Position numbers and translations under genes: made by a program. Shown in pieces: positions 1 through 38,745 of a stretch of DNA of 38,745 bases. This DNA is from a virus. How positions within the stretch are numbered: position 1 is the stretch's first letter; each line of letters opens with the position of its first letter. Below the pieces are notes generated by a model that searched no databases, was not told where the DNA came from, and saw only the letters and a list, made by a program, of their open reading frames with translations. Location of the stretch: IMG/VR virus record IMGVR_UViG_3300018420_000045, positions 1-38,745 of that record. One strand, 5' to 3'.

Positions 1-1103
1 AGCGCGGTGATAGTGAACACGCCGAACGATGCTGTCGCACCAGTGAAGTCCACAGCGGTAACTGCTGTCGCTGTTGCCTCCGTGAGCGCCGAAGACGCAG
101 CGTTAGCTACCTGATCCGGGTGGATGTTACGAACGGTCACGACGTTAGTCGCGACAGACGCCGACACCTCGATCTTACCCTTCCAGAGCTGGTCCATAAT
201 GGCCGCTTGGAGGTTCGCCGCCGTAGCGTTCGCCGAGCCGCCGAGGGTTACATCGACGTTGCCGCGAGTGAATGCCGAGTCGTTGTCGAACTCGAACGTT
301 ACCGAGTTGGCACCGTCGTTGATCGTGACGGTCTCGCCATCGGCGGGCTCACTAGCGAAGGTGAACGTGCCCTCCTCGTAACCCAGGCCGGTGACGTAAA
401 TCTTCTGACCGACGACAAGGTGACCAGCCGAGATGGCGGTAGCGAAGGCGTTGCCCGCATTCGAGTCAAACGTCTTAGTGGCACCCGTTCCAGCGCGGAT
501 TGCCGTGCTCTTGAGGATGATAACGTCGTTCGCGTCCATGACGCGCGAATAGTCCGAACCCGTCTCATCGACGGCGGTCGTACCCGTCGTCACGACAGTG
601 GTGACGCCAGCGGCGAACGAAGCCGAGGCGACCTGCCAATAGTCGTTATTCGCGGGGTTGATAAAGCCTTCCGTCTTGATGCGACGACCTACCGTGAAGT
701 AGTCGGTGTAGTCAGCGCCCGAGATGAGAACTTCGGTCGTACCAGCGTTGTCGTTCATAGAGACGAACGCGCCCTCGAACTTGTCGAAGGTCATCGGACG
801 GGTCCATGCGCCGAGCAGGAATGCCTGCAAGAAGTCGTCGAGCGAGCCTGCCGAGAACTCGACGTTGATGTCACCGCCAGAGGAAGCGGCGGTTTCAATA
901 ACGTCCGAGATCATACGATCTGCACGAATTTCGTCGGAAACGACAGTTTCCTTCTCAGCCGTCAGAGACGACGAGGTGATACGCATCTCACGAGAAGACC
1001 CGGAGGCCGGAGTCACGCCCCAGCAGTCGGTCGCTTCGGCGAGGTAGCGAAGGATGGCGCGGTTCGATTCCGCCGCCTGCAAGCCGCACTGATTTACGGG
1101 CAT
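1..1103 (-). CDS. Phage tail tube protein, C-terminus beyond window edge
   Basis: Reading the minus strand from the ATG at 1103 gives 367 residues without a stop before the left edge. The N-terminal part (about residues 25-100: SSREMRITSSSLTAEKETVV, then EIRADRMISDVIETAASSGG and a DDFLQAFL stretch) is the hallmark of siphophage tail tube proteins of the Phage_tube_2 type, which polymerise into the tail channel. Around residues 250-340 a DGETVTIND...TAANLQAAI segment looks like an extra beta-rich domain often inserted in tail proteins. A strong ribosome site (GGAGGT) lies 8 nt upstream. It follows tail terminator and connector genes, which fits the order of tail morphogenesis. The stop codon and total length cannot be seen. 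Confidence 0.85.
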   Translation of the reverse strand, partial: MPVNQCGLQAAESNRAILRYLAEATDCWGVTPASGSSREMRITSSSLTAEKETVVSDEIRADRMISDVIETAASSGGDINVEFSAGSLDDFLQAFLLGAWTRPMTFDKFEGAFVSMNDNAGTTEVLISGADYTDYFTVGRRIKTEGFINPANNDYWQVASASFAAGVTTVVTTGTTAVDETGSDYSRVMDANDVIILKSTAIRAGTGATKTFDSNAGNAFATAISAGHLVVGQKIYVTGLGYEEGTFTFASEPADGETVTINDGANSVTFEFDNDSAFTRGNVDVTLGGSANATAANLQAAIMDQLWKGKIEVSASVATNVVTVRNIHPDQVANAASSALTEATATAVTAVDFTGATASFGVFTITA

Positions 1104-1160
1104 GTAATTTACCTCCTAGCTAGGGGAATTTCGTTAACGATCTTAAGGATGGCCAATCCG

Positions 1161-1195
1161 TTAACCATACTTAGTAACCTTAACGAAAAATTCAA
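1161..1195 (-). promoter_or_regulatory. Putative promoter with TTAA-type operator, tail tube gene
   Basis: On the minus strand TTGAAT (1190-1195), a 16-nt spacer and TAAGTA (1168-1173) form a plausible sigma70 promoter about 65 nt ahead of the tail tube start. Half-sites TTAA at 1161, GTAA at 1174 (one mismatch) and TTAA at 1180 embed the -10 region. Their 13 + 6 bp spacing is shared with the sites at 25276, 11589 and 6926. Two further TTAA occur downstream at 1134 and 1143. The promoter is inferred; the spacing is seen directly. Confidence 0.55.
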
Positions 1196-1833
1196 GACCT
1201 ATGGCGCTTTATGATGAAGTATCCGACGATTCCGGCGAATACCGCGATAGTGATCAGTCCCGTGATGAAATCCCCTTCCGTGAAGGGCTTAGCGGCCACG
1301 GTGATGCCGCCGACGCCGATGGCGATTTCCTCCAGATTCGGGAGCTTAGACTCTGGTTTATCAGTCATTTTCGGCAAGGCGGGAGCCTGCGTGACCTCGG
1401 TCCGAGGACGGCGGACGCCTGCGATGCGCGATCTGGGGAACTTGGAGACGTTGACTCCGTCGCTCTGGTTCCCGCCGAGGAGGTAGACGAATTCGTCATC
1501 CCACTTCACGAAGAACCCGACATGCCCCTGCCAACTTGACGGTGAACCCCGATGGAGAACAACGATGTCCCCGTACTGCGGGACACCTTTCACTTCATCA
1601 CTATCCGGCAAGTTAAGAAATGATTTGGCAAGGAGACTCTTCGTACCCCGCCGCCCCGCTTCATACAGAACTGCGTTGAGATACGCCGCGCACCACGCGG
1701 TCTCGTCGTCTTTGATCTCTGGGTGACCCGACTTGGCGAAGAAGGCCACGACGACAGGGTTATGTCGGCTTCCCTTGATCTCTTTCTGGCCCTTGTACTT
1801 AAGGGCGATGTCCATCCAATCCGTCGATCCCAT
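1192..1833 (-). CDS. Membrane-anchored peptidoglycan hydrolase, TIGR02594/CHAP-like
   Basis: The first 140 residues match the TIGR02594 (NlpC/P60-CHAP-like) cysteine peptidase family that cuts cell-wall peptides. C48 in AWCAAYLN is the likely nucleophile and H104 in QGHVGFF the likely base. After a proline/lysine-rich linker, one hydrophobic segment (about 189-208) ends in a basic tail KRHRS, so the enzyme should be held in the inner membrane with its catalytic domain on an N-terminal arm. There is no signal peptide, so access to the wall would need the holins. It sits between tail terminator and tail tube genes, far from the second lysin at 3738-4529. It could instead act as a virion-associated lysin. 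Family assignment is firm; the topology is inferred. Confidence 0.75.
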   Translation of the reverse strand: MGSTDWMDIALKYKGQKEIKGSRHNPVVVAFFAKSGHPEIKDDETAWCAAYLNAVLYEAGRRGTKSLLAKSFLNLPDSDEVKGVPQYGDIVVLHRGSPSSWQGHVGFFVKWDDEFVYLLGGNQSDGVNVSKFPRSRIAGVRRPRTEVTQAPALPKMTDKPESKLPNLEEIAIGVGGITVAAKPFTEGDFITGLITIAVFAGIVGYFIIKRHRS

Positions 1834-1845
1834 AATCGCTACTCC

Positions 1846-2280
1846 TTATACCGGCGACGCGTCGATGCAGAACGGTACTAGGACGGTCACCATGTACCCT
1901 CCATCCTGCGAGCGCGCCGCGCCTGAACTGTCTGACGGGTACAGTGTTACGTTGGACCCGCCTGCTAACGAGAAGTTCTGTTCCTTGAACACTCTGTTGA
2001 GAGCGTCCACCATCTGCCACAAGTCCTTGGAACCGGAGTCCTTAGGCACGATGCAGTCGATCATGAAGAACCCCTTGGTTCTGATGAATGACTGCGTTGT
2101 CCCGATTGCCGCTTTCTTCGATTCCTGAAAGCGGAACCAGCACATCAAGTAAGGGTCGTTCTTTGGCTGGATGAACGCGTGGTTTTCCAGCCCCACTTCG
2201 ACGGCTGAACCGTACTCTGTAGGGAAGTAGGTTAGTAGGCGATCATACATCGCCTTACGCATGTCTTCCTTCACGCTCAT
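1846..2280 (-). CDS. Tail terminator-like protein
   Basis: A 144-residue protein without membrane segments. Its length, its position after the gp10-like gene and before the tail tube, and its pattern (MRKAMYDRLLTYFP at the start, then strands FRFQESKK and GFFMIDCIVP) fit the tail terminator family (lambda gpU-like, DUF4128-type). These proteins form a ring that stops tail tube growth and joins the head. The ATG overlaps the stop of the preceding gene as ATGA, indicating translational coupling within the late operon. The call rests on synteny plus fold-like pattern rather than catalytic motifs. Confidence 0.6.
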   Translation of the reverse strand: MSVKEDMRKAMYDRLLTYFPTEYGSAVEVGLENHAFIQPKNDPYLMCWFRFQESKKAAIGTTQSFIRTKGFFMIDCIVPKDSGSKDLWQMVDALNRVFKEQNFSLAGGSNVTLYPSDSSGAARSQDGGYMVTVLVPFCIDASPV

Positions 2281-2804
2281 TTAACGTTCTTTCCGAACAG
2301 GGCTTTGACCTGCGCTACCGCCAATTCGCTGATGACTGTCTTGCCAGCGTTTCTCTGACGAACGGGGTGTGAGAAGCCGTGGTCTCCTGTATCAATGTCA
2401 TCCCAGTTGTACGCTGACGACGTTACGTAGACTTTATCTGACAGTTTATAGCTAGCCATCTTCGCCGATGCTCTGGCAATCGCCTCTGCTGCCTGCCTAT
2501 TCGGCTCCGCTCCGAGGGGCATATTCTTCGTATCCCCGAACTCAGGATGGGGTAACCAGCGCCCATCACGAGCAGTATCTCCACGGTCAGGGTGTGTCTC
2601 GGTGGCATTACTTCCGCTTGGGTTGTTGCTCACGGAGACGCTTCGAACGCTTCGTCCTGACCACACAGGGACGCTACCTATAATAGCGTCCAGCAACTCC
2701 ATGGCGACTTGTCTGCGCAGGTCCTCTACTTCCTGTTCCTTCTTCTCGATGAACTTGTCGAAACGGGCTCTGAGCCCCCCCATTCCGACCAGCCTGACTG
2801 ACAT
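2277..2804 (-). CDS. HK97 gp10-like tail component
   Basis: A 175-residue protein starting MSVRLVGMGGLRARFDKFIE, followed by an amphipathic helix (EQEVEDLRRQVAMELLDAII) and VPVWSGRSVRSV. This is the characteristic layout of HK97 gp10-like neck/tail proteins: an N-terminal helix, then a P-V/T-x-S/T-G strand turn. A Gly/Asp-rich middle and the C-terminal YNWDDIDTGDHGFSHPVR segment also fit. The protein probably helps connect the tail to the head-closure ring. The start overlaps the preceding gene's stop by one base, and its own stop overlaps the terminator gene by four bases. Confidence 0.65.
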   Translation of the reverse strand: MSVRLVGMGGLRARFDKFIEKKEQEVEDLRRQVAMELLDAIIGSVPVWSGRSVRSVSVSNNPSGSNATETHPDRGDTARDGRWLPHPEFGDTKNMPLGAEPNRQAAEAIARASAKMASYKLSDKVYVTSSAYNWDDIDTGDHGFSHPVRQRNAGKTVISELAVAQVKALFGKNVK

Positions 2805-3175
2805 TAGACGGCCCTCACGACGAAAACATACAGAGCGTTTGTGGGGGCAGGCCGTATATTCTTGATCTCGTACTTGACTCCCTCGACGAGCATGTAGTCG
2901 TCCTCTTTCGGGGAGATGCCCGCCGCCGAAAAAACCGACCCAGCGATCAGAATCTTGGTCTCATCCAACTCTGTCTTCTTCCAATCCTGCGTCTCCACCT
3001 TACTCTTGTACTTAATTCCCTGACATGAGATAAGGGTCTCAGTGACGTTGATAGAGTCAGTGGCGACGCTGTATCCTCCCGTGACGACGGAATAATAAGA
3101 GATCGTCAGCGGCACGTCATCGAGTGCCGCCATCGCCTTATCAACCGCGTTCGATAGGATAGCCTTGAGAGACAT
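2804..3175 (-). CDS. Head closure / head-tail stopper-like protein
   Basis: A 123-residue beta-rich protein (TISYYSVVTGGYSVATD, then KILIAGSVFSAAGI, PKEDDYMLVEGVKYEIKNI). The closing pattern of a short loop, D-x-x-x-V-x-G-x-x-Y-x-I is typical of head-closure or stopper proteins (SPP1 gp16/HK97 gp9 type) that seal the portal after packaging. It lies between the DnaT-like adaptor and the gp10-like gene, the usual place for this function. A good ribosome site (AGGAAA) precedes the ATG. Sequence similarity in this family is weak, so the name depends partly on gene order. Confidence 0.55.
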   Translation of the reverse strand: MSLKAILSNAVDKAMAALDDVPLTISYYSVVTGGYSVATDSINVTETLISCQGIKYKSKVETQDWKKTELDETKILIAGSVFSAAGISPKEDDYMLVEGVKYEIKNIRPAPTNALYVFVVRAV

Positions 3176-3197
3176 TATACGAGTGTTTCCTTGATCT

Positions 3198-3734
3198 TCA
3201 CGCTCTTAGAATTCTTCCGAATGAACTGCCGTTTCCTGTAGTCACGCGGCCCAAGCACTGGAGCACGCCGTTTATCCCTTGCGGGAAATAGTTGATAGCC
3301 GTGGACTGCGTTCCATCTACGTATTCGATCTCGATAACGTCCGCCTTGATCTTCTTGATCTCACCACTTGTTGACAGCGGCACAGACGGATCGATGCCGT
3401 GAAACACATAGTGGAACGCTAACTCCACGGTAGCGTGCTTGATCGCGTCAGGAACTTCGTCGTACGGCTGTGTGAGACCATCACAGTCCACCGCGCCAGT
3501 ACGAGGCCACCGTAGTCCAGACTCTTCGGCGTATTTGCTACCACGGTATGTCGCCGCGTTATCCAACGCTCGGGAGCCGAGCATCAGGTAGCGCTCCTTC
3601 TCAGTCGAAGACAGCGCCAACCACGGTGCCGTGTTGGGCTTGATCGTCAGATAGTCGTCCGCGAAGGCCACCGAGACATACGAGTTGGCGGCGGCGAGCC
3701 CAGTTCCGTCTTCTACTGTGAAAATGACTGCCAC
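3198..3734 (-). CDS. DnaT-like / head-tail adaptor protein
   Basis: The protein begins VEDGTGLAAANSYVSVAFAD, the signature of the phage family annotated as putative DnaT-like ssDNA-binding protein (DnaT_2), followed by helices with YLMLGSRALDNAATYRGSKY and GLRWPRTG. In phages this family sits just after the capsid genes and acts as a head-tail adaptor despite its name. It has 178 residues from a GTG start at 3734, 3 nt downstream of the lysozyme stop. It is the first connector gene after the lysis cassette. Family recognition is good; the DnaT name should not be taken as a replication role. Confidence 0.7.
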   Translation of the reverse strand: MAVIFTVEDGTGLAAANSYVSVAFADDYLTIKPNTAPWLALSSTEKERYLMLGSRALDNAATYRGSKYAEESGLRWPRTGAVDCDGLTQPYDEVPDAIKHATVELAFHYVFHGIDPSVPLSTSGEIKKIKADVIEIEYVDGTQSTAINYFPQGINGVLQCLGRVTTGNGSSFGRILRA

Positions 3735-3737
3735 GTC

Positions 3738-4529
3738 TTACCGCCCTTCTCTTGTATCGCGGAACTTGACATAGAAGACCATACCGAGCGAAACCGCCGC
3801 TACCATCAAACTGATCGCGGTAACCGGGTCCTTCTTCAAGGGCTCAATAAGACTCGACACAGCGGCACCAAGACTTGTCACCGACAAGACCAAGAGTTTG
3901 ATGGTGTCGCTGCTCTTGATGATCTCTTCGATAGCGTTCTTATTGGTCTCCGGCGCGTCCACCATGACGCCGCCGTCGTTGTCGTTAGGCTCATCCATAG
4001 GCTTCTGCTGCGCGATCTCTGGCTGAGCTGCTTCCATCGCCATCGAGTCGTCGTCGTCAGGGAGAAGGAACAGCGCGGTCTCGTCCTTACGGCGATTTGT
4101 CAAACCGCGAAGCGTCATCCACTTCCCGGTGTCGCGGCTGCGCGCCTTATTCCACCGGATGAACTGTCCCGCCGCTCCGACTACGTTTCCACGGTTCAGC
4201 AGCTTCAAAAGCGTGGACCGCTTGAAGTTTCCAGAACCACAGTTGTAAACGAACGACACGAGGGCATCGAATTGATGCTGCGTCAGGTCAACCTTAACAA
4301 GTGACTTTACCGTATCCTCGTCCTTGATCAGGTCCCGGCGAAGAAATTCCTCCCCCTGCTTCTTCGTGATCGTTCGACCAGGAACGGCCTCGACGCCGAT
4401 GGTTCCCCAGCCGATAGTCCAGATGCCAACCGGGTCCTTATACGCCTTCGGGTACCAGCCCTCCCACTTTTTGATGAGAGCCAGACCAGCGGGCGAGATT
4501 CTTAGATTTTCGTTTCGTGTCGAACTCAT
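3738..4529 (-). CDS. GH24 lysozyme (endolysin) with C-terminal membrane segments
   Basis: T4-type lysozyme that hydrolyses the MurNAc-GlcNAc bonds of peptidoglycan. The catalytic E-8-D-5-T triad is intact as E23, D32 and T38 in KKWEGWYPKAYKDPVGIWTI; later SFVYNCGSGNF and RWNKARS also match the family. An acidic linker (about 170-205) leads to two hydrophobic stretches (about 211-229 and 235-254) and a basic tail, so this lysozyme is probably anchored in the membrane by its C-terminus. I place the start at the ATG at 4529, because AGGGG lies just upstream and the previous gene's stop is at 4531; a longer ORF from 4574 would overlap that gene. Catalytic assignment is firm. Confidence 0.85.
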   Translation of the reverse strand: MSSTRNENLRISPAGLALIKKWEGWYPKAYKDPVGIWTIGWGTIGVEAVPGRTITKKQGEEFLRRDLIKDEDTVKSLVKVDLTQHQFDALVSFVYNCGSGNFKRSTLLKLLNRGNVVGAAGQFIRWNKARSRDTGKWMTLRGLTNRRKDETALFLLPDDDDSMAMEAAQPEIAQQKPMDEPNDNDGGVMVDAPETNKNAIEEIIKSSDTIKLLVLSVTSLGAAVSSLIEPLKKDPVTAISLMVAAVSLGMVFYVKFRDTREGR

Positions 4530-4530
4530 A

Positions 4531-5190
4531 TCACTTACCCCTCGTGTCCCACAGGACGTACGCCAGGAGGCCAATCGGAATGATCATACGAACCATGATC
4601 GTACTCACGACGAGAGACTCCGTTATTACGTCAGGATTGTTGCCCTGCATCCAATACACGGACAACAGAGAAATCGGCATGGTCAGCAGGATATCCAGGA
4701 ACACCGGAACCCAGGTTCTAATAATCGGCTTCACGTCCATCGGCGCCTTCCTAGCCGATAGAAGGAAAAGTCCGCTTATATAGATAAGGATCGTCGTCAG
4801 TAGCGCGTTTTTGAAGGCAAGCTCGCTAGCGCGGAACGTATGTGTAGTCTCTTCTGGCGTGAAGAAGGAGAACGCCCACCAGCGCGCCTGTGCGACGGAG
4901 AACAATAGAAGCGCGAACGTCACGACGTTCAGCGCGTCGAAAGCGGCCTTGTTTGAGTACTTCTTAGCGACCAGGGCTAGCAGAACGAATGTCGCCGGTA
5001 TGAACGTTGACCCTCCAGCGACCTCAACGCAGAACATCGGGATGATCTTGCCCGATCCGAGACTGGCCAGTATGCCGAACACGACCATCGATACTGTCGA
5101 AGTCGTAATACTTCCCCACTTCCAGCAGTACACTACGTACAGTGCCGGGAGTAAGAAGAAAGCGAGACTGATGGCCTGATCCCAGAACAT
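4531..5190 (-). CDS. Multi-pass membrane protein, divergent VUT (queuosine precursor transporter) candidate
   Basis: A 219-residue protein with five to six hydrophobic segments (about 5-20, 30-48, 62-75, 85-103, 130-146, 162-176, 190-212). The arrangement GKIIPMFCVEVAGG, FIPATFVLLALVAKKYSNKA and, later, a helix then basic loop then LDILLTMPISLL parallels the VUT/YhhQ family that imports queuosine precursors. Conserved acidic residues of bacterial members (the T-D-I-x-x-E helix) are replaced here. The gene lies between the holin pair and the lysozyme with no gaps, so a lysis role such as an accessory holin is the main alternative. The ribosome site AAAGGA is good. Membrane nature is certain; the transporter call is tentative. 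Confidence 0.45.
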   Translation of the reverse strand: MFWDQAISLAFFLLPALYVVYCWKWGSITTSTVSMVVFGILASLGSGKIIPMFCVEVAGGSTFIPATFVLLALVAKKYSNKAAFDALNVVTFALLLFSVAQARWWAFSFFTPEETTHTFRASELAFKNALLTTILIYISGLFLLSARKAPMDVKPIIRTWVPVFLDILLTMPISLLSVYWMQGNNPDVITESLVVSTIMVRMIIPIGLLAYVLWDTRGK

Positions 5191-5195
5191 TCCAG

Positions 5196-5441
5196 TTATC
5201 CTTTGCGCATTCTCCCCGTGTAGCGACTCTTTAGAAGCAAGACGACCAAGTTCAAAAGCTCAGCGCCCATGAACCCGAGGAAACCCGCAATGGCGGAAGT
5301 CAACTCTGAAGATAGTCCATAGGACTTGGCCAGCGTCCCTGCTAGATAGCCGAATACGCCGCTACCGATTAGCGCTGTGAAAGAGAAAAAGCGGGTGCTC
5401 TGCGAACTATTCCCGCACTCCGCGCAGGTATAGATGGTCAT
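5196..5441 (-). CDS. Holin-like membrane protein B (LydA-like) with Cys motif
   Basis: An 81-residue protein from the ATG at 5441 (SD AAGGGGGAG; TGAGATG junction with the previous gene). An upstream in-frame start at 5480 would overlap that gene. It starts MTIYTCAECGNSSQ, a short Cys-x2-Cys knuckle, followed by two hydrophobic helices (about 19-35 and 46-70) and a basic tail KSRYTGRMRKG. The helix-loop-helix with GSGVFGYLAG and GFLGFMGAELL resembles LydA/phage_holin_3 family holins. Paired with the similar protein encoded just upstream it may form a holin/antiholin pair that times lysis. The N-terminal Cys pair is unusual for a holin. Confidence 0.6.
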   Translation of the reverse strand: MTIYTCAECGNSSQSTRFFSFTALIGSGVFGYLAGTLAKSYGLSSELTSAIAGFLGFMGAELLNLVVLLLKSRYTGRMRKG

Positions 5442-5442
5442 C

Positions 5443-5781
5443 TCACTCCCCCTTAGACGCAGAGCTACCCGGAAGTGCACGGTTCTTGATTACATAAGCC
5501 GCCCAGTCGAGTCCCTGCGTTCCGAGGTATCCGCCAATACCAGCCGAAACTAAAGCCCAGTCAGGCTCTATGCGCAGGACAACCTGCGCAACCATGTACC
5601 CGGAGAAACCACTAACGAGCGCATGCGCGAACAGCGCCGTCAGTTTCGGCATAACTCCGGTTCGAAGGTACGAATCCAGATAGCGCGCGACACCCCCGGC
5701 CATCGCGAGCAAAAGCCACATGACTTGGGCGGTGTACCCAAGCCACGTGGCGTCAGTTGTGTGAGAGGAAACGGGGTCCAC
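5443..5781 (-). CDS. Holin-like membrane protein A (LydA-like)
   Basis: A 112-residue protein from a GTG start at 5781 preceded by GGAG at 7 nt. Three hydrophobic stretches (about 18-32, 45-63, 72-88), with AMAGGVARYLDSYLRTG, HALVSGFSGYMVAQ and GIGGYLGTQGLDW, match the LydA-type holin family, in which small glycine-rich membrane helices assemble into lethal holes in the inner membrane. The gene heads the lysis block (holin A, holin B, VUT-like protein, lysozyme), with stop-start distances of only a few bases. Family-level similarity is clear; which of the two is the effector and which the antagonist cannot be told. Confidence 0.65.
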   Translation of the reverse strand: MDPVSSHTTDATWLGYTAQVMWLLLAMAGGVARYLDSYLRTGVMPKLTALFAHALVSGFSGYMVAQVVLRIEPDWALVSAGIGGYLGTQGLDWAAYVIKNRALPGSSASKGE

Positions 5782-5829
5782 GACTCACTCCAAGGTTGTT
5801 TTAGCCCAAAGGAGAGAGAGGCGTCGGCC

Positions 5830-5898
5830 TCACTTCCCCAAATACTTGCGCCGCCGTAACTCCTTCTGCCTACACGGTAGACAGTCGAACGGCGTTAT
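5830..5898 (-). CDS. Possible 22-codon Cys-x2-Cys basic micro-ORF, non-standard start
   Basis: Directly at the stop of the gene at 5895-6284 (ATAA overlap) an open frame reads ITPFDCLPCRQKELRRRKYL plus two residues, then stops. It would need an ATA start (or ACG one codon later), and AGGA abuts the start with no spacing, so initiation is doubtful. The CxxC followed by a basic helix resembles short peptides I associate with phage structural operons. It is listed only because the composition is coding-like and it fills the otherwise empty 5782-5894 interval. Confidence 0.2.
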   Translation of the reverse strand: MTPFDCLPCRQKELRRRKYLGK

Positions 5899-6284
5899 TC
5901 CTTTCCCGCGCTCTCCGCCGCGATCTCGGCGTCGATAGCTGCAAGTTCCGCATCGATATCATCGCGTGCGTCGAACGGGACGACCTCTTCCTCTCCAAGG
6001 ATCGGGTCTTCAACTTTCGCCGCCTTCTTACCTGCGGGCTTCTTCTTGGGCTTCGCCTCGTCTGCCAGTCTGGCGTCAGACGACATCTTGTCCTCAAGCT
6101 CCTTCTTACGGTCCTCGCGGCTCTTCACGTCCCGAGGAGCGTGTGCTTGGGCATCGATGGTGAAGTTGCTTGACTTCTGATACTTCCAGCCGAGGTGCGT
6201 GACGAGATCGGTCGCGTTTCGACGAGTAACTTCGTGGGGGTTGCCGTCCGTGTCGATAACGGTGACGTGCATTGCGTCTGACAT
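5895..6284 (-). CDS. Hypothetical protein, charged C-terminus, head region
   Basis: A 129-residue protein not recognised at family level. Residues 1-50 are a compact domain (MHVTVIDTDGNPHEVTRRNA then LVTHLGWKYQ). The rest is Lys/Ala-rich followed by an acidic tail with EEEVVPFDARDDIDAELAAI. It follows the decoration-like gene after a terminator, and short proteins with this layout are common between capsid and connector genes. It could be a small structural or assembly protein. An SD AAAGG precedes the ATG. No catalytic motif is seen. Confidence 0.6.
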   Translation of the reverse strand: MSDAMHVTVIDTDGNPHEVTRRNATDLVTHLGWKYQKSSNFTIDAQAHAPRDVKSREDRKKELEDKMSSDARLADEAKPKKKPAGKKAAKVEDPILGEEEVVPFDARDDIDAELAAIDAEIAAESAGKE

Positions 6285-6343
6285 TTGAGATGACCTTTCG
6301 TGTGAGTTGATTCTGACGAGTTTCTTATTAGTTATCGCGAAAA

Positions 6344-6371
6344 GGGCGGGTCAGGTTACCCCAACCCGCCC
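6344..6371 (-). terminator. Rho-independent terminator after the decoration-like gene
   Basis: A perfect 8-bp GC-rich stem (GGGCGGGT at 6344-6351 with ACCCGCCC at 6364-6371) with a 12-nt loop. On the minus strand it is followed directly by TTTTCG. It sits 45 nt after the stop at 6416, so it would end or attenuate capsid-gene transcripts before the lysis and connector genes. Confidence 0.7.
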
Positions 6372-6415
6372 CTATCCAACTCCGTAGAGTCAGGAGTGAC
6401 TTGATCACCCACCGC

Positions 6416-6862
6416 TTACGCGGCGAGATACGTCATCCAAGCACCGTAGGTGATGCTGAACGAGGTACCCGTGCCGTCGAGACGGACGCGGAGGTGCGTA
6501 GCACCCGGCTCCAACTTCTCGATGGTCTTCGACGAGATCGGAACCTCGTAGAAGCCCGTGCCAGGGATCGCCTTGAGAGCTGCGACTTCGACCGCCGAAG
6601 CGAAGCCAGCAGTCGTGTCAGCCTCGAAGTAGAGGTCGTAAACCTCGTCCGTGTCGGCGTAATCCGCCGCCGTGACGTGGACACTGACCATGATGATGCC
6701 ATTCGGGATTTCGTTGTTGTCCCACTCAGCGCCCGTGAGGGTGTTGAGGGCAACGCCTGCCTCTGCGACATCCGCCGTCTCGGCACCGTCCGCAGCGTCA
6801 CGAAGCGTTACCGCAGCGGCAGCATCGAATTCGCGAGTTACCTTACCAGCCATGCGAGCCAT
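6416..6862 (-). CDS. Putative capsid decoration / cement protein
   Basis: A 148-residue Ala/Thr/Asp-rich, beta-type protein directly downstream of the major capsid gene. It has no cysteines and no membrane segments. An alternating hydrophobic pattern in IIMVSVHVTAADYAD, YDLYFEADTT, FYEVPISSKTIEKL and THLRVRLDGTG suggests a beta-sandwich such as Bbp16-type cement proteins. Its own strong ribosome site (GGAGG, 8 nt spacing) and flanking hairpins suggest high expression, as expected for a virion protein made in hundreds of copies. Function is inferred from context. Confidence 0.6.
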   Translation of the reverse strand: MARMAGKVTREFDAAAAVTLRDAADGAETADVAEAGVALNTLTGAEWDNNEIPNGIIMVSVHVTAADYADTDEVYDLYFEADTTAGFASAVEVAALKAIPGTGFYEVPISSKTIEKLEPGATHLRVRLDGTGTSFSITYGAWMTYLAA

Positions 6863-6902
6863 ATGAAGAACCTCCTGCTTAGCTTCGCGTTTTCTTGGGA
6901 AG

Positions 6903-6931
6903 GGTTACCGCCCCGCTTGAGGGCGGTAACC
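6903..6931. terminator. Strong 11-bp hairpin between capsid and decoration genes
   Basis: GGTTACCGCCC (6903-6913) pairs perfectly with GGGCGGTAACC (6921-6931) across a 7-nt loop. The T-rich tail (TTTATTGTT) is on the plus-strand side. The minus-strand side has CTTCCC, so for leftward transcripts this is a poor intrinsic terminator. It may instead protect 3' ends or give partial termination. Its right arm is shared with the operator at 6926-6948. Confidence 0.55.
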
Positions 6932-6948
6932 TTTATTGTTAACGTTAC
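6926..6948. promoter_or_regulatory. TTAA-type operator, 13 + 6 bp architecture, no obvious promoter
   Basis: Half-sites GTAA (6926), TTAA (6939) and TTAC (6945) repeat the 13 bp and 6 bp spacing of the other operators; the outer two carry one mismatch each. No TTGACA-like box precedes it on the minus strand, and it lies between the major capsid stop and the decoration gene. A binding role in blocking elongation, as with stoperators, is a hypothesis. Confidence 0.4.
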
Positions 6949-6951
6949 CGA

Positions 6952-7881
6952 TTACGCGGTCACGTCAGCGTTGGTGATGCCCCATACGCGGGCACAAGCA
7001 CGACCGTGCATGACGGCCATACCAGCGATCCACTCAACGCGGGTGCGGTAGTAAACACCGTCGTCGAGCAGGCCAAGGTCTTCGACCTCCATGACGCCGT
7101 TCTGGAGACCCGTGACGTAACCGTCAGCGAGGTGAACGACGTAGATCGACGTGCTCGTCGAACCACCGGCAGGACCGGCTTCGTCGAAGTCGATGATCGG
7201 CTGACCCAGATCGTTGTAGTCGGCGATCAGGATCGGCAGGTCGTTGTAGCGGGTGACGCGGAAGCCGAACGAGTCGGTGTCAACCTGGATGTCACCGCCG
7301 ACGCCAGCACGTGCCGCCTTGATGAGCTTGCGGCGCATGTCGGGCGACATGACGAGGTGCGTAGCACCGTCAACCTCGTCGATAGCCTTGTCGAGGGCTT
7401 CGAGAGAGAGCGGGCTGTTGGCGCTGGGAGCACCGAGGTTTGCAGGGATGAGCTGCGAACCGACGATACGCTTGCGCAGGCCGTCGAACTCACGCGGGTT
7501 TGCCTCGCTGTCACCGTTGATGATCTTGTCGGCGACGTGCAGAGCCATCGACTTGATCTTCATCGCTTCCTGCGATGCGCGAACGCCTTCACCGCGAGTC
7601 TTGATGATCGCGCGGTCAACGTCGAGGTTACCACCGACGATGCGGAGGACTTCGACTTCCGGGTTCACGACGCCGGTTGACGGGGTGTAGGTCTCGTTGT
7701 AACCACGGAAGGCGACGCCCGGAAGCGAACCCTCAACGGTGTACTGAAGAGAACCACCGACCACGTTTTCCCAGTTGAACGCACGCAACAGATCGCTGTT
7801 GCCTGCGAACATCTCGATAACAGCAGCGCGCTTGACTTCGCCGCTGTTCAGTTTGGACGCCTCAAGAAGGGTCAGACCCAT
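6952..7881 (-). CDS. Major capsid protein (HK97 fold)
   Basis: A 309-residue protein beginning MGLTLLEASKLNSGEVKRAA, then LPGVAFRGYNETYTPSTGVV, GGNLDVDRAI, INGDSEANPREFDGLRKRI and a C-terminal VEWIAGMAVMHGRACARVWG. This is the consensus of the GP7-like/HK97-fold major capsid family. It forms the icosahedral shell. It lies between the scaffold gene and the decoration-like gene, the usual head-gene order. A very strong SD (AGGAGGT) is present. There is no N-terminal delta domain, which agrees with a separate scaffold gene upstream. Confidence 0.9.
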   Translation of the reverse strand: MGLTLLEASKLNSGEVKRAAVIEMFAGNSDLLRAFNWENVVGGSLQYTVEGSLPGVAFRGYNETYTPSTGVVNPEVEVLRIVGGNLDVDRAIIKTRGEGVRASQEAMKIKSMALHVADKIINGDSEANPREFDGLRKRIVGSQLIPANLGAPSANSPLSLEALDKAIDEVDGATHLVMSPDMRRKLIKAARAGVGGDIQVDTDSFGFRVTRYNDLPILIADYNDLGQPIIDFDEAGPAGGSTSTSIYVVHLADGYVTGLQNGVMEVEDLGLLDDGVYYRTRVEWIAGMAVMHGRACARVWGITNADVTA

Positions 7882-7943
7882 AGTTACCTCCTAAATGGTC
7901 TTGAGCTGCCTGATATTCACGGAAACTCCCCGAGCTTCCACTT

Positions 7944-7967
7944 GGAAAGCCTCCGTGAAGTGGAGGC
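7944..7967 (-). terminator. Small hairpin between scaffold and major capsid genes
   Basis: GCCTCC (7949-7954) pairs with GGAGGC (7962-7967) across a 7-nt loop, and on the minus strand it is followed by TTTCC. It is short and is probably an attenuator that separates scaffold from capsid expression levels. Confidence 0.4.
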
Positions 7968-7981
7968 AACTAAGGAGACGC

Positions 7982-8812
7982 TTACCGCTTCGACGAAGAT
8001 TTGAACTTCATCTGGTTAGCAATCTCCAATCGCTTGGACGCCGGGAGCTTGTTGAACTCAGCTTCCGTCATTCCACCGAACTGCTTGGTATCACCGCCGC
8101 CTCCAGCGCCGCCGCCCTGGCTGGCCTTGAAATAATGCGGGGCCTCCTTACGAAGGTCCACGGTGATCCACTCTTTCACGGTTCGACCCGTGATCCCGTC
8201 TTCGCCGAACTGCTTAACTCCGTCCTTCTTACAGGTCAGGGAGTTATCTTCCTCGACGATGAACGCGCCGTATGCTTTCTGCATTACGTCGCTGAGAGCT
8301 GACATCTGCACCCCGAGGTCGGGGTCGGTGAATGCCTCAGCAACGGCGCGGTCGATGAACGTCCGCTTGTAGTTCTTGACTGCTTCGTCCCGCTCAGCCT
8401 TCATGGCGCTTTCGCGCTGCGCAGCCTCAGAGACCTGCTTCTCGTACTTGCCACGAGCGATTTCCATACGCTCAGCGACGGTCTTCTCGATATCTTCCGG
8501 CGCGGTGATCTTGCCGTCCGCAACCTTCTGAGCAGTCTTCTTCAATTCCTCGTACGAATCCTTGAAGTCCGCGATGTCGAAATCCTCAGCCTTGACGCCG
8601 ATAGCTGCGAGGATCGCCCCGAAGGATGATGTCGTCTCGTCAAGCTTGGTCGCCAACTTGGTGTTGTTATCGCGGAACTCTTCGAGCTTGGCTCTCGCGA
8701 CAACGTTGACTGCGAACTTGCCCTTGTTGTCACCGTCTTCGGTGACTTCCTTCGCGACATCTACGAAATCGCTCGGGATGGATTCCTTGTCAGAGTAGTA
8801 AATGATAGGCAT
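7982..8812 (-). CDS. Capsid scaffolding protein
   Basis: A 276-residue, highly charged and largely helical protein. It contains long coiled-coil stretches (about 40-70 and 105-155: EIARGKYEKQVSEAAQRES, MKAERDEAVKNYKRT) and a glycine-rich hinge (QGGGAGGGGDTKQFGG near 240). A basic C-terminal helix (LPASKRLEIANQMKFKSSSK) is the region scaffolds use to bind the coat. It is placed between portal and major capsid genes, the standard position. A scaffold directs shell assembly and then leaves the prohead. There is no sign of a fused protease (no Ser/His motif), so the protease must be elsewhere or absent. Confidence 0.75.
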   Translation of the reverse strand: MPIIYYSDKESIPSDFVDVAKEVTEDGDNKGKFAVNVVARAKLEEFRDNNTKLATKLDETTSSFGAILAAIGVKAEDFDIADFKDSYEELKKTAQKVADGKITAPEDIEKTVAERMEIARGKYEKQVSEAAQRESAMKAERDEAVKNYKRTFIDRAVAEAFTDPDLGVQMSALSDVMQKAYGAFIVEEDNSLTCKKDGVKQFGEDGITGRTVKEWITVDLRKEAPHYFKASQGGGAGGGGDTKQFGGMTEAEFNKLPASKRLEIANQMKFKSSSKR

Positions 8813-8873
8813 ACGATAACTCCGTCATCGTTTTGTTCGGACCGGCCCCCGGCCCTGGGTACGCTCGTCTTTG

Positions 8874-8952
8874 CTAACCGTTATGGTTAATGATTATGGT
8901 TAACAAATCCTTTGCGTGATTGGACATATAGGGAACAACTCGTATTTGTCAA
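8874..8952 (-). promoter_or_regulatory. Late promoter with three-half-site operator, head genes
   Basis: On the minus strand TTGACA (8947-8952), a 16-nt spacer and TATATG (8925-8930) form a near-consensus promoter ahead of the scaffold gene. Downstream lie half-sites CTAA (8874), TTAA (8887) and TTAA (8900), each exactly 13 bp apart. The leader is about 110 nt and contains a GGGCC/GGCCGG-rich stretch before the SD. The operator lies in the early transcribed region, where a bound protein could block clearance. Confidence 0.65.
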
Positions 8953-8974
8953 GGGGTCCCCTGCGATTACCGGT

Positions 8975-10702
8975 TTATTTTTGTTTACCGGATTTCTTGG
9001 AGAGTGGCTGGGCAGGCTTAGGCGCTGCCTTCATCTCACTCTTCTTGAGCTTAGACTTATGAGTTTCCAGGTCTTTTGTCAGTCCGTGCTCGTACTGGGC
9101 GGTCACTTTGCCCTGCTCAAACATATCGTCCTGTAGGAGCAATTGCTGCTCGCGGCTGAGAGCGGCCTCTTCCTGCAAGACGCTCTGCTGCCGTTCGGCC
9201 ATATCATCCCGCAGACGGCTAGAAGCATCCGGGTACCCTGCGTGCATCGCCGCCACATCCGGCTGATTCGGGAAGTTCTTGAGGTCGCTCAGCATCTCCT
9301 TGAACTCTTCCAAGGTGATGTCTTCAGAGATGAACTCGGAAGCCTGTAGCGTCTCGTACACCGACTGAATCGGAATGATCCCCTCTTGGTAGAGGAGGGC
9401 TACGGCTCGCAACTCACGCGCAGCAATGTTGAGCGACTTGAAGTCCTGGTTCAACTTGATCTTGATACCCTTGATCGGCTTTCGCTGCCAGTCGAGGTAC
9501 CACGTGAACACCCGCGTCAGAGCTAGGCTGAGAGATTCTGTGATGTTCAGGAGAATAGACATCTCGTTCGCTTGCTTAAGCGCGAAGATGTTGTCAGATT
9601 CGGCGGTAGCTTGGGGGCGGATACCCATGATCCGCCCGCCGAGCTGTGCGATGTGCTCTTCCTTCTCGGTCAAGCTATCTGTTAATGACTTCAAGCCTGT
9701 CCCGTAATACTCAAGCACACCCGGCTTCATGTCAGGGCCGACTTCCCAGACGACTGACGGACCGACGTGGTAATCGCCTGTTTCCTGACCAGGAGCGATG
9801 GGGACGTAATACACTGGTAACGCTGTGTAATATCTCCCGTGCTCAAGCTGAGCAGAGGTCCGATAGTGCGCCATGTTCAGCGCGGTGATGTCATAAACCG
9901 GGGATTTCTGGACTTCCGGCGTCGGCGAGAACGGTCCCACGATTACCATAGGGATGAAGTCGAAAGGCTTCCCGTTACGTGTGGGAGTGACTTCTTCATA
10001 CTCCTTGCCCAAGAATGAAGGGCTTTCATCCGTGGGGTCAAAGTTGTACAACCGCTGCTTGTAGACGCCGTTATCTAGGAGGAGGAGACGGTACCGTGCG
10101 CGTAGCGAACTCGTACCATCCCACGGATTGCTCGGAGCAACTGTACTGTCATCCAGGCGAGCAACGTCACTGACAATTTCCCGTAGAAGAACATAGGATA
10201 GTACCTCCCTACCGTTGATCACAGTTGTCTGCCAAGACAAGATGTTCTCGGCGACATACTCAGTCATATACACCCGCTGATCCTTAGCGGTCATATCGAC
10301 GAGTACTCCTACACGCCCCACGGAACAAATCTCGTAGGCGAGCTTCTTCGCGAACAGGTTCAGGTCTAGTCCGTTGATTGTTACGTTATCAAGGTCGGCC
10401 TTATTGGCGTTCTCGGCCTTGAGAGGGCGGCGGAAGATGGTCCCGACGAGGCCCAACACCGTTCTGGCTACCATGTTGACGTAGGTAGCCCGCTGTTTGT
10501 AGGTCTCGTACGAGGTGCCGTATTCGACATCCAGGGACGGCAGATAGTCCGTGCCCTTCTCTTTAACGCGCCGCTCACCGGCCAACGAATCGCGAATCAT
10601 CACCCACTCTGGGTGATAATACTTGTAATCGGAGTGCAGAAACGAGGTCAGTTCGGACCGCGCTTGCAATGCCTCCAGCGAGTTGGAGCCGGTTCTGATC
10701 AT
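8975..10702 (-). CDS. Portal protein (DUF4055 family)
   Basis: A 575-residue protein matching the DUF4055 portal family: an N-terminal HPEWVMIRDSLAGERRVKEK segment, YEIARRA-like LRARYRLLLLDNG, IPMVIVGPFSPTPEVQKSPV, LNMAHYRTSAQLEHGRYYTA and, near the C-terminus, Gln/Glu-rich helices (LQEEAALSREQQLLLQDDMF). Portals form the dodecameric ring through which DNA is packaged and ejected. The ATG at 10702 lies only six bases after a putative -10 box and has no SD, so it may be translated from a leaderless or nearly leaderless mRNA. No terminase gene lies next to it, which is unusual. Confidence 0.85.
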   Translation of the reverse strand: MIRTGSNSLEALQARSELTSFLHSDYKYYHPEWVMIRDSLAGERRVKEKGTDYLPSLDVEYGTSYETYKQRATYVNMVARTVLGLVGTIFRRPLKAENANKADLDNVTINGLDLNLFAKKLAYEICSVGRVGVLVDMTAKDQRVYMTEYVAENILSWQTTVINGREVLSYVLLREIVSDVARLDDSTVAPSNPWDGTSSLRARYRLLLLDNGVYKQRLYNFDPTDESPSFLGKEYEEVTPTRNGKPFDFIPMVIVGPFSPTPEVQKSPVYDITALNMAHYRTSAQLEHGRYYTALPVYYVPIAPGQETGDYHVGPSVVWEVGPDMKPGVLEYYGTGLKSLTDSLTEKEEHIAQLGGRIMGIRPQATAESDNIFALKQANEMSILLNITESLSLALTRVFTWYLDWQRKPIKGIKIKLNQDFKSLNIAARELRAVALLYQEGIIPIQSVYETLQASEFISEDITLEEFKEMLSDLKNFPNQPDVAAMHAGYPDASSRLRDDMAERQQSVLQEEAALSREQQLLLQDDMFEQGKVTAQYEHGLTKDLETHKSKLKKSEMKAAPKPAQPLSKKSGKQK

Positions 10703-10708
10703 GCAGTA

Positions 10709-10736
10709 TAGTTAATCACTTTGGTTAATTTGTCAA
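10709..10736 (-). promoter_or_regulatory. Portal promoter with operator inside, leaderless arrangement
   Basis: Minus strand TTGACA (10731-10736), a 16-nt spacer and TAACTA (10709-10714). TTAA cores at 10712 and 10725 (13 bp apart) occupy the spacer and -10 region. Six bases separate the -10 box from the portal ATG, so transcription would begin at or beside the start codon. An alternative -10 (TATACT) would give an unlikely 20-nt spacer. Confidence 0.55.
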
Positions 10737-10810
10737 GGGGGTACGGGTCACTGGCTGTGGAGCCTACCACACCCCCTTGACTGCCCAGGCGAGTTAGGGC
10801 TGCCCTGGGG

Positions 10811-11482
10811 TTACTTCTTCCGGCTGGCCGGGATGGCGGCTTTCTCCTCAGCAGCGCTGTCTCCGGTTGCTGCTTCCTGCTTCGGGTTGTCCGCCCAGTC
10901 GGCGATCTCGAAACGCGGCTTGTAGTTCTTGAAGCCCTTGGACTTGAAGTCCTGAGCGCCGAGAGATACGACTGGGGTCTGCTCCTTGAGATCGTGGATA
11001 GCGGCCTGCTCCATGATCTCGCCGAGCAGGCGACCCACTTCGCGCTTGGCCGATTCCGAACCGAGCTTCAGAATGTACTGCTTGTTGTCGTCCACGCCCT
11101 TCAGGAAGAGCGAGTACTGCATCGACCAGCCTTCGCGCTTCTGAGGATCGGTCGAATACGGGCCGTGGTCGGTAAGATCGTCCTCATCGGGGAGAACGTC
11201 CAGGAGGGAGACTTCGACGGTATCCACCGGCTTTCCGTCCTTCCAGCAGACGTAGCCCTGCTTCGACTCGAAGATGTTCAGGTAGACCTTGGTTCCGCTG
11301 GGGACCGAGACATCCTCACTGCCGTTGTTGTACGAGTAGATACCGACACGACCTTCGAAACGCATGAAGTTCGAGTTGACGGCTGCCGACTTGTCAACAG
11401 CGCCCTGGAGGCGGGCAAGAATTTCAGCCTGAGACATTGCTCGCAGGCTGTTCGAGTTTGATACCGCTAGATTGTTTGCCAT
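10811..11482 (-). CDS. Hypothetical protein, possible ssDNA-binding-like protein
   Basis: A 223-residue soluble protein, not recognised with confidence. Residues 35-110 look like a beta-rich domain (NFMRFEGRVGIYSYNNG, VPSGTKVYLNIFESKQGYVC, then WKDGKPVDTVEVSLLDVLP). The C-terminus is disordered and charged (about 195-223, ending AAEEKAAIPASRKK). The size and the folded N-terminal part with a flexible tail recall phage ssDNA-binding proteins, but the tail is not purely acidic. It has two promoters, an unusual repeated leader and a strong SD (AAAGGA), all of which point to high, controlled expression. It is the last early-type gene before the head operon. Confidence 0.55.
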   Translation of the reverse strand: MANNLAVSNSNSLRAMSQAEILARLQGAVDKSAAVNSNFMRFEGRVGIYSYNNGSEDVSVPSGTKVYLNIFESKQGYVCWKDGKPVDTVEVSLLDVLPDEDDLTDHGPYSTDPQKREGWSMQYSLFLKGVDDNKQYILKLGSESAKREVGRLLGEIMEQAAIHDLKEQTPVVSLGAQDFKSKGFKNYKPRFEIADWADNPKQEAATGDSAAEEKAAIPASRKK

Positions 11483-11501
11483 AGGATGGCGTCCTTTCGC
11501 T

Positions 11502-11532
11502 TTGTCAGATTGTCACTTGTCAACTTGTCAAC
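11502..11532 (-). repeat. Four short direct repeats in the 5' leader of the 10811-11482 gene
   Basis: On the plus strand TTGTCA occurs four times in a row at 7-8 bp intervals (11502, 11510, 11517 and 11525 region); on the message it reads GUUGACAA, GUUGACAA, GUGACAA, UCUGACAA. It sits between the -10 box at 11557 and the SD, so it is transcribed. It could be a protein-binding site on DNA or on the mRNA, for example an autoregulatory site. Confidence 0.5.
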
Positions 11533-11556
11533 TGTTATTGTTTTAGTTGATTGTTA

Positions 11557-11611
11557 ACCCTACCACAGGCCGCATCGCGTGTCAAGCGTTAAGGTTAAAT
11601 GGAAAGGTTAA
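11557..11611 (-). promoter_or_regulatory. Proximal promoter with upstream 13 + 6 bp operator
   Basis: Minus strand TTGACA (11580-11585), 17-nt spacer, TAGGGT (11557-11562), about 75 nt ahead of the start at 11482. Upstream of the -35 box are TTAA cores at 11589, 11595 and 11608 (6 and 13 bp apart); a single TTAA overlaps the -10 region at 11554. The operator upstream of -35 could act for activation, or as a roadblock to transcripts from the distal promoter. Confidence 0.55.
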
Positions 11612-11662
11612 CGACGAATTGCGTCTTCCAGGAGAAATGGTGCAGAAGCGCGAAGATTGCCG

Positions 11663-11709
11663 TTAACCTTCCCGGTTAACTATATAGCAGCTATGTGGAT
11701 GGAAGTCAA
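11663..11709 (-). promoter_or_regulatory. Distal promoter with palindromic operator
   Basis: Minus strand TTGACT (11704-11709), 17-nt spacer, TATATA (11681-11686). Just downstream is the most symmetrical operator of the set: GTTAACC-N5-GGTTAAC with TTAA cores at 11663 and 11676. The -35 box overlaps the last codons of the gene at 11706-12179. It is the second promoter serving the 10811-11482 gene. Confidence 0.65.
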
Positions 11710-12179
11710 CGCAGGCGGAGGGGGTACAACCGCTGCCGTGGTGCGTTGGCGGCGCGGGGCTGCGTTAGATAGGCCCGGTTCATGGGTTCCGTCGCGTCGT
11801 CGTTCTCGCTGTACCCCGCCAACTCTTCTAAATACTGAGTTAGTCTACCAAGATGTGCCTTGGCGATGAGGTATGCCGCTTCGTGCGTAACATGTACGCG
11901 CGCCTCAGAATTGAGCCGACGACGTAACCATCTGTCCACGTCGTCTTGAGCCTTCTCGACATCATCGTCCAAGATGGCGAAGTGTGTATCTTTCTCCGCC
12001 CACCCACGCTCCCTCATGAGTAATCTGAGATGGCGCGTCTCATTCACGGAAGAGACGACGACGAGATCGCCGGGTTTCACCTCCCGCATGAGCTTCGTCG
12101 TTCTACCCGTCCCACGACTTTGAATCTCATGAAGTTCAAGGGCGACATGTAGTACAGAGGCGATGCCATAAGGGTCCAT
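11706..12179 (-). CDS. Small P-loop-like protein
   Basis: A 157-residue protein from the ATG at 12179, whose A is the last base of the previous gene's stop (TGATG). Residues 20-31 contain QSRGTGRTTKLM, a Walker A-like G-x-G-R-T-T loop, followed by GDLVVVSSVNETRHLRLLMR, as in the first strand-helix units of P-loop NTPases. The rest is helical and ends in a basic, disordered tail. It may be a minimal nucleotide-binding partner of the nuclease encoded upstream. No Walker B or helicase motif can be identified, so function is open. Confidence 0.5.
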   Translation of the reverse strand: MDPYGIASVLHVALELHEIQSRGTGRTTKLMREVKPGDLVVVSSVNETRHLRLLMRERGWAEKDTHFAILDDDVEKAQDDVDRWLRRRLNSEARVHVTHEAAYLIAKAHLGRLTQYLEELAGYSENDDATEPMNRAYLTQPRAANAPRQRLYPLRLR

Positions 12180-13300
12180 CACGACTCCTCGAACTTGGTC
12201 CGCAGGACGAAATACGGATTCCCCTCTACCATGTAGTCTTCCGGGTCGAGGCCAGAGTCCTCGGCTAGCCTCTTCGCGTCGAGCTTCTTACGCCCGCCGT
12301 TTTGAGATAGAGACGCACTCCACCCTTCTCCGCCCATGCGATTCGTGTCAGCTTCGAGAAGGAGTTCACGAAGCTCGAACTCGGCCTCCTTCTTCTCCGC
12401 CTCCATCGCCTTCATGTCGGCGCGCAGCGTCGCAACCTTCTTCACGGCTTGGTAGAATATCTCCATCTCCTCTTCGGAGAACTCTTTAGGCTTCCTGACG
12501 TTGCCGGAATATCGAGAGGCATCAGTCTGCGCGCACGCTGATACGAACTTGCAGTAGGTGCAGTCGTTGCGCATCTTGCCTTCAGTTGGGAAGTCCTTCG
12601 CGGCCTTATCGGGATCGAACACCGCGTCCGCGCGCTCCTTCGCACGCTGATAGACCTTATCGTCGTACTTGACAGTAGCTACCCGGATATCTTTGAGATT
12701 CGCGGGGTTGATATATAGAACCGCCACGTAGTCTGGCTGATAGTTGGTGTTCCGCCGCAGTGCCCCCATCTGCACGTGCCCCTGCCCCTCATGCCTCGGT
12801 TTGGGTCTATAGTAGACGACCTCGGTGGAAGGGTCGATAAGGGACGGTCCCTTGAACTTCTTGGGGGCCGCGTACTCGCCGCCAAACGTCTTGATCTCAG
12901 TGCCGAGGACGCCGCCACCACCGATGTCTTCCACCCCATATTCTACGAGCGCATCCGGCGCAAGATCGACGACTACGCCGTCAGGTGTGGCCGATAGTCG
13001 TCCATCAACGAACGTCTTCTGCTCCCCGCCCATGAATAAGCAGCGGTCTCTCCCGAACATATCTTGCAGACAGGGCACAGCGAAATCATTTTCGATGAGG
13101 TTACCGCGCTCGGCGTGCCCCCATTCAGGGTCCTCTTCCTCAGGGTCCTCTGCCAGCTCCGGTGCGCGCTTCTTGAACCACAATTCGCGCCAGCATCCGA
13201 ACACCTCCGACGCACCACACGTCTGCGAGCGGTCGTGCGCCCACACCTTTTGCCCTCTGGCCACTGCCGCAGAGAAGCCATCTTTGAAGTTGACTGCCAT
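12179..13300 (-). CDS. Cas4-like PD-(D/E)XK exonuclease with Fe-S cysteines
   Basis: A 373-residue nuclease. ERG (64-66), PDG (106-108) and EIK (135-137) form the PD-(D/E)XK core; Q177 in HVQMGAL may be the QxxxY-like helix residue. C28/C36 near the N-terminus with C247, C250 and C256 (NDCTYCKFVSAC) form the pattern of a 4Fe-4S cluster, as in Cas4, AddB and related RecB-type exonucleases. A C-terminal coiled segment (about 280-320) follows. Likely role: end resection for recombination, or host DNA degradation. It follows the rII genes and precedes the P-loop-like protein (one-base overlap). Catalytic motifs are seen; the Fe-S cluster is inferred. Confidence 0.75.
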   Translation of the reverse strand: MAVNFKDGFSAAVARGQKVWAHDRSQTCGASEVFGCWRELWFKKRAPELAEDPEEEDPEWGHAERGNLIENDFAVPCLQDMFGRDRCLFMGGEQKTFVDGRLSATPDGVVVDLAPDALVEYGVEDIGGGGVLGTEIKTFGGEYAAPKKFKGPSLIDPSTEVVYYRPKPRHEGQGHVQMGALRRNTNYQPDYVAVLYINPANLKDIRVATVKYDDKVYQRAKERADAVFDPDKAAKDFPTEGKMRNDCTYCKFVSACAQTDASRYSGNVRKPKEFSEEEMEIFYQAVKKVATLRADMKAMEAEKKEAEFELRELLLEADTNRMGGEGWSASLSQNGGRKKLDAKRLAEDSGLDPEDYMVEGNPYFVLRTKFEES

Positions 13301-13322
13301 AGTATCTCCAAGAACGCAGTTT

Positions 13323-13343
13323 GGCGGGGGACTTGCCCCCGCC
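13323..13343. terminator. GC-rich hairpin between rIIB-like and nuclease genes
   Basis: GGCGGGGG (13323-13330) pairs with CCCCCGCC (13336-13343) across a 5-nt loop. The T-rich tail is on the plus strand (TTATCATCTT). The minus-strand side continues AAACTG, so for leftward mRNA it is more likely a stability or attenuation element than a full terminator. Confidence 0.45.
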
Positions 13344-13351
13344 TTATCATC

Positions 13352-14371
13352 TTACTTCTTACGGCGGAACCACCACCATCCATTGCTCTTGGATGGTCCG
13401 TCGTCGTCGTCGAGGCCGGGGCCGTTGTCGTCGTTGAGGCCGGGGCCGTTGTCGTCGTCATCCGGGCAAGGGTTGTTATCGCAGTAGTCCCAGGACATCC
13501 CACAATCGCACGTATCCGAGTCATCGTCATCATCGACCGACCTGAAGGCGTCCTCGTGCCAGTCAGACACACCATCGACAAGCGTGTCTCCACCGACGAC
13601 GCGGTGCTTGTCCAGCGCCTCTGCCGCCTGGGATTCAGACAGTTCGCTGATCACCTCATAGGCGCATACGCGCATCTTCGAGTTGTTATAGTCGCGAGGA
13701 ACAGCCACAACGTCGGCGGGATCAACCTTGCACACGACGACACGATCCCCGGCACTGTTGGACGACCCGAACGACGGAAGGTACTGCCGCGCGCAGACGT
13801 GCAAACCCTTGGCACACGTCTGGTCGCGGTTTGCCTCAACCTCCCACGCCTCAACGCGCGGTTTGGCACCAACGGAGTTGTCGAACGTCCCCGAGTGGAT
13901 GTCCTTGTAGTCGTTCCGTACCTTCTTGTAGACGATGAAGTATCCGTCCTCTGTGATGGGGATGTTGTTCGCGGCCAGGAAGTCATAGAGGCTTTCCACC
14001 GCCTCACGACGAGAGTTCTTCAGAAGACGCTCGGTGAACCTCAAGACAGGCTCCACCGGATATCCCTCGGCGACGTGCTCCATGATGCGTTCCGCGATAG
14101 GAAGTTCCAACTTCCTGCCACGGTACATGACGCCATCCCGCGTGACAGTGACGGAGCCGTCCGTCACATCGGTTGCCACTTTGATCGCCTCACGAACCTT
14201 CTCCAGGGTGTCCATCAACCCCCGGATGGTGCTGTCCTCGTCGCCGCGAATGATCGCCGCCTTGACTTCATCGAAGTTGGCGTGATCCTTCGGCCAGATG
14301 TAGTGCGTACCGTCGTTAAAAAATACGGTAATCGAGTCACGCTGGGCGATATGGGCGTAGTTCCTGGACAT
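13352..14371 (-). CDS. rIIB: rIIB-like protein with acidic repeat tail
   Basis: A 339-residue homologue of T4 RIIB, recognisable from VFFNDGTHYIWPKDHANFDE at the start, AERIMEHVAEGYPVEPVLRF, the YDFLAANNIPITEDGYFIVY segment, and GLHVCARQYLPSFG near residue 190. RIIA and RIIB act together at the membrane; in T4 they counter prophage-encoded exclusion, and the pair recurs in many unrelated phages. From about residue 280 the protein becomes Asp-rich with two NGPGL repeats, a CDCGMSWDYC cysteine cluster and a last WWWFRRKK, a possible membrane-contact end. Its ATG overlaps the rIIA-like stop (TAATG). Confidence 0.8.
   Translation of the reverse strand: MSRNYAHIAQRDSITVFFNDGTHYIWPKDHANFDEVKAAIIRGDEDSTIRGLMDTLEKVREAIKVATDVTDGSVTVTRDGVMYRGRKLELPIAERIMEHVAEGYPVEPVLRFTERLLKNSRREAVESLYDFLAANNIPITEDGYFIVYKKVRNDYKDIHSGTFDNSVGAKPRVEAWEVEANRDQTCAKGLHVCARQYLPSFGSSNSAGDRVVVCKVDPADVVAVPRDYNNSKMRVCAYEVISELSESQAAEALDKHRVVGGDTLVDGVSDWHEDAFRSVDDDDDSDTCDCGMSWDYCDNNPCPDDDDNGPGLNDDNGPGLDDDDGPSKSNGWWWFRRKK
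13412..13459 (-). repeat. Two perfect-period 24-bp tandem repeats in the rIIB-like gene
   Basis: The 24-bp unit at 13412-13435 is repeated at 13436-13459 with a single difference at the last base. It encodes DDDNGPGL-type octapeptides in the acidic tail. Such a repeat can gain or lose units by slippage without changing frame. Confidence 0.8.
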
Positions 14372-17019
14372 TAGGCAGCTGCCTTGTTGAGGGTGTCAAG
14401 ATTATAGTCGCCAGAGACGAGGCGGTCAACGAAGTCGTCGAAGATTTCAACCAACTGGGTTACTCTCGCGTTATCAGCGAGCTTTGGAGGGATGTCGTAC
14501 GTGGGGAGTCCGTCGATGTCCTGCCATCCCTTGATATACCGCTTCATGTGGTGCAGGTCGGTAGGAACACGCTGGGAGCGACACAGTGCTGACAGCGCAC
14601 TGTAATTCTGCTCGCACAGGTTGACGAGATCAGTCAGTGAGTCCCCGATGTTGTTACCATCGTTGCTGTTGATGTACTTGCCGTAGACGTTCGACATGAG
14701 TCTCTCAAGCGGTCCCCTTCTAGCACTGCTGGAAGTGTCGATACCAAAGAGGCTCTGTTGCATCGTGGCGGCTCTCAAGGCCATGGTCGTCTTGATGAGG
14801 GGGTCCCTCCGCAACGTAGCGAGAAGTCCTATCCCATCCGCGCGCTCTTCGTTGGTCATCTTCATGGAGGCGGTATCGAAAGCCACGTTCAAGAGCAGAA
14901 CCACAGCCTCGTTCCGGCTCATATAGCTGAAGTTGCGTACGATGACCTCATCGTCTGAATGTAGATCAAGGAGTTCATTCTCAACCTGAGCGTGGACCGC
15001 ACTCGGAAGGTGAACCCAATCCGGGGCCTCCTTGGCGATTCGCGCCGCTTGGTTCTCAGTCACGCGGTATATCGGGGAGTCGTCGATAAAGTCGAGTTTC
15101 CGAGCCTCCTTAACCAGCGCGGTTACCGCCGACGAACTCAGCTTATGCGGAGCCGTCGCCAACTTCTCTACCAACTTGATATCCGGGTGCTTGAACAGAC
15201 AATCGTACGTGACGGAGAATCGCGTGATGTAGTACGCCTTCTTGAGATAGTCAGGCTCTACCTTGTCTTTTTCCCAGCCGTTGCTGCCGTTCCACGCGTA
15301 TACGCTGGTGCGCGAGTGCGCCCGCTGACGCTGGTCCCCCTCATCGGGCTTCAGGTCGTCAGCGGTGAACGCCGCCATCAGGATACCGAGTTCGTCGAAA
15401 AGCTCCATAATCTTGTCGATATTCCCCTTGGGGCAACGAATGACGTGCGCCTGAAGGAAAGTGGATGACGAACCGCGCGGGAGAATCGCCTTATCGAGCA
15501 GTCCTCTGAGATGTTCAGGGACGCGCTCCTCCCACTTTGGGAGGTTCGATGGAAGGAAGTACACGATGTTCGGCAGTTTCACATCGATAGCCGTTCTCGC
15601 CTTGGACAGGCTGAGGTTCAGTTTCTCATTGGTTCCGCTGTAGTTCCTTTCGAATGACAACGAGTATGTCGCGAGAAGCGCACGGCCATTCGGAAGACGC
15701 GATGCCGCCACCGTCGTATCCACATTAGGCGCAGGGATAGTCTGTTTGACCTTCCGAATCCTATCCTCGGGATTACCCTGAGCGTCGTACGCCGTGTACA
15801 CTTCATCGACTTCAGGAAGCGTTTCCACCCAAGCTTTGTGGTTGCTTCTGACGTGATCGCGAACCAGCGGAAGCAGTCGAGCCACCGTTGTCAATGCAGC
15901 GAAGTTGTTCGAATCCCGCGTGGTGATCAACTTTTTTGAAAGCCTCTCCAGAGCGTCGTTGAACTTCCTTGCGTCTCCAACGATATCGATAAGAAGCTGT
16001 TTGAACGCGGCGAAGATTTCCGCCAGTTTTTCTTCGATATTCGAGACGGACCTCGTATTATAACGGATTGCCTCGCGCGCCATCGTCACATCGCACGTCC
16101 CGATGGGGAGGTCGAACATGACGTGGCGACCTGAGTCGCGGATGCTGTCGAGGAAATCCCGGAAGCCGGTGGGAAGGTTGATAAGCTTGTTCTCGTCCAA
16201 CGGATATATCGCCGACCCCTGGCGAATAAACGCCTTCCCGTTCTCGTAACTCGCCTGATTCTTGGAAGGGTCCGCCAAGAACAGACCCGGCGCAACTTCT
16301 ACGATAGCAGTGTAGAATTGCAGTTCGGCCTGCTTAATGTCCCCGTCGAATTTGACAGGCTTGTCGAACCAGCAGAAGTGCTGAGCAGCGAGCCCGTCGA
16401 TGATAAGTTGCCGAGAGGAGTATGCCACCGGCACCTTCACCTCGACTCCGCCGCGCTCGATGTCGTCGTCCTCTGCCGGAGGCACGTCGAAGATGTGGCT
16501 GATCTGGGGAACGTTGTCTTCGGTAATGGAAATAGTGTAGAGGCGCACTCGCCCAGTTTCGTTGAGGTCCGTACCGTTGCTCTCATACGGCGCTCCGTTC
16601 CAGCCCGGAGCGTCAAAACAGCGGACCGTGTAGGTGTCGGAGATTGACAGCGGCGACTTGGAGCCGACGCCGAACATCCCCGTCTCCTCGTTGGACTTGC
16701 TCTTCGTGCTGTGACCGATCTTAGAGAACAGCCACATCACGAAGTCATGCTTCATGCCAGCGCCGTAGTCCCGCACGATAAACGTAGGATCGAACGTTGT
16801 GGGGAGGAAGACGCGAATAGCCTCCTCAGGGTTCTGCGCCTTGACGTGAGAGTCGAAGCCGTTCGCCATAAGTTCGCGAACGACCGTCCGTTCCCGCTCC
16901 GAGTAGATGGACGAGATGACGTTGGCCATCAAATCGCCCTGAATTTCGAACGAGAAGTCTACCGTCTCCGATACGCCACCGACGACCGGAGATTCACGAC
17001 CTTCTTCAACTTTTTTCAT
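14371..17019 (-). CDS. rIIA: rIIA-like protein with GHKL ATPase domain
   Basis: An 882-residue protein with an N-terminal GHKL (HSP90/histidine-kinase-like) ATPase fold. The N-box is RELMANGFDSH (about 48-58), G1 is VRDYGAGM (82-89) and G2 is TGMFGVGSKSPLSI (113-126). T4 RIIA and its relatives share this layout. I start at the ATG at 17019, because AGGGG lies upstream and the SciP gene ends at 17037; an upstream in-frame start at 17121 would overlap that gene. Its stop overlaps the rIIB start. The pair is expected to be a membrane-linked defence or anti-exclusion system. ATP binding is predicted from intact motifs; target unknown. Confidence 0.8.
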   Translation of the reverse strand: MKKVEEGRESPVVGGVSETVDFSFEIQGDLMANVISSIYSERERTVVRELMANGFDSHVKAQNPEEAIRVFLPTTFDPTFIVRDYGAGMKHDFVMWLFSKIGHSTKSKSNEETGMFGVGSKSPLSISDTYTVRCFDAPGWNGAPYESNGTDLNETGRVRLYTISITEDNVPQISHIFDVPPAEDDDIERGGVEVKVPVAYSSRQLIIDGLAAQHFCWFDKPVKFDGDIKQAELQFYTAIVEVAPGLFLADPSKNQASYENGKAFIRQGSAIYPLDENKLINLPTGFRDFLDSIRDSGRHVMFDLPIGTCDVTMAREAIRYNTRSVSNIEEKLAEIFAAFKQLLIDIVGDARKFNDALERLSKKLITTRDSNNFAALTTVARLLPLVRDHVRSNHKAWVETLPEVDEVYTAYDAQGNPEDRIRKVKQTIPAPNVDTTVAASRLPNGRALLATYSLSFERNYSGTNEKLNLSLSKARTAIDVKLPNIVYFLPSNLPKWEERVPEHLRGLLDKAILPRGSSSTFLQAHVIRCPKGNIDKIMELFDELGILMAAFTADDLKPDEGDQRQRAHSRTSVYAWNGSNGWEKDKVEPDYLKKAYYITRFSVTYDCLFKHPDIKLVEKLATAPHKLSSSAVTALVKEARKLDFIDDSPIYRVTENQAARIAKEAPDWVHLPSAVHAQVENELLDLHSDDEVIVRNFSYMSRNEAVVLLLNVAFDTASMKMTNEERADGIGLLATLRRDPLIKTTMALRAATMQQSLFGIDTSSSARRGPLERLMSNVYGKYINSNDGNNIGDSLTDLVNLCEQNYSALSALCRSQRVPTDLHHMKRYIKGWQDIDGLPTYDIPPKLADNARVTQLVEIFDDFVDRLVSGDYNLDTLNKAAA

Positions 17020-17036
17020 GCGTAGGAATACCCCTG

Positions 17037-17324
17037 TCAGACGCTCTTGCCAGCGCGATAGATGTGGAGTTTTGTTGCGCGCAGTCCCTCGACGCCGTGT
17101 TCTGCGTACAGCGTCTCCCACTCTCGATACTCTGTCGGAGTGAGGTTGTAAAGTGTCATCGCCTCCTCCCGTGACAACAGCCCACCACGGACGGCATGGA
17201 CCACCTCAGCCTTACGGCGAGGCACCCAGCGACGCGTTTTGGGATCAGGCAAATCGGCCAGCGTGAGGAGTTGCGCGGTAGGGCCGACTACAGCCCTGGG
17301 GCGCTTTGGTGTGCGTGCAGTCAT
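17037..17324 (-). CDS. sciP: SciP-like cell-cycle regulator (DUF1153)
   Basis: A 95-residue protein clearly homologous to Caulobacter SciP: VGP(x)4LLTLADLPDPKTRRWV, then RRKAEVVHAVRGGLLSREEA, YNLTPTEYREWE and HGVEGLRATKLHIYR are the family core. In alphaproteobacteria SciP is a small helical DNA-binding protein that blocks transcription activated by the master regulator CtrA in G1 phase. A phage copy would be expected to shift host cell-cycle transcription or tune phage promoters with CtrA-like sites. I use the ATG at 17324 (SD GGAGG, 9 nt); an earlier start at 17357 has no SD. It precedes rIIA by 18 nt. The family is nearly certain and points to an alphaproteobacterial host. Confidence 0.9.
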   Translation of the reverse strand: MTARTPKRPRAVVGPTAQLLTLADLPDPKTRRWVPRRKAEVVHAVRGGLLSREEAMTLYNLTPTEYREWETLYAEHGVEGLRATKLHIYRAGKSV

Positions 17325-17355
17325 GGGGTCATACCTCCATCGGTTGATGAGAGGC

Positions 17356-17383
17356 AATCTAGCATGTTAACCGCGAATGTAAA
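17356..17383 (-). promoter_or_regulatory. Possible promoter for the sciP-like gene
   Basis: Minus strand TTTACA (17378-17383), 16-nt spacer, TAGATT (17356-17361), about 32 nt ahead of the ATG. A single GTTAAC half-site (TTAA at 17367) lies in the spacer, but no partner exists at 13 bp. Confidence 0.4.
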
Positions 17384-17402
17384 GCGTATCTATACGGTAT
17401 GG

Positions 17403-17417
17403 TTAATACTTAGTTAC
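17403..17417. promoter_or_regulatory. TTAA-N7-TTAC, CtrA-box-like site next to sciP
   Basis: TTAA at 17403 and TTAC at 17414 are separated by 7 bp, the spacing of the CtrA consensus TTAA-N7-TTAA (one mismatch). On the minus strand the first half reads TTAACCAT, the extended CtrA half-site. It overlaps the stop of the exonuclease gene and lies 20 bp upstream of the putative sciP -35. One such match could be chance. Confidence 0.3.
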
Positions 17418-18111
17418 CCTTCGTTTTCTTCGCAAACTCCGCGTCGGCGTTAGCGAGGTATTCCTGCAAGTCCTTATGAGTCGAGATCAGGTCGGCGTAC
17501 AGGAGTTCCTTCATCACACGAGCCGCGCCGATGGTATCCGACAAGGCGTCGTGTGCGTTAAGCAGGAACTCTCCGGTCACGCGGCGGTGTACCTGCTCCA
17601 ACTTGTACCGCGCCCCGAGCGCGGTCATCGACTGTTTCATGATGCAGATGTGGCTGACGCCCTCGTCGTGCCGCCCGAGAACGAGATCGGTTCGGAAATC
17701 GGGGTGAGCGCGCCCTGACGATGAACGAATCAGTTTCTCGTCGAAGTCCAAGTTATAGGCGGAAACCACGTCCGCTTTGCGACGCACTTCCCGCAGTTCA
17801 GCCATTACCTCTACGATGTCGCGCCCCTCAGCTCGTATCTGTTCCTCGGACAGACCGTTGATCTCCATAGCTTTCGGGTCGAAGTGCGCATCCTCGGGGG
17901 GATTGACCAGTGTGTCCAGCGTGAACTCATACTCGTCTTCGGCGAGGTCCATGAGAACCGCACCTAGCTGCACCACCCACGGCTGCGCCGGATCGTAGAT
18001 ATCCAGCTTGCGCGGCAGACCTGTCGTCTCGGTATCGACCACGAGCACTTTCGTGGAGGCCAACTTGATTCCCAGGTCTTTCGCCACCTGGGAAGGCTTT
18101 AGGAAGTTCAT
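17410..18111 (-). CDS. DnaQ-like DEDDh 3'-5' exonuclease
   Basis: A 233-residue protein with the DEDDh exonuclease motifs: LVVDTETTGLPR (about 24-35, Exo I), SAYNLDFDEKLI (Exo II) and HDALSDTIGAARVM (Exo III with the catalytic His). It resembles the epsilon proofreading subunit and RNase T. The polymerase at 19203-21461 carries its own proofreading domain, so this may be a separate nuclease for RNA or ssDNA. The ATG at 18111 lies after the promoter; in-frame starts up to 18174 lie inside the promoter and operator and cannot be used. It heads the operon with sciP and the rII genes. Confidence 0.8.
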   Translation of the reverse strand: MNFLKPSQVAKDLGIKLASTKVLVVDTETTGLPRKLDIYDPAQPWVVQLGAVLMDLAEDEYEFTLDTLVNPPEDAHFDPKAMEINGLSEEQIRAEGRDIVEVMAELREVRRKADVVSAYNLDFDEKLIRSSSGRAHPDFRTDLVLGRHDEGVSHICIMKQSMTALGARYKLEQVHRRVTGEFLLNAHDALSDTIGAARVMKELLYADLISTHKDLQEYLANADAEFAKKTKGN

Positions 18112-18116
18112 CTGTA

Positions 18117-18174
18117 CACCGTTTGAGTTAACATTTATGGTTAACATTATAGTCCAAACGGTGAACAAAGTCAA
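18117..18174 (-). promoter_or_regulatory. Near-perfect promoter, operator and flanking inverted repeat
   Basis: Minus strand TTGACT (18169-18174), 17-nt spacer, TATAAT (18146-18151). Right after the -10 box lies GTTAACCATAAATGTTAAC (TTAA cores 18128 and 18141, 13 bp apart). The whole is bracketed by a perfect 9-bp inverted repeat, CACCGTTTG (18117-18125) and CAAACGGTG (18155-18163). This is the strongest promoter in the window and drives the exonuclease/sciP/rII operon. Confidence 0.75.
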
Positions 18175-18180
18175 GCGCCC

Positions 18181-18204
18181 CGTCAGGAGCGTTAACTCCT
18201 GACG
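18181..18204. repeat. 9-bp inverted repeat with TTAA in the loop
   Basis: CGTCAGGAG (18181-18189) and CTCCTGACG (18196-18204) flank CGTTAA, immediately upstream of the -35 box at 18169-18174. No T-run follows on either strand, so an intrinsic terminator is unlikely. It may be a protein site or a factor-assisted terminator of the preceding transcript. Confidence 0.4.
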
Positions 18205-18238
18205 AGGTGCAAGGTCACTACGCGTGACACGCCACGTT

Positions 18239-18416
18239 TTACAGACGGATTAGCACGAATCGGCGTCCTCGTTGCTCTGTCCTGCCGTCCTCAGTCCCTA
18301 GGCTAGACCTTTTCGCCTTCGGGTTAAGCTCCCCAAACTGGCGGTACGTGGCGGTGAGTCCACGCCCTATGCCTTTTGGGTCGGTCGCTTCAAGCTCTTT
18401 TGTCTAACTTAGACAT
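18239..18416 (-). pseudogene. Small gene apparently split by a +1 frameshift at AAAA
   Basis: An ATG at 18416 has a good SD (GAGG, 9 nt) inside the end of the TusA-like gene but reads only MSKLDKRA before a stop. One base further a 54-codon frame without any ATG, GTG or TTG start is open to the TAA at 18239. Removing one A from the four at 18398-18401 joins them into a 58-residue protein starting MSKLDKELEATDPKGIGRGL and ending RRFVLIRL. I do not recognise it. It may be a programmed frameshift, a decayed gene or a base-calling error. Apart from the inverted repeat and promoter it is the only candidate in 18112-18408. Confidence 0.4.
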
Positions 18417-18633
18417 CTTTTCGTACCTCGTAAGAGTGGAATCCTGCCTCCTCGCGGAAGCTTAGGAATTCCGCCCCGCTCTTCTTAAACAAAGGGGGGA
18501 AATCTGTTCTCGCGTCGTCGTCATCGGCGAGCACGCGGAAGGTAACACCGGTTGGAACTTTCTTCAAGTGCTGTTTCAACCGCATGGAAGATATCGGGCA
18601 ACGGAGGCCGCGTAGGTCGATATCGTGAGACAT
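18409..18633 (-). CDS. TusA/SirA-like sulfur carrier protein
   Basis: A 74-residue protein beginning SHDIDLRGLRCPISSMRLKQ, the TusA signature (D-x-R-G-L-x-C-P), followed by VTFRVLADDDDARTDFPPLF and ending in a strand (FHSYEVRK). In bacteria TusA carries persulfide sulfur on its Cys (C12 here) toward tRNA thiolation, molybdopterin and other pathways. The second proline of the usual C-P-x-P motif is Ser (C-P-I-S), so sulfur transfer may be altered. ATG at 18633 overlaps the previous stop (TGATG). A phage gene for a sulfur relay protein is unusual. The fold call is strong; activity is uncertain. Confidence 0.75.
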   Translation of the reverse strand: MSHDIDLRGLRCPISSMRLKQHLKKVPTGVTFRVLADDDDARTDFPPLFKKSGAEFLSFREEAGFHSYEVRKDV

Positions 18634-18884
18634 CACGCCGCTCTCCCCAGGGTTGCGAGCGGGACAACGATGTCGCCACCGAAAACTACCGCGCCTTCGT
18701 CGTCGTGGACGGCGTAGGTCCCCGCATGGTAGTCGAAGAACAGGTCGCCAGGAGGAAGGTCAACCGCGTCGTCTGGCTCGAATCCGTAGAACAGCAGACC
18801 GCTGTCGCTTACCTGATCCCACCCGGTGTGCGTACCGACCACCCTTCCAAGAATAATCAAAGGAGTTCTGTCTTCAGTCGTCAT
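18633..18884 (-). CDS. Hypothetical protein, 83 residues
   Basis: Small acidic beta-type protein of unknown function (LIILGRVVGTHTGWDQVSD, then LLFYGFEPDDAVDLPPGDLF). It has no cysteine and no membrane segment. It overlaps the Zn-finger gene upstream by 11 bases and the TusA-like gene downstream by one base, so it is co-translated with both. The closing VFGGDIVVPLATLGRAA is compatible with a small barrel. No homologous family recognised. Confidence 0.5.
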   Translation of the reverse strand: MTTEDRTPLIILGRVVGTHTGWDQVSDSGLLFYGFEPDDAVDLPPGDLFFDYHAGTYAVHDDEGAVVFGGDIVVPLATLGRAA

Positions 18885-19203
18885 CTTCTTCTTCCCTCAG
18901 TTCGATGAATCTTCCATCATAGAATTCGACGGTTGGCCGTACCCACACCGTCCCATCCTGTCCCTGGTACACCGTCACCGATGACAGGTCCTTCTCTAGT
19001 ACTGCGGTGGGATACGTCACCATGTAAAGTCCACCGGTCTTCACGTGACGGTGTGTCGGTACCCAGTCGTCGTAGGCACAGTCGGCACACGTCGAAGCGC
19101 GCTTGTCGCCTATGAACTTATCGTCGCATAGACAGCACATGCACAGGTAGTTACCAGGAGCCCAGAAATACCTCTTGGGCCGACTGTCGTTCTTTGTCTG
19201 CAT
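18874..19203 (-). CDS. Zn-ribbon protein, two-domain, unknown role
   Basis: A 109-residue protein. Residues 20-45 carry two cysteine pairs (CMCCLCDDKF then TCADCAYD), a likely zinc site. Residues 50-100 form a beta-rich domain with HVKTGGLYMVTYPTAVLEKD and VTVYQGQDGTVWVRPTVEFY, which resembles DUF1653-type small domains. The tail is acidic (REEEDDD). Its ATG overlaps the DNA polymerase stop (TAATG), so it is made with the replicase and may be an accessory protein. The zinc binding is inferred from spacing only. Confidence 0.55.
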   Translation of the reverse strand: MQTKNDSRPKRYFWAPGNYLCMCCLCDDKFIGDKRASTCADCAYDDWVPTHRHVKTGGLYMVTYPTAVLEKDLSSVTVYQGQDGTVWVRPTVEFYDGRFIELREEEDDD

Positions 19204-21461
19204 TAGTGGGTATCCCCCCAGTGCATTCCCTGATCGACACCTACCTCAACAGGGAGCTTGAAGTCAAGGTGTTTCCCGGCCTTATCCGCACCACGGATGA
19301 ACGCATCCTTAACGCGATCAGCGTGATGAGGTCTGGTGGCGATTTGGATTTCGTCGTGAGAGTACAAAAGGATTGTGTAGTCCTTGTCGTACCCATACTG
19401 GAAACCGTACTCGTTTTCGAGGATGTCGATAAGGAACAGAATCCAGTACTTCGAGATAATAGCACCGGCCCCTTGGAGGAGGGCGTTGAGCGCGGCGTGG
19501 GGTTTACGAACGGGAATACGTCTCCCGTCGAGTCCGATCAAGTAGCCCCTCTGTACACCGGTCATGAGCCACGTATTGAGTTGCTGGTACCCTCGCATGC
19601 CCTTCATGAATCTAGAGCGAGAGTGCGCGCCGAGTGACTTCTGCTTTTCGACAGAAGCCAGCGGATCGATAACGAAGCCAAGCTTCTGGTCTCCAGCGCC
19701 GTACATAGCTGCGTAAAGCCACTCTTTAGCCTTACGGCGATCATCGAACCCAAGGATGACGCGGTTCTCTTCATGTACGTCCTTGTTCAGCACGACATCG
19801 GCGAAGTGCCCATCGTCATACTTGTACAAGTAGTGCGCCCACGCGCGCATCTCGATACCAGCGAGGTCCGATCCGACCATCACGAAACCATCAGGAACAG
19901 TGAAGCACGCGCGGCAGTCCCATCCCCACTTGCCCTCTTCTCCCTTTAGGATTCGTTGTACGACTTTACCGTTCTCGTCCTTGACCTTGTTACCGTGTTC
20001 GTCAGTAAGGTCCTTGGCTTTCACAGACGGAACCTGTGAGATGTTTGGGTCGGAGTGTGTGGCGCGGAACGCTACAGTGTTGCAGGCGCGTATCGTCGGA
20101 TGGATGAAGCCGTCATCATCAACGAGCTTCAGCCACGCCTTGTCTCCGGTCATGATCTGCCCGAGGCGCTTCTGAATGAGAAGGAACTTCACGATACTCT
20201 TCGCAGCCGGAAACTGCTCGTCGATTTTGTTCAGTTCAACTTCCGACACGGAGGGGTTACCCGTATCCGTGAACTCCTCGGGCATCCACCCTAGTTCCAT
20301 GAGACGCCGTGCGATCTGTTGACGCGAGGCTGGGTTGAAAGGTTTCATCTCAACCTTAACGAAAGGACATCCTACCTTGGCTTCGTAAAGAACCTCCTTC
20401 TGCTTGTTCTTCACCACGCGGTTCACCTTGGGGTGAAACTCTTCCCCCCACCATTCCCGCAGGTAGTTTTCCGGCAGGTTGCGCTGTGGTCGATACATCT
20501 TGTTGCCGACGTGTTCGTACATCAGCCACGTCAAGTGCTGCTTCGGTCCCGTGCCAGCCATCAACTCTCGTTTACGCGCGATATCAGCCGGATCATCAGA
20601 GTTCACGATGTGCTCGAACTCTTGCATGTCCTCAATAGATAGCGCTGGCATGTCCAGCGGTATCTCATGATACACCCATTTAGACGGCTCCAGTCTTGGA
20701 GGAAATTCCTCCTGAATGACCGCTTGGGCTTTCTCGCTCTCTACTTCAAGTTGGCGGCAAAGTTCCTTAGCGTGGTCGATGTCGATCTTGATGCCAGACC
20801 TCTTGATCTGCTCCATAAGTTCGGCCATGTAGTGCTCGATGTTAATGGCATCACGGTTGGAAGGTACCCTGTACTTGGCGTCAAGTTTCTCCTTCCAGAT
20901 CGCCGAGAGCGTCCGAACGTCGTGGATTGCGTACTCGTGCATCTCTTCGTTGTAGGATTCCCACGGATCGATCCCCATCCGCTCGAACACCTTACCGTAC
21001 TCTCCCTTCTTATGTGGGTTCGCCAGACGAAGGCCCCAGGCTTCGAGACTATGCGAGCCAATGAGTTTGCCGCTGAATTTGAAAGGATCACTATCTGGAC
21101 GGGCCTTGTGCGCTTCGTACCTCTTGAAATCCTCTTCCTCCTTAACGTTGGAGTAAAACAACTGGCAGAGAACCAGAGAATCGATGAACTGCTGATCGTT
21201 GGCGCGACTCAGGTTGAAGTGGTGTTCGAGCACCGGAAGGTCGAAGCCGATTCCGTTGTGGAACACTACGTTCTTCGCCGATTCCAGGTACGGAACGCCG
21301 TTGCTTCCTATGTCGTCGTGCCCGATAAAAGTTTTGATCTCACCGGTATCGTAATCTTCCGTCACGAGCATGTGTACAGTGTGCGGGATGATCATGCACC
21401 CGCCGCTGTCATACTCGATGCGCGTAGTTTCGATATCAGCGATTAGGAGTCTCGGTGCCAT
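19203..21461 (-). CDS. Family A DNA polymerase, T7 type, with 3'-5' exonuclease
   Basis: A 752-residue replicative polymerase. The proofreading domain has D9-x-E11 (Exo I), H68-N69-x4-D74 (Exo II) and Y177-x3-D181 (Exo III). The polymerase domain has motif A SDLAGIEMR (531-539, catalytic D532), motif B R575-x3-K579-x3-Y583-x3-Y587-G (RKAKEWLYAAMYGAG) and motif C HDE (702-704), all as in T7 gp5. Tyr583 aligns with T7 Y526, which predicts little discrimination against dideoxynucleotides. A lysine-rich insert lies near 480-515. The SD GAGGGA precedes the ATG, and it is transcribed after the helicase. The thioredoxin-binding loop of T7 is not evident. Confidence 0.95.
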   Translation of the reverse strand: MAPRLLIADIETTRIEYDSGGCMIIPHTVHMLVTEDYDTGEIKTFIGHDDIGSNGVPYLESAKNVVFHNGIGFDLPVLEHHFNLSRANDQQFIDSLVLCQLFYSNVKEEEDFKRYEAHKARPDSDPFKFSGKLIGSHSLEAWGLRLANPHKKGEYGKVFERMGIDPWESYNEEMHEYAIHDVRTLSAIWKEKLDAKYRVPSNRDAINIEHYMAELMEQIKRSGIKIDIDHAKELCRQLEVESEKAQAVIQEEFPPRLEPSKWVYHEIPLDMPALSIEDMQEFEHIVNSDDPADIARKRELMAGTGPKQHLTWLMYEHVGNKMYRPQRNLPENYLREWWGEEFHPKVNRVVKNKQKEVLYEAKVGCPFVKVEMKPFNPASRQQIARRLMELGWMPEEFTDTGNPSVSEVELNKIDEQFPAAKSIVKFLLIQKRLGQIMTGDKAWLKLVDDDGFIHPTIRACNTVAFRATHSDPNISQVPSVKAKDLTDEHGNKVKDENGKVVQRILKGEEGKWGWDCRACFTVPDGFVMVGSDLAGIEMRAWAHYLYKYDDGHFADVVLNKDVHEENRVILGFDDRRKAKEWLYAAMYGAGDQKLGFVIDPLASVEKQKSLGAHSRSRFMKGMRGYQQLNTWLMTGVQRGYLIGLDGRRIPVRKPHAALNALLQGAGAIISKYWILFLIDILENEYGFQYGYDKDYTILLYSHDEIQIATRPHHADRVKDAFIRGADKAGKHLDFKLPVEVGVDQGMHWGDTH

Positions 21462-21462
21462 A

Positions 21463-22923
21463 CTATTCCCTCTCGTGCATGTAGTGATAGGATGCGACGA
21501 TGAGTTGATTCTTGGCGCGCGTTGCCGCCGTGTACCACCACTTCTTCCAGTCCTGGTGACTCTCTGGCATCATAGTTCCGAGCATGAACACTTTGTCGTA
21601 CTCACTCCCCTGTGCCCGGTGACATGTGATGACGTTGGCCCACAGCACCTTTACGCGGTTCGCGCCTTGAGTGTAGCTCGCGTAGCGTCGAATACCCTGA
21701 TCTCGCTGGTAGCTTGGATGAATCTGTTGCGGAATCAGATCAACCATCGATACGGTGATGGTGCGCGTCCTACCGTATCGGTCGGTGACACTAAGCGCCG
21801 CGATATATGGGTTATTGCTGCGCGCGTCTGCACGGTCAGGTTTTCCTGTGTAACCGTAAAACTGTACACCCTCCACTGTAACGATGTCTCCGCGAGACAG
21901 TCTAACAGTGTCGTTGTTGTCGTCGATGTAAAGTTTTTCTCCCTTCATAGGGAGCCACGGGAACCTCTGAATATCGAAGTCGAACCCGAGCGCCTTACGC
22001 AGGCGTGGTGCAATGGCGTGCCTCTCCTTATTCTGCCAGACGATGAACTGCGAATCCTCGTGTCCTTTGATGGAGCCAATGGAGCCGTCCCTTATCATCT
22101 TGACATCATCGTAGTCGGACATCTCCTTGATCGTAGGAACGCGGCCTGCGTGAAGGGAGTGTGCGTACTTCAGAATGCCGCTATCTGCGCCTTGTCTCAG
22201 AATCTCTTTCAGGTGAACGTCAGCGTTGTTGAAATCCACGGCAGGTTGCTCGTTGACAGGCGGTAGCTGTGCCTCGTCTCCAACGAATATGCGCGGAAGG
22301 TTTACGGGCGTGATGAGGTTCGTATATATCTTATCGCGACCAATCATAGACGCTTCGTCAAACAGTAAGATCGAGAAGTCAGATTCGATCTCCTCTGGCA
22401 ACTTACCGGTGAAACTGAGAGTGTCCCCTTGCTTAGCCCTACGATCCAGGTCGCGCAGCATCTTGGTCTCTTCCGCCTCCTCTTCAGGCGTCAGTCCACC
22501 GCGCTCCTCTCTGGCGGATTCTAACTCATCCAACCTCTTGTGCATCTTAGCCAGTGCGTCGCTCGGACGATCTGCCAACGCTTTGTGGAGCGTCATCGCC
22601 TGAACATCGCTGATACCTGCCGCCAGAAGTTTCTGGTTTACGACACTCGCAGCCTTTCCAGTTGGTGCGCACACTGCGGGGCGGTGCCCCATGTTCAGGA
22701 GCGCCCCTATCAAGCGAACCATCGTAGTCGTCTTACCAGTACCCGCAAGCCCGGAGAGAATAAATTCACTCTTCGGAATCGAATTCATCGCAAACTGCGT
22801 CGCCTTGTTCAGCGCCGTCTGCTGATTCTCCGTCAAGGAGACTTCCGAGGAAGCGCGCTGCGTCGTTCTTCCTATAGGTGTGGAAGGCTCGTCTGACGGA
22901 ATGCACTGAGGTGCCGTATTCAT
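21463..22923 (-). CDS. RecD/Dda-type SF1B DNA helicase
   Basis: A 486-residue 5'-3' helicase. The Q-like motif LTENQQTAL (about 29-37), Walker A GLAGTGKTTT (58-67), CAPTGKAAS (Ia), Walker B LLFDEAS (185-191), GDEAQLPPV (III), TCHRAQGSEYDKVF (V) and WYTAATRAKNQL (VI) are all present. Similar helicases unwind the phage fork or remove proteins in T4 (Dda). I take the ATG at 22923 (AGGGA, 8 nt). This start lies 158 bp inside the 3' end of the HTH gene, an overlap retained because the first helicase motif is itself inside the overlap. A TTG further in is a possible alternative. Confidence 0.85.
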   Translation of the reverse strand: MNTAPQCIPSDEPSTPIGRTTQRASSEVSLTENQQTALNKATQFAMNSIPKSEFILSGLAGTGKTTTMVRLIGALLNMGHRPAVCAPTGKAASVVNQKLLAAGISDVQAMTLHKALADRPSDALAKMHKRLDELESAREERGGLTPEEEAEETKMLRDLDRRAKQGDTLSFTGKLPEEIESDFSILLFDEASMIGRDKIYTNLITPVNLPRIFVGDEAQLPPVNEQPAVDFNNADVHLKEILRQGADSGILKYAHSLHAGRVPTIKEMSDYDDVKMIRDGSIGSIKGHEDSQFIVWQNKERHAIAPRLRKALGFDFDIQRFPWLPMKGEKLYIDDNNDTVRLSRGDIVTVEGVQFYGYTGKPDRADARSNNPYIAALSVTDRYGRTRTITVSMVDLIPQQIHPSYQRDQGIRRYASYTQGANRVKVLWANVITCHRAQGSEYDKVFMLGTMMPESHQDWKKWWYTAATRAKNQLIVASYHYMHERE

Positions 22924-23173
22924 CTGCAATTTCCCTAACTGTCGTCTTCTTGTCCAGGTATGCGGCCCACAGCCTAGGCACGTGGCTGTATGGGATCGTA
23001 GGAGGCCGTCCAGGAGAACCTTTGTCCCTCCCGGCTTCCCTTAGAATCCGCCTTACGGTGCGCGGGTCAACGCCGAGCAATTCGGCGATGCGGCGTATAG
23101 GAGTCCCTTTATTATTCAGGTCTATGACTCTTAGACGTTGCGCACCTACAGTTCTCGTGCGTTTTACGGACAC
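22766..23173 (-). CDS. Double helix-turn-helix DNA-binding protein
   Basis: A 135-residue protein from a GTG at 23173 with two HTH units: TPIRRIAELLGVDPRTVRRI (about 24-43) and TTVREIADEYGTSVHSVRRA (about 76-95). Both match the resolvase/transposase-type HTH. The N-terminus is basic and the last 25 residues are acidic (GESADGAEQGDAVCDEFDSE). It may be a transcription regulator and is a candidate for the protein that reads the operators of this genome. The acidic tail is the part that overlaps the helicase gene in another frame. Start uncertain: the SD is weak and the frame is open further upstream without a standard start. Confidence 0.6.
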   Translation of the reverse strand: MSVKRTRTVGAQRLRVIDLNNKGTPIRRIAELLGVDPRTVRRILREAGRDKGSPGRPPTIPYSHVPRLWAAYLDKKTTVREIADEYGTSVHSVRRAFHTYRKNDAARFLGSLLDGESADGAEQGDAVCDEFDSEE

Positions 23174-23356
23174 AGCCTCAACATCCTGCCTACTCGATAC
23201 CAGTACGATGTCGTCACAGTACGCATCCGCTGTTTCACCTCTCGGTGCGCCTCCCGCTCTAACTCAAGAGCGCGGCGAGTCTCTGCGTGCTGCCTTACGT
23301 TCATCCATGAGGTCGTGCTCGGCGGTAGCAGCTAGTCGTGCGGCGTCGCCACTCAT
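23164..23356 (-). pseudogene. Small helical gene apparently split between two frames
   Basis: An ATG at 23356 overlaps the previous stop (ATGA) and has a good SD (GGGAG), but its frame ends after 30 residues (stop 23264). One base further, a frame from 23304 to 23164 encodes RRALELEREAHREVKQRM and a Tyr/Trp/Arg-rich end, finishing 10 bases into the HTH gene as a coupled ending would. A one-base skip between about 23280 and 23300 would fuse them into a roughly 62-residue alpha-helical protein. No long homopolymer is present here, so two overlapping micro-genes are also possible. Confidence 0.35.
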
Positions 23357-23652
23357 GCAAAATGCTCCCACGTCTTGCTATAGATATCTCCACTCAAGGC
23401 GGCGATGTAGCCGCCGATGGCTTTTTCCACGGCCTCTTTATCTTCCAGCCCAACGCCATCCTTGAACATCTCGTACAGCATCTCACTCACCATAATGATC
23501 ACGCACGCGTGCACTAGAGACACGACGGTAGCTGGGATGTTGTCTGGCGCGTTGAGTGCAGCGTATGTTACGAACTGTTGCTCGATATCCTGAACCTTCG
23601 CCCTGACGTACACTGCTGCCTTGTCGGCCTCTTCTTTCGTAAGTTCGCGCAT
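23353..23652 (-). CDS. Hypothetical helical protein, 99 residues
   Basis: Unknown function. From the ATG at 23652 (SD AAGGAG, 9 nt; GTGTGATATG junction) the protein reads MRELTKEEADKAAVYVRAKV and continues as helices with a hydrophobic mid-part (ATVVSLVHACVIIMVSEMLY) that could be a buried helix rather than a membrane span. The longer frame up to 23907 is antisense to coding capacity of the preceding gene and is rejected. It lies between the metallophosphoesterase and the HTH gene in one transcript. Confidence 0.6.
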   Translation of the reverse strand: MRELTKEEADKAAVYVRAKVQDIEQQFVTYAALNAPDNIPATVVSLVHACVIIMVSEMLYEMFKDGVGLEDKEAVEKAIGGYIAALSGDIYSKTWEHFA

Positions 23653-23653
23653 A

Positions 23654-25273
23654 TCACACGTCTCCTTGTGTCGCCCAGAACTTGTCATCTGACATCGTAA
23701 CGAGCGTACGCCCACCGTGTGGGTAGATGATCGCGTGCGTGTGCGCCCAACTTGAAGGCCCCTGGTTGTACCCAAGGTCCATCTTGGTTGAAGTGCCGAC
23801 CACGTAGCAACCGCTCTCAATGGAGGGGGAGTGGATGTGCCCGATGGTAGATTTCTCTGTGACGAACTTGAATGCCACCTTGGTCCCGCGCCTGCCGTTT
23901 GGTCCACGGTGGCCGTGCCACCCGCACTCGATGTCGAAAATCTCGTAGCTGTCGTCAGGATACAGCCACGTCACATCGGCGATAGTCTCTGCGTCCTCAG
24001 GGTTGTCCAGGACAACGCTGAAACACGTCTCTAAGAGTGGGGTTTGCTGCCCCTCGACGCGCTGCCTGATTAATTCCTTCTTGAGGTCGTAGAAGATGGC
24101 GTAGTTCTCGAAGTCCTCCTTGTCGGCTGGATCGAACTGCATCAGCCACTTCTCGATGAAGTACTCATGATTGGAATCGACAACGATATTATCGAGCGAC
24201 ATCGAAGTAGTGAAGAGGAGGAAGTTTGCGGCCTTCTTAAAACTCCACTGGAGCGACCCCTCTTTCGAGCGATCCAGTGAAGCTCTGCGAAACACGTTGG
24301 ACAACTCGTGATAATTCGCCCCGGTCATGTCCATCAGATCATGATATATCTGGCGCGTTGGTTTGACATGCTCGACGAGAGGTGTGAACTTCGGCTTCGA
24401 CACCCAGTCGAATCCATCACGCTTGGCGTCAATACCCCACGTGGCGCGTGACACGGTGCTGTCCAACTTCTCCACGTGGATGTCACCATACACGACGGCC
24501 TCGACGCCAGCTTCGTTGACGTTGACATTGCCACCAGACACCACGTGATCGAGGTCATAAAAGGTACCGTCGAGGTCACCTGCGGGTGTGAGGTGGCGGA
24601 ACCACACGCCCCGCTTAGTGACCTCGACGATAACTGCGCCATGAACGTGATCGAAGTGCGCGCGGAAACCAGCCTTCGTCGGCGTGTAGTACGGATGCGT
24701 AACCGCACCGGTTGTAGCGATGAACTTCGTTGGGCGATCTTTGTGGGTCGGGACCGTCTCCAGTGAAATCTTCGTGTGAGGAAAGATGCCCCAGAGCCTC
24801 TTCGTATAGGTCTGGAGACCTTGAAGCGGCTTGACCATGGTTGGCGTCAAATTCAACTCCGGGCTGAACCGGAGTTTGTCGCCTAGGACGATTGGGTCAT
24901 CCGACACATAATCGATAACGAGCGGGTCGAACTCCGCCTCGTCGTATTCAGCGAAACGTTGACGCCCAACGCTTGTGAGCGGGCCGACCACCAGTTCGGC
25001 CCCGAGGTACTTTGAATAAGCTAGGAGATTGTTCCAGAAGTCCTCGTGCACCTTTGCGCCGCGAACAGCGCACGTGAAGATGTAATACTCCGGCTTGGTC
25101 GCATAACGCGGCTTGCGGACAACAGGGTTGCGCGCACTGCGAATAGCCGAGATTGATTGTTTCTCTTTGTTCAGATTGTCGAAGAATGTGGAGCGGGCGA
25201 CACCTGTTGCTTCCGCAGCCTTTCTGACAGACCCGTACGTGCTCAGAGCATCTAGGTAGGGGGTGGAGGACAT
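23654..25273 (-). CDS. HTH plus calcineurin-like metallophosphoesterase
   Basis: A 539-residue protein. Residues 10-35 form an HTH (YGSVRKAAEATGVARSTFFD). The C-terminal half contains the metallophosphoesterase signature in order: GDIH (263-266), DSNHE (366-370), GWHGHRG (451-457) and GHIH (478-481), which coordinate two metal ions. The usual motif II (GD-x2-D) is not clear. Such enzymes cleave phosphodiesters in nucleic acids or nucleotides. A sequence-specific DNA-binding end on a phosphoesterase suggests a nuclease with a target. The SD (GGAAGG) lies within the operator. First gene of the operon running to the polymerase. Confidence 0.7.
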   Translation of the reverse strand: MSSTPYLDALSTYGSVRKAAEATGVARSTFFDNLNKEKQSISAIRSARNPVVRKPRYATKPEYYIFTCAVRGAKVHEDFWNNLLAYSKYLGAELVVGPLTSVGRQRFAEYDEAEFDPLVIDYVSDDPIVLGDKLRFSPELNLTPTMVKPLQGLQTYTKRLWGIFPHTKISLETVPTHKDRPTKFIATTGAVTHPYYTPTKAGFRAHFDHVHGAVIVEVTKRGVWFRHLTPAGDLDGTFYDLDHVVSGGNVNVNEAGVEAVVYGDIHVEKLDSTVSRATWGIDAKRDGFDWVSKPKFTPLVEHVKPTRQIYHDLMDMTGANYHELSNVFRRASLDRSKEGSLQWSFKKAANFLLFTTSMSLDNIVVDSNHEYFIEKWLMQFDPADKEDFENYAIFYDLKKELIRQRVEGQQTPLLETCFSVVLDNPEDAETIADVTWLYPDDSYEIFDIECGWHGHRGPNGRRGTKVAFKFVTEKSTIGHIHSPSIESGCYVVGTSTKMDLGYNQGPSSWAHTHAIIYPHGGRTLVTMSDDKFWATQGDV

Positions 25274-25275
25274 CG

Positions 25276-25335
25276 TTAACCTTCCGAATTAACCTTAACG
25301 ATGTCTCTTATAGCCGACACACCCCCATGTGTCAA
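25276..25335 (-). promoter_or_regulatory. Consensus promoter with 13 + 6 bp operator
   Basis: Minus strand TTGACA (25330-25335), 17-nt spacer, TATAAG (25307-25312). TTAA cores at 25276, 25289 and 25295 follow within the leader; the ribosome site is inside the operator, so a bound protein would mask transcription and the SD region alike. It serves the metallophosphoesterase, helicase and polymerase transcript. Confidence 0.75.
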
Positions 25336-25342
25336 CCTCGCC

Positions 25343-25831
25343 TTATCGTCTATCGAACTCGAAGCGGACCACAGGGCCGACTTCGCGGGTCTGCGTGATT
25401 AGGCTGAGGACAAACTCCTCAGGCGTCCTGATGCCGTCGTCGGGAGGCATGAACACGAAAACAATGGACGGAGGAGAGGAATCGCTGAACCCAACACAGT
25501 ACGACCAGTCCTCCGCCTCGGTGTCGTGTGCTTCTGCGACAACATCCAGGATAGCCTCGACGAGTTCCAGTTCGATCACGCTGTCTACGTGATAACTTAG
25601 GCTACTGGAATCGAGTACTGTCCGCTTATCCCTCGGCATCTTCGCTATAGATGCGATGAACGAATCGTCGAGTGGGAAAGATACGAATAAGTGCTTGTTG
25701 TCGTAGACTCCGAATATCCCGTCCTCGAAACACTTACGGATACCGTAGAAAGAGACAGTACCGCCCTTGAGAGACTTACTATCGAGCGGCAGCAAGTCGT
25801 CGATAATTCCATCAGTCACATTCAGTTTCAT
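25343..25831 (-). CDS. Hypothetical protein, 162 residues
   Basis: Unknown function. Mixed alpha/beta protein with KLNVTDGIIDDLLPLDSKSL at the start, a helix-forming VDSVIELELVEAILDVVAEA in the middle and a beta-type SIVFVFMPPDDGIRTPEEF near the end. Acidic overall. Its ATG overlaps by four bases the stop of the GH114-like gene, and it ends just before the promoter at 25276-25335, so it closes the upstream transcript. No recognised family. Confidence 0.55.
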   Translation of the reverse strand: MKLNVTDGIIDDLLPLDSKSLKGGTVSFYGIRKCFEDGIFGVYDNKHLFVSFPLDDSFIASIAKMPRDKRTVLDSSSLSYHVDSVIELELVEAILDVVAEAHDTEAEDWSYCVGFSDSSPPSIVFVFMPPDDGIRTPEEFVLSLITQTREVGPVVRFEFDRR

Positions 25832-26592
25832 CGCGTAACCTCGTCTGGATTCTTGTCCAGTTCACGCGATGTAACGAGAGGTACGAACCCTCTTTCTCGG
25901 AGGACTCGAACAGTATCGTCGGGATTGACGGTAGCATACTCTGTGGCGAACACAGGCTTACCTCCTAGGAAGCGGAGGCACCAGTCCACGTCCCTACGAT
26001 GTTCCTCAGAAGTCTCAGCATCATCCTCGTCATACAGGTAGTTCTCGATACCGATACCATCGATGATATTCACGTACGCGCGATACTCCAGGAGGTCTGG
26101 TGCATTCTGCGGGATGATAAGGAACGTGCTGTCATTCTTCTTAGCGCGCTCTGCGATGTCCTTGATGAACTCCAGCATGAGCATGGCCATCCTTTCACGG
26201 CCTTGCTCCTCCCAGTACTGATACACGTCCACGACATCGAGGTACGCGCCGTCGAAGCCCATCTTCATAATAACGTCGAGCTGTTTGAAGACAATCTCCT
26301 GCCACTCCGGCATCCAGAACTTGGCCCGGTAGTTTCCTTTCCAATCCGGGTTCTCTTGTCCTACGTAGTCGGCGAACGGATTCCAGTATGAACGATAGTC
26401 CTCAGCCTCGCCTACGGATAGATAGCACAGCGCCTTCGCTTTTCCGTTGTTTGTGACTTCACGAAGTTCCCCAGGTTTCCAGTAGGTGCCGTCCCCTTTT
26501 TGCGGATCGAGGATGTATAGATCGCTATCGTCGGCGCTTAACTTATCCAGTTGTGCACCCTGAAGTTGGTAGTGAAACTTCCTATACGTCAT
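25828..26592 (-). CDS. GH114 / TM1410-like glycoside hydrolase
   Basis: A 254-residue (beta/alpha)8-type protein of the TM1410/GH114 family: WxYQLQG-like YQLQGAQLDKL at the start, KALCYLSVGEAEDYRSYW (53-70), the core MGFDGAYLDVVDVYQYW (111-127, D114, D119, D122), FLIIPQNAPDLL (157-168) and GIGIENYLYDED (181-190, E183). GH114 members hydrolyse alpha-1,4-galactosaminyl chains, as in the Pel polysaccharide hydrolase. No signal peptide is present, and the gene is in the replication block. The role could be cleavage of a cytoplasmic sugar polymer or release at lysis. Fold is well supported; substrate unknown. Confidence 0.7.
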   Translation of the reverse strand: MTYRKFHYQLQGAQLDKLSADDSDLYILDPQKGDGTYWKPGELREVTNNGKAKALCYLSVGEAEDYRSYWNPFADYVGQENPDWKGNYRAKFWMPEWQEIVFKQLDVIMKMGFDGAYLDVVDVYQYWEEQGRERMAMLMLEFIKDIAERAKKNDSTFLIIPQNAPDLLEYRAYVNIIDGIGIENYLYDEDDAETSEEHRRDVDWCLRFLGGKPVFATEYATVNPDDTVRVLRERGFVPLVTSRELDKNPDEVTR

Positions 26593-28301
26593 AGGTCTAG
26601 CGTCTCCTTAATATACTTGATCTTGGCGAAGCCTTTCTTCGCAACAAGGGCGTCGAATGACTTGGCCGCAGCGAGGAAGAAAGCTGTGCAAGCGTTCCTT
26701 TGCGATATCCTGTGGATGCGCTTAATAGCCTGCGTCAGCGCCGTTCCTCTCCAGTCTGGCTCTGAGACAACAAGAACACGCGAGCGGGTGAGCGTCACCG
26801 CTTCACCGGCTGCGTCAATGTTGCCAAGAAAGATATTTGTCTCCCCGTCTTGGAACCTAGCTACTTCATTGAACCGCTTCTTCGCCGACACGCCACCCAT
26901 GACCACTGCGGCGTCTGGGTAGTGTTGCCGAAGTTCTTCGAGAACGTCCCTGTGATATGCGAATACAACAATAGGCTCTGTCAGATCAAGACTGGTCTCG
27001 TTGATAAAGTCAACAATGTACGGCACCTTGGCTATGCCCGTCATCTTCCGCACAATGGAGAACTGGTGGAATAGCGGCTTGAACTCCGGTTTTCCGATTT
27101 GTGGAACGTTATCGATAATAGCCGAGCCAATTAGTCGCAGGAACACCTCTGGGGAAGTGGATTCGTTGACGTTCTTGTACCCCATAGACTCCGCCAACCC
27201 CATGAGAGCCGAAAGGTTCTCGGCGACAAAGGATTCCTCCTGCTCCAGGACGATCTTCACCGGGGGTAAAAGGAACAGTTCCTCGGTGAGAGGGGGCAAG
27301 TCCAACACCTCATCCGGGTTGTGTCTGACCATGAACTTGGCACGCATACGCGCTCCAAGTTCCTCCAAATTCACCGCTCCACTGATGTCCATACCGAACG
27401 GAGTTAGGTGTTTGTTGCAGTATCGCGTGTGAAACTCGTCCTCGTCCCTTCCCAGCCCTCCTGGATCGCACTCCACGCACATCGTGAACAAGTCTTTGGG
27501 CGTGTTCATCGGCGTAGCCGTCGCGAATACGGCTTTCTTCTTCCTGATCGCAGGGATGGCGTGGTTCCTTGGAATGTCACGATCATCGGCAGCAGCGTAG
27601 GTGGGACGAGCGCAGTACTTGTCAACGAGCGCGCGTTTGATCTTTAGCGTCCCTCCGAGAACCATGACAGTTCTGCGAGATGACTTGTTATTGATGCGGT
27701 GACTTTCGTCTACCAGGAGGAGGTCCCACTCGACCTCCTGTAACCGCTGCTTGTGATCGTGAAGGATATCGTAATTGATGACCACGACATCTGTATCGGG
27801 AAAGAAGTCTCGACCTTCCGCGACGCCTATCGTTAGGTCCGTCTGCGTTGACCACATCGGCCATTCCTTGTCGGACCAGTTGTATTTCGCGATGGCTGGG
27901 CAGATGATCAGAATACGTTTGGGCCGCAGGACGTTCGCAGCAGCGATCATGATAGCCGTCTTGCCCATGCCGGGTTCTTCAGCTAGCAGCGTCTTCTCAT
28001 GGTCGAGGATGTATTCGGCAGCCGCTTGTTGAAAAGGGAACAGGTCGTGTGCCCCCTCTGGAACCTCAAAGGTATACTTGCCGGTGGGCTCGTTTGCTTT
28101 TGACTGTTCATATGAGCACTCCACGTTCAGCAGAATGTCACACAACTCGGGAGACAAGTGTTCGACGAACGGGGTAACCCTTGCGATATCGTTGGTGAAC
28201 CAACAGTCGGAGGCTTTATGCCAGTACGCGTCGCGGAGTTTGTCTGCATAACTGGCGTCTATGGGGGCAACAAATCTGTTCCCATCGAACGTGATGCTCA
28301 T
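26589..28301 (-). CDS. SNF2-family DEAD-like helicase/ATPase
   Basis: A 570-residue superfamily 2 translocase. Walker A EEPGMGKTAIMI (108-119), motif Ia/II context LIICPAIAKYNWSDKEWPMW, DESH box LLLVDESHRI (194-203), FATATPMNTPKDLF (III), VVFAYHRDVLEEL (IV) and GEAVTLTRSRVLVVSEPDWR with QAIKRIHRISQ (V-VI). This matches SMARCAL1/HARP-like SNF2 proteins, which remodel protein-DNA or branched DNA. An N-terminal HARP-like fragment (WHKASDCWFTNDIARVTPFV) precedes it. ATG at 28301 has GAGGG upstream. Probable role: fork remodelling or recombination during replication. Confidence 0.85.
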   Translation of the reverse strand: MSITFDGNRFVAPIDASYADKLRDAYWHKASDCWFTNDIARVTPFVEHLSPELCDILLNVECSYEQSKANEPTGKYTFEVPEGAHDLFPFQQAAAEYILDHEKTLLAEEPGMGKTAIMIAAANVLRPKRILIICPAIAKYNWSDKEWPMWSTQTDLTIGVAEGRDFFPDTDVVVINYDILHDHKQRLQEVEWDLLLVDESHRINNKSSRRTVMVLGGTLKIKRALVDKYCARPTYAAADDRDIPRNHAIPAIRKKKAVFATATPMNTPKDLFTMCVECDPGGLGRDEDEFHTRYCNKHLTPFGMDISGAVNLEELGARMRAKFMVRHNPDEVLDLPPLTEELFLLPPVKIVLEQEESFVAENLSALMGLAESMGYKNVNESTSPEVFLRLIGSAIIDNVPQIGKPEFKPLFHQFSIVRKMTGIAKVPYIVDFINETSLDLTEPIVVFAYHRDVLEELRQHYPDAAVVMGGVSAKKRFNEVARFQDGETNIFLGNIDAAGEAVTLTRSRVLVVSEPDWRGTALTQAIKRIHRISQRNACTAFFLAAAKSFDALVAKKGFAKIKYIKETLDL

Positions 28302-28321
28302 AATTTACTAGTCCCTCGTTT

Positions 28322-28353
28322 TTCGGCAGTTCGCCGCCGCCGAATTTTTTTTT
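28322..28353 (+). terminator. Hairpin with T9 tail, plus orientation
   Basis: TTCGGC (28322-28327) pairs with GCCGAA (28339-28344), followed on the plus strand by nine T. It would terminate rightward transcripts, yet no rightward gene lies to its left, so it may stop antisense transcription. On the minus strand the A-run lies ahead of the stem and does not terminate. Confidence 0.4.
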
Positions 28354-28591
28354 ATATCGCGCTCAAGTTCGTTATCCGCCACCCGTTGTCGGTGTCGCTA
28401 TCTCGCAGATACTCGTAGAACGCCCTGAGCGTATCGAACCTCTCCGTATGGTAACCGACAGAGACGCTGGTCTTCTTCTCGGTTACCTCTCGCGTCGATA
28501 TGAAGAAGTAATGGTCGTGCCCGATCATCTCAACCTTTTTCATCGAGTCACCCTTCTCGGCGATATAACCGGAAAGTGCGCGGTCTCTCAT
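28352..28591 (-). CDS. Hypothetical protein, 79 residues
   Basis: Unknown. The start at 28591 overlaps the previous stop (ATGA); an alternative ATG at 28543 has AAGGG upstream and gives 63 residues starting MKKVEMIGHDHYFFIST. The sequence is a compact alpha/beta domain (FDTLRAFYEYLRD, GWRITNLSAI). No membrane segment or cysteines. The gene ends at the poly-A/T hairpin region ahead of the SNF2 gene. Confidence 0.5.
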   Translation of the reverse strand: MRDRALSGYIAEKGDSMKKVEMIGHDHYFFISTREVTEKKTSVSVGYHTERFDTLRAFYEYLRDSDTDNGWRITNLSAI

Positions 28592-29121
28592 AACGACGGG
28601 TCAACTCCCTCTCCCTCGCAGTGCCAGCACTCTTCGCCGTTCTGCTTACCCGTGCCCTTACATACTTCGCAGGCGTCCTCTGGCAGAGGTACCATCACCC
28701 CAGTTATCGTCTGCTCGCTCACCATGCTGGTTAGCTCGTCGGCAAGTCTCGAATTGATACCGGTTGATGGGTAGAAGTCATTTACGTACGCTCCAAAGTT
28801 GCTCTTGTACCTATCCATTTCCCTGGTAATTCGCGCAGTCGCAGTCGCAGAATTGTTGACCCGAAAGGAATATTCAGACGGGCTAGGAAAGTCCTGTAAG
28901 TAAAGGTCCTTGAACGTGCTGAGCCTCGCCTCTTTGATGCGGTCGAGATACAGCGACCCCCAACTGTAGTCGCTCAGCGTAAAATCTAGCAACTCGACCC
29001 TCGAAACTTGTGCGGTGGAAACTTTACTGGCGTGCTCCACAGGCAGCGCCCGGTACACACCATCAGGCAGGGTTGATCCCCTCACCGTCGCAGTGCCAAC
29101 ACTGTTCGCCATGTTTGTCAT
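28588..29121 (-). CDS. Protein with C-terminal DnaJ-like Cys-rich motif
   Basis: A 177-residue frame. The N-terminal 140 residues are mixed alpha/beta with LLDFTLSDYSWGSLYLDRIK and no known family. The C-terminus is CEVCKGTGKQNGEECWHCEG, a CxxCxGxG...CxxCxGxG zinc knuckle as in DnaJ. The neighbour at 29063-29305 ends with an almost identical module, so the module was duplicated. The true start may be a GTG at 29058 just after the neighbour's stop; the ATG at 29121 lies inside the neighbour's zinc-motif region. The zinc module may bind nucleic acid or protein. Confidence 0.55.
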   Translation of the reverse strand: MTNMANSVGTATVRGSTLPDGVYRALPVEHASKVSTAQVSRVELLDFTLSDYSWGSLYLDRIKEARLSTFKDLYLQDFPSPSEYSFRVNNSATATARITREMDRYKSNFGAYVNDFYPSTGINSRLADELTSMVSEQTITGVMVPLPEDACEVCKGTGKQNGEECWHCEGEGVDPSL

Positions 29122-29305
29122 GTCCTAATCCAAAACATACTTCGCAGACATCATCGCTCGTTTGAAGCCACCCGGCACGAACGAGGTCCCTCGCATTCGC
29201 TATCGTATGTACCTCCCTCCTGTCCAGGGCTGGGGATATAACAACGACCAGTTCTTCACTCCGGTCGGCGTGACGTGCGCGCTCCGGTATCACTAACTTT
29301 GTCAT
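29063..29305 (-). CDS. Small protein with duplicated DnaJ-like Cys-rich motif
   Basis: An 80-residue protein: a 45-residue N-terminal part (VVVISPALDRREVHTIANAR) and a C-terminal CEVCFGLGHDKHGEQCWHCD zinc knuckle that matches the module of the gene immediately downstream in almost every conserved position. Its start overlaps the previous stop (ATGA). Probably a small zinc protein; function unknown. Confidence 0.55.
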   Translation of the reverse strand: MTKLVIPERARHADRSEELVVVISPALDRREVHTIANARDLVRAGWLQTSDDVCEVCFGLGHDKHGEQCWHCDGEGINPA

Positions 29306-29646
29306 CTCACGTGTACCTTACAGAACTCGTGAACCAATTCCCACACGCGCTCGATGACTCGCTGTGACATCTGGTCAGGATGGTTATCTGAGTCTGGGTC
29401 CTCTGCCGCCTCTGGATGGTGCCAAAGGTTGTAGTGGTTCCTGATGTACATGCCGGTTGTAAAATGATAACGTATGAGCTGGCGTCGGTCCGTGATCTTC
29501 AGAAGTTCGATCACGTCGTGCTGCTCAAGTTTACTGTACACGTCGTGGGCGATACTCTCGATGGAGAGATATCGCGGCGTAGGTGTCCAATAAGACATCA
29601 CACGCGCATAAGCGTCGGACCATGCGTCAAACCACCACAACCACAT
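29302..29646 (-). CDS. DUF6794-like protein
   Basis: A 114-residue protein from the ATG at 29646, with GGGAGG upstream (the frame opens at a TTG six codons earlier). It begins with the Trp-rich MWLWWFDAWSDAYARVMSYW. The second half, LIRYHFTTGMYIRNHYNLWH then DQMSQRVIERVWELVH, resembles DUF6794 proteins, found in phages and bacteria (G-M-x-I-R-N...L-W and an S-x-x-I-I-x-x-W helix). Function unknown. First gene after the divergent promoters at 29676-29715. Confidence 0.6.
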   Translation of the reverse strand: MWLWWFDAWSDAYARVMSYWTPTPRYLSIESIAHDVYSKLEQHDVIELLKITDRRQLIRYHFTTGMYIRNHYNLWHHPEAAEDPDSDNHPDQMSQRVIERVWELVHEFCKVHVR

Positions 29647-29675
29647 CTGTACTGGACCTCCCAAAATTCAACGGC

Positions 29676-29704
29676 ACTATACCCCCTTGAAGGTTTATCG
29701 TCAA
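29676..29704 (-). promoter_or_regulatory. Leftward promoter, near consensus
   Basis: Minus strand TTGACG (29699-29704), 17-nt spacer, TATAGT (29676-29681), about 30 nt ahead of the SD of the 29302-29646 gene. No TTAA operator is associated with it. Confidence 0.6.
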
Positions 29705-29715
29705 CATGGTAGCCT
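29687..29715 (+). promoter_or_regulatory. Possible divergent rightward promoter
   Basis: Plus strand TTGAAG (29687-29692), 17-nt spacer, TAGCCT (29710-29715). It overlaps the leftward promoter back to back, so the two would compete. The downstream leader includes a lone GTTAAG. Confidence 0.35.
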
Positions 29716-29746
29716 ACATCGTTAAGTATATCTGGAAAGGATAAAA

Positions 29747-29974
29747 ATGCCACAGGTTCACGATAGAGTCTACGTATCTGCTCCGGCGATAAACTGCGAA
29801 ATCGTCGTATACGGATTCGCGTACGGAGACGATCCTACCGAGCTGTTCAGCGCGCTCCGCAGGAAGTATCCCCTTCTGGAGGGTTCGCAGATGCAGGTTC
29901 GGTCTCCTCCATGCGTTGGCGGCGGCTCCAGCGTCCCGGTGGTTGTCTCAAAGATGAAAGGAGTGTTCGTCTAA
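29747..29974 (+). CDS. Hypothetical protein, rightward, 75 residues
   Basis: One of only three rightward genes. It has SD GGAAAGGA and ATG at 29747. The sequence (MPQVHDRVYVSAPAINCEIV, DDPTELFSALRRKYPLLEG) suggests a small alpha/beta protein and ends VSKMKGVFV. No family recognised. Its stop overlaps the next ATG (TAATG). Confidence 0.55.
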   Translation: MPQVHDRVYVSAPAINCEIVVYGFAYGDDPTELFSALRRKYPLLEGSQMQVRSPPCVGGGSSVPVVVSKMKGVFV

Positions 29975-30219
29975 TGCGAACAAAGAGCAAACAAGGCGGC
30001 GGAAACAGCGGGACTAAGCTGAAGGACGCCAATGGTAACGTCGTCCGCGATCAGTACGGTCGTGCCAAGTTCCGTGGGCAGCCTCATCCCCCAGGGGCGA
30101 CGAATGCGACGCGCGCCATGCGTCGCGTCCGCAACCGGAAAATCTATCTCGACGCGCTGGCTGAAGAGCGGCGCGAGCGGGAAGCCAAGGCTGAGATCGG
30201 TAGACTGGTGCCCGCATAA
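29974..30219 (+). CDS. Small basic protein, rightward
   Basis: An 81-residue protein from the ATG at 29974 (SD AAGGAG). It is Lys/Arg/Gly-rich: MRTKSKQGGGNSGTKLKDAN, then RMRRVRNRK-like RAMRRVRNRKIYLDALAEER. It is probably disordered and nucleic-acid-binding. Convergent with the H-NS-like gene across the hairpin at 30227-30255. No known family. Confidence 0.5.
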   Translation: MRTKSKQGGGNSGTKLKDANGNVVRDQYGRAKFRGQPHPPGATNATRAMRRVRNRKIYLDALAEERREREAKAEIGRLVPA

Positions 30220-30226
30220 AAGAGTA

Positions 30227-30255
30227 GCCCCGCGCCGGAGGGTACGGCGCGGGGC
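30227..30255. terminator. Bidirectional terminator between convergent genes
   Basis: GCCCCGCGCC (30227-30236) pairs perfectly with GGCGCGGGGC (30246-30255), loop 9 nt. On the minus strand it is followed by TACTCTTTTA; on the plus strand there is no T-run, so it works best for the leftward H-NS-like transcript. Confidence 0.6.
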
Positions 30256-30308
30256 CTCACGCTCGATCCTAGGGGGGGTGTAACGCGCGGAGGGGGGAAT
30301 CCGTCGTG

Positions 30309-30452
30309 TTACGACCGAGCGCGGAAGTCTTCGAGCTTGACGCCGCGAATCTTGAGGCGCGTCTTCAGCCATGTCGGCTGCCGACCGCGACCAGTCCACG
30401 TATTGCGCGGATTCTCAGGGTCGATGTAGGCTGCCCTAGCGGGGGGCTCCAC
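30309..30452 (-). CDS. H-NS/MvaT-type DNA-binding domain in a second frame
   Basis: A 47-residue frame from a possible GTG at 30452 (AGGAAG 4 nt upstream) to the TAA at 30309. It contains YIDPENPRNTWTGRGRQPTW, the C-terminal AT-minor-groove-binding motif of the H-NS/StpA/MvaT class (W-T-G-R-G-R-Q-P). It is the missing C-terminal half of the gene at 30436-30711, in the +1 frame, and ends KTRLKIRGVKLEDFRARS. It may be made by frameshift or from its own GTG, which would give a DNA-binding domain without oligomerisation. Motif certain; expression mode unknown. Confidence 0.7.
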   Translation of the reverse strand: MEPPARAAYIDPENPRNTWTGRGRQPTWLKTRLKIRGVKLEDFRARS

Positions 30453-30711
30453 CGCTTCCTGGGGTGCGGCGCTTTGTCTTGGCGACGACGCTGCCGAAGA
30501 GTTCCTGAACCGTAAATCCGCTCGCCTTGATGGTCTGCATCACGTTGGCTCTCACGTCTTCACGAAGCGTGCGCCGTGCCTCGGCGATCTGGAACTCGAT
30601 ATCATCCCGCTGCCGAACGAGGTTCGTCAGGGTGCGCGTCGTTGACAGATTGTTCGCCGTGCGCTTCACCCGCTTTGCGGGAGTACGCGCCTTAGTAGCT
30701 TTTGCGGCCAT
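30436..30711 (-). CDS. H-NS-like N-terminal/oligomerisation half, frame ends before DNA-binding domain
   Basis: From the ATG at 30711 (SD GAGG, 5 nt) a basic N-terminus (MAAKATKARTPAKRVKRTAN) leads to a coiled helix (LTNLVRQRDDIEFQIAEARR) and GFTVQELFGSVVAKTKRR, as in H-NS-family proteins. The frame then runs into PGSGGAPR and a stop at 30436. A +1 shift near CCCC (30461-30464) or CCCCCC (30441-30446) would give a complete H-NS with the WTGRGRQP motif. H-NS-like proteins silence AT-rich DNA; phage versions often interfere with the host's. It starts in the end of a membrane protein gene. Confidence 0.6.
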   Translation of the reverse strand: MAAKATKARTPAKRVKRTANNLSTTRTLTNLVRQRDDIEFQIAEARRTLREDVRANVMQTIKASGFTVQELFGSVVAKTKRRTPGSGGAPR

Positions 30712-30974
30712 GGGGTCCTCTTCACGGTTTTCCACTTTGTACATACGTTCGCCCACACGGGGAGATACTGGCTATGAGGGACGGCGAAACTAGCGCCGGT
30801 TGCTGGATCGAAAATCTCCGTGTAGGTGTATGCCTTATCGAATGCTACGCAGTGGCGATCTTCCCCAGGGACGGCCCACAAATAGACGCCGTATCCGATA
30901 AGAAGGTATATACCAAACGCTGCGAAGTTCAAAGACATTATTGCGGTATACACGAGTGTAGTCGTGTTGTCCAA
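30666..30974 (-). CDS. Single-pass membrane protein, uncertain
   Basis: A 102-residue frame from a TTG at 30974 (AAGG 4-5 nt upstream) with one clear hydrophobic segment (about 14-36: LNFAAFGIYLLIGYGVYLWA) and an aromatic, basic C-terminus (KWKTVKRTPWPQKLLRRVLP). It overlaps the H-NS-like start by 46 bases. Start and even coding status are uncertain. If real it is a small inner-membrane protein. Confidence 0.4.
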   Translation of the reverse strand: MDNTTTLVYTAIMSLNFAAFGIYLLIGYGVYLWAVPGEDRHCVAFDKAYTYTEIFDPATGASFAVPHSQYLPVWANVCTKWKTVKRTPWPQKLLRRVLPQSG

Positions 30975-30980
30975 GATACC

Positions 30981-31352
30981 TTATTTATTTGGTAAATTTC
31001 TTATCTGCCAGTCGGCGATCAGTCTCGTCACTTGATCCAATGATTTTGCGTATTTCTTTATGATATCCTGAAGGGCCTTTTCAGTGTAGTCCGCTATGTG
31101 CATATCCACGAGGTCACGGAACTCCTCGCTGCGGTAGCGGAGGGTATCGATAACAAGCTCTTTGTCTGGGTACCTCAAAGATGGATCGCGTAGAGTATCC
31201 GCCGCGCGGTCGTACTGGTGCGCGAGGTAAAGGAGAGTTTCGGCTATTTTGCGATGCGGTGGAGCGTCATCGACAATCTTATCCGGGTCCAGCTTTACGC
31301 GTGGACGTTCGATAACTTCGTCGGACTCCGCATTGTAGTAATTTATCTTCAT
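30981..31352 (-). CDS. Hypothetical helical protein, probably leaderless
   Basis: A 123-residue protein (MKINYYNAESDEVIERPRVK, then YLAHQYDRAADTLRDPSL and a DYTEKALQDIIKKYAKSL helix) of unknown function. The ATG at 31352 has no SD: only TCTTCCTCC precedes it. It is six bases after the putative -10 box, so it should be translated from a leaderless mRNA. An arginine/aspartate-rich helical bundle is likely. It is first in its transcript, under operator control. Confidence 0.6.
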   Translation of the reverse strand: MKINYYNAESDEVIERPRVKLDPDKIVDDAPPHRKIAETLLYLAHQYDRAADTLRDPSLRYPDKELVIDTLRYRSEEFRDLVDMHIADYTEKALQDIIKKYAKSLDQVTRLIADWQIRNLPNK

Positions 31353-31358
31353 GGAGGA

Positions 31359-31387
31359 AGATTAACAGTATTCATTAACCATGTCAA
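31359..31387 (-). promoter_or_regulatory. Leaderless promoter with operator
   Basis: Minus strand TTGACA (31382-31387), 17-nt spacer, TAATCT (31359-31364), 6 bases, then ATG at 31352. TTAA cores at 31362 and 31375 (13 bp apart) fill the spacer and -10 as in the portal promoter at 10709-10736. Confidence 0.65.
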
Positions 31388-31392
31388 GGGGG

Positions 31393-31420
31393 TTGACGAT
31401 TCAATACAGTATGCTATACC
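31393..31420 (+). promoter_or_regulatory. Divergent rightward promoter
   Basis: Plus strand TTGACG (31393-31398), 16-nt spacer, TATACC (31415-31420). It drives the gene at 31450-31680 and starts five bases beyond the leftward -35 box. A protein bound at the adjacent operator could affect both. Confidence 0.5.
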
Positions 31421-31449
31421 AACGTGTCTCAAACAGTAAGGACACTATC

Positions 31450-31680
31450 ATGAGTCAGGAACATACCGAAGGGGCGCTGGATGCGTTCGAAAGCGTCGCT
31501 GCGCGCTACCGCGACGCTATCGACGCTCTCGTTGGCGGAGCCACTGTTACCATCACAATTGATGGCACCGATACGCATCTGTCGCTGCCGAATACGCACC
31601 GGGGTGTGATGATCGGCATTCTCGACGACCACCGCGCGATGATCGAATACGGCGTCGCTAGTGCGAGACAGGCCGCGTAG
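31450..31680 (+). CDS. Hypothetical protein, rightward, 76 residues
   Basis: From the ATG at 31450 (SD AAGGA, 7 nt): MSQEHTEGALDAFESVAARY, a helix, and a beta-type middle TVTITIDGTDTHLSL, then VMIGILDDHRAMIEYGVASA. Unknown family. Its 3' end overlaps the convergent gene at 31658-32044 by 23 bp. Confidence 0.55.
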   Translation: MSQEHTEGALDAFESVAARYRDAIDALVGGATVTITIDGTDTHLSLPNTHRGVMIGILDDHRAMIEYGVASARQAA

Positions 31681-32044
31681 GCGCGTCCACTATCTCCGCG
31701 AACTCTTGAAGGGTGGTCGCTTTGCGGCTGCCCTTTTCTGTTCGCCCAAAGGCGTGGGTGTGAGAGGCTACCAGCCGCAAACCCGCGTGTTGTTCCCCAG
31801 CTCTGTCCACCCAAATGGTCATTGTCGCGGCCACGATGTACGGTTTCTGCGTAGGACGGTCACAGAAGAGCCCAGACAGCCCGCTGACCGCCTTAATGAT
31901 CTCGCAGGTCTGCGGATACCTGAACGCGCTATCGGGCGTCAGGCGGTCGATATGAAGGCCGAAACCACTGCCGTTCTCAAGCAGCTCCGCCGAGCCCGCC
32001 TCAGCGACCGGGAGAATAGCCGATATGGTGAAGGTGTGTAACAT
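31658..32044 (-). CDS. Hypothetical beta-rich protein, 128 residues
   Basis: From the ATG at 32044 (SD GAGGA, 9 nt) rather than an earlier start at 32077. It includes MLHTFTISAILPVAEAGSAE, GFGLHIDRLTPDSAFRYPQT and VAATMTIWVDRAGEQHAGLR, strand-rich with no catalytic motif. Unknown role. Convergent overlap with the rightward gene. Confidence 0.5.
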   Translation of the reverse strand: MLHTFTISAILPVAEAGSAELLENGSGFGLHIDRLTPDSAFRYPQTCEIIKAVSGLSGLFCDRPTQKPYIVAATMTIWVDRAGEQHAGLRLVASHTHAFGRTEKGSRKATTLQEFAEIVDAPTRPVSH

Positions 32045-32082
32045 CTGTGGTATCCTCTTGACAGCAGTCAATACCACATAAT

Positions 32083-32676
32083 CTAGATCGAGAAAGCCTT
32101 TTTTGCTCTCGACACCACCTTTTCCGTCATCTGTAGCCTCAATAGGTAAATCTCCTCCTTACCAGGAGGGATATTCCTAGGGCCATCCCCTGCGAACTGG
32201 AATCCAAGCAGTTTGCTGTAAGTCACCGCCAGAGAGTGAATAGCTGTTGTGTAAACGTCGTTCACCCCCGCCTTGATGGCCCGCTCCGCCGCCCTCCCGA
32301 GCATGTTGTATATGATCCGGTAACGTACGGCTGGGTTGATGATCATGGGGTCTACCGTCATCCGAGATATCTCCATACCACCCGTGGGGGAGATGACAGT
32401 TGGCCAGTAGGTCTCATGCGGGAGTGGCGTCCCGAAATTCAGTCTGAAACTTCCTACAGGGTCAGTCCCCTTGCAGGCGACGTACAACTCGGCCCCTCTT
32501 CTCTTGTCGTTGTTGTCTGTGAGGTCACACGGGCGCTCGTTGATCAGATACTTCTGATACGCAGCGAACCGCATATCGGCGATCCGCTTCAGATCGTCGG
32601 TTCTTTCAATGTGTAGATTCATATATCGTACTATGACGCACTCAGAACGAAGACGCTGCTGAACGATGGAATACAT
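32083..32676 (-). CDS. GNAT acyltransferase, LuxI/FeeM-like
   Basis: A 197-residue protein with the acyl-homoserine-lactone / N-acyl amino acid synthase fold. Features: MRFAAYQKYLINERPCD near the start, VGSFRLNFG (strand), the hallmark GMEISRMTVDPMI (LuxI E-x-S/T-R-x-x-V), and IIYNMLGRAAERAIKAGVND then a TAIHSLAVTYSKLLGFQFAG helix-strand as in FeeM and GNAT enzymes. These use acyl-CoA or acyl-ACP to make amino-lipid signals. In a phage it might alter host signalling, or acylate another amine. Start at 32676 (GGAAAG) overlaps the previous gene by 46 bases; an ATG at 32622 is the alternative. Confidence 0.7.
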   Translation of the reverse strand: MYSIVQQRLRSECVIVRYMNLHIERTDDLKRIADMRFAAYQKYLINERPCDLTDNNDKRRGAELYVACKGTDPVGSFRLNFGTPLPHETYWPTVISPTGGMEISRMTVDPMIINPAVRYRIIYNMLGRAAERAIKAGVNDVYTTAIHSLAVTYSKLLGFQFAGDGPRNIPPGKEEIYLLRLQMTEKVVSRAKKAFSI

Positions 32677-33083
32677 ATGAACTTTCCATCAGCGGAGCAA
32701 CTGCGCGCGAGTTGTGTCATCCTCCTGCGGGACACTGTGACCCAATGCGCCCGATCCTCTCCTGATAGACGCGGGTCGAGTGTTGTTAGGACATCGACCC
32801 TCGGGGCGAGGTCGCGCATAAGTTTATCCATCTCTTTCGGTAAGAAGACGCCGCTGTGAACGTCGTCAAGAGAATACTGCTCACCGCACCTCGTGCACTC
32901 GGCACGGCGATCAGTACAAGCGCCACATGGTGGGGGTGACGGTCCGCAGTGACACGGATCGTCGTGGACGGTTAGAACTCCTCCGCACCCTCTCCGCACG
33001 CAAAATGGAAACAATACTGTCCCGAGTCGCGAGCGTTGGATCGGTATGTCGTGGTAGAATAATAACGGAGCGTTAACGCGCAC
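32631..33083 (-). CDS. Zn-ribbon protein with several CxxC motifs
   Basis: A 150-residue frame from a GTG at 33083. Cysteine clusters CVRRGCGG, CHCG, CGAC and CTRCG (about 28-70) form probable zinc ribbons. The remainder has a helical YSLDDVHSGVFLPKEMDKLM and VSRRRMTQLARSC. Likely a nucleic-acid- or RNAP-binding small protein. Overlaps its neighbours at both ends. Confidence 0.5.
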   Translation of the reverse strand: MRVNAPLLFYHDIPIQRSRLGTVLFPFCVRRGCGGVLTVHDDPCHCGPSPPPCGACTDRRAECTRCGEQYSLDDVHSGVFLPKEMDKLMRDLAPRVDVLTTLDPRLSGEDRAHWVTVSRRRMTQLARSCSADGKFICIPSFSSVFVLSAS

Positions 33084-33396
33084 GGGCTTCTCTCAGAGCT
33101 TTTCGCGCCTCTTCGCGGCGATATTCACGACTGATCTTGATAGCCATCGATATCGTTTCCCTGGACATCGGGTAGGAAACGCTTACCCCTGGCGGGAGCG
33201 CTATATTCCTCCCAGCACTGCCGACGTAAGCCGACATCCGCCTACGCAGATTGCAGTACTCACACGTACACCCATCGTCGGCGTAGCCGAGGTTGTTGTT
33301 CGTGTGTCTCGCTGCTGCCTTATCGAGAATGACGGCGGGCAGCCTCTCAGCTACCCGCGCGTTCACCTCGTCCCAGATGTCGTCGAAGACCGCCAT
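33073..33396 (-). CDS. Small basic protein with CxxxxC motif
   Basis: A 107-residue protein from the ATG at 33396 (one-base TGATG overlap). It reads MAVFDDIWDEVNARVAERLP, contains DGCTCEYCNLRRRM (Cys cluster) and ends in an Arg/Glu helix (ISREYRREEARKALREARAR). Unknown role. Confidence 0.5.
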   Translation of the reverse strand: MAVFDDIWDEVNARVAERLPAVILDKAAARHTNNNLGYADDGCTCEYCNLRRRMSAYVGSAGRNIALPPGVSVSYPMSRETISMAIKISREYRREEARKALREARAR

Positions 33397-33770
33397 CACT
33401 TACCGTTCAGCGCGCCCTGGAGCTTGCCCCAGGTTTCGTTGTCGTTCTTCTCGAACGCCTCATCGACCAGCTTGCTGATCTTGGCGAAGCGGTCTTCGGC
33501 CTTCTTCTTGGAGTCGATCTGCTCCTTCGAGTACGACTCGCCGACCTTGTTCCCGTTCTCGTCGTAAGAGACGTTCGCCGGTTTCTTGAGGATGGCGCTG
33601 CGCTCCTTGCTCAACTTCGAGAGTTCTTCGATAGCGTTGAGCAGCATCTCCGAGCGGGACCGCAAGACCTTATCGGCCAGTTCCTCTACGATCTCGGCGC
33701 GCAGGATCGGGATGCTCTTCGCCAAGCGGTCGGCGACTTCTTCGTGCAGTGTCTTGATCTGTTCTGACAT
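33396..33770 (-). CDS. Coiled-coil hypothetical protein, 124 residues
   Basis: From the ATG at 33770 (SD AAGGA, about 11 nt upstream in the previous gene). It is heavily charged and helical: MSEQIKTLHEEVADRLAKSI, then VLRSRSEMLLNAIEELSKLS and SKKKAEDRFAKISKLVDEAF. A frame continuing to 33863 is antisense noise and not used. Unknown; perhaps an adaptor. Confidence 0.55.
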   Translation of the reverse strand: MSEQIKTLHEEVADRLAKSIPILRAEIVEELADKVLRSRSEMLLNAIEELSKLSKERSAILKKPANVSYDENGNKVGESYSKEQIDSKKKAEDRFAKISKLVDEAFEKNDNETWGKLQGALNGK

Positions 33771-33771
33771 T

Positions 33772-34152
33772 TTAGAGGTATTCCTTCCATTCAGGTGGCA
33801 TGATGCAGTTTGGTGGTGCTCCCTTGAAGAGGGGAGCGATATCGGCGTGGGTGTAACCTGCAAGACCGGTGCCGAGGGCGGTCACGTAGAATTCAACGGC
33901 GTCGAATGCCGTAGCGAAATCGAGAAAGACTTTGACATGGTGGTTGATGTGCTCAAGCTCCATCGTCTCAATCTTCCAGTCCTTGGTAGGGATGGCATAG
34001 GACCGTCCCATGATGCCAATCCCCGCGCCGTATCGCGCCCCACAGCGCTCTTTAGCGAATAACGCAGCACCGGCTCCGTGGATACCCGCAAGGTTCGAGC
34101 CGAATACGAAAATCTGCGGAGGCTCCCAACTCGGCCTTCCAAAATCTGTCAT
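33772..34152 (-). CDS. Macrodomain-like phage protein (A1S_2505-type)
   Basis: A 126-residue protein with the signature FVFGSNLAGIHGAGAALFAK, YGAGIGIMGRSYAIPTKD, VTALGTGLAGYTHADIAPLF and NCIMPPEW. This is the phage-associated family related to macrodomains, which bind or hydrolyse ADP-ribose derivatives; the G-x-G loops that hold the ligand are present. It may reverse host ADP-ribosylation defences or process NAD-derived metabolites. Start ATG overlaps the preceding stop (ATGA). Confidence 0.7.
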   Translation of the reverse strand: MTDFGRPSWEPPQIFVFGSNLAGIHGAGAALFAKERCGARYGAGIGIMGRSYAIPTKDWKIETMELEHINHHVKVFLDFATAFDAVEFYVTALGTGLAGYTHADIAPLFKGAPPNCIMPPEWKEYL

Positions 34153-34634
34153 GCGTGCGTCTCCGGTTTATCCCGCTGTCGATACTTTCTACGACCATAC
34201 CCAGATTCAATCTGGCGCATGGCTAGGTATAGTCTTTCGTCTAACTGCTCGGTAGCTCCTGGGAAGTCATCCGAGAGTTCCGGGTTGTCGTAGAGGACGG
34301 TCTTGGACGCATACTCAGTCCATTTGATTTCGTCGTATTCGAACTCGACAAGAACTTTCCTCGGGCGGGGATTCTTGACTCTGGCCTTGTTCAACTTTTC
34401 GCACTTCCTCAGTGCTTCGTAGAGCTTGTCTTCCAATTCGTCGGTCGCTCCACGGTACGTGTCGGCCAGTTCGCTTTCGTTACACCTCGCCACGCGCACG
34501 GCATACTCTACCCAGCGAATCTCTTCAAGACGTAGCCATACTTCTGTAGGGTCTGGCGCGGTCTTGCCGTACATGAACTCTCTCGACATGTGCGGGACAG
34601 TCGGATAGTTCGCTCTTCCTCTGGTGTTGGCCAT
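34149..34634 (-). CDS. Hypothetical protein with internal duplication
   Basis: A 161-residue protein from the ATG at 34634. Two homologous halves are seen: EIRWVEYAVRVARCNESELA with TDELEDKLYEALRKCE, and EIKWTEYASKTVLYDNPELS with TEQLDERLYLAMRQIE. The unit is about 45 residues (alpha-helical) separated by a basic linker (ARVKNPRPRKVLVEFEYD). Such duplicated modules may bind a dimer or a repeated ligand. Unknown function. Confidence 0.55.
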   Translation of the reverse strand: MANTRGRANYPTVPHMSREFMYGKTAPDPTEVWLRLEEIRWVEYAVRVARCNESELADTYRGATDELEDKLYEALRKCEKLNKARVKNPRPRKVLVEFEYDEIKWTEYASKTVLYDNPELSDDFPGATEQLDERLYLAMRQIESGYGRRKYRQRDKPETHA

Positions 34635-34636
34635 AC

Positions 34637-34849
34637 TCAATCGTCCAGATAATCAGAAAAACAGCGGTACACGACGGTCCCGTCGTCGGCCACCCACCTA
34701 GCAGGCGGGGGGCCTTCACCGGGCCACCTGTGCTGCGGCTTGTAGTTCTCTGGGTTGTACTCGAAGGAGCAAGTCCCATTGATTCTAAGTTGTTTACACG
34801 CTTCTCCGCCTTCACAGCCGCTTACCGTGCAGTATGGTTTAGTCCACAT
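34637..34849 (-). CDS. Small Cys-rich protein, 70 residues
   Basis: Starts MWTKPYCTVSGCEGGEACKQ; cysteines at 7, 12, 18, 27 and 63 suggest a metal site. It overlaps the previous gene by 11 bases. Tail PPARWVADDGTVVYRCFSDY resembles a small beta unit. Unknown. Confidence 0.5.
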   Translation of the reverse strand: MWTKPYCTVSGCEGGEACKQLRINGTCSFEYNPENYKPQHRWPGEGPPPARWVADDGTVVYRCFSDYLDD

Positions 34850-35099
34850 CTGGAAACTCTCCTAGGCAGCGTATTCCTTTAACGTAGATATTATAGCCGT
34901 CCTCATAGAAATCCACGCCGAGTCGTAACAGGTACAGTCCTGGGCGCAACTCCTTCATCCACGCGTTATCCAGTCCTATATCCTCGGTCGTGTCCTCATC
35001 GAGGAATATGTCGGCATTCGCCAAGTCTTCGCTACGGTCGAGGATGAACGCCTTGTCAATGCTGTAGTCGATAGCGACGACTACCCAGTACACACCCAC
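34839..35099 (-). CDS. Hypothetical protein, 86 residues
   Basis: GTG start at 35099, or a second GTG two codons later. Acidic, with VVVAIDYSIDKAFILDRSED and a strand-rich end (LYLLRLGVDFYEDGYNIYVK). Overlaps the previous gene by 19 bases and the next by 11. Unknown role. Confidence 0.45.
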   Translation of the reverse strand: MGVYWVVVAIDYSIDKAFILDRSEDLANADIFLDEDTTEDIGLDNAWMKELRPGLYLLRLGVDFYEDGYNIYVKGIRCLGEFPDVD

Positions 35100-35425
35100 G
35101 TCTCTCTCCCTACGATAACCTGAAAGAAGCGCCGATCATACCTTCCGCGCGCCTCTACCGTCATATCACCAAGGTCGAACAGCTCGCACAGTAAATCCTC
35201 AACCATATCCCTGACGTTTTCCCCCGCCCCAGACAACTCTGCGGTCTTCGCGAACTTCAAAGCTAGGAGAGTAATGTCTTTATTGATGAGGTAGTGCGGT
35301 CTGAACTTTCCAACCTTGCCCAGCATGATCCAGCAAAAAGCGGTCAAGGCTATGGTCCCGTTTATCACAGCGTCCCACTCATGTGAGATATCAATGATAT
35401 CCCCGTAGCGCTTTGTGTTAGACAC
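35081..35425 (-). CDS. Hypothetical protein, 114 residues
   Basis: MSNTKRYGDIIDISHEWDAV at the start, then one hydrophobic stretch (GTIALTAFCWIMLG) that may be a buried or membrane helix, then ENVRDMVEDLLCELFDLG and VEARGRYDRRFFQVIVGRE. Start overlaps the previous stop region by 8 bases. Function unknown. Confidence 0.45.
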   Translation of the reverse strand: MSNTKRYGDIIDISHEWDAVINGTIALTAFCWIMLGKVGKFRPHYLINKDITLLALKFAKTAELSGAGENVRDMVEDLLCELFDLGDMTVEARGRYDRRFFQVIVGRETWVCTG

Positions 35426-36416
35426 GGCGCGAGCCCTTCAAGTCGGAACAGACCATCTCGTACATCTTCTTGCCGATCTCGGGGACATCCCCTTGGGCGG
35501 CACCGACGACATGGGGCACCACGGGGACGATGTAGTCCGCGCGTATCTGTCGTAGGTGTCCACGCCGCCAGTGCGGGGAAGGAGATGCGTGTGTACCGAC
35601 AGAGTCAAGCGGCTCGACGCGCGGTTTCTGGTGGTGGTCCCGTATCTTGATACAGAACGACTCTGATATGGTCGGCTTCCCCTTCTTCACCCGCTGCTTG
35701 TTCAGCTTCACCGGCTCGGGCGTATTCTTTACCTCGGTGAACGGTGACATCATCATCAAGTTTATCGCCAGCGCTGCCGCCACGAAGCTAACGATGTTTC
35801 CCTCGGGCGAGCGCCCCTTTACGACATGGAAGAACTTGAGCCCTTCCGCGCTAAGGAAAACGTCGATCAGCGGCACCTCGTTAGACGGTATAGCTTCTGG
35901 AGGCGTGGTGAATGCACGCGACAAGAACTGCGGACGAGATACAGCACCGACCACGACAGTATCAGACCACTCGCCGATCTCTTCCTTACCACGAACTTTC
36001 TCTGGGTCGCTGACGAAGGACAAACCCGACATCATAAACGCCGCCATGTTTTTTGTGGTGGAGTCGCGGATGATACGAACAGACGTTAACTCGTCGAGGA
36101 TGAACGTGCAGTCATCAAACGGCAGCGGGTACGCTCCCTGATCCAGCAGTGTAATCGCAAACCGCCAGAACTTTACGTACTGCTCACGCGTCATCCGAGA
36201 GAACGCGTCGGATACATCAAACGACACGGAACTGCTCAAGGACTCGAAATAGTTCCCAGCAGTCAGATACGTCCAACTACGCTTGTTATAGAAGAACTCC
36301 GCGTACCACGTGTTCGCATCCATGGGGATGTCGGAGGACACGCTCGAACGCATCTGAGTGTTTTTCATGAAATCGCGGTGTCTCTCCACGATGGTGTGCG
36401 GGAACGGCTTCTTCAT
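35418..36416 (-). CDS. Phage protein with H-x-RRGH-x-R C-terminal motif, unknown function
   Basis: A 332-residue protein. The N-terminal and central parts are mixed alpha/beta with FDDCTFILDELTSVRIIRDS and IPSNEVPLIDVFLS. The C-terminus contains HASPSPHWRRGHLRQIRADY and VPHVVGAA, a pattern (P-x-P-H-x-R-R-G-H-x-R) recurrent in uncharacterised phage and prophage proteins. The two histidines and arginines could form a metal or nucleic-acid site. It shares four bases with the upstream gene. No firmer function can be given. Confidence 0.55.
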   Translation of the reverse strand: MKKPFPHTIVERHRDFMKNTQMRSSVSSDIPMDANTWYAEFFYNKRSWTYLTAGNYFESLSSSVSFDVSDAFSRMTREQYVKFWRFAITLLDQGAYPLPFDDCTFILDELTSVRIIRDSTTKNMAAFMMSGLSFVSDPEKVRGKEEIGEWSDTVVVGAVSRPQFLSRAFTTPPEAIPSNEVPLIDVFLSAEGLKFFHVVKGRSPEGNIVSFVAAALAINLMMMSPFTEVKNTPEPVKLNKQRVKKGKPTISESFCIKIRDHHQKPRVEPLDSVGTHASPSPHWRRGHLRQIRADYIVPVVPHVVGAAQGDVPEIGKKMYEMVCSDLKGSRRV

Positions 36417-36898
36417 GCACGCGTCTCCTGGACGAACGGGATAGCCGAGTAGACGCGCTTACGCTTACCCTTCGCCTTCGAGATGAAAACCGGCTCCATA
36501 CCAGTCATCGTGTCGATAATCTTCCTCCCCTTCACACCGATGAAGTGATCGCCTGTGCCAGGACCCACGACGAGGACGTACGACATTCCCTTTGCGCGCT
36601 CTTCTTTTGAACGGCGCAGCCATTGTGCGACGGTGGGTCTCTTCTTCGTATCCCGGTGCCCGTAGAGGTACGGTTTGCCTGCGCCGACGTTTGTGAAGCC
36701 AAAGTGCCGCAACGTTTGGTATAGTTGGTATTCGCTCATACCACGAACGGCTCGCTTGGGACCCGTTGGACGGTCTCCACGAACCCGGCGCACCATCTCT
36801 CGTATCTCAGAGATTTTACGCCCGGTGATCGCGGCGACTACCGTAGGCCCACAAAAGGCTCGCGTGTCTGTATCGTTTACACAGGTCTTCAGCGTCAT
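36413..36898 (-). CDS. Papain-like/C39-type cysteine protease candidate
   Basis: A 161-residue protein with a Cys-His-Asp triad in papain-like order: FCGPTVVAAITG (C16), GTGDHFIGVKGR (H118) and KIIDTM (D129). The N-terminal helix starting at the Cys and the His-strand fit peptidase C39-like or related clan CA folds. No signal peptide, so it acts in the cytoplasm. It might process a host or phage protein, or deubiquitinate-like host conjugates. ATG at 36898 with AAGG upstream. The catalytic triad is an inference from spacing. Confidence 0.5.
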   Translation of the reverse strand: MTLKTCVNDTDTRAFCGPTVVAAITGRKISEIREMVRRVRGDRPTGPKRAVRGMSEYQLYQTLRHFGFTNVGAGKPYLYGHRDTKKRPTVAQWLRRSKEERAKGMSYVLVVGPGTGDHFIGVKGRKIIDTMTGMEPVFISKAKGKRKRVYSAIPFVQETRA

Positions 36899-36968
36899 GG
36901 GCGCACCTTACCACAACGTAGGTCGTTTACAACTATGCTTTCCCGCTACGGTTAAGGAAGCGTAAACG

Positions 36969-37682
36969 TCAGGTACCGATCCTCTTGTGGGCGATAGGCT
37001 TCGTTTCCACGATGAACTCATCACAAGGGTTGAGGTTGTAGACTACGGCAGTCCGCCCGATTGCCTGTCGTGCGAAGTTTCTCGCCGACGAGCGGGCTTC
37101 CTCGTGCGTCGTGAAACGCTGGGGACCGACCAACTCGCTTTCATTTGAGTATCCAACGACGAAATAATTCGGTTCGTCTATGTATCCAACAGGCTTACAA
37201 TCTAAGTAATTATACTTTTCCCTAACATTTTCCACGATCTGTACGTGAGTGTCTGCCCGCGCCTCGATGTCCTGCTTGTTGAGCTGTTCTTCGAGTTTCG
37301 CGATGTAAACATGCGCTGCGGCGAGTTCATCTTCACCTTCATCTTCATCTTCATCGTCGGACAGGTCTCCAGCCCTGAGGTCGTACACATGCTCGGCGGA
37401 ACTGTGTATGGTGGAAATCAGGAAGGTGACCTTGCTGTCCGTCGCGTCGATAAACGTCACCGACATCTTATAGTCGGGGAGCGACCCCTCCCCGATGGAA
37501 GCCGTCGCGGTCGAGAGCGCGGCCATGACCTCCAAGTAGTCGTGCTCCCCTCGCGGGAGCAGTTCCATTGGATCGAAGTGGAAGGGTCGATCCCCGTCCC
37601 ATTTGAGGGAATTGTCGGCAAGGAACGCGTCTACGTCAGAACGGGTGACATCGACGATGGTGACCTGTACAAGTGGGGACAT
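36969..37682 (-). CDS. Hypothetical protein with acidic linker, 237 residues
   Basis: Start at the ATG at 37682 (GAGG, 8-9 nt), just after the radical SAM stop; a longer frame overlapping it is rejected. The N-terminal domain (VQVTIVDVTRSDVDAFLADN) is followed by an acidic run DLSDDEDEDEGEDELAAAHV, a coiled segment and a C-terminal beta domain (DEPNYFVVGYSNESELVGPQ, FTTHEEARSSARNFARQAIG). Function unknown. Confidence 0.5.
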   Translation of the reverse strand: MSPLVQVTIVDVTRSDVDAFLADNSLKWDGDRPFHFDPMELLPRGEHDYLEVMAALSTATASIGEGSLPDYKMSVTFIDATDSKVTFLISTIHSSAEHVYDLRAGDLSDDEDEDEGEDELAAAHVYIAKLEEQLNKQDIEARADTHVQIVENVREKYNYLDCKPVGYIDEPNYFVVGYSNESELVGPQRFTTHEEARSSARNFARQAIGRTAVVYNLNPCDEFIVETKPIAHKRIGT

Positions 37683-37692
37683 GATGTTTTCC

Positions 37693-38745
37693 TCAATAAT
37701 GGGCGAAAGCTTCGGTGATCTCATTCACAAGGTCGCCGACGTTCTGGAGTGAGTGGGCTTTTTTCTGGTCGCCATACGACGACGGGGCGATTGTTCCCTC
37801 AACCGCGTCGATGTAGCATGAGAACTTTCCCTCGGGAGATGAGGCCAGCTCTTCCGGTATGTCGAATTCCTTAAGGAACCCGGCATTCGCTTCGACGAAG
37901 GCGGTATCCGCAGATAGCGTGCACGCGAACCACTCCCTCGGCTCGGCCTTCATCTTCTCGCGTAGCGTGTGTAGCTTCGCGGCGAAGTCAGTCATGTCGT
38001 ATGGGGTGAACCCACCGCCGAACCCTGTCGTCTTGTAGCCTAGAAGAAGCACAGGAATGTTGTTCCTCCACAGCGCCTCTATCAACTCCAGCGTATCATC
38101 GACAGAGAGGATACCGAACACGTGCTGCGCGGTAACGCGCGCACCGCCTCTCCACCCCTCGTGAACAACGGCCCTGATGCGATTCACCTTCTCGATGTCC
38201 TTCAGCTTGTGGACAGATACACCGATGCCACCGCAGCGCTTCGCAGCCTTCACCTTCTCCTCGTCTTTGAGCCACTTCACGGAGTAGGTTGTGAAGTTAG
38301 GGACGATGCCGTAGCGTCGCGCGTCGTTGATCCACTCCACGAAGTCTTGCGACTCCGTTGGTTCGCCGCCGCCCAGCGCGATCTCGAACACGTTGAGGTC
38401 TTTCAGCGCAACCAAGATGCGATATCGAGGGATAGCGTTTGTATCCTTGCCCTTCTTGGTCGAGCCCTGGTAGCAGAATTCACATCCGTAAGGGCAGTAG
38501 TCGGTGATCTTGATGTCCACCAACTCTGGCGTTACGGCCTTGAGATACACGCCGCTTGGGTGGAAGCGAACCTTCGCTCCGGTGCTGCTGTTGAAGAAAA
38601 CTATCCCAGCACCGTCTCTGCGGATGTTGAGAACACAGTTACCGAGATCGATACGCTCCCCCGAGAACGGCGTGTACTCCAGCGGGTCACCGCCATTGTC
38701 GTTGCCACCTACAATGGTGAGAGCGGGGTCGGAGAAGATGTCGAT
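37693..38745 (-). CDS. Radical SAM enzyme, N-terminus beyond the window
   Basis: The frame is open to the right edge: 65 codons lie ahead of the GTG at 38550, ending in FFNSSTGAKVRFHPSGVYLK. The CxxxCxxC cluster (C19, C23 and C26 counted from that GTG, in DYCPYGCEFCYQGS) binds the 4Fe-4S centre that cleaves S-adenosylmethionine. A GGGEPT motif (SAM amino group contact) follows about 35 residues on. Related enzymes install modifications on peptides, RNA or nucleotides. The substrate cannot be read here; the C-terminal third has no second cluster that I can see. The GTG is not necessarily the start. Confidence 0.8.
   Translation of the reverse strand: MDIFSDPALTIVGGNDNGGDPLEYTPFSGERIDLGNCVLNIRRDGAGIVFFNSSTGAKVRFHPSGVYLKAVTPELVDIKITDYCPYGCEFCYQGSTKKGKDTNAIPRYRILVALKDLNVFEIALGGGEPTESQDFVEWINDARRYGIVPNFTTYSVKWLKDEEKVKAAKRCGGIGVSVHKLKDIEKVNRIRAVVHEGWRGGARVTAQHVFGILSVDDTLELIEALWRNNIPVLLLGYKTTGFGGGFTPYDMTDFAAKLHTLREKMKAEPREWFACTLSADTAFVEANAGFLKEFDIPEELASSPEGKFSCYIDAVEGTIAPSSYGDQKKAHSLQNVGDLVNEITEAFAHY

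Follow-up and report, generated by a model that had tools for sequence, protein, structure and literature searches.

A Phage SciP Protein and Paired TTAAC Half-Sites at Phage Promoters: A Possible Link to CtrA-Type Host Control

Introduction

The cell cycle of alphaproteobacterial hosts is governed by the master switch CtrA, which is opposed by the protein SciP. The closest described phages are the CtrA-controlled (LPEG) phages, for which control by CtrA has been published and 'lytic deferment' proposed (Mascolo et al., 2022, PMC9437464), and like the phage described herein they have TTAA/TTAACC half-sites concentrated in intergenic DNA, with repression of phage genes as the proposed outcome. 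They differ in that their canonical N7 boxes are clustered in gap regions or terminal repeats, whereas the present phage has dispersed single N9 pairs located on promoters and, unlike the LPEG phages, carries sciP. A phage that encodes a host cell-cycle regulator is also already known, as the phiCbK-like phages contain a GcrA homologue (PMC3556154), but in that case the regulator is a different one, an activator, and no sciP was found. A third point of comparison is provided by the D5-like regulators of T5 (phrog_323), in which a helix-turn-helix (HTH) regulator lies beside helicase and polymerase genes, much as in the present phage, where the corresponding block also includes a T5 A1-like gene; the protein in question is much shorter, however (135 aa against a 319-position profile), and is matched only over its tandem HTH. 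In Caulobacter, TTAA and TTAACAT half-sites are CtrA motifs, and those located over a −10 element behave as repressor sites (PMC4287350). A search of an open paper library for DUF1153, or for SciP together with phage, returned no earlier report of a phage SciP, which is not proof of absence.

Here we describe a phage genome in which a SciP protein and paired TTAAC half-sites occur together. The DNA analyzed, referred to as the window, is the entire IMG/VR virus record IMGVR_UViG_3300018420_000045 (38,745 bases).

Results

The Phage Genome

Nearly all of the genes in the window are on the minus strand. They include structural and lysis genes (tail tube, neck, lysis, major capsid, scaffold, and portal), genes for DNA handling (a Cas4/RecE-like exonuclease, an exonuclease, DNA polymerase A, helicases, and a T5 A1-like DNA transfer protein), and also rIIB, rIIA, and sciP. 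As there is no integrase among the gene families detected in the window, the phage is likely lytic; a tRNA search of the window found none. The tail tube protein (3–1115, minus; Pfam E = 2.6e-11) has relatives in the Erythrobacter phages L02 and XM05, and the plus-strand open reading frame that overlaps it (120–1214) is probably not a gene. The window also encodes a FeeM-like N-acyl amino acid synthase (32083–32676, minus) whose E value of 4.3e-6 is exactly at the family cut-off, a TusA-like sulfurtransferase (18409–18636, minus), a GH114 glycoside hydrolase (25828–26592, minus), and a radical SAM protein (37693–38550, minus).

The nearest proteins to the portal and A1 proteins are mostly from alphaproteobacterial phages, with identities of approximately 33–43%. 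The closest relatives found for the portal, A1, and polymerase proteins include Microcystis phage Mwe-JY26 (PP438418.1), and as these lists otherwise contain mostly alphaproteobacterial phages, its host label may deserve checking. The sequence GANTC is depleted across the whole window (132 copies against 227 expected), which fits an alphaproteobacterial host with CcrM, where the DNA would be exposed to CcrM-type methylation; the presence of SciP likewise hints at such a host.

The Phage SciP Protein

A sequence-only reading of this DNA had assigned a phage SciP to the range 17037–17417, and this was borne out. The minus-strand gene at 17037–17324 encodes a 95-aa protein of the DUF1153 family (PF06627) that covers positions 4–87 of the 87 in the Pfam profile (E = 1.1e-32; 112.4 bits with a cut-off of 23.5). 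Its likely start is the ATG at 17324, which is preceded by GGAGG, while a TTG-started version of the open reading frame reaches 17357, and the remainder of the range is upstream DNA. By sequence, the solved relatives of the protein are 2oa4 and 2jrt, both DUF1153 structures from Rhodobacterales, and the same two were the only Foldseek matches at E < 0.001 when the predicted model was used (mean pLDDT 79.6; E = 7.8e-6 and 5.5e-5). Taking profile and predicted model together, we regard it as confirmed that this is a full-length DUF1153 protein with a predicted SciP fold.

The phage copy shares with the host SciP proteins of Caulobacter and other Alphaproteobacteria the full-length domain, the fold, the ADLPxxxTRRWV motif, and the HTH region, and 26 columns are invariant in an alignment with ten host SciPs. 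Residues T24 and T65 are needed for function of the Caulobacter protein (PMC4241560), and both threonines are kept in the phage protein when positions are mapped with an inferred offset of +3. Unlike the host proteins it is phage-encoded, between the rIIA and exonuclease genes, and is at most ~54% identical to them. A comparison of the sciP phylogeny with the host copies had been proposed by the sequence-only reading. In a tree of 52 sequences, which with 90 columns allows only a rough placement, the phage protein groups weakly with Rhodobacterales SciPs (SH-aLRT 90) and lies outside them on its own long branch. The motif of Caulobacter SciP, GCGNC-N5-GNCGC, is absent from the window.

Paired Half-Sites

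The same reading had described the extended CtrA half-site TTAACCAT at several places, paired at N9 rather than N7 spacing, and the counts agree on both points. In the window TTAACCAT is present six times where 0.34 copies would be expected, a count attained in 0 of 100 shuffles, and there are seven TTAA-N9-TTAA pairs against 0.14 expected (again 0 of 100 shuffles), whereas the canonical CtrA box, TTAA-N7-TTAA, has no exact match in the window. If one mismatch is allowed the N7 box is found nine times against 4.7 expected, a number that 5 of 100 shuffles reach, and the form TTAA-N7-TTAM is found once in the window against 0.66 expected. The N9 sites are real, and all seven are wholly intergenic in a window that is 11% intergenic. 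Of the features of the LPEG phages, the preference for intergenic DNA is seen here, while clustered, exact TTAA-N7-TTAA boxes are not. The TTAA-N7-TTAC site that had been placed just upstream of sciP is present (17403–17417, plus strand) and shares a TTAA with a longer array, but taken alone it is at the level of chance.

The longer array is TTAACC-N7-ATAG-N7-TTTA (17380–17406, minus), a pattern with one match against 0.00 expected. It lies upstream of sciP and resembles the promoters of host sciP genes (TTAACC-N7-TTAG-N7-TTAA). The sciP promoter, TTTACA-N16-TAGATT (17356–17383, minus), has GTTAACAT within its spacer.

Association of the Sites With Promoters

Every N9 site is near a minus-strand TTGAC(A/T) hexamer followed at 16–17 bp by a plausible −10 element, and the operators, all on the minus strand, occupy several positions relative to these promoters. 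In two cases they begin 8–9 nt past the first base of the −35 element, namely TTAACCAAAGTGATTAA (10712–10728), for which the promoter is that of the portal gene, TTGACA(10736), and the site at 31362–31378, which precedes the gene at 30981–31352 and has TTGACA(31387)-N17-TAATCT as its promoter; both sites are inside the promoter spacer. Two others directly follow the −10 element: TTAACCATAAATGTTAA (18128–18144), behind TTGACT(18174)-N17-TATAAT and before the exonuclease gene, and TTAACC-N5-GGTTAA (11663–11679), behind TTGACT(11709)-N17-TATATA. Further downstream, 43–49 nt past the start of the −35 element, are TTAACC-N7-TTAACC-N7-TTAG (8874–8903), located between TTGACA(8952)-N16-TATATG and the scaffold gene, and a composite operator (25276–25298) that follows TTGACA(25335)-N17-TATAAG and comes before the start codon of the A1/helicase/polymerase block. 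The remaining one, a composite of the form TTAA-N9-TTAA-N2-TTAA (11589–11611), is upstream of the −35 element, just ahead of TTGACA(11585)-N17-TAGGGT, and together they precede the gene at 10811–11482. A near-match array, TTAACC-N7-gTAACC-TTAACG with a further GTTAAC (1134–1183, strand not assigned), is found upstream of the tail tube gene. Several promoters have an extended −35 element, CCCCTTGACA, in common (8952, 10736, and 31387 in the window and 2948 in the sibling contig L005).

By a strict distance rule, six of the seven N9 sites are linked to a promoter, where random intergenic places give 0.89 on average, and only 2 of 20,000 random intergenic sets reached six. In all, most of the phage's strong promoters carry paired half-sites in this unusual 13-bp register. 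Operators scattered in this way over promoter and start would be more in keeping with a repressor than with an activator, and the N9 sites on these sigma70-like promoters look like sites that act in repression.

A candidate phage reader of paired half-sites is a 135-aa protein (22766–23173, minus), encoded in the A1/helicase/polymerase block, that contains HTH_23 in two stretches (E = 2.6e-14). The two HTHs form an internal repeat that none of 2,000 shuffles matched in score. The protein weakly matches phrog_323, 'transcriptional regulator, D5-like,' over residues 10–103 only (E = 1.5e-7), and other HTH families score alike. Its structure model is poor (mean pLDDT 66) and was left out of the fold searches.

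Host sciP Promoters and Host Genomes

The N9 geometry is also found upstream of host sciP genes. The pattern TT[ATC]A[CT]C-N7-TTA[AG] (N9) occurs in 17 of 38 alphaproteobacterial loci, while the N8 and N10 equivalents occur in none and one, respectively, and at most of the N9 loci a further N7 and TTAA follow, giving TTAACC-N7-TTAG-N7-TTAA. This arrangement, an extra N9 half-site beside an N7 box, is conserved in many sciP loci outside the Rhodobacterales (L097–L126 and L013–L022); the Rhodobacterales have the N7 form instead. A matrix was built from the 17 N9 promoters and run against the phage genome (~77,000 positions), where its top score, 8.0, falls in the sciP upstream region and the next best is 3.9. 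With the TTAACC columns removed, the same region still ranks first among 59 TTAAC half-sites. The host promoters themselves have a median score of ~33, and a score of 8 is attained somewhere in 9 of 100 shuffled genomes. Hence, the likeness between the upstream regions of the phage and host sciP genes is suggestive but weak.

Exact TTAAC pairs were counted in eight alphaproteobacterial genomes and gave ~62 pairs at N7 and ~7 each at N8 and N9, a strong N7 bias indicating that ordinary CtrA boxes are not of the N9 type. In 41 genomes resembling Sphingomonadaceae, the family of genome G157 as inferred from its SciP, exact TTAACC/TTAAC pairs at N7, N8, and N9 number 3, 14, and 9, which is too few to decide, and four of the nine N9 pairs contain TTAACCAT. 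In one Sphingomonadaceae locus (L173, genome G247), TTAACC pairs at both N8 and N9 closely precede a DNA methyltransferase gene, which we take to be a putative ccrM.

Related Sites in Other Phages

Three sibling contigs (L005–L007), with a portal protein ~65% identical to that of the window, have TTAACC within the portal promoter, in its spacer, and TTAA-N9-TTAA-N2-TTAA downstream of the promoter for the scaffold gene, in both cases at the same place as in the window. The Erythrobacter phages L02 and XM05 contain dense arrays with spacings of N2, N7, N9, and N17. XM05 encodes a 'mini-SciP' of 64 aa consisting of an HTH and a C-terminal tail, while in L02 N9 arrays are present and SciP was not found. 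Among the proteins matched between the window and these two phages there is no recognized transcription factor except SciP in XM05.

Truncated mini-SciPs of ~64–70 aa were seen in large, Erythrobacter-type phages with TTAAC arrays (L136–L143 and L027:6064–6258), and an alignment search with the mini-SciP found near-identical proteins in eight contigs of up to 176 kb (L136–L143). All five of the mini-SciP records that were checked have TTAAC pairs at N9, several with N7 boxes too, and the composite TTAA-N9-TTAA-N2-TTAA is present in 8 of 8 mini-SciP loci. In the four mini-SciP phages studied in detail, the mini-sciP promoter alone among 8–12 related promoters has TTAACCAT in its spacer; XM05 lacks this pattern at its mini-sciP. 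Distant relatives of A1 (L150–L152) have no such sites. A protein that reads the sites in all of the N9 phages was looked for and was not found.

Searches for SciP gave one weak match in the phage collection, and in IMG/VR returned first only the window's own sibling and then the host-like contigs L023–L026, of which L023 and L026 were rejected as phage since their neighboring genes were judged to be host DNA. A scan of the collection for TTAACCAT-N5-TTAACCAT gave 50 stretches, close to the number that we estimate for chance (~28); it was rejected as evidence and thereafter only locus-by-locus enrichment was used. Another, apparently unrelated phage (L064/L076; IMGVR 3300020810_000801 and 3300020173_000903) has nine TTAACCA-N3-TGRTTAA-like sites, most of them palindromic, and lacks N7 boxes. 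It has no detected protein in common with the window, the likeness may be coincidental, and it was not accepted as an example of a shared host code.

Discussion

Starting from the sites, their spacing, and their overlap with promoters, together with the SciP protein and the likeness of its upstream region to host sciP promoters, we propose that the paired TTAAC half-sites are read by host CtrA or by a CtrA-type host regulator, a reading to which we give a probability of roughly 45%. On this view, paired half-sites would control many of the phage's sigma70-type promoters, the one for sciP among them, and the reader would be CtrA itself or a CtrA-type regulator active at the promoters of host sciP genes. 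By binding in the spacer, on the −10 element, or just downstream, this regulator would block RNA polymerase, so that the portal, scaffold, and exonuclease genes, the A1/helicase/polymerase block, and sciP would be kept low while the regulator is abundant and would rise once it is cleared. The SciP produced during infection may in turn bind the CtrA of the host, so that host genes activated by CtrA remain off.

Several lines of evidence favor a reader of host origin. The N9 geometry is native to hosts, as shown by the 17 of 38 sciP upstream regions, and the upstream region of the phage sciP is the top match to the matrix derived from them. The N9 and N9+N2 elements recur in L02, XM05, and the mini-SciP phages with no recognized common regulator apart from SciP, the operators coincide with promoters in repressor-like positions, and the four phages with TTAACCAT in the mini-sciP spacer alone point the same way, as do the depletion of GANTC and the established control of phages by CtrA (PMC9437464). 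The reading is weakened by the lack of any canonical TTAA-N7-TTAA in the window when ordinary host CtrA boxes are N7, by the weak matrix match and the absent Caulobacter SciP motif, and by the fact that the phage has a candidate regulator of its own. The sequence-only reading had left a choice between host control through CtrA and SciP and a look-alike regulator: the components proved to be real and the comparison with hosts supports a link with CtrA-type promoters, but the look-alike option is still open, given the missing N7 boxes, the eight host genomes, and the tandem-HTH protein.

That protein is the most likely candidate if the operators belong to a dedicated phage regulator, an explanation that we hold to be a serious but somewhat less probable one. 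Its two HTHs would read a pair of half-sites spaced by 13 bp, and the protein would repress phage promoters, the one for its own block among them, thereby timing the lytic program; SciP would be just one of the regulated genes, acting on the host independently. In favor of this are the internal repeat and the D5-like match, the strict 13-bp register with zero N7 boxes, the operator at 25276 ahead of the block containing its gene, and the lack of any excess of exact N9 pairs in the eight host genomes, and the unrelated phage L064/L076 demonstrates that phage operators of such a form exist. It counts against this that relatives of the protein were not found in other N9-bearing phages, including XM05 and L02, even though the N9+N2 composite is common to them, and that the N9 geometry recurs at host sciP promoters. 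This last feature might instead reflect a host regulator other than CtrA that reads TTAACC-N7-TTA(A/G) at host sciP and phage promoters, as the N9 half-site in hosts is upstream of a separate TTAG-N7-TTAA box and could be that of a second factor. TTAACC is itself a CtrA half-site, however, and we consider such a regulator improbable; we know of no non-CtrA factor that reads this element in host sciP promoters. More improbable still is that the phage SciP binds the TTAACC sites as the phage's own repressor. SciP is an HTH protein reported to bind DNA in Caulobacter, where about half of its ChIP peaks contain TTAACAT (PMC4287350), and N9 arrays are accompanied by SciP or mini-SciP in the window phage, in XM05, and in G202/G214–G217, but the purified Caulobacter protein protects GCGNC and not TTAACAT (PMC4287350), L02 has the same arrays without SciP, and the divergent SciP-like loci L145, L146, L148, and L149 have no TTAACCAT nearby.

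A host CtrA-type reader would explain both a code shared by phages with different regulators and the geometry of host sciP promoters, and on that account is the explanation we tentatively prefer, at odds just short of even. A broader and more doubtful proposal is that two groups of alphaproteobacterial phages, the present one with a full-length SciP and the large Erythrobacter-type phages with a mini-SciP, took over the CtrA antagonist and put SciP and much of the genome under a host-derived N9 TTAACC code, which would form a closed loop wherein CtrA gates the phage and the phage SciP then disables the output of CtrA.

If true, the phage would make use of both sides of a host switch, sensing CtrA by way of its operators and opposing it with a SciP of its own, and a compact model, its regulon defined at ~10 promoters, would be at hand for testing whether lysis is deferred according to CtrA. 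The mini-SciPs hint at the portion of SciP that forms its working core, and the N9 geometry shared with hosts draws attention to a conserved but little-noted element in the upstream regions of host sciP genes.
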